This document shows, piece by piece, positions 1 through 64,000 of a DNA stretch of 64,000 bases (positions within the stretch are counted from its first letter, which is position 1; every line of letters begins with the position of its first letter). The stretch spans positions 10,044,001 through 10,108,000 of the forward strand of contig AP026538.1 of the NCBI GenBank assembly GCA_026075535.2, read 5' to 3'. The notes below the pieces were generated by a model, which worked only from the letters and a program-made list of their open reading frames with translations, did not search any database and was not told the DNA's origin. A program made the translations under genes and the position numbers. This DNA comes from Tricholoma matsutake. Lineage: Eukaryota > Basidiomycota > Agaricomycetes > Agaricales > Tricholomataceae.

Positions 1-285
1 TGTGGTCCGCGATCAGAGATAATGGTATCGGGTAACCCATGTAACCGCCATACCTGATTTAGATAGAGGCGTGCCAAGCCCAATGATGAGGTTTCTGTAG
101 TAGTAGGAATAATATGGACCTCCTTTGTGAAGCAGTTGCATACTACGAATATTGCATCATACCCTTGAGCCTCGGGTAATCCAGTAATAAAATCCACAGA
201 TATATCTTGCCATGGCGCTTTAGGTATAGGGTTCGGCATTAATTTTCCTGCAGGTTTTTGTGATCTGGGCTTGCGCAGTGATACT
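1..285 (-). pseudogene. Ty3/Gypsy integrase fragment
   Basis: The minus strand translates to a Gypsy integrase core. It has a C-terminal tail of the zinc-binding region rich in Ala-Arg-Ser, then WQDISVDFITGLPEAQGYD, then a stretch with FTKEVHIIP, then HGLPDTIISDRGP at the window edge. In the family, D of VDFI and D of ISDRG are two of the three catalytic acidic residues that join cDNA to the chromosome. The fragment runs off the left edge, so its LTR and the third catalytic residue are not visible. On the other side it abuts a LINE remnant on the opposite strand at about position 290-318, so it is truncated there. No stop lies inside the visible part. I am confident of the family but cannot tell whether the element outside the window is intact. 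Confidence 0.85.
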
Positions 286-317
286 TGGCTCTTCCATGAC
301 TTGGTAATAGGTGCACC

Positions 318-1470
318 ACTTTATCCTTCGATGACTTCCAGACAGAAATTTTCACACTCCTAAATGGACTAGATCAGGGGGACCCTTTCTCTGCAATCTG
401 TTACCTCATCTACAATGCTGACTTACTGAAAATCCCAGATATCAAAAACAGGGAATGGATACTCTTACTCATGGATGATGCTGCAGTCATAGTCATTGGG
501 AAGAACTTCATGGAAACCCATGAAAAGCTAAGGAACATTATGAATTGAGTGAAAGGCATCTTTGTTTGGGCCAAAATCCACAACTGGGAATTTGGCATCA
601 AACAATTCCAGCTAGTGGACATCACAAAAAAACTAGTACCATATCTGATTAACCCCTGAAAAAGATCCCAACCCCCTGAGGTGCCCTGATCCTAGGAAAT
701 CAATGCATACCATTGAGGGAATCCACAAGGTTCCTCGGAGTCATGGTTGACAACAAAATGAACTGGAAAGGACAATACACCACAGCACTAGCAAAAGGAC
801 AAGACTGGTTGATCCAATTCACCAGAATAGCCCATGCATCAAAGGGCATACATGCTAAGTACTTCTGACAATTATATTTAGCCATAGCTGTCCCCCGCAT
901 GTTATTCCTCATGCCCAAACAGAAAATAGGCAGGAACAAAACAAGCCATACTCACAAAACTCGCATCAATACAACACTGGGCCACGATCATGATAACAGG
1001 TGCCATGAAAACCACCACTACAGACATGGTCGAAGTCATGGCAAATCTTCTACCATTCCATATGCTGGTTGACAAACACTGACACCGAGCCACAATGCAA
1101 TTAGCAACACTACCATCATCCCACCCACTTTATAAGCCAGTCAGAAATGCAGCAAAATAACTAGTCAAATGTCACCCCACCCCTCTGCACAACCTCATGC
1201 ACAGATACAGCATCAAGCCAGAACAGATTGAGACCATCAAAGCTGTCAGATTCGACACATGCCATATCAACCGAGATCATAATGAACACAGACAAAGCCA
1301 TAGAATTGATATCAAATGACAACCCAGATGTGAAGGTCTTCACAGATGGCTCTGGAATGGAATGACACATAGGGACCAGTGCAGTTCTCTACAGAAATGG
1401 GAGACTCAAGACAACTCTGCAACACAGGCTCGGTTGGCAACACCAACATACAGTATATGACACCATGGGC
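318..1470 (+). pseudogene. Degenerate non-LTR retrotransposon (LINE): reverse transcriptase and RNase H remnant
   Basis: The plus strand, read through several stops and shifts, gives the end of a LINE reverse transcriptase. It includes NGLDQGDPFSAICYLIYNAD, then LLLMDDAAVIVIG (a DD box, usually F/Y-x-DD), a thumb-like region near 720-900, and near 1330-1450 VFTDGSG followed by RNGRLKTTLQHRLGW, which is the start of an RNase H domain. The order RT then RNase H, and the wording of both motifs, fit Tad1/I-type LINEs of basidiomycetes. The 5' half (ORF1, endonuclease, fingers) is missing and the 3' end is lost before RNase H is complete. Multiple stops show it is dead. Confidence 0.75.
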
Positions 1471-2905
1471 AAAACCTAAGGCAGTTGAAACTCAACTGCC
1501 TTTGAGGCAGTGGGTACGGCAGTTGACAGTGCCTGAATCAGTAATTATGTAATATTGCCTTTAACAAAGAATCATCACCTGACCTTCCCACAATACAAGC
1601 CTAAGAATAGTGATGGATATGTTCCCCCCCCAATTACCACCCAATCACCATCTCCCACAGTTGATCAACACGTGCCAGTCTCGGCTAACATTGTGCTCAT
1701 CATCCCCAACAATGAGCATGCTATTCCACTCATTCCTGGCCCTTTCCCTTCGCTTTTTTTGCCAGATAACACTTATGTATGTACATATAGTGTTAATAAG
1801 CAGTTGTTTTCGCTTTTACAGCTATATTTAACCCATAACAAGCACTCTCCCTGGTTGAGAGGAGGAGGGGGTCTCTTCTCTTCATTTGGGGGTGTCTGTA
1901 ATGCATGTATATGGCTGTATATTCATATTAATAACTAAATACATGAATGGGGAGGGTGCTGTATGAGATGGGAAGGGGGGAAATGGGGAGAAGTGACAGA
2001 ATGAGGGGAGGGGGTACCATCTACTGGGATTGTACACTATCTACAGCTAGAAAAATGTATGTGGAGGGTATATGGATGTATGTAGAAGCAAGGACTGATG
2101 TTGGGAGAGCTGGGGACAAGGTGCTCTCTGTCAGTGACCTGCATAGGGAGGGAGGAGAGGTGGTCACTTACTTGCATACCTAAGCCTTCCCCTTATGAAA
2201 TGCACCTGGAAAGAGAGTATTATGGTCCTAATAAATGACCTGATGAACCCCCCAGAGGCCCTGCAGTTGCAAGGATAGACAGAAAAGAGCATATGTACTC
2301 AGAAAGAGATATACTTACCCTGTGAGATCCGTGGGGCAAAAGTGTTCACTTTCTTTGATTCCTAGGTCTAGTATAAAGGTAAAATAAAGGTCAGTAAATG
2401 TTATGACAGGGGGAGAAGATCCTGGCTCAACACAGCATGGGTTCCTCACCAGCAGAGGTGAACTTTGTTCAGCATGACTCACCCTTTGTACCTTTCATCC
2501 AAACCTCATCATAGGCATTCAGTTGGTGCCTTTCGCCTTCATTTATAGCCTACAATCAATCCATATGGTCAGTACTTATTCCTACTTTGTAGGAATTTCA
2601 CATACTCACCTAACCTCCTTGTTACTCCATGCCAGCTCGTGGAACTCACTAGTGGCCTTATATACAGGCATACTAGTAAATTTAAAGCCTTTGAACAGTT
2701 CATGAGTCTATAAAATAGAGGCAGATGGTCAATATATTGAGTTGGGATGTAGTCACTCTGACTCACCCAAGGCCTATAGAACTTCTATATCTCAATTTAG
2801 TACAGAGATAATGGTATAATTTTGTATCAATACATATTCTCTGGAGTTGTAGACCATTCAGATAGGAGGTGAGGCCATAGGATGCACAAGAGAGAGAGTT
2901 GAACC
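1471..2905. other. Unassigned stretch without a recognisable gene
   Basis: I recognise no protein family here. A small palindromic run around 1478-1510 (AGGCAGTTGAAACTCAACTGCCT) could be a decayed element end. Purine-rich G tracts lie at 1858-2170. An open frame at 1555-1938 (+) is low-complexity and has no family signature, so I do not call it a gene. Confidence 0.4.
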
Positions 2906-3424
2906 GAGGTCTTTACACTCCCCCATCCCTTGTGTCCTACACGAGGGATGTGGCTAATTAAAAATTTTTGATCTTAATTGTTTGAAAAATGCCTCCTCGA
3001 AGAATATGAAAAGTTGAGTCATAAGTAAACCTTATATTGAACCCTAATAAATCTCCTGTGGCTCAAGTGGTTGAGCACACTTGTTTGGTTTGTCATGTGA
3101 TTCCTTATGGTGAGGTCTTGAGTTCAATTCCTGCAGTACACAAATTTATTTTGTGGGTACTTTATGAAATTCACCAACTCTGAAGTCCTTTGAGCTCATA
3201 TCTAATTGACTTATCATTTGGTTGAAATGCATTCCACTTGGACTCCAGTTGGACTCCACTCAGACTCCAGTTGGACTCCACTCGGACTCCAGTTGGACTC
3301 TACTTGGACTCCAGTTGGACTCCAGTTGGACTCCAATGGGCAATTGAACTCTACATGACTTAGTGTAGTTCAATTGGACTCCGGTCGGAGTCCACTAGGA
3401 CAGGTGGGGGACTGTAAAGTACTG
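2906..3424. mobile_element. 519-bp deletion derivative of the GAGGTC/CTTTACACTCCCCC TIR element family
   Basis: The left end GAGGTCTTTACACTCCCCC is joined directly to a segment (2930-3424) nearly identical to the right part of the 45384-47742 element. That segment contains the tRNA-like module, the GGACTCCAGTT subterminal array and the right end GGTGGGGGACTGTAAAGTACTG. The internal part and the left subterminal region are missing. The flanks GTTGAACC and AGATAGAC do not match, so there is no target-site duplication. The right flank is exactly the first base of a 213-bp tandem repeat unit. It most likely arose by recombination or deletion and not by a simple insertion. Confidence 0.75.
3053..3136 (+). 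promoter_or_regulatory. tRNA-like pol III promoter module (A box and B box)
   Basis: GTGGCTCAAGTGG at 3058-3070 matches a pol III A box and GAGTTCAATTCC near 3120-3131 matches a B box, at normal tRNA spacing. The module points toward the right end of the TIR element. It has no credible anticodon arm or CCA end, so it is not called as a tRNA gene. A nearly identical module lies at 47386-47467. Confidence 0.6.
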
Positions 3425-3790
3425 AGATAGACATGCATTAAGAACATAGTACAGACATTAGTAATGTTTGAAATGCAATTGCAGGGAAGGGGATGGGGAT
3501 GGGAGCGGGGATGGGGACTATTGACTGTATACATTGTATTATCTGTTTCAATGGACACTGTCAAACTCACTATATATTTGTACATACTCTATTAATTAAC
3601 CAATGACTACGTTACTACTTTACTTGCTGTACCGTACAGATAGACATGCATTAAGAACATAGTACAGACATTAGTAATGTTTGAAATGCAATTGCAGGGG
3701 AAGAGGATGGGGGCGGGGGCAGGGGTGGGGACCAGGACCGGGAAGCAGCACTGACATCGGGGCTTGACAGGACCACAAAAACAACAATAT
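3425..3790. repeat. 213-bp tandem repeat, about 1.7 units
   Basis: Units start AGATAGACATGCATTAAGAAC at 3425 and 3638 (period 213 bp) and contain a G-rich stretch, TATATATTTGTACATACTC and TTAATTAACCAATGACTAC. The same repeat with the same ending (GCTTGACAGGACCACAAAAAC) occurs at 17545-18260. In both places it lies directly beyond the 3' end of a minus-strand gene. Confidence 0.85.
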
Positions 3791-3839
3791 TACTATGTAC
3801 AATGTACTACTACCCACAACACTATATATACATGATGCA

Positions 3840-6197
3840 TCATTCAATGTCAGTGTCCATCATCTCATCAGGGCTAGACAACCAAGTCTCATTGACATAA
3901 CTGAAGTCTGCAGGAGTGTAGATCGGCAGAGTGAAGTCTGCAGGAGGGTAGGTTGGCAAAGTGATATGAGAAGGAGTGGGGTTCTCTATCTGTGATGTGG
4001 TAATGGAATCTTCTACATCAGAATCGGCCTCAGCATCGGATTCACCATTAGATCCAGTCTCTGAGGATGACAGAGCATCTGCAGCATCAGATGCAGTGGG
4101 GAAAGCAGCCACATCTGTCAAAGTTGGATTGGCGGCTGGAGATGAGGAGGTAGAATCAGAGAGATAAAAGGGAGCAGCATCAAAGCCAGTCAGGGAACCT
4201 GTAGGGGAAGATGATGACTGATCATTGTCACCCTGCCATGCCATGAGTGCCTGAAAGGTGGTGGGCTGATCTGCATCACTTGGCGCATTGTCTTTGCCTT
4301 GCCGTGCCATGGCTGCCTGAAAGGCAGTGGGCTGATCTGCACTTGACGCATCATCTTCACCTTGCCAAACCATGGCAGTGGGCTGGCTGGCTTCTGCATT
4401 GGGCGAGGCATCGGGGATGGGAGCAGGAAAGGGAGTGGGAGCGGGAGAAGCAGTGGGGCCGGGAGTGGGGCTGGGGGGCAATGAATTGTCTGCTCCATCG
4501 CCTGATACCATGGGTGGTCTACCATAGGCATTGGATGCAACTGTTGAGACCATTGGTGTGCTCGACCACACCTTTCTTCCCTTCGCACCACATGGATGTA
4601 ACTGTTGTTCAAGGCATTGGCAGCGGGTGGTCTGAATGTAATATTGGCATTGGCATTGGGAGCGGGAGTGGGCCCAGTTGGAGTGGGAGCAGCATCAGTC
4701 CTCATGCATTCAGCTGTTTCAGTAGCATTAGGCAAATATGGATCAAACCCATGGATGTCTTCATCAGTGTGTTCAACTTAATGTGCATCATCACCATCAA
4801 AGAAGTCTTGTAGGCTATCATCAACATATGTATCGTGCACTTGAATCAGAAGCTCATCAAGGGAATCAAAAAATGCTTCATCATCCCCCACTTCATCTGC
4901 TGTTGCTGTTGCTGGTCCTGACTCATGATACGGGGCTGATGCTGATTGATGTGATGAAGGCCGATGCTGATCATCACCCTCCCAATTGGCTGACTCTTGT
5001 TCTGCTTCATCCTTCATGTCCTTGAATGTTTCCAGATATTCCATTTGGACCTGAAGAGCATTGCAAATCGGCTGATCTGTCTGGTGCTGAACTAAGAGGT
5101 ATGTGCCAACCTCCCATAACTTGGCCCTGCAAAAGTGCATGCCAGTCCAAGATTCAATGTGATGGAAGGGATTTCGCCTGTGTGCTACCCGCATACATGT
5201 TTGGCAAAGCGTCCTTCCTAGTGAACAATCGATGCATCTCCAAATTGCCCATTTATTGATAAGGCAAGGCAGGGGTAGGGGTATACCCTTGTGTTTTTGG
5301 GCTAAGGGTATGAGGGGTTTGGGTTTGGGTTTGGAAGTTCATACCCTTGCATACCCCTGTACCCTTACTAAGGGTACAGGGGTATGCCAAGGGTATGCTT
5401 ATGTAAGAATATCATTTGATTTTTTCAGCTACAAAGACTCATATTCAAGATTTTCATCAATTAAATTCAGATTTTGGGATTGTCCAACATGATAATGGCT
5501 TTCATATGTTAATAAGAGGTATTAATATGTGATATTAATAGTAAATACAATAGTTATCACCACTTTTCAAATGAATTTTGCTCTAAATATGTTGATTTTG
5601 TGCCAAACCCTTGTACCCTTGACAAACCCTCCCATACCCTTGGCAACCCTTATATGTTTCCATACCCTTACCCCTAAGGGTAGGGTGTTCAGGGGTAGGG
5701 GTAAGGGTATGAGATTTGACACCCAGGGGTAACCCCTGCCTTGCCCTATTTATTGAATGAACAGTGATTGCAAACTTGTTTGTCGATTGACCATGCCTGC
5801 TGAGACAGGGATGCATGCAACAGTTCATCTATTCATCTGACAAACTCCAAGACATAGTCTCACTGCCTCTGTTATTTGTACATGAGCCTCGGTAAGTCAA
5901 TCAATGTCAGAAATGGACCATGCCGATCTGTGGCCAAACCAGCTCATCGGCCACCTGAGGTTCTTGCATATCCCATTCTGGAGCAAGACCTGGATTGTCA
6001 TGGATACCAGCTGAACTTAATTCACCATGTTCTTCTGTAACCAAGGGAATCTTGATACACTTTGTTTTTGGTCCTCTCATGTTGACCTGAACTTCCTTAT
6101 GTGTGACAGTATCCACCACACCATCATCGTCCTCACGCAGGGTGGCATTGTTCTTTGATCTTCTCTGTTGCTTGTAAGGAGCTCTTGTCAGGCTCAT
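3840..6197 (-). pseudogene. CxC2-type KDZ-associated cysteine-cluster protein, split by a MITE, no KDZ core
   Basis: This is a multi-exon minus-strand gene. Exon 1 (6197 to about 5910) starts MSLTRAPYKQQRRSK and is basic then acidic. After an intron, an exon from about 5835 encodes a cysteine-histidine cluster with the pairs CNHC, CIDC and CQTC, followed by HRRNPFHHIESWTG and LWEVGTYLLVQH. This is the CxC2 cluster known at the N-terminus of KDZ transposases. The reading frame continues exactly across the 5260-5748 MITE if one TSD copy is kept. After the cluster come a coiled and acidic segment (to 4778) and a Pro/Ala/Ser/Thr-rich tail with three near-copies of the motif QPT(A/T)FQA..A.QG (4571-3840). 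The KDZ catalytic core expected after the cluster is absent. It may be a KDZ-derived stand-alone protein or a deletion product. Insertion of 497 bp is not a multiple of three, so this allele is broken unless the MITE is spliced out. Confidence 0.65.
5260..5748. mobile_element. hAT-like MITE inserted in the CxC2 cysteine cluster
   Basis: The ends are TAAGGCAAGGCAGGGGT (5260) and, read inward from the right, TAGGGCAAGGCAGGGGT (ending 5748). They are flanked by a perfect 8-bp duplication TTTATTGA (5252-5259 and 5749-5756). An 8-bp TSD with TA-initial ends is the hAT hallmark. The 489-bp body is rich in ACCCTTG/CAAGGGT direct and inverted repeats and encodes nothing recognisable. Removing it and one TSD restores a continuous cysteine-cluster frame in the host gene, which independently confirms the boundaries. 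Confidence 0.9.
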
Positions 6198-6281
6198 GAT
6201 GATTGGGGGGAATCAATTGCATTGATGGGCTATTTATTGTACTATTGACCTCATGTTATCCTTGTGTGATCCTCATGCCAA

Positions 6282-8303
6282 ATGACAAGTGAAGCCAATG
6301 GCAAGGACAATTCCTTCCTCCACATCAATCCACTCCAATGCCACCTGAGCCATCAGAGAACCCAGGACACAGATGGTACCAGAAGGGGAGCCAATATATG
6401 GTCGAAGAGCAGAAGATCATCGAGCCTTATAAAGATGGATTCCGATCTCAGGAATCAAAAGCTGCCTGATTGCAAATACTCAAGACTGACATTCTCCCCA
6501 CCATCTTTAATTACTGGGCATCAATTGAGATGACCCCAATAGATCCAGAGGAGAGTTGCATGCATGCCAAGGTGGGCTATCAACCCATTCAATGTTGTAT
6601 TATTGATCACATTGCCAGGAACTAACAAACTGGCTTTTGAACAACTGGAAAATGATGAAAGCCTCCTCAAGGAAGTCAAACAACTTCAAAGTGAAGCAAT
6701 CAGAAGTGATCTGGAGCTTACACCAGGACCGAGTTTGGAAAGAGATCAGAGATATGTTAGGTGATCAGGATGTGTCCACAAGTATGCCTGGATGGTTCCA
6801 GAACCAACTGCCAGCCATCAAGAGGGTTTTTGAAAGCATGACTGCAGAGGAAAAGGCAGTGCTTGAGGCCAAGCATGAGAAAATGGAGGGGGAAGGTTAT
6901 TCAGAGAAAACAAAGTGAATGTATGTTAACCCATTGCTGTTCCTGTTCCCATTGCCATTGCCCCTGCCAATGACATTATTGATGCTTTGCAGTCGAGCAG
7001 AGAAGAACCTGGTTAAGCATGTGGAGGAGACTGCACGACAACAGTGGCTAGAAATGGGGGTGCTTTCTGTGACATTCACAGCCTACACTGCACCTGATGG
7101 TTTGATGGTTGTTGACATGTGAGTGAAAATCTTCTGCTGCCATTGCTGCTGCTGTTGCCGATCCCACTCCCGATCACAGTCATGAAAATGTTTCATCGTT
7201 GGTGGCCACCCCTGCATGATCCTTCATAGACACATATAATAATGAGATCACAGAGCTCAAGCGCCACTTCATGGGGTATATCAAGGCTTTACATGCATCA
7301 GACATTGCTTCAAGCTCAACAGCGCATGGTGACTCAACACAAATCCAACTTGAGATGACTAGCAATGGGTTCCCCATCCTACCCACACCATGGAAAGGCT
7401 CACTGTACAAGAAAACAGAGCTGGAGGAATGGTTTAAGTTGTATGTTGGGCAGCATTACAGTATAATCACTTCCTTTTCAATGAGTTGTTACTTATCTGC
7501 ATGCAGAACTAGCAAACAATGGTCATACTCGGTATGTCCCATTCACAGCAATTGCTGAGCACACATCAACATTCATCAATCCTGAATATCTCCCAGCCAG
7601 GTTCAAATGGACAGACCCACAGAACATGCAAAAGAGTGTCATAGAAGACTTCTTCAACCACATTCTGCAGTGGCAAATGGCACAGGGCCCTGAGAGGGCA
7701 TTCAGGTTCAAAAGAATCAAGCTACACAATGGTAGTGTCTCTCCTGTGCAATATCCTAATGATTTGAATAGCCCTACTGGAGATGTAGCGAGTCTCCTGC
7801 CTATAGCTATGGCAGGGACAGTGATAGTGATAGTGTGACTGTGTACATGCATGACTGTCTACTGACTAGGTGATCATGTGACTACTGGAGTAGGTGCCCA
7901 CACACCCTACTCCACTACACCTTCTTGATGGATGCACAAACACACTGGCCGACGTAATGCCAATGCTGCTGCCATGCCCGATGTAGACTCCCCTGCTGCC
8001 GTGCCCAGTGCAGACAACCCAGTGGCCAGTGCTGACTCATCCACTCCTGTGCCCACTCCCACTCCCATGCCCACTCCCACTCCCATGCCCACTCCCACTC
8101 CCATGCCCACTCCCACTCCCATGCCTGTGCCCATGCCCGACCCAGAGGGCCAATCCCAAGGCTTTGCCCAACACGCATTCACAATCAAGAGCCATAAAAG
8201 CTGCAAAAGGCAAATCCAAGCCAAAGAAACCTGGGCAAAGGTCGACGGCAGAACAGGCACACAACTCAAACACAAGTGCAACTCTGTTGAACCAATCAAA
8301 TGA
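6282..8303 (+). CDS. Intron-rich hypothetical protein of an expanded Agaricomycete family
   Basis: I know no function. Successive plus-strand exons give a coherent protein: [13 protein letters not shown], then [20 protein letters not shown] and [20 protein letters not shown], then after an intron (about 6916-6989) [20 protein letters not shown], then after an intron (about 7121-7229) [17 protein letters not shown] and [19 protein letters not shown], then after a 46-nt intron (7461-7506) [20 protein letters not shown] and [20 protein letters not shown]. Pattern and order match a repeated hypothetical family I recall from ectomycorrhizal and wood-decay basidiomycetes. The C-terminal exon (7932-8303) holds a PTPTPM repeat array and a basic tail. 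The start and the 5' exons (before 6637) are uncertain. It may be TE-associated, given its neighbours. Confidence 0.5.
8052..8123 (+). repeat. 18-bp minisatellite (four units) coding Pro-Thr-Pro-Thr-Pro-Met
   Basis: The unit CCCACTCCCACTCCCATG is repeated four times without error, flanked by degenerate versions. It lies in the C-terminal exon of the 6282-8303 gene and keeps the frame. Variable copy number between strains is likely. Confidence 0.85.
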
Positions 8304-8513
8304 TGATGGACATACTCTGTAGAGCTGGTGTTGCTCAGCCACAGCCAATTAATGGTCCAGGTGATGGTGAACTGCAGTATCTTATACCTTGAGACATGTA
8401 CATGAGGTACATGGGACCCATGTCAGGCAACAATGTGAATGACCCCCCTATTGATCCATCCCTGTTCCAAAATGACAACTCCACTCTGCCTCCTCAACAA
8501 ACATCACAATGTT

Positions 8514-9759
8514 GATAGGTCCACCTTGTCGTTCAAGCTCGGAAAACACATCTACAATTGTTGTTGAAGCTCTACGAACACATACGAACCCTTCCGAAGC
8601 TCTATGAACCTCTACAAAGTCACGAGAATGCTTCGAAATTCTTCGCAACACTTCGAAATTCTTCGTATGCCTTTGGCCACCATAATACAATTCCCCCGAC
8701 CTTTGTACAGCTCAGGATATACACTTGGAACATCGTCGATGAGTTCCGAACCAGGATCGAGCAATATCGCAGCGATATCGGCCTTCGAACAAGTCCGATA
8801 TTTCCTTGACCGACTTCGAAAATCATCGAACATCGAAAATTGACATCGGACACTATATCGCTATCTGAATTATCATCGCACACATGCCAGATGTATCCCC
8901 TACCAGTTTCGAACAATATCGTACCAATATCGGGCCATGAATGAAGTCCGAAGAATCTTCAAAAATCTTCGAAAAACATTGAACCTCGAAAAACATCGTC
9001 GGACACAGTATTTCCTGTTCGAACAATCTTCGGATGCGTGCTGGACACATGGGACACTATATCGAGTATATCGAACACATTTCTATTGCATGTGCACACA
9101 TACAATCTGCTCGAAGCAGTTTCCGATCTTTTATTCAATTTATAACAAGGACTGTCCGGTTTTAGCTATTCTTTCTTATTATTTCTTCATCATGTGTTAT
9201 ATTCACCCCTTCTAGGCTCGCTTTATTGTTCTGATATACTTATATTGTCTTTTGCCTCGAGTTTTCCACATGTTTGCCTCATGTTCTCTAGCCTTTTTAG
9301 GTACTTTCTTTATTTTATATAAAAAGATGTACTAGATACAAAGAAATACAAGAATGTCGTCGTCTTCCTCCCAAATCACAGTGATTTGAGAGTACAGTTT
9401 AGTCTTATTCAGTCCGAAGTTTGGTGTTTTACACTAAACTTCCTCGAAATTCCTCGAAATTCCTCGCATTACACTATTTTCGCTCTTGCTTCCCTCGATT
9501 AGCCTTTTTGTCACTTCTACTACTCGTCTAGTCCCCCGATCTTGCGTCCAAACATATCTGCGCACTCGAAATTCCTCGAAACCTCTTTGAAAAATATTGC
9601 GACATCTCGAAAATCATCGCAACCCCTCGAAAATCATCGCAAAGTCTCGAAACACATTCTTTTAGCCTCGAACTGCTTCGACAAGCAGTTGTTTTATGAC
9701 TATTTGATGGTCGGTCTGACAGGTGACATCTAGAGGGCCTCGCAACCTTCCTCTGACTC
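8514..9759. repeat. 1.25-kb interspersed repeat, copy 1
   Basis: The sequence begins GATAGGTCCACCTTGT and ends GCAACCTTCCTCTGACTC. It is nearly the same as 19217-20384 in the same orientation. It has no coding potential but two zones full of short motifs such as CTCGAAA, ATCATCGCA and CGAAATTCTTCG, which resemble nested half-palindromes of TTCGAA and CGATATCG. A direct repeat ATGTT lies immediately outside (8509-8513 and 9760-9764) and may be a 5-bp TSD. No terminal inverted repeat or TG..CA boundary is convincing. A solo LTR or an unclassified non-autonomous element are both possible. Confidence 0.65.
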
Positions 9760-9848
9760 ATGTTATCCCATCTGAAGCAATTTTGTGGGTTTTGTTTGGG
9801 TTTCCGGGTTGAGTATCATCAACGTCCTAAACCTTGCCCCCATTTTGG

Positions 9849-9960
9849 TGGCCAGGACATGGGAGTGGCCAGGATACAGGAGTGGCCAGGATACAGGAGT
9901 GGCCAGGACACAGGAGTGGCCAGGACACAGGAGTGGCCAGCATGGGAGTGGCCAGCATGC
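9849..9960. repeat. 18-bp minisatellite, AGGAGTGGCCAGGACAC-type
   Basis: About six units of GGCCAGGACACAGGAGT with variants (GATACAGG, CATGGG) lie in tandem. A shorter degenerate patch of the same motif occurs at 18770-18840. There is no gene here; open frames over it are repeat artefacts. Confidence 0.8.
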
Positions 9961-10196
9961 CCAATGTAGGATTGTCAGCGGTTAGCTATCAACCAATGAC
10001 CCCACCCCCATCCCAACAAAACCTGACAATCAACCAATCAGAGGGTTGACACCGAAAGACAGCTGATGACCTTGTGCAACAGGAGGCCATTTTAATCACA
10101 ACCCTTGGTAAGAGAGAGAAGAGAAAAAATGTGAAATTTTCAGACTAATTATACAACAATATTTCTGTATGAATGTAAAATAAAATGGTCCAACCA

Positions 10197-11190
10197 TTAC
10201 TTTGTTCTGCCTCGTTTGACCTCCTCTCTGTCCTCGGATGTTCCCACTCTCTTCTTCGGGTTTGGCTGAGGGGTGGTACTTCTTGAAGGCCAGGTGGGTG
10301 ACAAATTGCCAGGGGACCGGCGTAATTGTGGAGGAGGAGAGGAATGTGATGCCAGCAGTGAAGGAGGGGTGGGTGGTATGAACACATTGCTGGTGGATAC
10401 CATTACTGGTTCCACAGGGCCAGCATTGGGGATTGAGGTGGGTTGAAGGAGGGGAGGAAGGGGCGCATCCACAGAGGTCATACATTGAACTGATTCCTGA
10501 TAATCTTGTGGTGTGGCAGGGATGACCTTGATTTGAGGACCATGTCCTTCTTCCTCAAGCCCAGTGGGAGCAGGGGCGGGAGTGGGAGCAGCATGTGGGG
10601 CGGCAGGTGGAAGTGCAGGAGCGGGTGGGGGTGCAGGAATGGCAGGTGGGGGTGTGGGAGCAGCAGGTGGGGGTGTGGGAGCGGCAGGTGGGGGTGCAGC
10701 AGGTGGAAGTGTGGAAATGGGGGTGGGAGCAGCAGGTGGCAGTGCAGGAGCAGCAGGTGGGGCAGCAGGTAGAAGTGTGGGAATGGGGGTGGGAGCCAGA
10801 GCGGGAGCAACCTCACCTCTGTCTTCCTCAGGCCAAGCCACCTCATGTCTATCTTCCTCACTACCAGCATCAGCAGCAGCAGCCCTGTGCCAGTGATCCT
10901 CCCAAACAGTGGCTCCAGCATCCTGCTCATCTTTGTTGACCTCTATACCATACCTTTGCCTATAGCTTGGACCCTCTCCAAGATAGTGCAGCTCACCTGC
11001 ACCATTCTACAACACAAGGGGTTGTGGGCGGAACCCCATGTACTCTTCCATCTCATCCACCCTCCTGCTCAAGCTGGCCATATTCTCCCATATGTTGGCC
11101 ATTGCTCTGGGGAAGTTCTGAAGGAGCCAATCACCCTGATTGTACAGATGATGCTCCAGTTCTTGTATAGTATTTGACCGTTCAGTTGTA
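10197..11190 (-). CDS. Proline/alanine-rich hypothetical protein with an N-terminal coiled segment
   Basis: The family is unknown. On the minus strand a frame from about 11170 gives FPRAMANIWENMASLSRRVD and EMEEYMGFRPQPLVL, a heptad-like helical segment. It then has one stop (near 11010), an acidic stretch with SEEDRHEVAWPEEDRGEVAP, then a long array of (L/A)PPAAP(T)P units (10800-10590). It ends in a basic tail with RSTTPQPNPKKRVGTSEDRE and KRGRTK that resembles a nuclear localisation signal. The PPAAP array is encoded by an imperfect 15-18-bp minisatellite, and the G-rich plus-strand frames over it are shadows. The 5' end is not defined, and the single stop suggests either an intron or decay. 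Confidence 0.4.
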
Positions 11191-11417
11191 CACTAAAACA
11201 GAAATAGCTCTGGTGAAGCTGAACAGAGTATTTCTAAATAAATTTGTTGTTACCACTATGTACCTAGACATCGAAACTTATCATGCATTAAGTCTGGGGG
11301 CATGTTGGAGACGGTATGGCGGCGTGAGAGGACTTGGACTGTATGGGTACCTAATTTGACCAAAACGAGTCACTTGTACACAAGTGTGACTATGTGTGAC
11401 ACGATTAGATAACAGCC
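11191..11417. other. Intergenic stretch between the proline-rich gene and the pogo-like element
   Basis: No gene is seen. A short inverted repeat lies at 11370-11392 (CACTTGTACACAAGTG), but no matching copy was found on the far side of the transposase, so the ends of the pogo-like element remain undefined. Confidence 0.4.
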
Positions 11418-13657
11418 TCATTCCTCATCGTTGCTTGAATTCTCGAAGTCAAATGACTCTCCATCCGACTCTTCTATCATGTCCGCACCTGGTTTCATCA
11501 TCTTCGGCTTTGGAAGAGCTTTTTCCTGCTTGAATTTGGGGTCATTCTTCTTTGGCCTTGGATTTGCTTGTGTCCAATCCTTTATCTTCCTCCCACTCGC
11601 TTTCACCTCTGCTTTCCTTGTCTCCCATTCTTCTACTGCAGCCTTCCACTTCACCTCAAGATCTTGGTTTTGCATCTTCCTCTCAGCTTCAAGTGTTTTC
11701 CAATTTTCTACCTTGGCAACCAAGTCTAGTTTTTTCTGCTTTCGTGCTTTATGCTCCTGTTCTGCTGCCTCTGCCACTGCCTCCTGCTGTTTCACCCTGT
11801 TAAAGAAAGCACTTCCTGTCAGAAGAGGTGGCAAATTCTCATCTAGTTTCTTTCCCTTTCCACCATTCTTGGAATCCTTTGTTTCTTTCGCTCCAAGTTG
11901 TCATTGAATGTGGCCGCAGTACATGCATTGCAGCACCATCATTGCTTGCAACTGGAGTACTTGACCTTCATCATGTCAAGTTGTGCATTGGCCACCTCTA
12001 GCACTTGTGTAAGTCGGGTGGGTTGTGCCATGGTTGCAGCAGCTTTTGCACAATGTTTAACTGGCAAAATTTTGAATGTCGGCATATCTGGAGGTTGTGA
12101 AGATGATCCTATGGGAGATTCCGATGTCAGGTAACCAACATCAGTCAATGCGAGGAGGGGAAGGGCTGTTCGGACAGGTTGAGAAGGTGAGATAACCATT
12201 GCTGATGACTCGGTCTCCTGCATATGCTGCGTGTTGATACCTGGCTGAACAGCATTGACAAGCAAATCTGAAACAATGCGTATGGGTGTGGAGGGGATTA
12301 CAGGTGTGAAAGCCTTGTATGATGTATCATGGCTCAGTGCCATCATTTGTGGAGTGACAACATTGCAGTTGAAGTGGACAATGCCAACCTTACAGAATGC
12401 CGTTTGATAAAATTGGGTGTGAGGACTTCGAGGTGAGCTTCTCCATAAACTTTCAGAAAATTCTCCTTCATGATTGCCTTGCCCATCTCTCAAAGGTGTT
12501 TATCCTGCTTCTTGCCAAACACCAGCTTAAGTGGAGCAAAGCAAACAATGTCAAGGCACTGGTAGACATGTGTTCCATGGGGTGGGTAACCAGGGACAAC
12601 AATATTATTGTTATGGCAGTATTTGAGAAACTTGCAGGTCAGGTGTGAATCATGTCCATCAGCATACAGAGCTCAAGTGCGACCTTTAGCAATGGCTCGA
12701 GTCTGTGAATCAAAATGTTTGGCATACTGGAGGCCAATGACGCAATTGGTCCAACCTTTCTTTGAGTAACTGAGACTGATATAATATTAGTGGGTATTTG
12801 TTGGTTCTACAAGCAGTCATCACTTACGATGCTTTTGCAGGATTGTCCTGTAGCCATTTGATAAGATATCCTTTACCCTTGAAGATGACAGCTGGTGGTA
12901 AGGCAGTTCCATTTGCCCCAATCGTCATGAGAACTGTTATATTTTCCTGAGTCCCTTTTTGTTGCTGGTACTGGACCTTTTTCCCCTTTCCTCCAATGAC
13001 TCTTTCGAAGCCCTCATTCCCATTTGGTTGGAATCCGACCTCGTCAAATGCAAAGGTACATTCATCAGCAAGTGGCTGCCCCTGGTCGCCTCTCAGCTGG
13101 ACCTTCTCAATGACATCAAAGTATTGTGTATTCGCATGCTCATTAACAGCCTGACCATGTGCAGTATCAAGAGCTCGGGTGGTATATATGTGAAGGCGAT
13201 CGGAATGCTTCTCGACAAATCGATGTGTCCACTGAACCCCCACACCTGTGTCGGGAAACCTGGAACCCAGTCGCGCTCGTAGAATCTCATCCACATGCTC
13301 CTTTAGTTGTTGGTGGCTGAAACTGTGGCCCCAATTTGCCACCTCTATCGCATATTCAACCACTTCATTTGCCTCCTCCTTTGTCAGCCAACCTTTTGCA
13401 GCATTTGCCTCGGATCTCATTTGTCCACTGTTTGCCAAGTTACGAAGTGTATTATGATTGAGGGAGATTCTCTTGCCTTTCTCCAGGTAGTATGCCTTCT
13501 CAAGGTCCCGACAGATTGTGTGAAGGCCTGCTTTCTTTCCTGGTCCTGGTTTGGCCTGTTCTTCCTGGTAATGAAGCACTGCATGGGCCATAAGACAGTC
13601 CTGTTCTTCCCTTTGGAGCTGAGTCTTTTTGGTAGCAGACAAGGCTTTGCGGGCCAT
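11418..13657 (-). pseudogene. Pogo-like (Tc1/mariner) transposase, DDE-1 type with CENP-B-like HTH
   Basis: It starts MARKALSATKKTQLQREEQD and includes a CENP-B-type helix-turn-helix region (ISLNHNTLRNLANSGQMRSE, then WLTKEEANEVVEYAIE and WTHRFVEKHSDRLHIY). A DDE core follows: CTFAFDEVGFQPNG (first D), after an intron region near 12780-12823 a strand with ADGHDSHLTCKFL (second D) and PPHGTHVYQCLDIV (third D). The C-terminal part has KVGIVHFNCNVVTPQMM, then a basic coiled-coil tail (11834-11418) ending in acidic residues. These are the usual parts of basidiomycete pogo-like transposases, which excise and insert DNA at TA. An in-frame stop near 12675 and a shift near 11900 indicate a dead or mis-spliced copy. 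No TIR pair was identified. Confidence 0.85.
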
Positions 13658-13789
13658 TCCAGAGAAACCTTACGGAGTATAATGAAGGCACTGAAGTTGT
13701 CGATGTCATTATTCACTCCCACTAATGTGTGTGTGACAAGTGTGACATGGCCCTCCCCCTCCAAACTGAATTTGCCTTCTCAATGCCAA

Positions 13790-14147
13790 ATACTCCACTT
13801 ATTGCCCTGAACTCTTTTGCAGAACCAGACTTACAACACATACACATGATTTAGAGTAGTCAAGATCACCAGATATAATGTATAATGGGTGTTGTAGCCA
13901 ATATTCAATTTGGTGATCAGGGTCAGAATTTGATGAACCAAGCTTAGCAAACCAGGAACATCCAAAGATAGGTAGATGATGGCTGTTCATGGTGCATATG
14001 GCATATGCAAAGGTAGAACAACACAGTTTACCAAGTATGCATTATGTATTTCCAAGCAAAATAGATCTGTACAAGTGAACCATAGTGTACAAGTGACCGG
14101 TCAAATACTGTATACGGTTGTTGAAGTCACGGAGCTCCCCAGCAGTA

Positions 14148-14178
<31 letters not shown>

Positions 14179-14700
14179 AGGGTGAGGGAGAGGGCAAGGG
14201 TGGGCATTCGTGCGCAATGTCAACCATCTCAACATCAGAGGAATATGTTGCTGTGGTCAATGTTCAGTGGTCATTTGTATGGTGATGCATAGTACTTACC
14301 CTTCAATTTTCCTTTTTCTTCCCTTGTGAACCTCTGCAAGGATCCAGCCTTCTTCACCTTTCTTCTGGCTGTACCCTTTCCTTTCTCTGGCTTGTCCCCT
14401 CCATGACCATCTTTCATTTTTTCGCACTTGACTTTGCCCTTCCCACATTCAAGACATGCACCCTTCCTGTCGACCTGTTTGTGACATTGTCATCCAAGCC
14501 AGAAGCATCGTATGCAGGGAGTGGGCCTTACTACCCCACACACCAGTTGTCGCCATTGTCCCCTTTGCTCCTTTCACTCAACAATCCATCTCCATTGTTT
14601 TCCATCCCCTCTGATTCCCCATCATTTTCTAAATCCTCACCAGAGCTCCCACTGCTGCTCTGAAGTTGCCTGGTCCTGCCACTCCCACTTGGTCTTGCTG
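13790..14700 (-). pseudogene. Hypothetical gene remnant with a cysteine motif and Pro-Ala-Pro repeats
   Basis: Minus-strand pieces give KGACLECGKGKVKCEKMKDG then GDKPEKGKGTARRKVKKAGS (14500-14330). This is a C-x2-C...C motif and a basic tract common to a large hypothetical protein family of Agaricomycetes. Further pieces are a PSPSPSPAPAPAPAPVTAGE segment with NNRIQYLTGHLYTMVHL (14260-14050) and a short frame at 13990-13800. I do not know the function. Introns are probable between pieces and several stops are present. The upstream part is cut by the Gypsy remnant that begins near 14830. Confidence 0.35.
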
Positions 14701-14829
14701 GAGTGGTTGGGCTGGGTGGTGCCGATGGGCGCGCATCTGGGCATCAATGTTTGGGCTGGCATGACCTGGATCCTGATGGCTCCACTGGCACCTGTGGTTT
14801 CCTTTGCCTGCTCTCCCCCCAAACTCCCA

Positions 14830-16195
14830 CTCCAGTTAGCCCTGAGGGAATACATTGGGAAAATCTGCCACATTTATCTAGACGACATTGTGGTCTGGTC
14901 ACATTCAATTGAAGAACATCACCCCAATGTCCATCTCATTCTAAATGCACTTCGGGAAGCCAAACTGTACTGTAACCCAAAGAAAACTCACTTGTACTGC
15001 TCGTCAATTGATTTCCTGGGACACCATATCTCTGCAGCAGGCATTGAACCTGACAACAGTAAGGTGGAAAAGATTCTAAATTGGCCATGCCCATGAAGTG
15101 CAACTGATGTACGCCGCTTTTTGGGACTTGTGCGTTACCTTGCAGCTTTCCTTCTGAATCTTGCCACACACACATCCATTCTGACCCAACCGACAATGGC
15201 GGAAGCAACATATGCTTTTCCTAGCTGGGATCCACACCATCAGTTTGCTTTCAAAGCAATCAAAGCAATTGTGGTCAGCTATGACTGCCTGATGACAATT
15301 GACCCCTATTCACTGCCTCATGAAAACTGAACTGCCTGTTGCTGCCACGCTGACAATCTTGGCTGACCCTGAGCTAAAGCAAAGCATCATAAAGGGGTAC
15401 ACCACTGATTCCTGGTGCCAAAACTTAATCGCAGCTGCCCCTGGAATGCCCTAAGTTCAGCAGCGAGACAAGTTATGGTTTATTGCAGATCAATTGGTGA
15501 TTCCGGCTACCCCTGGCCTTAGAGAAGCACTTTTCTGCCTGTCACATGATACTCTTGGCCATTTTGGATTTGAAAAATTATACGGATCTTTGCGAGATTC
15601 TTACTACCGGCCAAATATGCGCTGTGACCATGAGCAGGCATATGTGCCTAGTTGCTCTGACTGCCAACACAAGAAATCTAGGATGTCCTTACCTGCTTGT
15701 CTGTTACATCCACTTCCCATGCCAGATGGATGAGGCGACTCAGTAGCAATGGATTTCATTGGGCTGTTGCCTGAAGACGGCGGGTTTAACTGCATTTTGA
15801 CCATGACTGACAGACTTGGCTCTGATATACAGATAATCCCAACCCAGTTCAATATTATGGCCAAACAACTCACGCAGGTGTTCTTCGACTGGTGGTACTG
15901 TGAAAATGGCCTGCCATTAAGCATTATTTCGGGTCGTGACAAGCTTTTTGTGTCAAAGTTTTGGACTGCGTTGCACAAACTCACTGGGGTTAAACTTAAG
16001 ATGTCGTTGGCATATCACCCTGTGACCTATGGTGCTAGCGAGCATTCTAACAAAACAATTAACCAGGCACTGCATTATCATGTGGCACATAACCAAACTG
16101 GATGGGTTCGTGCACTCCCCAGGGTACATTTTGACTTACTGAACACCGTAAACAAATCTACTGGGTTTTCACCATTCCAGCTAAGGATGGGATGA
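14830..16195 (+). pseudogene. Ty3/Gypsy pol remnant: RT C-terminus, shortened RNase H, integrase
   Basis: The frame starts inside the RT palm with LREYIGKICHIYLDDIVVWS (YLDD active site), then HHPNVHLILNALREAKLYC, IDFLGHHISAAGIEPD and KILNWPCP. A connection segment follows (15121-15330) and most of RNase H is deleted. Integrase follows, with a zinc region LREALFCLSHDTLGHFGFEK and CSDCQHKKSRM, then a core VAMDFIGLLPEDGGFNCILT, then WYCENGLPLSIISGRDKLFV and a YHPVTYGASEHSNKT segment. It stops at FQLRMG followed by TGA where the family has Arg (CGA). The N-terminal gag, protease and RT fingers are absent and the C-terminal chromodomain is lost. It is the same lineage as the 20385-32560 and 37085-42780 elements. 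Confidence 0.9.
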
Positions 16196-17400
16196 AGCCC
16201 TTGTGTTAAGTTCTGAATCGGGAAAGGGAGACATTGGATTTCCAGTCAGACCTGGACGGTTGAATTTGACAGAGTCAGACAGGAGCGGGATCCCAAAGGA
16301 ATTCTGAGGTGAGAGTTGTTCGGACAGGAAGGACTTGGCTTCAGCTTATAAGAAGCTGTGCCCTTCTCCTCATCAAATGTCCTAATCTCAGATAAGGTCA
16401 GAGGAGAGGATCAGAGGTCCAGAGGTTTTCTGGAGAGGACAAGTAAGGGTTTGAGGAAGACTTAAGAGAGATGAAAAGGGAGCAAAGATAGAGTTGGATT
16501 AATTCAGTGACTTTGTTGATTTACAAACTGGCGATACAGAATGAAAGTAGCTAGCTTAAATACTAAGGTCGGAGTTTCCAAGGCTGTGGTAATATGAAAA
16601 CTGGCTTCCGAGGCAAATCCTGAAACCATTTCACCTAATTGGAAATGAGGGAATTTCACCTCTAGGCAGTGCTGCTGATAGGAGGTGGGCTGTGATGCAA
16701 TGCAGCTGGGAAGGGGGCAGAAAATGATCAGAAATCCAGTCAAGAGAATCAGTCTTGACAGTATTTCCCCCTTAGTGCTGAGCCTATGAGGCACATGAAG
16801 GTTTGAATCCAAATCTGGTATGTTGATTTTGAGGTTGATGGGTCCTAGGTTTTTTTTCAATGACCACCAGGCCCCCTCACTCCCTTCGACAAAGATGTCC
16901 ACCGTCCCCTCATACACAGAAAATATAGCGGCCATCAAGGCCCAGCAGGAGTGATTGATGGAGGAGCTCCAGTTGGAATAAGAGGCCAGGGAAGCTGAGG
17001 AGCACCGAGCAGCAGAGGAGGCTGCCAAAGTGGAGGCGGCTAGGGTGGAGGCCGAGAAAAAGGCTGCAGAGGAGGCACAGAAGAAGACCGCTGCCACCAA
17101 GAGGGTGGAAAAGAAGTGGAAAGCCAGAGAAATGGAGCCTGAAAGTGGATGAAGAAAGAGTTGTGGGAGCTCTGGGAGCTCCAGGTTATAAGCGAGGGTG
17201 TGATGGGTATTCAAGATACCATGTCCAACATCCAAGGAGCATTGGATCTGGAGTGGAGGTTGGAGTCTGAGGAGGAAGATGGGGAAGAGGAGGACGAAGA
17301 AGCAGGGGGTGAGGGACTGGGGAGGAGTAGGGATTGGGTGGGGATCTGGAGTTATTTTAAAATTTCTAATAATAATTTTTTGATTGGATGAGGATCTCGT
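16196..17400 (+). pseudogene. LTR-like leader and coiled-coil, gag-like fragment
   Basis: From 16204 the sequence begins TGTTAAGTTCTGAATCGGG and contains CTTATAAGAAGC (TATA-like) near 16345, which resembles the start of an LTR. From 16880 the plus strand encodes TKMSTVPSYTENIAAIKAQQ, then an Ala/Glu-rich coiled coil with AEEHRAAEEAAKVEAARVEA and KKAAEEAQKKTAATKRVEKK. This is followed by a helical segment (17149-17290) and an Asp/Glu-rich run. Such coiled-coil proteins occur as gag of some basidiomycete LTR elements, but without a zinc knuckle or pol next to it the call is tentative. A 373-codon open frame on the minus strand over the same region is an antisense shadow. Confidence 0.35.
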
Positions 17401-17544
17401 TTTGAAATGAAGGGCATTAAGTGGAAAGAGGTCCGGATTTTCCTGGGTAATGAGTGTGAAAGTCTGTAATGAGTTCCTGGGCGTGATCAAGTTCTGTAGC
17501 TGGAAGCCAGGAGGTTTCTTTGTCGGTTCCCACATAGGTAAGCT

Positions 17545-18260
17545 ACATTGTATTGAATGATACGACCTATTGAACACATACATTGTATCAAATGATATGG
17601 GTTCAATGGATGCTGTCGAACTCACTATATAAAGTCACTATAATATATTAACCAATGACTACATTGTACACTGATTATTATACCTTACAATAGACATGCA
17701 TTAGGAATGTAATACAGACATTAGTAATGTTTGAAATGCAATGGGCACAGACACAGCCACGGACATGGGGATGGACAATATTAACCTATGAATACTATTG
17801 ACTGTACATTGTATTATCTGTTTTGATGGATGCCGTCAAACTCACTATATATTTGTACATACTCTATTAATTAACCAATGACTACATTACTACTTTACTT
17901 GCTGTACCATACAGATAGACGTGCATTAAGAACATAGTACAGACATTAGTAATGTTTGAATATGCAATTGCAGGGAAGGGGATGGGAGCGGGGATGGGGA
18001 CTATTGACTGTACACATTGTATTATCTGTTTCAATGGATGCCGTCAAACTCACTATATATTTGTACATACTCTATTAATTAACCAATGACTACATTACTA
18101 CTTTACTTGCTGTACCGTACAGATAGACGTGCATTAAGAACATAGTACAGACATTAGTAATGTTTGAAATGCAATTGCAGGGAAGGGGACGGGGATGGGG
18201 ATGGGACTGGGGAAGCGGCACTGACATTGGAGCTTGACAGGACCACAAAAACAATGCTAT
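17545..18260. repeat. Tandem repeat of about 205-225 bp units, roughly 3.3 copies
   Basis: The units contain AGACATGCATTA, ACAGACATTAGTAATGTTTG, a G-rich stretch, TCACTATATATTTGTACATA and TTAATTAACCAATGACTAC. Unit starts lie near 17690, 17915 and 18122, with a partial unit before them. It is the same family as 3425-3790 and ends with the same GCTTGACAGGACCACAAAAAC tail. Confidence 0.85.
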
Positions 18261-18349
18261 TACTACAATGATGTGCATTAAGAACAGAATACAGACAAAA
18301 GCTACATAGATGTATATATAATGAGTAAGGTATTGATTATACTTCCACA

Positions 18350-19201
18350 TCACCAGGAATTGGCAGGGGGATCAGCCATAGCGTCTGAGTGGGATGACAG
18401 CATAATTTCGGAGAACCTCCTTTCAAATGATTTCAACTGATTTTCAATCCTTTCCTTCAAAATGGCATATGTTTTCAATGTTATATCTTGTTGTTTGAGC
18501 TTCTCCATCTCGGCCATGTACAGATGATGACTGGCATCCTTGTACAATGTGCCAAGCTGATCTTGAAGGCCCTTCACTTCAGCATGGCAGCTCAACAACT
18601 CCCTGTCTGTCAAGTCCTGCAACAGGATGAACTAATGTAGAAACACAAATGAGGATGACACTTACTGGATCGGCAGGTAGGGTGAGCTGGTTGCAGGCCA
18701 CCAGGTAGTATGGTGGTGCAGTCATGTTGCCAGACTGCAAATTGATCATAATGTCAGTTGGGATAGACAAGACATGGGAGTGGATAGAGAAATGGGAGTT
18801 GCCAGGATATGGGAGCAGCCAGGACACAGCAGTGGCCAGAGATATGGCAGCAGCCCTTAACTTCAACCTGATTTGAAATAAATGAAGCTTACCCCTCCAT
18901 CTGCATTATGGACATCAAGTTCCAACTTCTGGCAATAGGCATTCATCGCCTGATGAGTGGCAGGAATCATAAAGTGGGGCACTAAATAGTGGTGGCCATT
19001 GTCGGCTCGGATAGGAATGTAGCCATCTAGAACATTGCCTTGCATTTGCTGCTGGTCACTCATTGTGGATGGATCAATGTAACAGAAGTTATAATGTGCA
19101 TCTAATCTAGTGATCAGATATTGATCGGATGTTATTTGTTTGGCCTTGATGAACACACGTGATGGTTGATTTTCATCGTTCCAACTTTCATTGACTTTCA
19201 A
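18350..19201 (-). CDS. Hypothetical protein, C-terminal part, family copy 1
   Basis: I recognise no domain. The exon at 19201 to about 18885 gives QYLITRLDAHYNFCYIDPST, SDQQQMQGNVLDGYIPIRAD, HHYLVPHFMIPATHQAMNAY and CQKLELDVHNADGG. A second exon holds PPYYLVACNQLTLPADP. After a short intron ending CTGCAACAG-type (near 18617-18667) the last exon gives LTDRELLSCHAEVKGLQDQL, LGTLYKDASHHLYMAEMEKL and a coiled-coil end. A second, 5'-truncated copy with the same intron position lies at 32935-33333 on the plus strand, so this is a repeated gene or TE-borne protein. The 5' end here is cut at about 19205 by the 1.2-kb repeat. The last helix suggests an oligomerising protein; nothing more can be said. 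Confidence 0.5.
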
Positions 19202-19216
19202 ACCCCATCACACCCA

Positions 19217-20384
19217 TTGATAGGTCCACCTTGTTGTTCAAGCTCAGAAAACATATCAACAATCATTGTCAAAGCTCTACGAACCCATACAAACCCCTCC
19301 GAACCTCTACAAACCTCTACAAACCTCTACAAAGTCACGAGAATGCTTCAAAATTCTTTGTGACACCTTGAAATTCTTTGTATGCCTTTGGCCGCCATAA
19401 TACAATTCCCCCAACCTTCATACAGCTCAGGATATACACTTGGAACATTGTCGATGGGTTTCGAACCAGTTTTGAGCAATATCGCAGCGATATCGGCCTT
19501 CGAACAAGTCCGATATTTCCTTGACTGACTTCGAAAAATATCGAACCTCGAAAAACATCTTTGGACACAGTATTTCCTATTTGAACAATCTTCGGACGCA
19601 TGCTGGACACATGGGACACTATCTCGAGTATCTCGACCACATTTTGACCCCATGTGCACGCATACAATCCACTCGAAGCAGTTTCCGATGTTTTATTCAA
19701 TTTATAACAAGGACAGTCCACTTTTAGCTATTCTTTCTTATTATTTTTTCATCATGTGTTATATTCACCCTTTCTAGTCTCGCTTTATTGCTCTGATATA
19801 CTTCTATTATCTTTGCCTCGAGTTTTCCACATGTTTGCCTCATGTTCTCTAGCCTTTTTAGGTAATTTTATATACAAAGATGTACTAGATACAAAGAAAA
19901 ATAAGAAAGTTGTCATCTTCCTCCCAGATCACAGTGATTTGAGAGTTCAGTTTAGTCTTATTCAGTCCGAAGTTTGGTGTTTTATGCTAAACATCCTCAA
20001 AATTCCTTGAAATTCCTTGCATTATGCTATTTTCACTCTTGTTTCCCTTGATTTGCCTTTGCTTTGCTTCTACTACTCATCTAGTCCCCCGATCTTGCGT
20101 CCAAACATATTTGTGCACTCGAAATTCCTCGAAACTTCTTCGAAAAAACCTCGAAAAATATCGCAACACCTCGAAAAATATTGCAACATCTCGAAAAATC
20201 ATCGCAGCATCTCGAAAACCATCGCAACGTCTCGAAAAATATTGCAACTCCTCAAAAATCCACAAAAGTCCTCGAAACACATTCTTTTAGCTTCGAACTG
20301 CTTCAACAAGCAGTTGTTTTATGACTATTTGACAGTTGGACTGACAGGTGACATCTAAAGGGCCTCGCATCCTTCCTCTGACTT
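19217..20384. repeat. 1.2-kb interspersed repeat, copy 2
   Basis: It begins TTGATAGGTCCACCTTGTTG and ends CATCCTTCCTCTGACTT. It is collinear with 8514-9759, with small indels and many C/T and G/A differences at CpG. Its right end is joined exactly to the truncated RT of a minus-strand Gypsy element. No matching TSD is visible here (CCATT against GTGGG). Confidence 0.65.
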
Positions 20385-20851
20385 GTGGGATGCATACAAG
20401 TTTGGAAGAAACTGTTGGTCATGTCAATAGTTGCCCAGATTTTGCCTTTCACACAGTCATTTAAGATGCTTTCAACCCATGGTAATGGATGTGAGTCAAT
20501 TACCATGTTAGCATTTAGCTGTCAGAAATCGTTCACCCAGCATGGCAAGACAGAAGCATCTGCTTTGGGAATTATAAACGTGGGTGATGCCCAAGATGAA
20601 GAGGATGGCTGAATACATCCGGCATCCAGATACTTCTGTAGCAGCAAGCCCCATGCTTCTTGGAATTTCTGAGGACATTGATATGTCCGCATTTTGATCA
20701 CTTGATCAGCATTTTTCAGATGGATATGTGCTTGTACATCAGTGGGCAAGGCTGTTGTGTGAGGAATTGGCTTGAAAAGATTGTAAAATTCCACTTTTGG
20801 AAAGTCCTCACAGTGCATTAGTTCAGCGACATGTTTGTTGGAGCTGCACAT
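20385..20851 (-). pseudogene. Ty3/Gypsy reverse transcriptase N-terminal part (element interrupted by the 10-kb insertion)
   Basis: The minus strand encodes the RT fingers: LQKYLDAGCIQPSSSSWASP, TFIIPKADASVLPCWVNDF, then after a TAG stop LNANMVIDSHPLPWVESILN, CVKGKIWATIDMTNSFFQT and CMHP. Reading stops at the junction with the 1.2-kb repeat, so the YxDD palm, RNase H and integrase of this element are missing here. It is collinear with protease and gag upstream on the same strand (21027-22001, then 32057-32560). Confidence 0.85.
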
Positions 20852-21026
20852 GCAATCAATGTTGGAGCTTAGGTTTTGATACAGCGTGCAGTTTCAGATT
20901 CAGCAAATTGTAATTCATTACTTTATCAGTACAAGTGCATGCAGCATGGTCAGTTACAATATTATTTACAACCAGGAACAGTAACCCCAGAGTTACAGGG
21001 GCACAAAGGTTGGGTGCAACAAGAGC

Positions 21027-21272
21027 TCATACACTTTGTGAGGTCCATTCCCCATCTCCGGCGGTCACAGTCAGCTTCACCCAGTTGGTCAAAACAGTCT
21101 TTGCAGTTATATCGGAATTCTTTACAGTGCCATCTATTGTTTCAGGTTCAGGCATGTGTCGATGGCACAGTCCCAGTCTTGTTACTAGATCTGTGTCAAT
21201 CAGTACGATGTGAGCACCATTGTCAATAAGCATTGGCTGAGACAACGCCAATGGTTCATTTGAAAGGGGCAC
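21027..21272 (-). pseudogene. Ty3/Gypsy aspartic protease
   Basis: LALSQPMLIDNGAHIVLIDT shows the aspartic protease flap-and-catalytic region, with D-N-G in place of the usual D-S/T/D-G. GLCHRHMPEPETIDGTVKN follows. It lies between the gag zinc knuckle (21478-21600) and RT (20851), as expected in a Gypsy polyprotein on the minus strand. Confidence 0.7.
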
Positions 21273-21477
21273 TCACTGAATCATCATTTTCATTGGAATC
21301 TGTACCCTTGCCCACAACAGCAGATCTTTCCAAGTGGAATTCTGCTTGTTCATTTGCCCATGAACCAATGGTGGCCACAGTGCAAGTGACCTGAGGTTGG
21401 GTGGCATTGGCCATTGTAGCTGGGGTGGGTGCTGCTGTTGTTGTGGGAAGTGGGTCCATGTGATGGTCAATCAGTCC

Positions 21478-22001
21478 TCAATAGCTAGCAGCTGCAGGGA
21501 AGCCATATGGACATTCAGTAGAATGGTGGTGAACGTAAGTGCATTGGCATTTTCTGCAACCCTCTTTGGCATCTAACTCATGTTTTTCTTCCTTGTCAAT
21601 GGAGAGAGATTGACATGGGCAGTGCTCGAGGATGCAGTGGGGGCAGTGTTTGTATTCACCATATTTGCGGCTGCTGCATTCACAGTAAACTGTGAATGGT
21701 GACATTTATTGGAGTTGTTACCCATTCTCACTATCATCACATCTGGGTTTATGTTCACGAAACAGTTCTGCTACAAACTGTCAAGTGCGCAGACAGTCAG
21801 CATGGTGGGCATCATCAAGAGCCTTTACCGCCTGGGACCAAGGGCACAGCTGCAAAATAGTATGGCATTTTTCAGCACGACATCTCTGAGTGAGCTCTGA
21901 ATCGAGGCCTGCCTCAACCTTTTGGCAGAAAGCAGCCTCATCTTGGAATGAGGCAGTGTTGATGAGGAGGGAGTTTAGAGCTTGCATATGGTTGAAATAG
22001 T
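21478..22001 (-). pseudogene. Ty3/Gypsy gag, C-terminal half with zinc knuckle
   Basis: The minus strand gives FNHMQALNSLLINTASFQDE, AAFCQKVEAGLDSELTQRCR and HTILQLCPWSQAVKALDDAH, then a knuckle-like motif GCRKCQCTYVHHHSTECPYG (C-x2-C..H...C). The frame is cut at 22001 by the end of the inserted TIR element and resumes at 32057. The join TFWDY-FNHM is in frame if one 8-bp TSD copy is removed. Confidence 0.85.
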
Positions 22002-22603
22002 GAGGTCTTAACACTCCCCCCCGTATTCCTATAGGAATCTGATGATTCCAATGATTCCGATCAGACTCCGATTGGAATCCGACCATATTCCTATGTCATT
22101 TTCACCAGCCAAATTGACATGAAATGGCAGGTTCAGTCCTAGTCCAGTATGATGCAGTCCGATCAGAATCCGATTGGACCATCAGAATTTCCTAGGAATT
22201 TCTGACCATAGGAATCACATAGGAATATTCCGAGGTTATGCAGAGACATTGGACAACATGGGATTCCGATAGGAATGATAGCAGCATTGCTTAGTAATAG
22301 TAGAAAAAGTAGACATACATGGAGGTCTTTACACTCCCCCTGGTATTCCTATAGGAATCCAACCATATTCCGATGTCATTTTCACCAGCCAAATTGACAT
22401 GAAATGGCACATTTAGTCCTAGTCCAGTCCAATGCAGTCTGATCAGAGTCCGATCGGACTATCAGAATTTCCTATGAATTTCCGATCATAGAAATCACAT
22501 AGGACTAGTCCGAAGTTATGCTAAGACATCAGACAACATAGGATTCCGATAGGAATGAAAGCAGCCTTGCTTAGTAATATAGTATGAAAAATTAAACGCA
22601 CAG

Positions 22604-22685
22604 ACAAGAATTGAACACTTGACTACAGAAGATTATGTAAGTGTAAACTGACAACAATACCATTAGGCTAAACAATCATTACAGG
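22604..22685 (-). promoter_or_regulatory. Left tRNA-like module of the 8-kb element, facing outward
   Basis: On the minus strand TTTAGCCTAATGG (A box) is followed about 50 nt later by GTGTTCAATTC (B box). Transcription would run left, through the left terminal repeat. Confidence 0.55.
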
Positions 22686-22720
22686 TAAGTGATCATACTA
22701 CAATACATACCATTCCCATG

Positions 22721-22772
22721 GGTGTGATGACAAAGCACATAGCCACGTCATCACACCTGCCAGCTCATCAAC
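22721..22772. repeat. GTGTGATGAC hairpin, conserved subterminal module
   Basis: GTGTGATGAC and GTCATCACAC form a perfect 10-bp stem around a 15-nt loop, followed by CTGCCAGCTCATCA. Homologous modules follow the left tRNA-like block at 30457 and 45760 in the related elements. An open frame across it (22718-23005) is Pro/His-rich and not convincing as a gene. Confidence 0.55.
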
Positions 22773-23125
22773 TCCCACCACCACCACCAATGACAACAAG
22801 CACGCCACCTCCATCCCCCCCACCTCAACCACCTCAACCCAGCAACTCCCACCACTTCCACTTCACCCCCATCTCTAGACGAGCCCCCAAGACCGGAAAT
22901 GACTGGTTTTGTCGCCGTAGACTTGTAACCACTCCCTTGTACAGGTATGAGCGAGCGTCGATACCTTGTAGAGGGACTGGTGAAGCTGAGTTTAAAAAGG
23001 CATAGCATTACATTTTTTTGGAAAGAACATTTGTAATCTTCTAGAACATTTCCTTTCCTGGTATCTCTTCTGTAATGAGAATGCGATCAGAGATTAGGTG
23101 ATCGACAAGTGATCGGTTTCCTCTG

Positions 23126-25341
23126 TTGACTCGGACGACACTGGACAGCAACGTTCTCTCTGGTGTCTCTCTCATGCATTCTGTCCCTACTCTCGAGGAA
23201 TATCTTGACTATGTTCGTAAGGGTCCTGGTGATGAAGTCCTGGCTCTTCTACCAAATGCTATCGATGTCAACAGACTGCCGACTACTTATCTGGGTGAAC
23301 TACAACAAGATGATAAAATTACTGTCAGCAGGGCTTGTCTTCTCGCTTGGGCAGTTACTCGAGGCATTCAGGTTCCACGAGAACTGCAGCTTCATGCTTG
23401 CCTGGCCATGTACAACAGTTGAGACTCATTGATCAGCGCTGGGACCAGAAGTGGGAAGACCCTACCGATTGTTCTCAACTTGCTTCTTGACGACCCTAAG
23501 GATGCTGGAATCTCTCTCACAATATCGCCATTGAAAGGTCTACAAGTCACTCAGGTACGATTCCTTGACAGCCTTGACAAACTGTTGTTATGGTGTTATC
23601 GCTCACATGACAATCAGGCAAATGATCTTAATACCAACTATGGCATTCCAACCATCACAATCAACGATGACACCCCATGAGAGGATCTGTACTGGAATGT
23701 AAACCCATCCATCTAGACTCTCGTATATCTTTTTTCACTGTAACTACAGGAACACATCCATAACCTAGCCTCTTGTACTCCAGGAACCGCCCGCCACATC
23801 CTTGTTACTGTTGAACAACTATTTAAGACCCCTGAAGGCCACTATCCTCGGCTCGCAGCTCTCATTAGGCACAAGTTATTCCAGTGCAGGCTCAAGCGCA
23901 TTCATGTTGATGAAGCTCACTTCATCCACTCTGCTGGTCTCTCACACCACGGTGGCAAGCCCTTCTGACCGGCATGGGGACAACTGGATGAACTAAAGGC
24001 ACTTCTCCCACAGTCGATTCCTTGGCAGGCAATCTCGGTGACATATCCAACTCATATGCTCAAGACTGTGGAGACCAAAATTCTACATCCAAATTATGTT
24101 TCAATCTGTATCTCCTCAAATCGCCTGAATACAATGTATGCTACACACCGTGTGGTTTCAAAACTCGAAGAGCTCCGAAATTATGACTGTTTCCTGCTCA
24201 ATCCGTTTGATCTTGTGTCTCAACCTCGCGTTCTGATATTCTTTGACGATAAAAACTTGGCTACTTCTGTTTCGAATTATTTGGATAGCAAACTTCCTCG
24301 AGAGCACCGTGGAAAGGGCATAGTACAACACTATCACAGTGGGATGTCTGAACAGTATCTTCGTGTGGTGCATCAGTCCTTTACCCAAGAAGATGGCCTA
24401 TGCAAGATTTTATGTGCAACGTCCAGAGAATCTGTTGTACGACTCTGGCTTCAGTTGATTCCTTTTACTCATAGACTCCACATTTCAGGGTGTGGACTTC
24501 CCTGATGTCAAGATTGTATGTAATGTGGGTCTTCCCAGCAGCATTGTTGAAGCTCTACAATGGGGAGGTCGAGTTGGTCGTTGGGATGGATCCCAAGGCT
24601 TGTTTGTGATATTTTATGAGGTGTGGGCATTGACGATACCTCTCAATGAGTATGCTGACAGTAGATCTAATGACCCTGATCACCCTCGTGCCCTCTCCAA
24701 GCCTACCACATCATGGCAAGACCGTGCACCTCTCTCATGTGTACAGCTGATACGATGTCGAACATGTCTCCGACTATTCTTTGCTTCTTACCTGGGTGAC
24801 AACGCAGTCAATGGTGCACTACTCGATTTGCAAGCATGTCTATATTTATGTTTGCTCTACAGCTCTGCACTTCAACACTACGTTCTGTTGTGATAGACAC
24901 AAAGATGATGTGTTTGACCTCAATGACTTTTTGCCCAGTCCACTGTACACAGGTACTTCAATGAGCACTCTGACAAAACGCAAAGCACCTGCTCCTCATG
25001 TGAAGCGAAGAGTGGTGAAAGATTGGCAGGCTCTAGATCTGCATCTGATCAAATGGTTGACATCTGCCAGTGAGAATGACCCTCTTCGTGGTGTCCGATC
25101 AGTTGTGGATATTCTATCAGATCATAATCATGCTATGCTCATCTGTGCTAATCCTGCTTCGCTTTTCTCACCTTGCGCTATAACCAAACTCCTGGACGAG
25201 ACACAAGAATGGGCAGAGGAATGGTCGGCACTGTTGTTGGATGTGATTCGCCAATATGATAACAAACTCACTGCTTCTGGTGTCAACAACAAGGCTTTGC
25301 AAACTCAACCATCCCAGAAGAAATCAAAGATTGATTGCTAA
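23126..25341 (+). pseudogene. RecQ-like superfamily 2 DNA helicase, carried by the 8-kb transposon
   Basis: Exons encode an N-terminal helical part, then motif I SAGTRSGKT (usually GTGSGKT), an intron at about 23553-23617, NTNYGIPTITINDDTP, an intron at about 23699-23751, ARHILVTVEQLFKTPEGHYP, the DEAH box RIHVDEAHFIHSAGL, and motif III as SVT (usually SAT). The second RecA domain follows: RVLIFFDDKNLATSVSNYLD, IVQHYHSGMSEQY, KILCATSRESV, an intron at about 24440-24490, GVDFPDVKIVCNVGLPS and motif VI QWGGRVGRW (usually QRGGR). Helicases of this kind unwind DNA using ATP. In-frame TGA codons at 23421, 23678 and 23966 and the three motif changes are all explained by CpG transitions. It ends at 25341, tail to tail with the DUF6589-type gene, which argues that the two belong to one mobile unit. 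Confidence 0.9.
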
Positions 25342-25364
25342 CTATGGACCTCTACTTCTAGTTG

Positions 25365-28300
25365 TCATCTTCATTTCCCTCCCTAGTTGCATCATTGTCC
25401 TCTTCCCCATCCTCATGGCCAAACTCTGGTGTTGGCATCTCATCATCCTCTGGTATCAATACTCTTCCTGCGGCCATATCCTGTACCTTTTTGTTAAATG
25501 TTGCCAATGATGAAGCTAAAAATTTATTTCAGCCTTCAGTATGCAAATCTGGTACCAATTTTGCCTTTGACTGTCCTTCCTGATCCTGCACCACTTCCTG
25601 TAAGTGCAACTCACGCGCTTTGTTGGCTATGCGCCACACAAGCTTGGAGGTGTCAACTGTGTGATGTGTTGAAGCTTGATAATTAGCACGCATTGATCAT
25701 GCAACCCTGGTTTTGATTAGCTGAAGGTAATTGACAGCAGCAGATATGTCCCCAAGTCTCTCCCAGTTCGCATATATCCCCTTTGCAGCAAACAGTGCCT
25801 AGAGGAGAGTTTCTTGCAGTCAGGATAGAGCAATCAATCATCTGAAAGAGTGAGAAACCTTTAGGTACCGTATGATATGCTCAATATTCAAATCCATACC
25901 CATAGCGTGCCCTGGTAAGCCCGAAACATTGACAAGCATGTTGTTGTGCATGATATTTCTGACCAGTCATTAGTGCTTGTGAGCATAGTTATCAGATTAA
26001 CACATGCAAACTCAGGGGTCCAAACCTCCTTCAGATTGAATAAAAAATGCAAGATTTCTGTCGAGTAATTGTTTGACCCTGCAGCATGAAAAATGCATGC
26101 AAGATCGGGAAGAATGTCCTTGACATGCCCGAAATCACCATCCGAGACAGCTTTAACAAGTTCTATCACATAAAGTAAGTCATGCATGAGACGCACTACA
26201 TTTTTGCGAACAGTATCCTCAAACAGGGATTTTGATGGGGTGAGAGTCTCTTTGCTCGGAATGGACTGGTCTTTAGCTTCTGAGTCACGGTTGGCATCGT
26301 CATTGGCATTAAGACTTGATGATTTGGGTGACTTTGTTGCAGGTTTAAACTTTGCTGTGGGCATTGCATACTTCTGAATGATGACATGTGCCAAGTTTAA
26401 GAGAGTAGAAGGCATAGGATTTGAGTCAGCGAATGCTTGGAGAGATGGAAAGCCAGATATGTAACGCCATGCATGGATGACAAGGCCATCAAGAATCTGA
26501 GTAAGAGCAGACAACAAGGTGTGGAAGTCAGGGCGATCTGCATTTAACTGAACTTTTTCAAGCACTGCGAATAAATGTGACAAGCTCCCAAGTTGAGTGA
26601 TTGTACCTCGGTATGTATGAAGGAGTGCCCATATCAGATTCATTATCAGGTAGAATACACCGAATCTGAGCTGGAATATTTCCCGATGAGTCCATGCAGT
26701 AATGTCTTTCTGTCAGAGCACCTGGGCACCATGATTGCAAGCATTTGTAAGCTGGTCATGAATTGCAAGGATTGCAAGGTCGTTGAGATCATCAATAGTG
26801 CGCTTGAGCTGTACAAGATATATGTCATCATGAACAAGAATGTTCCCCTTCACTGATGCTTCCTTGATAGTTGAAACTCAAAGCAGAAAAAATCTGGTTT
26901 TATGATGGGGTGGGAGGGGGCAACGGGGTTGGTGTTGAAGATCAGGGTGCTTGTGGAGATGCGAAAATCTGGAGACATATTTGAAAAGGATCCTGATGAT
27001 GTTGACTTTGGTTTGGAGCTGGTAACACTCCATGGATTGCCTAGAGGGACAAAGATCAGTCATTTTGAGGGGTCCCGCCTTCAAGAAATGCTCCATTATT
27101 GGGGATATCTTCATGTGCTCTGAGTTGGCCCCGAGAACTTCAAATAAAACACCAACAGTTCCTGACTGGACTTTATTCGGAGCATTTGGTCCTTGCTCTG
27201 GGTGAATAGAGGTTGACTGGTTATAGTTGTCATACTGGAGACCATGTGGACCAGCAGCAATGACACGAGCATCTTCCAGTGCCCTCTTGGCGAGGGCTTG
27301 GATGATCAAGAAAATGGACGTGTATGACATTGATAAACAACCTTGATTTAAAATGTTGATGAGTTGTCGAGATGCGCCGGTGGACCATGCCATTAGACCA
27401 AGTCCAATCTGAACCTTGCATGAATGATATGACCTAAGGTAATGTACTTGGGCACTGATAATGCTTCATCCCTGATCAGAATTCAGTTCATAATTCAACA
27501 AGAGAAACTATAGCTGGTCACCATATGGCGATTCCTTGATTTAGATGTCTTCGGCTTAGCTTTGTCTTCTTTCGTTTTGCTCGCAGCCTCCAGAACTCTA
27601 GTCCACACAGGTGTTGTGTCTGAATTGATTTGGTCCATAAGCCCATTGATGTCCCATTGTGAAATAAACTCGGGTGTTATCTCCTGTGTTGTCATACTAA
27701 GCTTCGGTCTTGCACTGTCCATTTCATCATCAATAATATCGCACACAAGATCGACTGCATGTGGTTTCATCCATTCCTTCATGTGACTACAGCCTTTCTT
27801 GTTATTCCAGATGAGCTCAAGTAGACTCCGCAGCTTTGAAGAGTGCGCGTCTGTAAAGAATGCGGTCCTATATGTAGCAAAATCATTTGTTGAATCGTCA
27901 AGAACAAGCGCAAGAAATTCTGATGGTGGCATGCGAGCATCACGAAGTATAGTCAAGATAGTGTGTACAGCTTCAATTTTGGTGTAATGTTTTCTGCGTG
28001 GACAGGGGAGAGTAAGTGATAGTATTCCTTTCAGATTTCCAAAGTCTGTTGTATCATCGAAGGCCGGTTCAAGTTGATTGTCATACAGAGTTTCAGGAAT
28101 GGTATTGACAGATAATGGGGAGAGTAACGGATTGGAGGCAGCTGGGATGGAATACGAGCTCGGTGGACTCAAGGCTTGGCTAGCACGAACCCAGATTGGC
28201 TGTGAATCAGCTGTGGAAATTCTTAGATGATCATCAGGCATGACCGACAGCCTGATCATATTTTCATATTTTCTGTTGATAGCAGTGGCGGCGGAGGTGT

Positions 28301-28680
28301 ACTATCCTAGTTTCGGGGTGAGTCAATGTCAATTATAGTATTCCATGGAAACAGACTCGTTTTTTTCCGAGGTCAGACAAGGGTTCAAATCCCACATGTA
28401 CATATCATCTTGAAACCGGTGTGATGGTGTTTGTGGTGTGAAAAGTCCGTGATGTGCAGAAGTCGCAAGCATACAAGGGCCAGGTGTTGCTGAATTGGAG
28501 GTTGGACTCGGATATGCATGAAAAGTTGATAGATTCTGGTTCCATGGATGGTTTTGCTGTATACCTCTTCCTTTTGGTGGTTCCTGGAGCTGAGAATGCA
28601 TTGTAGGGATATTTGCATTGAATCTAACAGCCTCAAGTTCATCATGTTGACTGTGGTCACTGTGCATCGTGAGGTTTGAA
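25365..28680 (-). pseudogene. DUF6589-type protein (candidate transposase) of the 8-kb transposon
   Basis: This is a multi-exon minus-strand gene. The N-terminal part (28670-28320) is low in complexity. Then HYTKIEAVHTILTILRDARM, FLALVLDDSTNDFATYRTAF, WMKPHAVDLVCDIIDDEMDS and TPEFISQWDINGLMDQINSD appear (28000-27560). After an intron come GLMAWSTGASRQLINILNQG, AAGPHGLQYDNYNQSTSIHP and NKVQSGTVGVLFEVLGANSE (27390-27120). Then IHDQLTNACNHGAQVL, FQLRFGVFYLIMNLIWALLH (26790-26620), HTLLSALTQILDGLVIHAWR, VKAVSDGDFGHVKDILPDLA and NNYSTEILHFLFNLKEVWTP follow. The tail is acidic (to 25365). This order matches DUF6589 proteins of Agaricomycetes as I recall them. The YDN and HDQLT aspartates could be RNase H-fold catalytic residues, but that is inference. 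At least one CGA to TGA stop (near 26712) breaks it. Confidence 0.8.
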
Positions 28681-29130
28681 TCTTAAATCGGGAGAATCCT
28701 GGATGTGAATTGTAGTATCGTTATAAGGAGCAGTACGAGACGCGATGCGAGTGAATTTTTTCCTGAGATCGATCATGATCTGAAATCTTCGATCGCATTC
28801 CCATTACAGAAGAGATACTGAGAAAGGAAATGTTCTAGAAGATGACAAATGTTCTTTCCAAAAAAATGTAATGCTATGCCTTTTTAAACTCAGTTGTACC
28901 GGTCCCTATACATCGACACTTGCTCATGTACTAGGGATCGGTCACCGGTCTAGCCCCTGGCAACCCCCCTCCTCCCCATCAAAACGGGATGTGAGGGTAT
29001 CAATCATGGTCAGGAGCATGGGGAGCAACACCAGGAGACCCCAGAAGGGGAATACCCACCCGGTAAGCACCACCCGACCCCTCCCCTCGAGCCATGTCAC
29101 TGATGAACTGACAATGCACCCACCCCACAC

Positions 29131-29558
29131 CTACGAGCTGCTGCTCGTAGGGTGGATCATGAGTGCATGGACCCCCCATGACACCAATGACATCCAGCAC
29201 CCCCATCACTGCCATGAGCAACTGCTCGTGGGGTGTATATGGGGTGCGAGAACATGGGAATGGCATGGAGGGACAACGATGGCACCAAACGACACACCTA
29301 TGAGCAGCTGCCCATAGGGTGGTTTGTGGGTGCAGACAATGAGGGGGATGAACGACAAGGGTGATGAAACGACAAGGGGAAAGGGAAACGACAACCAGAA
29401 GGGGAGATGATGGTGACACCCGCCCCATGCACGCCTACAAGCATCTGCTCATAGGGTGTTTAAGGGAAGGGGGAGGGAGGGAGGGGATGATGGACAAATG
29501 CCACCACCAACATACGACACACCACCCACCACCAGCCTTGTGAGCAACTGCTCATGGG
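29131..29558. repeat. Array of five TACGAGC-NNNN-GCTCGTA hairpin modules in the 8-kb element
   Basis: Modules at 29131-29150, 29212-29231, 29297-29318, 29433-29457 and 29536-29558 each form a stem of 7-10 bp with a 4-nt loop, usually followed by GGGTGGATNNTGNGTG. The stem sequence varies between copies while pairing is mostly kept. Further copies lie at 31245-31268 and 31368-31385 (outer element) and at 46529-46553, 46852-46880 and 46925-46948 (third element). Confidence 0.75.
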
Positions 29559-29704
29559 GTGGATGGTGGGTGGAATGACAAGGGAGGGGAGACGAGGGAG
29601 GGGAGGGAAGCCACGGGGGAGGCGAGGTGAGGGAGGCGAGACACGATGGAGACGAGAGGGAGGGGAAACAATGGGACAGGGCTGATGAGACAGCCAACAC
29701 AATG

Positions 29705-29880
29705 CACCACCACCCCCTCCCCCCTGTTTTGCAGGGGGGTGAAGTTTTTTTGTAGAATTTAAAATAGTATAATTAAATAGTATAATTAATTCTCCCCCTT
29801 GCGTTTGCGTGGGGTTTTTTTTTTAAATCTATATTAGTTATCTACTCCCTCGCGAAGATGCGAGGGCTCAACAATTTTTT
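29705..29880. repeat. C-rich/G-rich hairpins followed by T runs, near the right end of the 8-kb element
   Basis: Three modules: CCCCCCTGTTTTGCAGGGGGG followed by a T-rich run (29717-29757), CCCCTTGCGTTTGCGTGGGG followed by ten or more T (29797-29825), and CCCTCGCGAAGATGCGAGGG (29849-29868). Equivalent modules occur at 31441-31545 and 47031-47232 in the related elements. They look like RNA-type terminators or fold-back spacers. Confidence 0.6.
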
Positions 29881-29961
29881 CGAGCTCTTGTGAGAGAGGT
29901 TAAAAATAAGTGAACTAATCCTAAGTGCTTTAAATGGACTTTATATTACATATTTATTAAT

Positions 29962-30047
29962 GCTCCTGTGGCTCAACTGGTTGAGCACTTGTTTGGTAGT
30001 CATGTCACTTATATCCCAAGGTCTAGAGTTCAATTCCTGCTCTGCCC
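29962..30047 (+). promoter_or_regulatory. Right tRNA-like module of the 8-kb element, facing outward
   Basis: GTGGCTCAACTGG (29968-29980, A box) and GAGTTCAATTCCTGC (30027-30041, B box) at tRNA-like spacing. Transcription would run right, through the right end of the element. Confidence 0.6.
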
Positions 30048-30339
30048 ATTTATTTTGTAAGCACTTTCATCAAGTTAAGTCTTCCGAAATGGTGTGGTAT
30101 TCCAACTACTACCTGTTGGAATTGCATAGGACTTTACTCAGAATTTACTAGGAATTTCTTGGAAACAACAGTACATGGTCAGCAAGATACATTCCGATCA
30201 GATTCCTATTGGACTCCTAGGACTAGTGTCAGACTAGTAGGACTCCTATCGGATTCTGATTGGACTTTTATCAGAAAACTCGGACTCCTAGGACTCTGAT
30301 AGGAATATGGGGGGGAGTGCAAAGTTTACCATACATGGC

Positions 30340-30420
30340 AGAATTGAACCCCGGAGCTCTAATATGATTACCTAAACTTACAGTAACAACAAGACCACTA
30401 CACTAAGCAGTCATTGCAGG
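30340..30420 (-). promoter_or_regulatory. Left tRNA-like module of the outer element, facing outward
   Basis: On the minus strand CTTAGTGTAGTGG (A box) and GGGGTTCAATTC (B box). It is followed at 30457 by the GTGTGATGAC hairpin block, in the same order as in the 8-kb element. Confidence 0.6.
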
Positions 30421-30639
30421 TACGTGCTCATACTGCACTACATACCATTCCTGCGGGTGTGATGACAAATCACATAGCTGCGTCACCACACCTGCCAGCT
30501 CATCATTCTCCCACCACCACCACCTCCACCAACAATGATGACCACGGCCACCTCCCCACCTCAACCACCACCACCACCACCATTCCCACTCCCACTCCCA
30601 CTCCCGTGCCATCAAGAGGGGCCAATGGCCATCAACGGA

Positions 30640-30910
30640 CACAAGTGGCCCAAATGATGGAATTGTTGTTTGGGCTGTGGTAAGTTTTTTTTCATTCGTT
30701 TCTTGTTTTCTAAACTAACTAACATCTTTTGTTTGTTTTTTAGGTCCTAAACTACAGGGTAATGACGGACGGACGGACGGACTGGCCCAAACGATGCAAT
30801 CCGCATTGTTTGGGCCCTAGGCAAGTTTTTTTTTTCCCTTTGACTTTGAGTTTACACTAACTAATGTTTTTCTTTCATCTTCTAGGTTCTAAACTGTTGG
30901 TAACAGCGGA
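30640..30910 (+). repeat. Two units of palindrome plus intron-like spacer in the outer element
   Basis: The palindromes GGCCCAAATGATGGAATTGTTGTTTGGGC-type (30636-30670) and GGCCCAAACGATGC...GCATTGTTTGGGCC (30784-30818) are each followed by a T-rich spacer. The first spacer starts GTAAGTTTTTT, contains CTAACTAAC and ends TTTTTTAG, like a spliceosomal intron. Four related units form the 45919-46515 array. Confidence 0.65.
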
Positions 30911-31677
30911 GGGCCGTGAGATGACCCCGATGATGATGCCAGGGCCCCACCACAAACACCCATGGAGATGAAGAGGGACGGGAAGGGAGACAAGGAAGTG
31001 ACAACAACAACAACAACAACAGGGAGGGGAAGATGAGGAAGTGACAACAACAACAACAACAACAGGGAGGGGGAGACAAGAGGGTGGAGGGGGAGACAAG
31101 AGGGTGGAGGGGGGAGGGGGAGATGAGGGGAAGGCAACAGGCACCAGCACCAGACAAGACGAGGGCGGCAAGGGACAATGATGGGGACAACGAGGGGGTG
31201 GGGATAATGAGATGGCACCCTGAACGACACACCACTCACCACCAGCCTCATGAGCAACTGCTCATGGGGTGGATGGTGGGTGGAATGATGAGGAGGAGGA
31301 GGAGCCAAGGGACACATGGGGTCTACAAGAAGGAAATGGCGCCCCAGCACCCAAACCCCACCACTGTGAGCTTTGCTCGTAGGGTGGAACGGGTGCTAAT
31401 GGCCATGTCACCACCTCCACACTGAAACAAATTGCAACACACCACCACCCCCGCAAAATGGGGGGGGTGGTTTTTTGTTTTTGTAGAATTTTAAATAATA
31501 TAATTAATTGTCTCCCCCCTGCATTTGCATCGGGGGGTATTTTGTTAATCTATATTAGTTATATTAGTTCCTCGCATCTTCACAAGGGCTCATCAATTTT
31601 TTTTTGAGCTCTCGTGAGGGAGGTTAAAAATATGTGAACTATCCCTAAGTGGACTTTGTATCACATGTTTAATAATT

Positions 31678-31760
31678 CTCCTGTGGCTCAACTGATTGAG
31701 TGCTTGTTTAGTCATCATGTGACTTACATCCCATGGTCCATGGTTCAATCCCTGCTTTAC
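31678..31760 (+). promoter_or_regulatory. Right tRNA-like module of the outer element, facing outward
   Basis: GTGGCTCAACTGA (A box) and TGGTTCAATCCCTGC (B box). It is close kin of 29962-30047 and lies the same distance from the right terminus. Confidence 0.6.
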
Positions 31761-32056
31761 CCATTCATTTTGTAAGCACTTGGGGAAATTTTCACCAAGT
31801 TAAGTCTTCCAAAATGTGGTAGTCCGACTTCATGTTGGAATTGCATAGGACTTTACTAGGAATTTACTAGGAATTTCTTGGAAACAACAGTACATGGTCA
31901 GCAAGATACATTCCGATTGGATTCCTATTGGACTGCTAGGACTAGTGTCGGACTAGTACAACTCCTATCAGATTCCGATTGGACTCTTATTGGAAAACTC
32001 GGACTCCTAGGACTCCGATAGGAATATGGGGGGGAGTGCAAAGTTTACAAAATAGT

Positions 32057-32560
32057 CCCAGAATGTGCTACCAGCAGGACAAGTGGCAAGGGTCAGTGAG
32101 AGCATCTCAAGGTGGATGGTGTCGACCCAGTCACTTGCCAGGTAGTTGACCCTCATCTCCTTGATGAAGCTGTCGAAGGAGAGCTTAAGGAGTCAGGCAC
32201 AGTCTCCACAAATCCAGTCTTGGATGCAGTTGTCGTGGAGACAGCCCAAGATATTACACACTTGCTCATCCTCAGTGACATTCTTTTTGGTGAAGTAGTC
32301 TAGGCAAGCAAGCTCAAAGGACTGCAGGACTTTCAGAGTTACTTTACTGGCAGTAAGGATTGGTGATTTTGATGAGTGGATTTACTCACACTTGGCAAGC
32401 GGGAATGCAAGAACATTGGTCGTCATCATTTTAGTCAAGCGAGGATATTCATAATCAGAAGAGGAATCAGAGTCGTACTGAGCAGGGCAGGAATTGGTTA
32501 TAGGGAGCATTGGGTGGACTATCTGTGCGGTGTTAGGGAGCATTGGGGTGACTATATGCA
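32057..32560 (-). pseudogene. Ty3/Gypsy gag, N-terminal half (continues at 22001)
   Basis: The minus strand gives KVLQSFELACLDYFTKKNVT, EDEQVCNILGCLHDNCIQDW, LLKLSFDSFIKEMRVNYLAS and WVDTIHLEMLSLTLATCPAG, ending TFWDY at the insertion site. It joins in frame to FNHMQALN at 22001 when the 10-kb insert and one TSD copy are removed. At least one stop (TGA after GDCA) is present. The upstream LTR was not identified; plus-strand open frames here are shadows. Confidence 0.8.
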
Positions 32561-32934
32561 TGGCTTTGGGAACAGAGGGGGGTGGAGAGGCTGCTGCATC
32601 AGGAAGTGGAGATGAAGGTATGGGCGAGAGTCTCGGGAGCGATGCTGTGACTCACGAGCTATGTGCTCGAGTTACACAAACAGCAGGCAATGGGGTACAG
32701 AGCAGATGGTTCGTGACTGTTGTGTATTTTCAGTGGATGACACAGTTGTTCATGCTTTCGGCAGCAGGCTGGGCAGTCAATGCAATGAGTAATCAGGACT
32801 GTACAGTGCAAAAATGGTTGTTAGTCATTGTTCAAAGGTTACAGGGCAGCTGGTCTGTATTCGAAAAAAAAAAGTGTAATCATACCCTAGAGGGGGTCCG
32901 ATTCGCTCAGAGCACAGCAGAATAGAATAGAAGA

Positions 32935-33333
32935 AACAGATATGGGTGAGCTATACAAGAGTATACTACTACGCATTGGCCCACAACCAGCTAATGCTAC
33001 CTGCTGATCCAGTAAGTGCCTTGTCCTCATTTGTATGACTGTTAGTCCATCCTGTTGCAGACATTGACAGACAGGGAGCTGTTGAACTACCATGCTGAAG
33101 TGAAAGCCCTGCAAAGCAACCTTGGCACCTCATACAAGGATGCCAGTCATTGTCTCTACATGGCCGAGGTTGAGAAGCTGGAACAGGAAGATGTCACATT
33201 GAGGACATATGCGACCTTGAAGGAAAGAATGGAATACAATCTGAAATCATTTGAATGCAGGTTCTCAGACATTCCAATCAGATCATTGTCCCATGACAAC
33301 AACATGGCTGATCTGGCCGATTCTCACAATTAG
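32935..33333 (+). CDS. Hypothetical protein, C-terminal part, family copy 2
   Basis: The exon YYYALAHNQLMLPADP (about 32968-33012) is followed by an intron GTAAGTGCC...TTGCAG (33013-33059), then LTDRELLNYHAEVKALQSNL, YKDASHCLYMAEVEKLEQED and a coiled-coil end at 33333. It matches 18350-18760 including the intron position. The 5' part is missing; the copy begins near the end of the Gypsy gag. No function is known. Confidence 0.5.
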
Positions 33334-34093
33334 CTAGTACCGACAGTGTTATTTTAGCTAGGATGAACACTGCTGTTTTGTTGATTTTGTTCATTCATAC
33401 TCCCTGCGCCCATTGTGCATCTAGTTTGCCAATGCCCATTGCCGATGCTCTTGGTATATAGATCTCCACCCCAAAGTGTCTGTCTGCTGCCGCCGATGTT
33501 GATGTTGATGTAGATTTCTGTGCCGACATGTCTGCTGATGCCAATGCTGATGGCTGTGACTATTTCATCAATGGTACTAGAATCTTACTGCATATCTATG
33601 CTGATGCCATTGCCATTGCCGATGCCGAGTACCATGTCCAATGCTATCTCATAGGTCACTGATCTGTCTATTCATAGTGTACAAGCAAGAATTGTAAAAG
33701 ACCCATTTGGTAGACATAGAATGAATTATTGCATCATTGCCCATAGTTAGGCCGTACAGTCTCCTATGCACATCTATACCAAGCATTGTAATTCATTATG
33801 GTACAGACAGCTAAGTCGTACTGTTATGGCAAAGTGGTGCCTGATGCCAATGCCACACTTCTATGCCATTGCTGATGCTGTTGCCGAGTACTGTGTCCAA
33901 CACTATCTCTGATCTGTATATTATTAACATTCTTCATAGTGTATCACAAGCAAGAATTGTAAAAATGTATTCATTTAATACTAGTACATGTTATACATAC
34001 TATGAGAGCATTCGATGGTATCCAATGAACCCGTATCATTCAATACACTGTATGTGTTCAATAGACCATATTATTTGGTACAGTGTAGCTTAC
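33334..34093. repeat. Non-coding stretch with GATGCCAATGC repeats and a duplicated block
   Basis: Short motifs GATGCCAATGC, GATGTTGATG and GCCATTGCCGATGC recur. A block containing GTACNNTGTCCAANNCTATCTC ... CAAGCAAGAATTGTAAAA occurs twice (33622-33700 and 33884-33965). No gene is seen. Confidence 0.5.
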
Positions 34094-34133
34094 CTATATG
34101 AGATCTAGTGGAAGAAGGATACATATGTCCTCA

Positions 34134-34361
34134 CTAGTTGTTAGCAGTGTCAATGAAGTTACCACCCACATTAAAGTATGCGTCCAGCAGTTTAAAGCTG
34201 GATTCCTTTTCCATGGCTCCCATTCCAATTGTGTGCCACTGATCTCCAATGTTCTGAGCACCGAGCACCAGTGGAGAGACATAGACAGAGGTGTGCTTAG
34301 AAAGAGCATGGTATCGGCCAAGAGGAGTTGGAGGTGGAGGTGCTTCAGAGAAGAAAGGCAT
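34134..34361 (-). pseudogene. Aldo-keto reductase (aryl-alcohol dehydrogenase type), N-terminal fragment
   Basis: The frame gives APPPPTPLGRYHALSKHTSV, VSPLVLGAQNIGDQWHTIGM and FKLLDAYFNVGGNFIDTANN followed by a stop. In the family D of DTANNY starts the catalytic Asp-Tyr-Lys-His set of the TIM barrel, and the enzymes reduce aryl aldehydes with NADPH. Here the protein ends before the catalytic Tyr, and nothing downstream resembles the rest of the barrel. It is a truncated relic. It lies 0.8 kb from a P450 relic in divergent orientation. Confidence 0.8.
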
Positions 34362-34447
34362 GATTCAGGTGGTTGGTTGAAGGAAGCTTGAGTGGGATGG
34401 AGACTTCCTTCAAGAAGGGTATTATATCCATTGACTTCAAGTTGCAT

Positions 34448-35127
34448 GGTGTTTGCTTAGTCAGAGTTTGAATTACATCCAGATCCAAATCAAATTCCTC
34501 ATGGTGTCATCATAATGTTCTCGTTAGTTCACATTATAATTTCAGTTGAATGTGCAGGGTGAGGCTGGGGGTTTTCCTAGCAAAACGGATATAATGTCAG
34601 ATCTTCAGCTTCCCTCTGACAATAAGTTCTCCCACACCCTTTCCTTTTCTGTGACTGCAATGTGACTGTCCTGACCGGCCAAGATGATCCACATTCACAG
34701 GAGCTGCAATAGAAAACACAGCTTATGAATGATGAACCAGTCCACTCTGTTTTGTTTTCTTGCAGATCTTTCTTTTCTCAGCCTCATCTTAAAATATACT
34801 TGCATGATCAACGCATGATGAATGTAATGTTGAGAAATATCATAAATACTCATGAATAATGATTTTGAAAATTTAACCATTGTGTATGATGGCGATCCCA
34901 AAGCTCCATCAACGGGATTTGAATTACATCATCAGGGGGTTTGCCAGACCCAAACAGGCCCTTTAGTCATGCTTATCAGCACAAGTCCCAGCCTTGAAAG
35001 TCGGAGAGTCCTTTGTTCAACTGAGTCCAGCAATTATGTGAACAACTCAGCAGGCATCTGGGTTAGATCCATGTAAAAGGAAGAGCCTTGATGCGGCTCT
35101 TGCCTGGAACCTTCTTCATTTGAATCC
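34448..35127. other. Intergenic stretch upstream of the P450 pseudogene
   Basis: No gene was recognised. The region is AT-rich, with no clear TATA element at a useful distance and no repeat seen elsewhere in the window. Confidence 0.4.
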
Positions 35128-37070
35128 ATGAGTTCTACTGTCTTGACTGCGGTTGCAGCCATTGTGTTGCTTGCATCTATTGTACTCTTTCGCAAGAGGC
35201 ACGCAACTCCCCCAGGACCACCTGGATTCCTTTTTCTTGGTAATATTTTTGACCTCCCTAAGAAGGAGCCATGGAAAGTTTACCTTCAGTGGGGAAAACA
35301 ATATAGTAGGTTCCAGTTATCCAACTGAATTAATTGTGTTGGTTAAATTGCTCTATAGACAGCGATATCTTCAGTATGAAAGTCCCTGGGATGCAATTTG
35401 TTATCATGAACTCAGCCAAGGTTATCCAAGACCTGCTCATTAAGAGATCTGGCATTTACTTGGACAGGTACTTGGCAATTTATCAGTTTCAGCTCGATGT
35501 CATTCATATAGTTCAAAATAGACCACATTCCACCATGCTAGACGACCTGTAAGCCATCTTATGTGCATGTCAAATACATTGTTCACCTCTAAGCAGCATT
35601 CAAACCGCCTGGCTGATGGTCTTCATGAATAACACTGACAAGTGGAAAGGTCAAACTCAAACTCATCCTTCAAGGTATGCGACATTATACCTAATTTTCC
35701 ATTCAGAACATCACCGTATCCTCCAATGAGAATTTGATACTGTTGAGGTGAGTGCCTTCAACAAGGCTCATGAGCTCCAAGCTTTGAGAAGTGTTGATTA
35801 GCTCAGACCACAAAGGAGAACTCAGATTGTACATCAATTCTTTATTGACCACTGAAATGGAATTAATGGATGAATTAGAGCTGCTGTAGATGCCATTCTT
35901 TCAATCACATATGGTATCATCCCCACAAACTTCGAACATCCATTCATCAAGGCACCCGAGGAGGTTAACACAATCTTTGCTGATGTCACTCGTGGAGGCT
36001 ATTTGGGTTGAGTCTATTTCTTTTGGATGCATTTCTGATGGTTACATACCCCATAGTGGATGTGTTCCCATTTCTGAAGTTCCTGCCAAGGTGGTTCCCT
36101 GGTGTCAAATTCCACGAGGTTGCTGACAAAAGAAGAGCCCTTCCAGTGGATCTCCTTATGGGACCTTACAAGGAAATTAAGTCTCAAGTGGTATGTGCAT
36201 ACAATGGTATTCTCAGTGTTTCCATTCTGCGTTGACATCCACTGAACAGGAAAATGGGACGGCGGTTTCATCCATTGCATTGCGCTTCCTGTATGCAGTA
36301 CAGGATGGTGCAGGCATCTCTGAGAGCGAAATAGAGGTGATGTGTAACGTCTTGGAAAACACTTATCTTGGTAAGGTTATTGTCTTGCTTTCCTAACCAC
36401 ACTTGCTCAGTATAAATTTCTTTTAGGTGGGGCAGATATGGTAAGTAAACCTCCATCTCAGTTAACAGTTTTGTGTGACAGTGCTTATGCTAGAGCATTT
36501 GTGCTCTCTACAACTTCGTCCTTGCAATGGCCCTTCATCCCCATGTTCACAAGAAAGCTCAGAAGGCCCTGGATGATGTTCTTGGAGGCCAACATCATTC
36601 CAGTTTTACTGACTTTGGATGCCTTCCATATGTTTCTGCAATTGTCAATGACATTCACTGTCTATCATGTTTGTACTCAGGATGATGTATGTGATGGCTA
36701 CGTGATTCCCAAGGGCTCTATCATGATTCCAAATGAATGGGCAGTGCTGCAAGATGAAAGCATATTTGGTGCAGATACTGACAAGTTCATCCCAGAGAGA
36801 TTCATAAAACCTGATGGAAAAATTAATCCTGATCTTTTGGATGTGGAATTGGCATTTGGATTTGGGCGACATGCCTGTCCTGGAAAATGTGGGTTATACT
36901 CATCGTGACAACAAAGAAATTACTGACTACCTTGTTTTGTGTGTAGTTATGGCACACAATACTCTCTGGATTATGGCAACATCCATGTTGACTGCTTATG
37001 AGATTTCAGAGGTGGTCGACATAGACAAAAGAAAACTTATGGCTGAGAGCCCATTAGAGTATACCAATTG
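35128..37070 (+). pseudogene. Cytochrome P450 pseudogene (fungal monooxygenase)
   Basis: The start has a membrane anchor (SSTVLTAVAAIVLLASIVLF) then RKRHATPPGPPGFLFLGNIF and WKVYLQWGKQYS. After an intron come FSMKVPGMQFVIMNSAKVIQ and DLLIKRSGIYLDR. Later pieces are FEHPFIKAPEEVNTIFADVT, FPFLKFLPRWFPGVKFHEVA, NGTAVSSIALRFLYAVQDGA and the I-helix GGADM. The ExxR region reads VNDIHC (E to D, R to C) and needs a frame change near 36560. Then CDGYVIPKGSIMIPNEWAVL, DTDKFIPERFIKPDGKINPD and the heme loop FGFGRHACPGK follow. P450s of this type oxidise small molecules at the ER membrane. Frame changes, missing blocks and the broken ExxR show it is dead. A TE gag follows at once. Confidence 0.9.
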
Positions 37071-37084
37071 TGCCATGGTCAGGT

Positions 37085-37260
37085 GTGTAAGATCAGAAAG
37101 ATCAGAAACTCAGCTCTATCCACATCCACCCCAACCCCAGCATTATCCCACCTTGCATATATAACAAAGGCCTATCAAGGGTCCACTCCCTGATTCACCA
37201 CCCAAGTACATCCCCTTCATCACCACCAATCTGTCTCACAAACCTTTACAACCTGCACCG
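37085..37260 (+). repeat. Possible truncated 5' LTR of the following Gypsy element
   Basis: TGTAAGATCAGAAAG at 37085 resembles the start TGTAAGATAATTCCC at 42549. A TATA-like CATATATAACAAAGG lies at 37156. Only the first 8-9 bases agree well, so this is tentative. Confidence 0.3.
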
Positions 37261-40200
37261 CTCACAACCAGGAGCAGAGCATGTGCCTTAGTATGATTCA
37301 ACTCCACCTCCATGACCCTATCTTCATTATCCCCATTCGAAGCCCTGACACCAGCCCCTGTGAACCCTGTCCATCCAAGATCACCCCGACACCACCCTAC
37401 GTCCAACTCTGAATCAGATACGCCCTGCACACCTGTCATGTCTTCCACCATTCACCCATTGTATGCGGCCACAGAGGTGAAGCAAACATCACCTTTGTCT
37501 GCCCCCCTCCTCACAGCCAGCTGCCTAACAGTAAAAGCTGTCCAAGAATTTGATACTGCATGTCATTGGTACTTCTCTGTAAAACATATCCCCGCTGCTG
37601 ACTGCATTAGTAAAATTATCTATAACTTCAAATTGTCATCAGTGCAATCTTGGATCTATGTGGAGGAGGACCAACTTGTCACCCTCACCTTCCCTGACTT
37701 CTTGATCACCCTCAAGAAAAGGTTCTTACCTCGTTCTTGAGAAGACAAACTTGTGCAAGACCAGATCTTGGCACAAAACTGTACCGACCTCCGTACCTGG
37801 GTCAACACTGTCCATAATGTGAACACCAAGCTTGGCGCTGCCCAATCGGCATATCACATCCCCAACGATCACTTCAGGCTCCACTTGCTACCTCGACTCT
37901 CAGACAGCCTGAAATGACTCTACAAGGCCAACAATGGCATCGCCCCCGGTGCAACCAATGGCACTCTCGACGCCATCACAGATTTTGAAGAGTGGATGGA
38001 ATGCCTCCGAATGTACTCATTCAGTACATTCATTCACCTCTTACTCTCCCTCAACACTTGCGCTGGCATTGCTGTGTGGATGCACCAGCTATGTGTGCAC
38101 CTACTCCCATTGATGCCCTCATTGACCATGGCTCCTCGCCAGTTTTGATTTCTAGTGAACTCATCGACATCCTATGTCTAAAGCCTAAACATTTATACAA
38201 ACCCCTTGCTGTTTCCAGAGCATTCACAAAGAAGGACACCCAGAACCCCTGTAGTATTAAATCATTATTGTAGATTATCAATCCAGTTGCAAGACTCTCT
38301 CTGGCACTCCCGTACCCTCAACACGATTATCTGTCCCGGACTCCACACTGACTTGATCCTCATTCTAGACTTGCTTGTGAAAAATAAAATTGTTGTCAAT
38401 GCTGAACTGCAAACCATAATTGCGAAGGACTCTGGGTATGACTTACTGAACCCTCCCAACCTGAAACAATGTCTTAGGATGGCTGCTGTCCCTCCTTGGC
38501 AATGTCATAAGCTTGAGGCATGAGAAATTAAAACTGGGCAACAAAATGCCAAGCAAGCTTGGAGGCTCATCCATAAGGAGCTACTTGCAGTCTTTGAGGA
38601 GAACCCTGGATGTTTCGACATGAGATCTTTCACTACCGGCCCACCTAACCTTGTCTCTGCTATCAAAACCCAGATCATTCAATTGGTGGGGGAAGCAACA
38701 CTAAAGAAACTTGACAATCAATTGAAGAATAAATTTGCTGACTGTTTCCCCTCAGACCTCCCACACGTCAACGACCTCCCTCATGATGTCTACCATCAGA
38801 TCAAGTTACTCCCAAGGGCTCCGGTCTCTGTATCATGCGCATATGGATGCCCGCGTAAATATTGAGCCAGCTGGAAGACCCTCATTGACCAGCATGTGGA
38901 TTCTGGCCGAATCCAGCCATCTTCGTCTCCATATGCATCACCATCATTCATCATTCCGAAGACGGACCCTACTGTACTCCCATGGTGAGTAAACAACTAC
39001 TGACATCTCAATCGCCTCATCATTCCCGATTAAATACCCCTCTCAGATCAACGACATCCTTGCTGACTGTGCTAAAGGGAAAATCTGGGGCAAAATTGAC
39101 ATGACTAAGTCATTTTTCCAGACTCTTGTTCACCCAGATGACATCAAATACACCGCGACCCTCACTCCGTTGAGTCTATGGGAATGGGTCGTCATGCCAA
39201 TAGGCATGTGGAACTCACCAGCAACTCACCAGAGACGTGTGACCCTCACCCTTAGTGTTTAAAGGTCCAGTCCAGTCTGGTTTTTGACTTCCAAATGGGG
39301 CAACCAGCAACCACAACCGGTCTAGGACCAACCCAGATATTGGAGGACTGCAACCGGACCCTTTAGGACCAGTCCTAATCGGTCCATGGACCGAAAAAAG
39401 ACTGGTTTGGACCGGTTTTTTGTCATAAAATTTATTGTGCCAAATAACCCATATGTATCTCAACAAATATAACCATCACCTCATATATATTATATTCATG
39501 GATAGAGACTGTAATGCTCCATAGACTGATCGAACATTTAAGCAATTCTGTCTAGATTTGACCGAGATATGGCCAAAACCAAGAGGACATGCATTCAAGT
39601 TGGTAATTTGTAGTTTGTAGTTGCACTCATTTGGGCTATTATATGAATAAAATCCCATGGTACAGATGATTAGGTGTGTTGTTGTTACTTTTATGATGTT
39701 ATATAGCTGTACAAAAAAAATTGTAGCTCAGGTAATAAGCAATGCAATCAAAGTTGTCTGATGCAACAAAATACTCATACAAAAATGTTTTTGGTCATAT
39801 CTCAACCAATTCTTGACCGTTTTTGATGATCCAGGGACCGAAAATGAAGTAAATATGTGTGGGAGTAAGGTCTAACATACGTTGGGACGACAGACCGGTC
39901 GCAACCGGTTTTAACCGGTTTTTCATCGGTCCTACTATATTTTTCAAAATGAAAGACCAGCAACTGGACTGAAAAAGACCGGTCCATAAATAGACCACTG
40001 GTCCGGTCCTAATTGGTCCAGTTCAGTTCAGTTTCGGTCTTTTTTTCGGTCCTACAGACTGGACCTTTAAACACTACTCACCCTTTGCAATCTCATAGGC
40101 AAGATCTGTCACGTCTATCTTGACGACATGATCATCTGGTCTGACACCCTGGAGGAACACAAGCAAAACATGGAACTGGTCCTAACCGCTCTGCATGAAG

Positions 40201-42548
40201 CCCACTTGTACTGTTCACTGAGAAAGTCTATGCTATTTACATTGAAAATCGATTTCCTGAGGCACCACATCTTGGCTTGGGGCATTGAAGCAGATTAATT
40301 GAAGGTGTTGTGAATTGTGAACTGGCCTGCCCCAAAATCAGCAAAGCATGTCCGCCAATTCTTGGGTCTTGTGCACTACATTGCCTCATTCCTGCCCAGT
40401 TTAGCCAAATGGACAGCTGTGTTGACCCCCCTCACCCGCAAAGAATGCAACTCCAACTTCCCAGCCTGGAGACGTGAGCACCAGAATGCTTTTGAGAACA
40501 TTAAATGACTCATGATTGGGAGGGGCTGCCTAATGATGATCAAACATGAAAACCCTGGCAACAATAAAATCTTCATAACTTGTGATGCCAGCAAAAGACG
40601 GACTGGTGCCATGCTTTCTTTTGACCCATGTTGGGAATCCGCTCAGCCTGTAGCATTTGAGAGCAGGCAGATGAACGGCACTGAATGCAACTACCCAGTC
40701 CATGAACAGGAGATGTTAGTGATTATGAGGGTGTTAAAGAAATGGTGAGTGGACTTGCTCGGCTCACACATTTACATCTGCACCGACCACAAGACCCTAC
40801 AAAATTTCGAGCTGCAACGAGACTTGTCTCAACGCCAGGCAAGGTGGATGGAATACCTTTCGCAATGCAAGTACAGTATCACGTACATCAATGGGGAATG
40901 AAACACCATCATGGATGCCTTATCTGGACTCCATGACTTGGTCAACATGGAGACCACACCCATCATTATTTCAGCAGTTTTCTCAGTCCACTCCGACCCA
41001 AAACTTGTCACATGGATCAAGAATGGGTATCAAACAGACCCCTGGTCATTAGGCATCCTCAAGGACCTGAAACGGAACATGCTGGACACAAAACTGAACA
41101 TCACACTGAAGCATGGTCTCCTCTTTATCGGACACAGGCTCATGATCCATAAGTACAAAAACCTCTGAGAACATCTATGCCAATTGGCACACAACAACCT
41201 CAGTCACTTCAGCATGGAGAAATCCTATGCCAACCTCTGCAATGACTTCTACTGGCCTAACATGAGGTGAGACCTCACATGTGGGTACGTCCCTGGGTGT
41301 CCTGACTGCCAACAGAACAAGTCGTCAACATCAAAAACAGCTGGACCCTTACACCCCTTGCCTATCCCGGACAAACAGTTCGACTCAGTCACAATCGACT
41401 TTGTGGGGCCACTGCCCATGGACGACAGTTTCGACGTGATCGTTACGATGACTGACCGTCTTGGTGTGGATATCCAGATCGTGCTTTGTCACAGCAGCAT
41501 GACAGCTGAAGAATTCATGTTCATGTTCTTCAACAAGTGGTACTGCGATAATGGGTGTCCCCTCAAGATTATCAGTGACCATGACAAACCTTTTGTCTCA
41601 AGGTTCTGGAAAACTCTTATGAAACTTGCTGGCATCAAACACAAGCTATGACAGCCTACCATCCACAAACCGATGGGTCTTCGGAGCAGTCGAACAAAAC
41701 TATTGTGCAGTGCTTGCGCTTCCATGTCGAACAAAACCAAAAGGGATGGTTGAGGGCATTACCGAAAGTGAGGTTTGACATCATGAACACTCCCAACACA
41801 TCAATGGGAGTATCACCTTTTATACTGAAGATGGGATGATCACCGAGGCTCTTGCCTCCATTAATCACTACACTGCCATCTTTGACTTCGCACGATGATC
41901 ATGATGAGGCATCTGCTCAGTCGTTCATCAAAACCATGGAGGAATAAACAAGTGCAGCCAAAGACAATCTTTTAGCAGCGAAGGTCCAACAAGCTCATTT
42001 TGCACACAGGGACCAACTTGCAGAACCTCCTTTTACAGTGGGTGATAAAGTCATGCTGGCAACCGCCCATCGACGAAGAGACTACATGCGCATGAAGGAT
42101 GGATGGGTGGCAAAATTTATGCCACAATTTGATGGGCTGTACAAAATCACACAAGTGTTCCCCAAATTGTCTTCATACACACTCCTCCTCCCACCTCAGT
42201 CATGTGCTTACCCTACTTTTCATGTCTCCCACCCCTGAAAATATGTTGCAAATGACAACAAACTCTTCCCGACGTGATCCAAGATTCCACCAAAACCCCT
42301 GGTCACCAGCAGCGGTCACACTGAATACTTCATTGACAGGATCCTGGACCATCGACCCTGAGGACGAGGCCATCAATTCCTGGTGCGATGTACAGGATAC
42401 AGTCCTGAGCATGACCTCTGGGTGCCACAATCAGAACTTACCGAGACGGAGGCGCTCACATCTTATGAAGCAGAGAACCCTTCACCCTGATGATACACTC
42501 TCGAAACTGACCCCCCCCTGGGATTTTTTTTCAAGAGGATAGGTGCGA
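37261..42548 (+). pseudogene. Ty3/Gypsy gag-pol (chromodomain type), interrupted by a hAT MITE
   Basis: Gag (37300-37990) has AVQEFDTACHWYFSVKHIPA and FRLHLLPRLSDSLK. Protease (38000-38270) has TPIDALIDHGSSPVLISSEL. RT begins near 38620, with VYHQIKLLPRAPVSVSCAYG and [16 protein letters not shown]. It is cut at 39244 and resumes at 40085 with IGKICHVYLDDMIIWSDTLE (YLDD). RNase H has NKIFITCDASKRRTGAMLSF and ICTDHKTLQNFELQRDLSQR. Integrase has LAHNNLSHFSMEKSYANLCN, CPDCQQNKSS, VTIDFVGPLPMDDSFDVIVT and CPLKIISDHDKPFVSRFW, then YHPQTDGSSEQSNKT. A chromodomain-like end (42330-42480) has YFIDRILDHRP and HQFLVRCTGYSPEHDLWVPQ. Many stops, several at CGA positions, show it is inactive. Confidence 0.92.
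39253..40076. mobile_element. hAT-type MITE, 824 bp, inserted in Gypsy RT
   Basis: It has a perfect 20-bp inverted end TAGTGTTTAAAGGTCCAGTC (39253-39272 and 40057-40076) and a perfect 8-bp TSD CTCACCCT (39245-39252 and 40077-40084). Inside are many ACCGGT and GGACCGG/CCGGTCC motifs near both ends, plausibly transposase-binding repeats, and no coding capacity. The end sequence is shared with 48597-49039. Confidence 0.95.
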
Positions 42549-42780
42549 GTGTAAGATAATTCCCTTGATTATCTTATGACCTTACGACTTCCCTCAATTC
42601 GCTACATGTCCCACTGTATACCTTCCCTTTATGGACTATTACTAATACACACGGTCATGTGTCTAACTGTTGACTCATGTAACAATGTCTTAGCTAGTAC
42701 TCTACTCTCTCTTTAATCCATATTAAGTTCCAATTTACATTGTCCCCTCTCTTAAGTGATCAAGGCACACAGGTGCTTTC
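42549..42780 (+). repeat. Probable 3' LTR of the 37-42 kb Gypsy element
   Basis: It begins TGTAAGATAATTCCCTTGA directly after the chromodomain frame ends. It contains GTATACCTTCCCTTTATGG and ends somewhere before 42790 (GTGCTTTCATTACA). There is no full second copy for comparison, so the right boundary is uncertain. Confidence 0.45.
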
Positions 42781-42789
42781 ATTACAATT

Positions 42790-43343
42790 TAGATGGTAAA
42801 GGTTGACCCAGTTGAGGATGGCATTCAGGCTGGGGTGCTCCATGCTTGTGGGGGTGTCCAGCTAATAGGGCAGTACTAGTCTGCTTGCCATGAGTCACCC
42901 TTAGGCCTTACGTTCTTAGATGAGGGTTCAACAATGTGACTCAAGCTGAGGATGTGCTGGTGTGTTGGAAACTTGGATAATATCATCATGACCAGAATTT
43001 GCCAGAGATGGATCATGGAGATGCATAAAGGACAGAAATGTTAGTATTTCAACTGTGTATATCAAGTGTATATCTGTTTATTAAACAGTATATAGATGGT
43101 TATATGGTTTAGATAGCTGTTTAGGTATACTTGTCCTTTGAGGAGTATACTTAAACTAAATGGTTGGAGCCTTAGGCTGTGCAGGCAGTACTTACAGGTT
43201 TAACATAGCCATTGCTAGGATACACAGCAGACACAGCATGGACACAGCATATACATAGTATAATCCCTAGCTAAAGTAATGTCATCAGTTTGTACTACCC
43301 TTAGAGGTTAACCCCTAGTACCAATCACTGGAAACTCTACAGT
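42790..43343. other. Unassigned stretch before the chromovirus
   Basis: No gene was recognised. The stretch is AT-rich with TTTAGATAGCTGTTTAGG-type motifs. If the FAD oxidase at 54254 once had upstream exons they should lie here, but I could not identify them. Confidence 0.35.
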
Positions 43344-43348
43344 CCATG

Positions 43349-44107
43349 TGTTAAGGGCGAAGCCTCAACCACTCGATCTAGTCGTTGTTGTTCGATGAGG
43401 TGCTTCCTCGACGAGTTGTTCAGCACTAGTCTTACTCGGAGCGTCCGACGTAAGATAGGTAGTGCACTCTAGCAGGGCTTCTGCGTAGAGTCGTTCAGGT
43501 TCACGCACTAAGGGGCTTCCTTAGTGGTTTCGAGTAAGTTCGCGAGTTGCAAGCTAAGGCTGTTGATTGCCTAGATCTAAACTAAGGACATCCCTACTAC
43601 AAGTCACAGTACTTATACTAATAGGAAGGTCCTTATCATCCAATCGGAAAGGTGGATGTGTATCATGTAACAATAGAAACAATAGGCCTCATGCCTTGCA
43701 TGAGGCGTCCGATGTCACGGAGTGCTGCGGCGCAGCATGACAGGAAGCAATAGCAGATAAGCCTCATGCCTAGCATGAGGTGTCCAATGTCACGGATCTG
43801 ATGTCAAGGATCCGATGTCAAGGACATGCTGCAGTGCAGCATGTCGATCGTGAGAGTCCGACGTCACGGACCTCATGTCAGGGGGCTGTCATATCACAGC
43901 ATGTGTGGGAGTGGGTTTGGGTGCATGGAGTCACCATGTGTCAAGGGTGCCTTCCATGGGAAGGGGATTGAATGCATGCAGTCGGCATGTGTTGTGTGTG
44001 TGTCTGATGTCAAGGGCATGCCCTAGGCATGAATCAAGGGGTGCCTCCTGTCTTGAGGGGATCGTCGGGTGCATCGGGTTCCATGAGTTACAAGGAAAAT
44101 TGTAACA
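43349..44107 (-). repeat. 3' LTR of the chromovirus
   Basis: In sense orientation it starts TGTTACAATTTTCC and ends GCCCTTAACA. A TATA-like TATAAG (plus 43612-43617) lies 33 bases before TAGTTTAGATCT (plus 43573-43584), the predicted transcript start. A purine tract AGCAGGGGGGTAA (plus 44108-44120) precedes it as the polypurine primer. Confidence 0.93.
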
Positions 44108-44120
44108 TTACCCCCCTGCT

Positions 44121-44875
44121 ATGGTCGAAAGTTCCACACTTCGACCTAAATCTTCATCTCTCCTTCGTGGTCTGATTGGGCATGGTCTGGTTATGTGGGT
44201 AGATCGGGGTCGAGGGGTTCGATGGAGGAATAATTCATGTCCGAACTTGGACCATGATCGGGTTCTTCTGGTTCACGCTGCCCTAGGTAGCGGTGTCAAG
44301 GAGTCGGTAGTATCGTTGAAAGGGGGGCGTTGCAGGATGGCAAATTCAATGTCTGTAATCGGGGGTTCGGGTTCTGCTTGGAAGATGGCATAGAGGCAGA
44401 ATGCGAAGGTTAGGGCTGCCGCTGCAGCCAGGGTTGTGCCAACGACGATGGTGAGGATCGTAATCCCTGTGAGCATGGGTCTGTCTTGTCATGCCATCGT
44501 CTTGAGCTCTGCCTTTTAAATCCTTCCATATGGCTCCCCTGTCATGTTTCCCATCACGTCGTCATCAAAATCATCGTATCCAGAGTTAAAGAAGAGCTGC
44601 TGTCTGTGTTCGGCTTCTCTTTGATCGGTCTCTCGATCTTTCTGAGGTTTCTCTGGGCAGTTCATCCTATAGTGTCCAGGGCCTCGCTGTTTGCAATACT
44701 TGCAAATATATCGTGGGTAAATCAGGCTGAAATGGCCTATCTCTTGGCAGATGAAACATCTGGCATGTCTCATGTGTGGGGGGGACCAAGGCGGTTGGGT
44801 GGTTTTTGGTTCGGGTTTGGGGGTGGTCAGATCAATTACTTCAGGTGCCCTAGGCACAATCTTCGGGTCCTTCAT
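44121..44875 (-). CDS. 3' accessory frames of the chromovirus: double zinc knuckle and a short membrane protein
   Basis: Between the chromodomain and the 3' LTR lie two minus-strand frames. The first (44875-44516, 119 codons) has RCFICQEIGHFSLIYPRYIC then KYCKQRGPGHYRMNCPEKP: two consecutive knuckles, the first lacking its last Cys (Tyr instead), the second C-x2-C-x6-H-x4-C. The second (44476-44273, 67 codons) starts MLTGITILTIVVGTTLAAAA and continues ALTFAFCLYAIFQ, one strong membrane helix, then PEPPITDIEFAILQRPPFND. The knuckle frame could be the last part of pol. The membrane frame has no family I know. It may be a genuine third frame, an env-like relic or chance. Confidence 0.45.
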
Positions 44876-45052
44876 AGAATGGGAGGAGTCTCCAGAGGGA
44901 GCCCGTCATTTGTCTCTGTTGCTCCGCTCGCTGAATGACGCAAAGGGCGTCAGCGTTCAATCAGTTTTGTAGGTAGTCTCAGGTGAATCGTCGTTTGGCA
45001 GGCATATTGGGCAGTGTCATTGTGGGAAGAGAGGGGGGTTTTTGGGTTTCCA

Positions 45053-45383
45053 TCAGAGGTGGTACCTCTTCTTATATGCTGTCAGGATCTCGGGGGCATT
45101 CTTTAGGTTTGATTCGGGTTCCCATGTGTTTTTGGATGTCGGGTAGTCAACCCATTTCACGAGGTAACAGTGTGTCCTGCCATGCTTCTTGTGTGCGATC
45201 ATCGCTTCCACCTCATATTCATTTTCTCCTTCCACAAGGTCAGGTGGTGGAGTCAGGAAGTTTCATCCATGAGTGTCATTCTCATGGTATCGTGTGAGTA
45301 ATGCCGCATGGAATACTGGGTGGATCTTCCATCTCAGCGGCAGTTTCAATCCGTATGTCATTCTTGACAGGGCATCTTCAATC
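45053..45383 (-). pseudogene. Chromovirus pol C-terminus with chromodomain
   Basis: SRMTYGLKLPLRWKIHPVFH and AALLTRYHEND (post-integrase) are followed by NEYEVEAMIAHKKHGRTHCY, LVKWVDYPTSKNTWEPESNL and KNAPEILTAYKKRYHL, a canonical chromodomain that in the family directs integration to marked chromatin. It continues upstream at 47743 past the inserted TIR element. Confidence 0.92.
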
Positions 45384-45640
45384 GAGGTCTTTACACTCCC
45401 CCACCTTTCCCGTCGGACTCCGACTGGAGTCCACCAGGACTGTTCACCAGCCAACTGCCTGCAAAGTTGCCAGTCCAGTCCCAGTCCAGTCTGACTGGAC
45501 TCTGAGTGGAATCCACTCAAACACCAGATTCCACTCGGACTGGTCCAGTGGAGTTCAATGGAGTCCAGTTGGAGTTCAGTTGGAGTCCAGTTGGAGTCCG
45601 AATGGAGTCCAGTCGGATTCCGCTGAAAAAGTGTGTAAGA

Positions 45641-45720
45641 AAAGGAATTGAACCCAGATCTCTGTAGGTTGCTTATGTAATCAATCATGATGCACAATAT
45701 AACCGTTACACCACAGTACC
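45641..45720 (-). promoter_or_regulatory. Left tRNA-like module, facing outward
   Basis: On the minus strand TGTGGTGTAACGG (A box) and GGGTTCAATTCC (near-perfect B box). It is the third example of a leftward module beside a left end. Confidence 0.6.
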
Positions 45721-45918
45721 TTGTGTGAGGCATCATCTACTTGCATTAGGTACTGTGGTGCAGCTGTGTATGACAAAGCATATTGCCGCATCATCAAATG
45801 TGCCAGCTCATCACTCACCACCACCACCACCACCACTGCATGGACACCCACTGCCACCACTCCCACACCCAATCTGCCATCACCACCACCTGCAAACGAG
45901 CCGAATGGATGGAATGCA

Positions 45919-46515
45919 GGCCCAAACGATGCAGATCGCGTCGTTTGGGCCCTACATAAGTTTTTTTTTTGTTTGCTTTTTGTTTTTATAAACTAACTAA
46001 CCTGTTTTTTTAGTTTTCTAGGTTATAATCTACTGGCAACGACGCCACCACTCGCAAACAAGCCAACGCGGGCCCAAATGACGCAGATCACGTCATTTGG
46101 GCCCTACATAAGTTTTTTTCATTTGGTTTTTGTTTTTATAAACTAACTAACTCATTTTTTTAGTTTTCTAGGTTATAATCTACTTGTAACGACACCACCA
46201 CCCACAAACGAGCCAACACGGGCCCAAACGACGCAGATCACGTCGTTTGGGCCCTACATAAGTTTTCTTTGTTTTGTTTTTGTTTTTATCAACTAACTAA
46301 CTCATTTTTTGAGTTTTCTAGGTTATAATCTACTAGTAACAACACCACCACCCACAAACGAGCCAACGCGGGCCCAAACGATGCAGATCGCGTCGTTTGG
46401 GCCCTACATAAGTTTTTTTTGTTTTGTTTTTGTTTTTATCAACTAACTAACTCGTTTTTTGAGTTTTCTAGGTTATAATCTACTAGTAATGACACCACCA
46501 CCCACAAACGAGCCA
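45919..46515 (+). repeat. Four tandem 150-bp units, each a long palindrome plus an intron-like spacer
   Basis: GGCCCAAACGA(C/T)GCAGATC-type palindromes start at 45919, 46071, 46221 and 46371 (period 150-152). Each is followed by CTACATAAGTTTTTT, a T-rich spacer with AACTAACTAACT (branch-point-like) and TTTTTTTAG or TTTTTTGAG, then TTTTCTAGGTTATAATCTACT and CCACCACCCACAAACGAGCC. Confidence 0.85.
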
Positions 46516-47393
46516 ACACACCCACCCCACCCTATGAGCCCCTGCTCATAGGGTGGATCGTGAGTGTGTGCAGTCGACGACGACAATGACGACGCTGCCT
46601 ACCAGCACCAGGACCCAGAACGACCCAGACCCAATGACACCCATGCCAGCCCCCTCCTCCCTGTCCAAATGGGATGTGAGGGTGTCGATAAAGGATAGGA
46701 GATGGCAGAGGGGTACCGGGAGACCTGCGGAGCAGGATACCCACCTGGTAAGCGCCCACCTACCCCCTCCCTTGCATGCCACATCACTGACCATTCCCCC
46801 CAACCCCTCCAAACTAGGAGACCCACAAAACTGACAACACACCCACCCCATGCCGACGAGCACCTGCTCATCGGGTGGATGGCGGGTACACCAGGGTTAC
46901 GATGATCACGGCACCCATCCCAATGCCTACGAGCTTCTGCTCGTAGGGTGGATGATGGGTGCGGCTTGCTACGGCGACAGACGCATGCGAGGAGGGGTGG
47001 GCAACAACACCCACCCCAGACCGCATCCCCCAACCCCCCCTCCCCCGCATTTTGTGTGGGGAGGTCTTTATTATTTTTAATTTATCTCTGCTCCCCCCTC
47101 ACACCGAATGTGAGAGGTATATATATTGTAGTACTTACAAATCCCCCTCTCGCACCGAACGCGAGGGGTTTAGTTTTTTATGTACATAGTAATAATCCCC
47201 CCCCTCTTGCAAGATGTGAGAGGGGTTTTTTTTTGTTTATTATTATATTATACCCACTCCCTTGTGTCCTACACGAGGGATGTGGCTAATTAAAATTTTT
47301 TGATCTTAATTGTTTGAAAAATGCCTCCTTGAAGAATATGAAAAGTTGAGTCATAAGTAAACCTTATATTGAACCCTAATAAATCTCCTGTGG

Positions 47394-47467
47394 CTCAAGT
47401 GGTTGAGCACACTTGTTTGGTTTGTCATGTGATTCCTTATGGTGAGGTCTTGAGTTCAATTCCTGCA
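47394..47467 (+). promoter_or_regulatory. Right tRNA-like module, facing outward
   Basis: GTGGCTCAAGTGG (A box) and GAGTTCAATTCCTGC (B box), virtually the same as 3058-3135. Confidence 0.6.
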
Positions 47468-47742
47468 GTACACAAATTTATTTTGTGGGTACTTTATGAA
47501 ATTCACCAACTCTGAAGTCCTTTGAGCTCATATCTAATTGACTTATCATTTGGTTGAAATGCATTCCAGTTGGACTCCAGTTGGACTCCACTTGGACTCC
47601 ACTTGGACTCCAATGGGCAATTGAACTCTACATGACTTAGTGTAGTTCAATTGGACTCCACTCGGACTCCACTCAGACTCCAGTGGACTCCAGTCAGTCT
47701 GGTCAGAGTCCACTAGGACAGGTGGGGGACTGTAAAGTACTG

Positions 47743-49330
47743 CTTCAATCATGAAGGGCCCTTCTTGTTTTGGTGCCAACTTTCTCGTTGGGTAGCCAAT
47801 CTTCAGGTTCTCGGAGTCAAGCCATACTTGTTCTCTAACCTTGAATGGTTCATATCGCCCTTTCGTTCGGGTGGCCATAGCCTGTCTGGCTAGTTTGTGT
47901 GCGGCAAGAGCTTCCCTTCTTGCAGAGAGAAGTTCTTGGATTCTCTGTTCGGCGGCCAGCATGTTTGTCTTTTCATAGGGGGTGGGGATAGCGCGTGGTT
48001 GATATCCCATCATCAAGTAGAATGGCGAGTGTTTTACTGTGGAGTGCGTCTTCTGGTTGTGCGCAAATTCTGCTGTTGGGAGATAACGTTCCCAATCTTC
48101 GGGTTTGTTCAAACAGAACATGTGGAGGTAAACCTCTAGCTCTTGGTTTACTCGCTCCATTTCTCCATCGGTCTGGGGGTGATAGGCGGTGCTCATGGAT
48201 AGCTTGATTCCGAGCAGTTGTCCGAGTTCTCAGAAGAGTTTGGACGCAAATTGAGGGTCTCTGTCTGAGATGATTCTTCCAGGGAGTCCAAATCTTGTGT
48301 ACACATGGTGCAGGTAGAGGTCTGCAGTGGCAAGTGCGTCGATCGTCTTCATACAAGGGATAAAAATTACCCCCTTTGTAAGACCATGGTCTACCATGAC
48401 CATGATTGAGTCAAATCCATTTATTATGGGCAGATCTGTAATGAAGTCCGTTGTTACCAGCTCAAATGGTCTGCTGGCATCAGATGATATCGGTGTCAGT
48501 GGTGGGGTCGTTGGGTGTGTGTTAACCTTCATTTTCTGGCACTTTGCGCAGCCTTCGATGTATTTCTTGATAAAGTTAACCATTCCTGGCAACCAGTAGT
48601 GTTTGAAGGTCCAGTCCATGGTTATGTAACAGTCTTTTGGAATTTTGAGATGTAATCTGCTTGTTAAAGCCTTACAACTTATCCTGGCATTTCCAGACTT
48701 TTTGTACACAATGTCAATATATGATTGAAAAGGTTTGTCATTATGCCTCAGTGGTTTTTACAGAATTAAACATATTAAACATAAAACAATTTTTCCAGTC
48801 TATACATTTTCCGAGGTTTTAAGAAAAATGTATGAACTGGAAAAATTGTTTTGTGTATAATAGGTTTAATTCTGTAAAAATTACTGAAGCATAATGACAA
48901 AACATTTTTGGTCCTATCTTGACATTGTGTACAAAAAGTCCTGGAATGCCAGGATAAGTTGTAAGGCTTTAACAAGCAGATTACATCTCAAAATTCCAGA
49001 AGACTGTTACATAACCATGGACTGGACCTTCAAACACTAGCCACCAGTAGTCGCGTCAGATCAGTTCAATCATTTGCCATTGTCCAGGGTGTCCTGTCAT
49101 GATGCTATCATGGTATTTTCATATGATAGCTTGGCGGAGGGTTTCGTCCTGTGGCACATAGCATCTGTCTTTGAAAAAGAGCAGGCCGTCTTCAAATTTC
49201 CAGTCCTCCAATGCAGACTTGATTGGGGGAGTTCCGTTGTTCTTCAGGGCTCATAAAGCATCATTTACGAGGTCATCCTTCATTATTGCTGAGACCAGGG
49301 CTCCCTGGAGCTCAGTGTCGATCGTTTTGA
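47743..49330 (-). pseudogene. Chromovirus integrase, interrupted by the foldback MITE
   Basis: Upstream of the MITE the minus strand gives ETLRQAII, HDSIMTGHPGQWQMIELI, a TGA, then RDYWW (zinc region H-x3-H side). Beyond it come [60 protein letters not shown] and STAYHPQTDGEMERVNQELE with the catalytic D, D, E. After that come the GPFMIE SH3-like end and the TIR-element junction at 47743. One TGA lies at a CGA position and a further stop near 48229 interrupts the core. Confidence 0.92.
48597..49039. mobile_element. 443-bp foldback hAT-type MITE in the integrase zinc region
   Basis: Almost the whole element is one inverted repeat: TAGTGTTTGAAGGTCCAGTC at both ends and arms of about 210 bp with few mismatches. 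The TSD is GCAACCAG (48589-48596) against GCCACCAG (49040-49047), 7 of 8. The terminal 20 bp differ by one base from those of 39253-40076, so the two belong to one family or use one transposase. Confidence 0.93.
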
Positions 49331-49496
49331 CGAACAGTTTGTCAGCGAGGATGGTCTTGTCCTCGTTATCGGTGTCTTCTTTGGCTATGTGATCTGCTCT
49401 CCTCGATAGGGCGTCAGATTGTACCATCTGTGATCCTGGTACGTGTTGTAGCTTCCGGTTGAATTGTGACAGGTAGATGGCCCATCTAGCCTGTCA

Positions 49497-50880
49497 TTAG
49501 TCTAGTTTCTGTGGCTGACAGAAGTATGTCAGGTTCTTGTGATCGGATAGTACCATCACAGGGAACGGTGTCCCCTGCAGGTAGTGTCTCCATGTCTCCA
49601 GCGCTCGGATCACTCCCAATAGTTCCCAGTCGTATATCTCATAATTCCTTTCTGCTTTGTTGAAAGAGTGTGAGATGTATCTGCATGGGTGCCAGTCTCC
49701 GTTGGCGTCCTGTTGTCTGAGTACTGCGCCTGTCACAAATTTTGAGGCATCAGATTCCACCACAAATGGATTCGTTGCATCTGGCATCAGCAGTACTGGG
49801 GTCTCATTGAACTTCCCTTTTAGCGTATCGAATGACTGCTGGCAGTTGTTCATCCATTCAAATTTCTGGTTCTTCTTCGTCAAATCGTTTAGCGGTCTGG
49901 CCAGATCTGCAAAGTGTCTGATGAATCTTCAATAGAAGTTCCCAAATCCTAGGAAGGATCTTACATCCTTCACTGTCCTTGGCGTGGGCCAGTCCTTGAT
50001 CCCAGCCAGTTTCATGTTGTCCATTGCAAGTTCATTGGGTCTGATGATCATGCCCAAGAACTCGACTTCCTGTACACTGAATCTGCACTTCTCTATTTTC
50101 AGGTAGAGATCACATTGTTGTAGTCATTTGAGGACCCTTTTGGTCCTTATCCGGTGTTCTTCTTCCATCTTTGAGAAGATCAGGATGTCATCCATATAGA
50201 TGACGAGCCATCCTTCATCTAGCATATCTCGGAAGAGATCATTCATCATCGCCTGGAATGTTGCCGGTGAGTTGCACAGCCCAAAGAACATCACCATTGG
50301 CTCGAATAGCCCTCGGTTAGTCTTGAATGCTGCCTTCCACTCGTCTCCTTTCTTTATCCATATGTTATGATATCCCCATCGAATATCAAGTTTTGTGAAA
50401 AATCTTGCTCCCTTCAGCTTGTCCAAGAGGTCTCCAATCAGTGGCAGGGGGTAGTTGTTCCGGATCGTTCCTTCGTTCAGATACCGATAATCTTGGCAAG
50501 GTCGTAGAGCATCGGAGTCCTTCTTCGACACGAAGAAGAATGGGGATGCCATGGGTGATTTCGATGGTCGGATGTATCCTTTTTCCAGGTTTTCATCTAG
50601 AAACTCATTGAGTTTCTCTTGTTCTTTCGGTGTCAGCGGGTAGACTTTGCAATCCTTTGGTACAAAGCCTTCTTTCAGGTCGATCACATGGTCCCATGGT
50701 TTCGATTCCGGGAATCGTTCGGATGCGGCTTTCTTGAATACCTGTCTGTATTTCTGGTATTCCAGTGGCAGTAAGTCGTCCAGGGTCTGTTTGCTGGCCT
50801 CTTTCCCCTCATCTTGTTCATGCGTGAGTCGCTGGGAAATGGATGTTTTTGCTCTGATCCATGCGCTTTTCCAGAATATG
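49497..50880 (-). pseudogene. Chromovirus reverse transcriptase and RNase H
   Basis: RT gives [80 protein letters not shown] and [14 protein letters not shown] (YMDD). After a stop near 50122 come [20 protein letters not shown] and [10 protein letters not shown]. RNase H gives [40 protein letters not shown] and [11 protein letters not shown]. In the family these copy the element RNA into DNA in virus-like particles. Stops mark it as inactive. Confidence 0.93.
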
Positions 50881-51239
50881 TATCATGGGGAGTTCTTGGC
50901 CTTTGTAATCCTGGAGATCGTGTTTGTTTTCCATATGTATATATGGGTGGGTCCTCGGTGTTCCTTGGTCAGGGGTGGTTCTTCTGGTGGTTCAAATACG
51001 CCAATGACTGGTTCTCCTCGTACATAAGCGATCAGGAGGTCTGTTGCATCTTGTTCATGGGTTTCTTTCATTGCTTGTATTTCCATGCCGGTGTCTGCCA
51101 GTAGTTCCTTGTCGGGTACCTCCTCGATTTTTACTTGAGGGGGGGTCTCCCTGGGCATTGGTACTCTCGTTTCGGTAGTACCATGATCTGGGGTTCCATA
51201 ATCATGTGTCGGGGTAGCCTCTTGGGGTTTCTTTGTCCT

Positions 51240-51790
51240 GTTTCATAGAGCCACTTTCAAGTTCCATTTGCTGGTGCTTCCCTCCCCTGTGGAGGTTAGC
51301 AATTCCTTCATCTTTTGCATGATTCATCGTGCCCTGTCACATTCGTCATTTTTGCCCATTTCCAGTTGCTTCTTCTTCTGGTTTTCTCAGGTCTTGGCAA
51401 CAGCACATCGTGCTGCTTCAAGGTTTCTGGCTTCTTTAGGAGTGCTGTTGCTTCTGGTCTTTGCAACAGCTATCTGGGCAGAATTCAGTTCTTTGGCTTT
51501 CTTTTTGGAAAGCCTTTCCTTCGTCTTTGCCATGGCCAGTTGTGCCCGGGCAAGGTTCCTCTCCTTCTCTTCAGAGAGTCTTTTTCTTGTTTTTGCCATG
51601 GCCAGTCTGGCTCAGGCAAGGTTCTTCTCTTTCTCTTCAGCGAGCCTTTGTCTTGTTTTGGCCACGATGCATTGAATTCGTGCCATCTTGTTGTTTGGCG
51701 CCTCCCTTCTAGTATCGACCCTGGGGAGGTTTAGGGTATTGGGGAGGGCCCGTTTGGCTCTTCTTGTCTTCTCCAAGATTTGTTGGATTT
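51240..51790 (-). other. Coiled-coil linker of the chromovirus polyprotein, built of internal repeats
   Basis: Three to four tandem copies of a 27-30 residue unit, such as AQLAMAKTKERLSKKKAKEL, KNLA*ARLAMAKTRKRLSEE and AVAKTRSNSTPKEARNLEAA, lie between protease and RT. Repetition of the unit at the DNA level is visible (GCCATGGCCAGT recurs). Its role is unknown. Confidence 0.6.
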
Positions 51791-51797
51791 GAGCCCA

Positions 51798-53293
51798 TCA
51801 TTGTTCATCTTGGAACTCAAGAGTTCCTTTCTTCCAGTTGATAATCGGGTTTACTTCCTGCAGCCATGATAGGCCCAGGATCACCGAGTCTTTGCCGAGT
51901 CCAGCGACTAGGTATTCCATTGGGTAGCTCCATCCATTGATGTGGAGCCTCCCTTTCATGTATCTCGTGATCGTTCCCTGCCTGTTCAGGGTCCCATCTA
52001 CATTTGTGGCCTGGACAGTATAGCCTAAGGGATATGTCTTGATCCCTTCTCGTTCAACAGATTTCGAGTCGAGGAAGACTCCTCCTGCTCCAGAGTCGAG
52101 GAGCGCGTTTGTTGCGACATCTTTTCCGTTGTCTGACTCAGCTACCCGAATAGACAGGTGCATAGATTGTCTATTCATGGTAGCTAAGAGTACAGATCCT
52201 ATGGAGACTTCAGCGGTGACTGGCGTCGTATCAGGCCGCTGTTCTAAAAACCCAATTCCTCTAAGAGGTTGAGGGCCCATTCTTTTTCTTCATCATCGAG
52301 TTCATCCAGCATTATGTGGACTCTCTGATAGGTGTCTACCCCAGTCTTCTTCTGGGTGAAGCAGTTTCGGTAGGGAGGGGGCACTGATTCTGTCTGGGTG
52401 GGGTCTTTTCCATCCCTGTGGTCGGATGATCAGTGTCCTGGTTGGTGGCAGGTGAAACACAATCCTTTTCGGAGGTGTTCCACTCGTTCTTGGTTCGTCA
52501 GTTGGTTGATGTCAAGGGAAGGCTGTCCCTTCTTCATCATCTCTTTCATCCTCTGGTTTTGCCTGGTCTTTCCCAGAATTGCCATGGCTCGTTTTCATTG
52601 GCCTTCATATTTCGAAGCTGCCTTTATCCAGCCTTCGAGAGTGTTGGGTACTGTTTCCATTGTGTGTACCCTCTTCAGTAATTCAGGGTGCAGTCCATCC
52701 ATGAAGTACTCGATCATGGCTGCATCTTCTGTGATTCCCGTCCTGTCTTTCAGGATGTGGAAGTTTGCCACATATTCTTCGAGGTTCCCTGAACCTTGTT
52801 TGAGATTCTTGATCTCAGTCTTTGCCGTTCCGGCATCGTCGATCGGTGAGAAGGCCTCTAAGACCTTCTGTCAGAAGTCTGCATATTCACCAAATCCCTC
52901 AGATTGGTGTTGGTTGATGAATGCCTGCACCCAGGCAGCTGCTGTCCCTCCATTCATGAAGGACAGTGTGAAGATGATCTTATTGTCATTTGTGTCATAG
53001 ACCTGGTCGTTGATTCGCAAGTACAGGTCTATCTCCTGCAGGAACTTGGGGGTTTTGGTCCGCTCTCCTGAGAAGTCTGTGGGTGATCGGATTCGAATGT
53101 CCTTCACGGACGTCATGGGTGTGGTCGCGGTGGGTTCGGACATCTCGTTATAGAGGTCATCGATTTCGTCGATTAGGAAGTGGGTGGATGTTTTGGGTGG
53201 GGGTGTGTGTGACTGTTCGAAGTCTTCGTCGGTGAGGTAGTCTCCTCTTTGTCTGTCAGTTGATCTGTAGAACCAACGCTGTGCTGGGGTCAA
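51798..53293 (-). pseudogene. Chromovirus gag and aspartic protease
   Basis: Gag starts MTPAQRWFYRSTDRQRGDYL and has IRSPTDFSGERTKTPKFLQE, FTLSFMNGGTAAAWVQAFIN, TEIKNLKQGSGNLEEYVANF and EYFMDGLHPELLKRVHTMET. It ends in a knuckle CFTCHQPGH then H where the fourth ligand Cys is expected. Protease follows with DVATNALLDSGAGGVFLDSK (DSG) and VAGLGKDSVILGLSWLQEVN. Gag packages RNA; the protease matures the particle. Stops occur near 52870, 52595 and 52430. Confidence 0.92.
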
Positions 53294-53445
53294 GTAACAG
53301 ACTAGTCTTCCATTGTATCGATACCAAGATGAACATGGCTGTGGTTCTGCTTCTCTTGGTGGTTGGTCTGGGGTTTGTCTAAACCCGGGTCATTGTGGAG
53401 TGTTTCGAGACGTATTGCCTACACCTAGGTAGGTGGGCTAGCAGA

Positions 53446-53457
53446 TAGTTTAGATCT
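53446..53457 (-). promoter_or_regulatory. Putative self-priming primer-binding site
   Basis: Two bases inside the 5' LTR the sense strand reads AGATCTAAACTA. The same 12 bases on the opposite strand lie inside the LTR (plus 43573-43584 and 53684-53695), so the RNA segment TAGTTTAGATCT can pair with it. This is the layout known for Tf1-type self-priming. Confidence 0.6.
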
Positions 53458-53459
53458 TA

Positions 53460-54219
53460 TGTTAAGGGCAAAGCCTCAACCACTCGATCTAGTTGTTGTC
53501 GTTCAATGAGGTGCTTCCTCGACAAGTCGTTCGGCACTAGTCTTACTCAGAGTGTCCGACATAAGATAGGTAGTGCACTCTAGCAGGGCTTCTGTGTAGA
53601 GTCGTTCAGGTTCACGCACTAAGGGGCTTCCTTAGTGGTTTTGAGTAAGTTTGCGAGTTGCAAGCTAAGGCTGTTGATTGCCTAGATCTAAACTAAGGAC
53701 ATCCCTACTACAAGTCGCAGTACTTTTACTAATAGGAAGGTCCTTATCATCCAATCGGAAAGGTGGATGCATATCAGTGTAACAATAGAAACAATAGGCC
53801 TCATGCCTTGCATGAGGCGTCCGATGTCACGGAGTGCTGCGGCGCAGCATGACAGGAAGCAATAGCAGATAAGCCTCATGCCTAGCATGAGGTGTCCAAT
53901 GTCACGGATCCAATGTCAAGGATCCAATGTCAAGGACACACTGCAGCACAGCATGTCGATCATGAGAGTCCGATGTCACGGACCTCATGTCAGGGGGCTG
54001 TCATATCACAGCATGTGTGGGAGTGGGTTTGGGTGCATGGAGTCACCATGTGTCAAGGGTGCCTTCCATGGGAAGGGGATTGAATGCATGCAGTCGGCAT
54101 GTGTTGTGTGTGTGTCTGATGTCAAGGGCATGCCCTAGGCATGAATCAAGGGGTGCCTCCTGTCTGGAGGGGATCGTCGGGTGCGTCGGGTTCCATGAGT
54201 TACAAGGAAAATTGTAATA
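53460..54219 (-). repeat. 5' LTR of the chromovirus
   Basis: 760 bp, collinear with 43349-44107. In sense orientation the first bases are TATTACAATT instead of TGTTACAATT (one transition). The TATA-like site is altered (TAAAAG). Both LTRs contain a series of CATGAGGC/GTCACGGA short repeats. Confidence 0.93.
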
Positions 54220-54253
54220 CCACGTGATTGTCATGTTAATATTTTTGAGACAG

Positions 54254-54894
54254 GATTGACAGAGTATCTGGACAATATATCCCATTTTGAAGCATCCAGT
54301 ACTCAGAATGCCACTTGTAGCATAAATCTGACTTGCATTGGAGACATTAGCAGCATCATGAGTTATTCCTTCATTCATCAGATGTGTTATTGACCATCCT
54401 GCAGCTAAAGATAGTTGGCCACAAAGACATTCATGCCCCCTTTGCAGTTGGTTCAAGTTTGTTTGTTATTTCCTATCTGCCACTACTAACAATGAGCTTA
54501 GGTTAAAAGTGGTGGACATGCTAGCAACATTGGACTTAGCTCAACCACTGGCATTCAGATATCCATGTCAAACTTCACTGATCTGGTTTATGATGTGGCT
54601 GCTCAGTCAGTGAAAACTGGAAGTGGTCTGACCTGGGATCAAGTCTATGCCAAGTTGACACCCTTCAATGTGACAGTTTCTGGAGGTCATGTCCCAGGTG
54701 TTGGTAGGTTCTCCTCAAGTTATGATCCATTTCATGTTAAATCACCCTCAGGTGTTGGTCTTGTGTTTGGAGGAGGTTACAGCTGGGTTGTGGATGTTGT
54801 AATATTGAGACGTCCCCGTGATACCCTTTTGGTTACCATAGTTACTTCCACATATTTCGGTCATCTATCTGTACCATTCCACCTCAGTGTTTAA
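54254..54894 (+). pseudogene. FAD-linked oxidoreductase (berberine-bridge type), FAD-binding domain fragment
   Basis: Exons give LTEYLDNISHFEASSTQNAT and CTCIGD-like text with ISSIM, then LKIVGHKDIHAPFAV. After an intron (about 54454-54505) come VKSGGHASNIGLSSTTGIQI, MSNFTDLVYDVAAQSVKTGS, GLTWDQVYAKLTPFNVTVSG, GHVPGVGR and VFGGGYSW. In this family SGGH carries the His that binds FAD covalently and GGGYSW ends the PCMH-type fold. After GGGYSW the frame loses resemblance, and the substrate domain is absent. The chromovirus inserted just upstream, probably in an intron, since an acceptor-like CAG precedes the first exon. Confidence 0.8.
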
Positions 54895-55620
54895 CCATTA
54901 ACTGAGTTGTAAGTCTGTACCATTATGACTTGTTATATTCTTTACTTACTCATAGTAGTCCTACTTTATTTACTACTCAATACAGAATGTTTAACCATTC
55001 ACTGACATTCCTACTTTATTTACTTCTAGCTTTGTAAATGGTCCCTGCACTCTGCAGGTTATGGGCTGATATGTCTTCGACAACCACCACCCAGACTTTG
55101 AATCTTCCAAAGCTTTGTAGTGAGAGCTCCAACTGGTCAACCTACCAGGAGCAGATTATAAGGGCGAGATGGTGTGAGTCCCAATGACCTTTCTAGATTT
55201 CTCTCGATAAATTATTTTTGACTGTAAATATTTTCCGTCGAGCACCAACGAGAGACATCGAGAAAACATGGTTGAATTAAGCATATGCCAAATATAGTAA
55301 TAATAATAATAAAATTCTAAAAATAAATGCATGGCACAGCACGACCACACTTTCTAAAAATGATCCAATCAATGGCTCATTTTCTGTTAATACCAATCAG
55401 TTCTTATACCAACATACAGCTTAAGCTAAACTTACCAGCTGCTTTGACCTTTCAATGTATTTCTGAAACACAGTTAATTATATTGCATGCCAAGAGATTA
55501 TAGATATGCACCTTCTTTTCCTCCCCAGGCAATGCCTCCCAGTGATGGTCAAATTCTTCAGTAGTTCCACCCACTGCTTGTACCCAATCTAGAGCACATA
55601 GATTCCTGCATATATAAGTA
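54895..55620. other. Intergenic stretch
   Basis: AT-rich with a repeated CCTACTTTATTTACT motif near 54960-55025 and an AATAATAAT run near 55297. No gene was recognised. Confidence 0.4.
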
Positions 55621-55632
55621 AAATATATTGAC

Positions 55633-57926
55633 TTACTTTGGCGTAGTTGAATTTGTAGTGCACTGTTTTGTGGGAGCCTTCTTCTTCATTACAGTGGCAT
55701 TGACTGCAGCAGTCCCAGTTCCACGGTTGGGCATTAAACCACTTGAGGTGGTGGCTGCAGGAGCATCAGTAGATGCTGTGGACATTGTGGATGGGATGAC
55801 TATGGCAGGAGGCATGGTTGTTGCAGTGGTCACATCAGAGGTTGCAGCAGTATTGGCAGTAATGGTAGTTGCAGATAGGATGGCTACAGTACCAGGCATG
55901 GTTATCACAGAAGAGGTTGCAGCAGTGTTGGTGGTGGCCGAAGTCATTGTAGGGACAGCCACTGGAATGGGCATGGTTGTCACAGAGGAGGTTGCAGTGG
56001 CATCACTGCATCAGAGGTTGCCGAAGTCATTATAGGAACAGCTGCAGTAACAGGCATGGTCATCACAGAAGAGTTTGCAGTGGTGTCAGAGGTGGTTGAA
56101 GTCATTCCAGATGGGACAGGCATGGTAACAGGCATGGTCATTGCAGAGGATGCAGCAGCATCACTAGTGGCAGCAGGTATGGTAGCAGTAGCAGCTGTGG
56201 CTCCAGTTTCTGCAATAGCACTTTGGGGGGCCGGGTCATCAGAGATGGCAGCATGAGTTCCCATCACGACAGTGCCCCCAGAAATAATGCCTACATCTGT
56301 GTCTGCTTGGGGTCCAGTCTGCAGGTCCACGGCCATGGGTTTATCTGGGGAGAATGTCATGTTCTCTGATAAATGATCCCTGTGGGTGTTAAGACTAGAG
56401 CAATAGTAAACATTGCAGCGTGAACCACATTGATGGGACATAGAAATGATTACTATTGAAACTCGGAAGACAGGTTGTGACATGAGCAGTTTGGTTAGGC
56501 ATTACCCCCACCACTAGTCAGCATGAGGGTAGTATTTACAGGATTTTGCAGTATGGTGGTAGAAACCAAGTTTGTCACTAATGAATTTATTTTGCTTGGA
56601 TCTATGGCAGCGAGCGAGCTTTTAATCTATACATAGTGATAGTGAATGATTACACATTGTTAATATATGAATGGGTGTACTGACCTGAAAATTGCTCGTC
56701 TCGACCTCCATATCAGCCGACTCAGGATGGGCATCAACTTTTAGTTTCTTTGCAGCATGTTTGGGTGGCTGCATGTGGGGCCGCTTCTGGTTCAAAGCCA
56801 CACCTGTATCCGAAAGTGTGTGTTCTTCCTGCTCTTGCTTCATCCCAACCTTTTGAGAGTTTTCCAGCCAATTCTTATACCAAGATGGATAATTATCTGT
56901 AGCAATCTGATCAGCCTTCCAATCAAGGTTGCATAACTTAAGCTCAGGAAATCTTTGATGCATTTCATGGCAGTATGCTTGTGACAACTTGACATCAGCT
57001 TTCCCCCATGAAGGCAGCAGTCTTCCCTCCTTAGCCATATGCACCCAAATTAACCTCATGTATCAGCGCATTTCAGTCGCTCTGTGGCCATTGACAACAG
57101 TACCATCTTGTTCCTCCACATAGTGCATTGACATGTTGACACCCTGGGAGGCATGAGTTTTTCCACACTGTGAACTATTGTCGAGTACCACAGCATCATC
57201 CTCTTCTGCTGAACAATCAAGCCAGTCCTGTTTAGTCCAGAATTGCACATCGGGATAATCTTCATGTCTTGCAGGCTCATCTTGCTTGTCCTCCTGATCT
57301 TTTAATCTGCCACCTTGACAAAGTGTTCCAGAAGATTGTTGTATGCATCCATTGAGGTCCTTTTTAGCTGCAGCAAACCACAGTCAAAGGAAAAACAAAC
57401 CAGAGCATTTCATGTTGTGCCTCCAGGAGCATATACTTTTTTTCCAAGTTTGAATTCAATTCATACAAATCATCTAACTCTTGCTCAAGAATAGTTGAAT
57501 CATCAGTGAGTGGAATGTGATGTCACAATGATGAGTTGGCATGTGAAGAGCCAATGGACAGGCTGGTATGTCTGGATTCCTTTGAAGAACTTCTCTGTGG
57601 GCAGGTATAAGCTACCAAGGCCAGTCATAAGCAGCTCACTGACAGTAGACAAGTCTAGACAGTCTGTGCTCTGATGACACAACCATCTCGACTCTAGTGA
57701 TGAACGGTTCTGTACATATACATTAATTGAAAGTCATAGGTGGTGTTCGAAGTAATTCACTCACAGTGGACAATACACAGCCAAAGGACGACTGCATAGG
57801 ACTTGCAGCTGGGCTTCCACAGTCAGAAATAGGTGGAGAGATTTGTCCATTGATATCTGACATATGAGAGAGCTTAAGAGAAATGACAGAATGGCCACCA
57901 GAAACCTGGCCAGGATGCAAGTACAT
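55633..57926 (-). CDS. Hypothetical protein of an expanded basidiomycete family, Thr/Ser/Ala-rich C-terminus
   Basis: Exon pieces on the minus strand: a duplicated leader (CVLSTVSELLRTPPM near 57770 and LDLSTVSELLMTGLGSLYLP near 57640), a coiled coil ILEQELDDLYELNSNLEKKY (about 57490-57420), then the conserved block YPDVQFWTKQDWLDCSAEED, VNMSMHYVEEQDGTVVNGHR, MRLIWVHMAKEGRLLPSWGK, QAYCHEMHQRFPELKLCNLD and WKADQIATDNYPSWYKNWLE. After that come a basic patch (KHAAKKLKVD) and a long tail of imperfect repeats such as TMPVTAAVPIMTSATSDAV. The block resembles a hypothetical family I recall as abundant in Agaricomycetes; no function is known. One TGA (57060) stands where Arg is likely. Confidence 0.5.
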
Positions 57927-58189
57927 TCTTCATATGTCAAATATATTTTGAGGCAGATGGTCTATAGCAAAGAAGTTGTCATGATGGGAGTCCTTTGTTT
58001 GTTTGTTTCCAAAGGCAGAACTCAGCAAATCATGTCACAACATAGTTGCAACACATAGGTACAAAAGTAACAAAAGCACATAGGTTATAGGTAGTGAAAA
58101 AAGTCAGATAGCAGGTATCAAAGACATGGTTCCTCCTCATTGCAGGCATGCCAAATATGTGGATGAAAACATTTAACAATCAAGCTCGA
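57927..58189. other. Intergenic stretch between two minus-strand genes
   Basis: No coding feature was recognised. It would hold the promoter of the 55633-57926 gene; no clear TATA element is seen. Confidence 0.35.
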
Positions 58190-58199
58190 TCAAGTGCTA

Positions 58200-60973
58200 G
58201 CCACCAGTCCCAACATGTTGCTACCCACCCCAATCCTCAAGGATGAGGAAGAGACTGGTTGACAAGACTTCAAATGTTTTGCTTCCAGCGATGGGTTCCA
58301 GTTCTCGAAGTTGATAGTATCAGTGTGTATATTCCCCTTCTTGAATTGCTGTGGAAGTCCAGTCTCCTCTTCTCTGGATTGCTTGGCCATCCATGGAGTG
58401 AGGTAAGAATGTGCCTTGGTTTCATAAAAAATTTTATTGAAGCTTGCAGTGCCTGCATCACCATTTTTAAGTGATGTAATACCATCTGCTCCATCTTCAC
58501 CTCTATCCACCTGGCTAGCAGCATCCCTCAATATATCAATCATCCCCTGTGCTGTGATTTCACATCCAGCAATTGGATGTATAGGAAAGAAAGCCTTGAG
58601 TAGCTTCCTGACAAAGGGCTTAAAAGAGTCCCAAAAAGGTGGGAAATTCTGGAGGATAGCTCGCTCGGCATCGACAATGTGACCAAGCTTGAGATATCCA
58701 AGATTCTGGATATCAGCATCCTTGTCATACCACATGTGTGAAGGTATATCCATGAAGCAGGGGTCTGCGACCCTACGCTCAATCCAAGGAGCTTCCATTG
58801 ATGTACAGGTCCATAAAATTACATAAAGAACAGATTCCAGATCATGCCGAAGCCAGTGATAGAAAGGTGTCTTGTCTTGATGAAGCATGAGATCAATAGC
58901 CATAAAAGGCAGTGTACCCTAAACAATGCCATATAAGTAAATTGAGTTGAAACATGGAAGGTATCAATGAGACGAACTGTATGAAAACCATCTGAAACTT
59001 CAGAGGATGTAATGCAGCATAATCAAAATCAATCAACAATCCAGTGCGCTTGCTGGCATCCAGATGAATCAACTTCAGATTGTTTGGGCTAATATCTTGG
59101 TGAAGCATCTTGTGACACTGGGATAGCTGGTCGATCACTGATGTTTACAAGGTCAGATGGGGACATGAAAGATATCTGATTACTTACATTCAATAATATC
59201 AATAATTGCGCACAGATAAATTCTGCCTTCAAATCAAACATGGTAATCGGTGTTCCAATGGGTATCATGACAATGCAATGGTGAATGCGTGATTCACACA
59301 TTCCACCAACAAACTCGCGATACCATCCAGTAGAGTCAACGACACCTCCAACCTCAACATCTTGCCCCTCGATGATATTGGGAACACAATTCTTGAGCTT
59401 TGAATCATTCTTTATCTTCTCAAGGAATTCGATTTCCGACTGAACATGTGAGTGTTGAATCCAGCAGTCCTTCAGGATGAAAAATTTTTTGGTGGCGAAA
59501 GACCAGCCATATTGTTGTTCCATATCCAATCATGGACTGCAGCGAATATATGATGTGAACCACTTTGTACCAGTTACGGTTTACACTTATAGACTTGACT
59601 GTGTGATCCTTGTTCAGTCTCATAGTCAAATCACACCTGGTGCTGTGAAGAGGTCCAAACATGAGATAGGCAAGAATCTTCATAAGGATGAGTGTGTTCC
59701 CTTTGCCATGGAGAAGAGAGATGGGCAGCATTGAGATTTGGCCTGGTGATCAGTGATAGTAAGTGCAAACATGCCATGCCCATCAAAGGAGAGCACTGGA
59801 ACAAACTGGCAATCATGTTGGCTGATGAACATAAGATAGCTTTTGTCATTGATCATAGTATATATCCGTTTAGGGAAAGGGGAAGATGCGGTGACTTCTG
59901 TGAAGGCATGGATCATGGTCCATGATATATGGCCTTCCATGGTTCTGTCAATAAGTGTGATATCTGGTTTGCGATTTATGCTCGAACCATTGGGCTGTTG
60001 TTGTGATTCCCAGTGCACCATACCCACTTATGGGCTACTCCACCTGTGAATATTCCTATCATCGAGCCCAGTGTATCCAGCCAGTCAGCCATGGCAATCT
60101 CTGTGAATGATTTAGGGGCTGGGAACTGATTTTGAACAGCGTCCCAGGCCTTGTTTGCCATAAGGATCCTGAATATGTCTCTATTCAAAGAAATTGGTGA
60201 GGTTTTGGAGGGCCAAAGGAGGTCAAGAAAAAAGTGTGGGGGAGTAATGAAGACATTGCCCTTCAAGTCTTTATTCAAGCATGATGTGAGTTGAGGTGCA
60301 GATATATATGACTGGTCACCTAGTGGACACTTTGCAGACATCCAGTAGAGGACAGGGTGGATGCAACTCCTAGGGAAGAATGCAGATGGGGTTCTGAAGG
60401 GGGTGGTCCACATCCACTAGAAGTGTCAATGCTGTCCAGATAAGATGTGGGCATGCTCGATGCTTTGGCCCCTGAGGAAGGATCCTCAGGAAACAACTGG
60501 GCGCTACTGAGTGTATGGGATTCTGGAAAAGGGGGTAGGCCCCATGTGCGATGAGTGTAAGCACTGCCTCGATAAATGACATACATACTCAAGGATGTAG
60601 CAGGTTGACGATGGTAGAGACTGAATGCTTCGGCCTCTGTATTTTGTTGAAAGTTACCATATGTCCCTGTATGTCCTTCAGGCTGGACATAGACACCATA
60701 CAAACCCAACGATCATTGTGTATGGGCAAAATTAGAAAATTGCGGTGGGACAGTAGGTAATTGGGGATTGTGATACAGATATTGTTGGGGTGGGCAAAAC
60801 ATTGTAGTTTTGTGCATGGGCATGAGGTGCAGGATAATGAGGTGCAGGATATGCATGAGGTGCGGGATATGCAAAAGGTACAGGATGAGCTCAATGGGAT
60901 AAGTATAGTGTTTGTCTTCCAAGGGCACATTTGCGACATTGGCATAATGGTGATTGGTGGGAGTATGTTTCAC
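58200..60973 (-). CDS. FunK1-type fungal protein kinase
   Basis: N-terminal exons (60973-59976) are Pro/His/Tyr-rich, then SFTEIAMADWLDTLGSMIGI. The pre-kinase region follows: DKSYLMFISQHDCQFVPVLS, LAYLMFGPLHSTRCDLTMRL and SISVNRNWYKVVHIIYSLQS. The kinase N-lobe has FFILKDCWIQHSHVQSEIEF (VAIK-like Lys) and PNIIEGQDVEVGGVVDSTGW. The C-lobe has KMLHQDISPNNLKLIHLDAS (HQD in place of HRD) and RTGLLIDFDYAAL (DFD, normal in this family). Then come TPFYHWLRHDLESVLYVILW, WYDKDADIQNLGYLKLGHIV and a low-complexity tail. FunK1 proteins are expanded in mushroom-forming fungi and their substrates are unknown. Introns interrupt the frame at about 59140-59090 and 58910. I saw no certain stop inside an exon, so it may be intact, but the splice model is unverified. 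Confidence 0.8.
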
Positions 60974-61400
60974 TGGGGCTTATTGCTGCATCCCAGGCCT
61001 AGATAAGACCAGCTTTGGGGCAGGGGGTGGTCAATCAAGTGGCAGTGGATGACCATGAAAATATCCTGGTGCTGCTGAGTATCCTCAGGGTATTTCCGAT
61101 TCCATTGGATGTATTGATTTCATAGTGCTGGTGGGATGATGGTAGGATGACTGGCTGTAGTTTGTGCTGAAGCAGCTGTCATGAAGCAGGATGTTCACTG
61201 GGAAGTGCATATTAATATGCAGGAAGATCAATAAGAGAATGACAAGGGGCCAAATAGAAGGACACAGATCAATGGATGATACAATGATACAGAACTACAT
61301 GAAAGGAAAAACAGGAAATTAGATGCTGTTGTTGGACAAGTGCTGGACAACATGTTGCTGGATGACATTTATTGTGACATAAGCATACAAAAATGGTAAT
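60974..61400. other. Intergenic stretch between FunK1 and Plavaka-like genes
   Basis: No gene was recognised. A GATGAGGTGCAGGATA-type short repeat lies just inside the preceding gene (60825-60885). No terminal inverted repeat for the Plavaka element was found here. Confidence 0.35.
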
Positions 61401-64000
61401 CTATTGTGTATAGCTCAAAAAGTGCTTGAAGGTAAATAAATCAAAACAAATCCAATCCTTGTCAGGGACTTCTTCAACATAACCTGAAAGGAATGCAATG
61501 TCAAGGCCAGGCTTTTCAACAAGAAAATATTGTCCAGGGGAATCTGGAAATGGCTGGTGGGGAACTATTGCCACCACAGCTTCAATGGACTTGATGTCGA
61601 TCACCATGAGAGAACTGTCACCACCATGAGTACAAGACCAGAGAATGTGGTAAGAAAGCTGGAATAAATGCTGATGTGGAGCTGAATAAGTGGACACCAT
61701 GGCCAAGCTTTTTTCCATCTCCCCAATGAGAAGATGGAAGTAGTAATAAACTTCAGCAAATTGAGTCTGGTGCATGATGCAGAACTAGAGATATTAATAA
61801 GAGCATGATTGTTATTCAAGAACAAATCTCATACCTTCACATTTTGGGCCATTCTCAATTTTGTCAGGGGCTTCAATCTCTCCTTCCAGGAAGACTATGC
61901 AACTTGTCCATTTGGGAGATGGACCCATTCCCACCATACTATACTTGGAGAACAATTGTCCTCCAGAGACATGCTACAGGTGTTCTCCAAATAAGTCCTT
62001 AACACCGCAGTCTCACAATCCCAAATTGGTCGATGAGTCCAATCCTGTGCTTGGAGTAGAACAAACCCACCACCAAGGTCTTTTGCTCCTTGGGGTAAAG
62101 TTGTGATAGGTGCCTGGAGATCCGGTATCACTGCTTCGATTGCATTGATTTGACAGCATAGAAGACCTCTTTGAGAAAGATTTTCAAATGGATTTGATGG
62201 CTGACAGATTTCTCAGCCCAAGTTTCCAATAGTCCATTCCATGGTCTGTTGTGATGAGCAGGTTGGTGGGCCAATTCAGAGAGCCTTGGGTGCAAGGTGA
62301 GTTAATGCATGAATGCTTTGATGCACAAAATGCAGGTGATCAGGTCGACACTGGTAATACAGGACCTTGAACTCGACAAAAAATTCTAATAATGCCTGAT
62401 GAGCTTTATTGATCTCTTCCATCTTGATGGAATGCTGGTTCATGATCCGCATGCCAAATACAAGCTTGCAGAAGTGTCACCAGTATTTTTCAGGCAATAC
62501 ATTGTAAAACACTCCAGGTCCAAGTCCATATAAGTACAGAAGAAATTCCCAAGCTTTATAGCTGCTTGAGATCTTCTGTGCAGGGTTGCATGGAGGACGA
62601 TCAAAGGAACCTGGCAAATATGGTGTCGCAGCTGCAATTTGTCTTCCATGCACTACCCACCTGGGACCATGAAGCACTGCCCAATCCTGACTTGCCCCAT
62701 TATCTTTCGGGTCACAATCAAGAAGACCTCACCAGAGGTTGATCAGGGAATCTGGAATATTGAGAGTGGCAAGATGCATAATATCTGACCCAAAGCAACC
62801 AGGAACTCCAAGTATCTTTGCCTGTTGCAGGCCAAGAAAAATACTTGGTTGAGAAATGCCTGTTTGCAAGTGGCATTTTATGTAATCACTTTCCTTGGGA
62901 GATGCGAGGAGGTGTCGAAGATTTTCCTGATATAGGTCCAGAATTTGCAAATGGAATATTGTCATGGTCACACCCCAATACCTCATAGTTTAGCAGCTTG
63001 AGAAGAACAGGATACTAACGTGATCCTCCCAGTTTGTGCCATCCTGTAATAGAGCAGTATAACCAACAGCCATTTTTGCCAGAATGTCCAACAAGACTAT
63101 TCAAATATGTTATCCCTGGGCCATCAGCAGTTGCCAAAGCCAAAAAAGGGTAAGAAATGAAGACCTCATCACAAGAGGGATCCCATATGTGAAGGCCTTC
63201 ACGTTGTAAGGCTGCAACATGATAAAGGCCAGTAAAGAGATATGAATCAGCATTTGTTGGCTTATTTGGACCAGGAATGATACCACCAGGATGAACATAT
63301 GCAAGTTTGGATCTGCGTTCTGGATCCAGCTCAAATAGAATCCAGATATAAATCCAGCAATCAGAGGTTTTATGAGCATAGAGTTGGGTGCCATCCACAG
63401 AGAACATGAGAACTGTATCTTGTAGCTGAATATGGCCACTTCTGACAGCATCAAGGTATTCCAGTGAGTACAGGAAATCCTTGATGGTCTTCAGATAGCT
63501 GTTGTTCAACCGAAGTTCCTGGATAATCTCCTCAGTTTTTCTTTTTCTACAGCTCATTTGTTCAGCACTCCAACGATCTTGCCACAGAGCTTGTAACAGA
63601 GGTCCAAGAGGCATGGTATAGAATTCTTGTCAAGGTGTATGGGCTGTATCACTATAATGTTGCTCGCCACACTTGGGACATGTGTTGAGTGATGTGTATG
63701 GCCCCATGAATGCTAGACAGCTATTTGGCCACATATGTTTGATAATAGGGACAACACCTGTGATGTCTGATATGCCATTTTATTTGGTTGAATGAAGGTA
63801 CTTGGTCGTCAGGGTGGCAAAGCATTATTGCTTCTCTTGACAAAGTGTAAGCTTCTTGCGAAGCATTGATGGTTGTGAGGAATAGCCTTAACCCCAGCTG
63901 AAGGTCCGGATTGCCAACATCTGCAGGAAAAGTGGGTGGGTTGTGTAGCCATTCAATTATGTCCTTATCAAGTTTACTGTTATCTAATGTTGCCCCTTCC
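61401..64000 (-). CDS. Plavaka-type (CACTA-like) transposase, runs off the right edge
   Basis: From the edge: LHNPPTFPADVGNPDLQLGL, IKWHIRHHRC, then MPLGPLLQALWQDRWSAEQM, YLDAVRSGHIQLQDTVLMFS, VDGTQLYAHKTSDCWIYIWI, PGGIIPGPNKPTNADSYLFT, HVAALQREGLHIWDPSCDEV and YLNSLVGHSGKNGCWLYC. After an intron come SIFLGLQQAKILGVPGCFGS, DIMHLATLNIPDSLINLW, TPYLPGSFDRPPCNPAQKIS and GLGPGVFYNVLPEKYW. The C-terminal part has FVHQSIHALTHL, AVIPDLQAPITTL and, at 61775-61401, YYYFHLLIGEMEKSLAMVST and YFLVEKPGLDIAFLSG. This is the usual layout of Plavaka transposases, which cut and paste DNA elements in basidiomycetes. The N-terminus lies outside the window. Stops near 63650 and 62175 may be introns or decay. Confidence 0.85.

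Follow-up and report, generated by a model that had tools for sequence, protein, structure and literature searches.

A nested DNA transposon carrying paired RecQ-like helicase and DUF6589 genes in Tricholoma matsutake, probably of the AcademH type

Helicase-bearing DNA transposons and the T. matsutake locus

Both hAT and P elements make 8-bp target site duplications (TSDs), and Kolobok elements have TTAA as their target site. AcademH, the helicase-encoding lineage of the Academ superfamily of DNA transposons, was reportedly described by Kojima in 2020 (Mob DNA 11:15). Passages on the Academ superfamily give TSDs of 9 or 10 bp for AcademH and of 3 or 4 bp for AcademX, lengths tied to the helicase and the nuclease (PMC10045372), and place AcademH at low copy number in Basidiomycota, Ascomycota and Mucoromycota (PMC10799480). 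Excerpts from other sources describe non-autonomous MULE and Academ elements as widespread in the mushroom Marasmius oreades (PMC8290104), give an 8-bp TSD for Zisupton, and report multiplied subtelomeric RecQ helicases that contain the helicase core only in Agaricus bisporus var. burnettii (PMC7473861). In the sections of PMC9587614 on Kolobok, the fungal KolobokH lineage carries a RecQ helicase, located downstream of the transposase domain, and a red-algal Kolobok has RecQ on the complementary strand.

The window analysed here is the whole 64,000-nucleotide stretch at C1:10044001-10108000 of the 161-Mb, 13-contig genome, and it contains a RecQ-DUF6589 transposon with the following features:

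22918..28952, no strand assigned: RecQ-DUF6589 DNA transposon, the true element, 6,035 bp, ends TAGAC...GTCTA; limits based on homology to other copies, termini common to close copies and 9-bp TSDs at other copies
22918..23095, + strand: left terminal inverted repeat (TIR), 84% to the right arm in a 178-column alignment
23102..25341, + strand: RecQ-like helicase gene, decayed, in several open reading frame (ORF) pieces, from ORFs and Pfam
25888..28301, - strand: DUF6589 gene, predicted DDE transposase, PF20231 at 9.7e-45, with in-frame TGA stops
28784..28952, - strand: right TIR, paired with the left arm in the TIR alignment

This element differs from Kolobok in having varied 9-bp TSDs rather than a TTAA target, and from P and hAT elements in that its TSDs are 9 bp instead of 8 bp. 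It resembles KolobokH, as that lineage is outlined in PMC9587614, in being a fungal DNA transposon with a RecQ-type helicase, but the helicase is here a convergent gene on the opposite strand rather than downstream of the transposase domain; in this placement of RecQ on the strand opposite the predicted transposase it is like the red-algal Kolobok of the same account. The likeness to AcademH, as excerpted above, includes a helicase beside the transposase (here RecQ-like SF2, with DEAD, Helicase_C and a TIGR00614 fragment), TSDs of 9-10 bp (9 bp here) and a DDD/E transposase, recognised here from predicted structure only. It differs from the low copy number reported for AcademH, since 44 gene pairs and, in addition, miniature derivatives (MITEs) were found. 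Multiplied RecQ helicases with only the core recall the subtelomeric fungal RecQ genes, compared by their partial description, whereas many of those in T. matsutake are dispersed along contigs, paired with DUF6589 and, at several loci, enclosed by TIRs.

Boundaries, copies and target sites of the RecQ-DUF6589 transposon

The original prediction recognised the two genes, and helicase ORFs on the + strand and DUF6589 on the - strand, tail to tail, were confirmed; no additional gene could be recognised from ORFs and Pfam inside the TIRs of the window copy. The Helicase_C piece of the window copy (24459-24893) scores 21.9 bits, just below the Pfam cut-off of 23.5, and the helicase exons of the copy at C9:4.92 Mb give DEAD and Helicase_C above cut-off plus TIGR00614 (recQ_fam) as a fragment. 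Across the genome, DUF6589 (PF20231) gave 117 matches in 90 merged loci, a lower bound with 102 of 249 candidates scored. One helicase query gave 54 RecQ-like loci, 28 of which have a DUF6589 locus no more than 5 kb away, in every case tail to tail, and two further queries (with four short terminal-repeat matches dropped from one) brought the total to 158 helicase loci. A RecQ-like gene within 5 kb was then found tail to tail at 44 of the 90 DUF6589 loci and otherwise arranged at 2, compared with a mean of 1.08 and a maximum of 4 in 200 random placements (any arrangement within 5 kb, assuming a guessed length for C7); 40 of the 90 have no helicase locus within 10 kb. The RecQ-DUF6589 pair is a true unit. 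The search that had been proposed, for RecQ-like genes within 5 kb of DUF6589, yielded the expected pairs, but the ten others read over 20 kb lacked the predicted ends with a TSD, except at a duplicate of the window locus. The claims that the two genes move together in one DNA transposon, and that joint carriage accounts for their co-multiplication, are supported at the 44 paired loci of this genome.

The limits of the element were sought by blastn of window positions 21900-30800 against 20 kb around each of ten other RecQ-DUF6589 pairs. Homology was confined to 22918-28961 in the copy at C12:4.24 Mb (95.8% to the window) and to 22918-28952 in that at C11:3.68 Mb (95.1%), and the copies at C12:8.28 Mb (76-82%) and C9:4.92 Mb (74-80%) start and stop at the same boundaries, at most 2 bases off. 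Copies compared at the 22918/28952 boundary have terminal 5'-TAGAC at both ends, and inverted repeats of ~100-180 bp enclose these termini; in the window copy the TIRs are ~170-178 bp long and start 5'-TAGAC.

TSDs were checked at 19 of the 28 pairs from the first helicase query, comprising the window, ten loci read over 20 kb and eight read as short stretches at the expected ends. Perfect 9-bp TSDs flank seven of these (CATTTGGAT, GTTAAGTCC, ATCTCCTGG, CTGAGTACG, AGTCTCAAT, AGTATGAGT and GCCACAGCC), and one more has flanks matching at 8 of 9 positions (ATATTAACC/GTATTAACC). At C11:3.41 Mb the ends differ from these and the repeat, 9-11 bp long, is ambiguous; three loci (the window, its duplicate and C12:4.24) have both ends and no TSD, three have one end only, and four have none of these ends. 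Inverted repeats of 109 bp lying 12.9 kb from each other at C12:4.90 Mb were also considered and rejected, with no flanking repeat of 8-10 bp.

Short derivatives share the ends of the transposon. The terminal 25-mer pattern has 214 genome matches at up to 2 mismatches, compared with 0 for a reversed control, and ten forward/reverse pairs of 52-151 bp end to end were sampled as MITEs among 100 of these 214 matches; eight of the ten have a perfect 9-bp TSD and two have none. In addition, ACATGTTGG flanks both ends of a 1.4-kb derivative located at C3:254 kb, as a 9-bp TSD. The element falls outside the 8-bp class of hAT, P and Zisupton: nine bases are exact at the eight MITEs, where an 8-base register fails, and the seven full-size copies with a TSD also give 9 bp of varied sequence. 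The RecQ-DUF6589 transposon is a unit bounded by TIRs, with a TSD length of its own, a recurring gene pair and MITEs that share its ends.

The window copy is taken to be dead because both of its genes carry stops. Divergence between copies consists mainly of transitions, many at CpG (129 of 193 mismatches to the C12:4.24 Mb copy and 118 of 244 to the C11:3.68 Mb copy; CpG observed/expected 0.51), a pattern as expected for methylated repeats.

DUF6589 as a predicted transposase and its relation to AcademH

The window DUF6589 gene matches T. matsutake protein P0171 at 94-95% over two exons, with two TGA codons inside, and P0171 is matched at four loci at 90-97% over two exons, best at C12:4.24 Mb (95 and 97%). 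An AlphaFold model of an intact DUF6589 protein has a pLDDT of 87.7; its best fold matches are the P-element, Hermes, ISCth4 and RAG1 transposases, and rows 1-31 of the structure matches are transposases or RAG1. Like the P element, hAT (Hermes), RAG1/Transib and ISCth4 enzymes, DUF6589 has a predicted RNase H-type fold, and its model has, as these enzymes do, a large helical insertion preceding the final acidic helix. Two aspartates are conserved in almost every row of the DUF6589 alignment; neither E619 nor E605 was upheld across alignment A5 as the certain third catalytic residue. Because a confident model best matches DDE transposase folds, DUF6589 is very probably a DDE transposase.

Sequence comparisons add the following. 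DUF6589 has no similarity to sequences of solved structures up to an E value of 10, and when two intact DUF6589 proteins were scanned with Pfam for a MULE-type domain, DUF6589 was the only match at the level of these profiles. No fusion with XPG or RecQ appears in the Pfam annotation of 37 long-protein matches, a result that is neutral as to Academ, and of 49 pattern matches in viral contigs considered as relatives, 0 were confirmed. Relatives also occur in Mortierellomycotina (Podila, Linnemannia and Haplosporangium).

Because the helicase, the DDE transposase and the 9-bp TSD fit AcademH, which is known here by description only, the RecQ-DUF6589 transposon works like AcademH and, by gene content and TSD length, probably belongs to it. 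No description of a RecQ-DUF6589 element was found in open-licence literature, and the terms Academ, helicase and DNA transposon are all absent from PMC6980582, on T. matsutake transposons. The earlier view that no described superfamily has this gene pair is nevertheless probably too strong, given the helicase and 9-10-bp TSDs of AcademH and the RecQ of KolobokH in the excerpts cited above. It could be argued that the element represents a new superfamily, with DUF6589 transposases unrelated to Academ and a RecQ pairing that arose separately, since the likeness to AcademH was set by description and Pfam and NCBIfam give no link of DUF6589 to a named transposase; this appears unlikely in view of the helicase, the 9-10-bp TSDs and the fungal hosts in the passages on AcademH (PMC10045372, PMC10799480), and of the DUF6589 relatives in Mortierellomycotina. 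Equally doubtful is a broader proposal, in which DUF6589 forms its own DDE superfamily with an obligatory RecQ-like helicase in transposition, occurs across Agaricomycetes and Mortierellomycotina and drives the expansion of both genes.

Far less probable is that DUF6589 has an accessory or DNA-binding role and that the gene pair is passenger cargo of another transposase acting in trans: catalysis by DUF6589 is a prediction and neither candidate for the third acid was upheld, but no third gene was recognised inside the TIRs, DDE transposases are the best fold matches, and two aspartates are kept in almost every row. 

DUF6589, the probable transposase with a predicted DDE/RNase H fold, would catalyse strand transfer and would also move the MITEs in trans, while the RecQ-like SF2 helicase would unwind the ends, or a gap or excision intermediate. 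A two-protein transposition machinery, proposed from the start, is suggested by the presence of this gene pair in one element.

The host element and the nesting of two transposons

The window copy of the RecQ-DUF6589 transposon landed in a high-copy element of ~2 kb, and the surrounding features are as follows:

22322..30329, no strand assigned: host element interrupted by the RecQ-DUF6589 transposon, ends GAGGTCTTTACACTCCCCC / GTAAACTTTGCACTCCCCC, ~1,973 bp without the insert
22314..22321, + strand: left 8-bp TSD of the host element, CATACATG, from the window sequence
30330..30337, + strand: right 8-bp TSD of the host element, CATACATG, from the window sequence
22002..32048, no strand assigned: second copy of the ~2-kb host family, into which the block at 22322-30329 is inserted, with GAAATAGT / AAAATAGT as flanks

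The original prediction treated 22322-30329 as one 8.0-kb transposon. Its imperfect 19-bp ends are present at 22322 and 30329 and its perfect 8-bp repeat at 22314-22321 and 30330-30337, as stated, and the related element at 22002-32048 does have the 8-kb block inserted in it; these ends and TSD, however, bound the ~2-kb host element and do not belong to the gene pair, as close copies share 22918-28952 alone. An end of this kind, GAGGTCTTAACACTCCCCC, also stands at 22002 in the sister element, whose right end is at 32048, and therefore the 8-kb block lies inside it.

Searches for the host ends support this distinction. The 19-bp end has 1,976 genome matches at up to 2 mismatches, compared with 9 for the reversed pattern, and its 13-bp core has 2,175, compared with 101 for its control. 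Among 100 of the 1,976 matches, which all fall in the first 12.3 Mb of C1, two have a C1 DUF6589 locus no more than 10 kb away, and these are the window and its duplicate at C1:11.60 Mb (by-eye check; six of seven C1 DUF6589 loci fall within that range). With up to 5 mismatches, the CACTCCCCC end pair plus TSD was found at just one of ten other gene pairs read over 20 kb, C1:11.60 Mb, which is a duplication of the window insertion of at least 20 kb (98.4% over all 20 kb compared); the remaining loci have scattered single matches to host ends only. The outcome named beforehand as counting against the 8-kb boundaries, gene pairs elsewhere without such ends or TSDs, is thus what was observed.

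Host copies free of the genes also mark the junction. When the flanks of the window insertion were joined (180+180 bp), with 40 of 1,414 candidates scored, a one-piece match of 90% was found at C2:5449597-5449953, and elsewhere the joined flanks match in two pieces ~160-175 bp apart. Alignment to the sister element within the window was uninformative near the junction, which was settled by relatives in the genome: host sequence is continuous across the insertion site in an alignment of six host copies. The window host copy lacks ~165 bp present in five of the six, and the C2 copy lacks nearly the same stretch. This absence can explain why the window copy at 22918-28952 has no 9-bp TSD, either by loss of target DNA with or after insertion, or by insertion into an already deleted host copy followed by further loss.

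A single 8.0-kb transposon with CACTCCCCC ends and an 8-bp TSD carrying both genes can hardly be maintained, for although its ends and perfect TSD are real, bracket both genes and recur in the same layout at C1:11.60 Mb, the latter is a locus duplication, 22918-28952 is the sole part common to other copies, none of the other gene pairs read over 20 kb shows the end pair with a TSD, and the 19-bp end occurs ~2,000 times in the genome, where host sequence is also found without the gene pair. The 22322-30329 call merged two nested transposons, and the boundary error, now corrected, is due to the nesting of one within another. The account as a whole, a 6.0-kb cut-and-paste RecQ-DUF6589 transposon that is AcademH-like, makes 9-bp TSDs and lies inside a ~2-kb element, is considered highly likely.

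In this way, DUF6589, a Pfam family of unknown function, gains a probable function as a transposase, and the joint multiplication of RecQ-like and DUF6589 genes in this mushroom genome is explained. In addition, exact ends, TSDs and MITEs are now at hand for testing whether DDE transposition needs a helicase.

Host elements and duplication of the locus

The family of elements of about 2 kb that hosts the RecQ-DUF6589 transposon is defined by GAGGTCTTTACACTCCCCC ends and 8-bp TSDs, and it is present in very high number genome-wide (1,976 matches to one end). Two of its members lie in the window:

22322-30329, ~2-kb family with GAGGTCTTTACACTCCCCC ends, interrupted by the transposon
22002-32048, ~2-kb family with GAGGTCTTTACACTCCCCC ends, split by the element at 22322-30329

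The surrounding region, window 16967-36972, is an inverted duplicate of C1:11591352-11611351 that extends over at least 20 kb at 98.4% identity, and the two copies are on the same contig, 1.5 Mb apart and in opposite orientation.

Sequence decay and tiny MITEs

Mismatches between copies of the transposon at window 22918-28952 are mainly transitions, often located at CpG (67% of the mismatches that separate the window copy from the close copy at C12:4.24 Mb). Among stop codons in the gene matches, TGA is the most frequent, a combination pointing to methylation- or RIP-like decay. The listed matches to the transposon's terminal sequence include ten MITEs (L033-L042) of only 52-151 bp, which contain scarcely more than both TIR tips; perfect 9-bp TSDs flank eight of these ten.

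Helicase lineages and DUF6589 loci without a nearby helicase match

A second helicase lineage, likewise tail to tail with DUF6589, was found at C11:3.41 Mb (L017, L018), C10:1.71 Mb, C10:7.48 Mb and C4:11.04 Mb. At C11:3.41 Mb, the sole copy of this lineage that was read, the ends are markedly different (CAG..CCTAAAACC) and the flanking repeat is 9-11 bp. The locus C3:8628343-8636194 (7.9 kb, with a helicase match) has two ends of the same type (TAGACCGG) face to face and no TSD, and is possibly a recombinant.

There are also 40 DUF6589 loci that have no helicase match within 10 kb (for example, C2:2493, 2726 and 2890 kb, and C5:821 kb), and several of these predicted transposase genes have near-equal scores and an identical match range. 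The DUF6589 loci without a nearby RecQ-like match may represent a helicase-less lineage or decayed copies.
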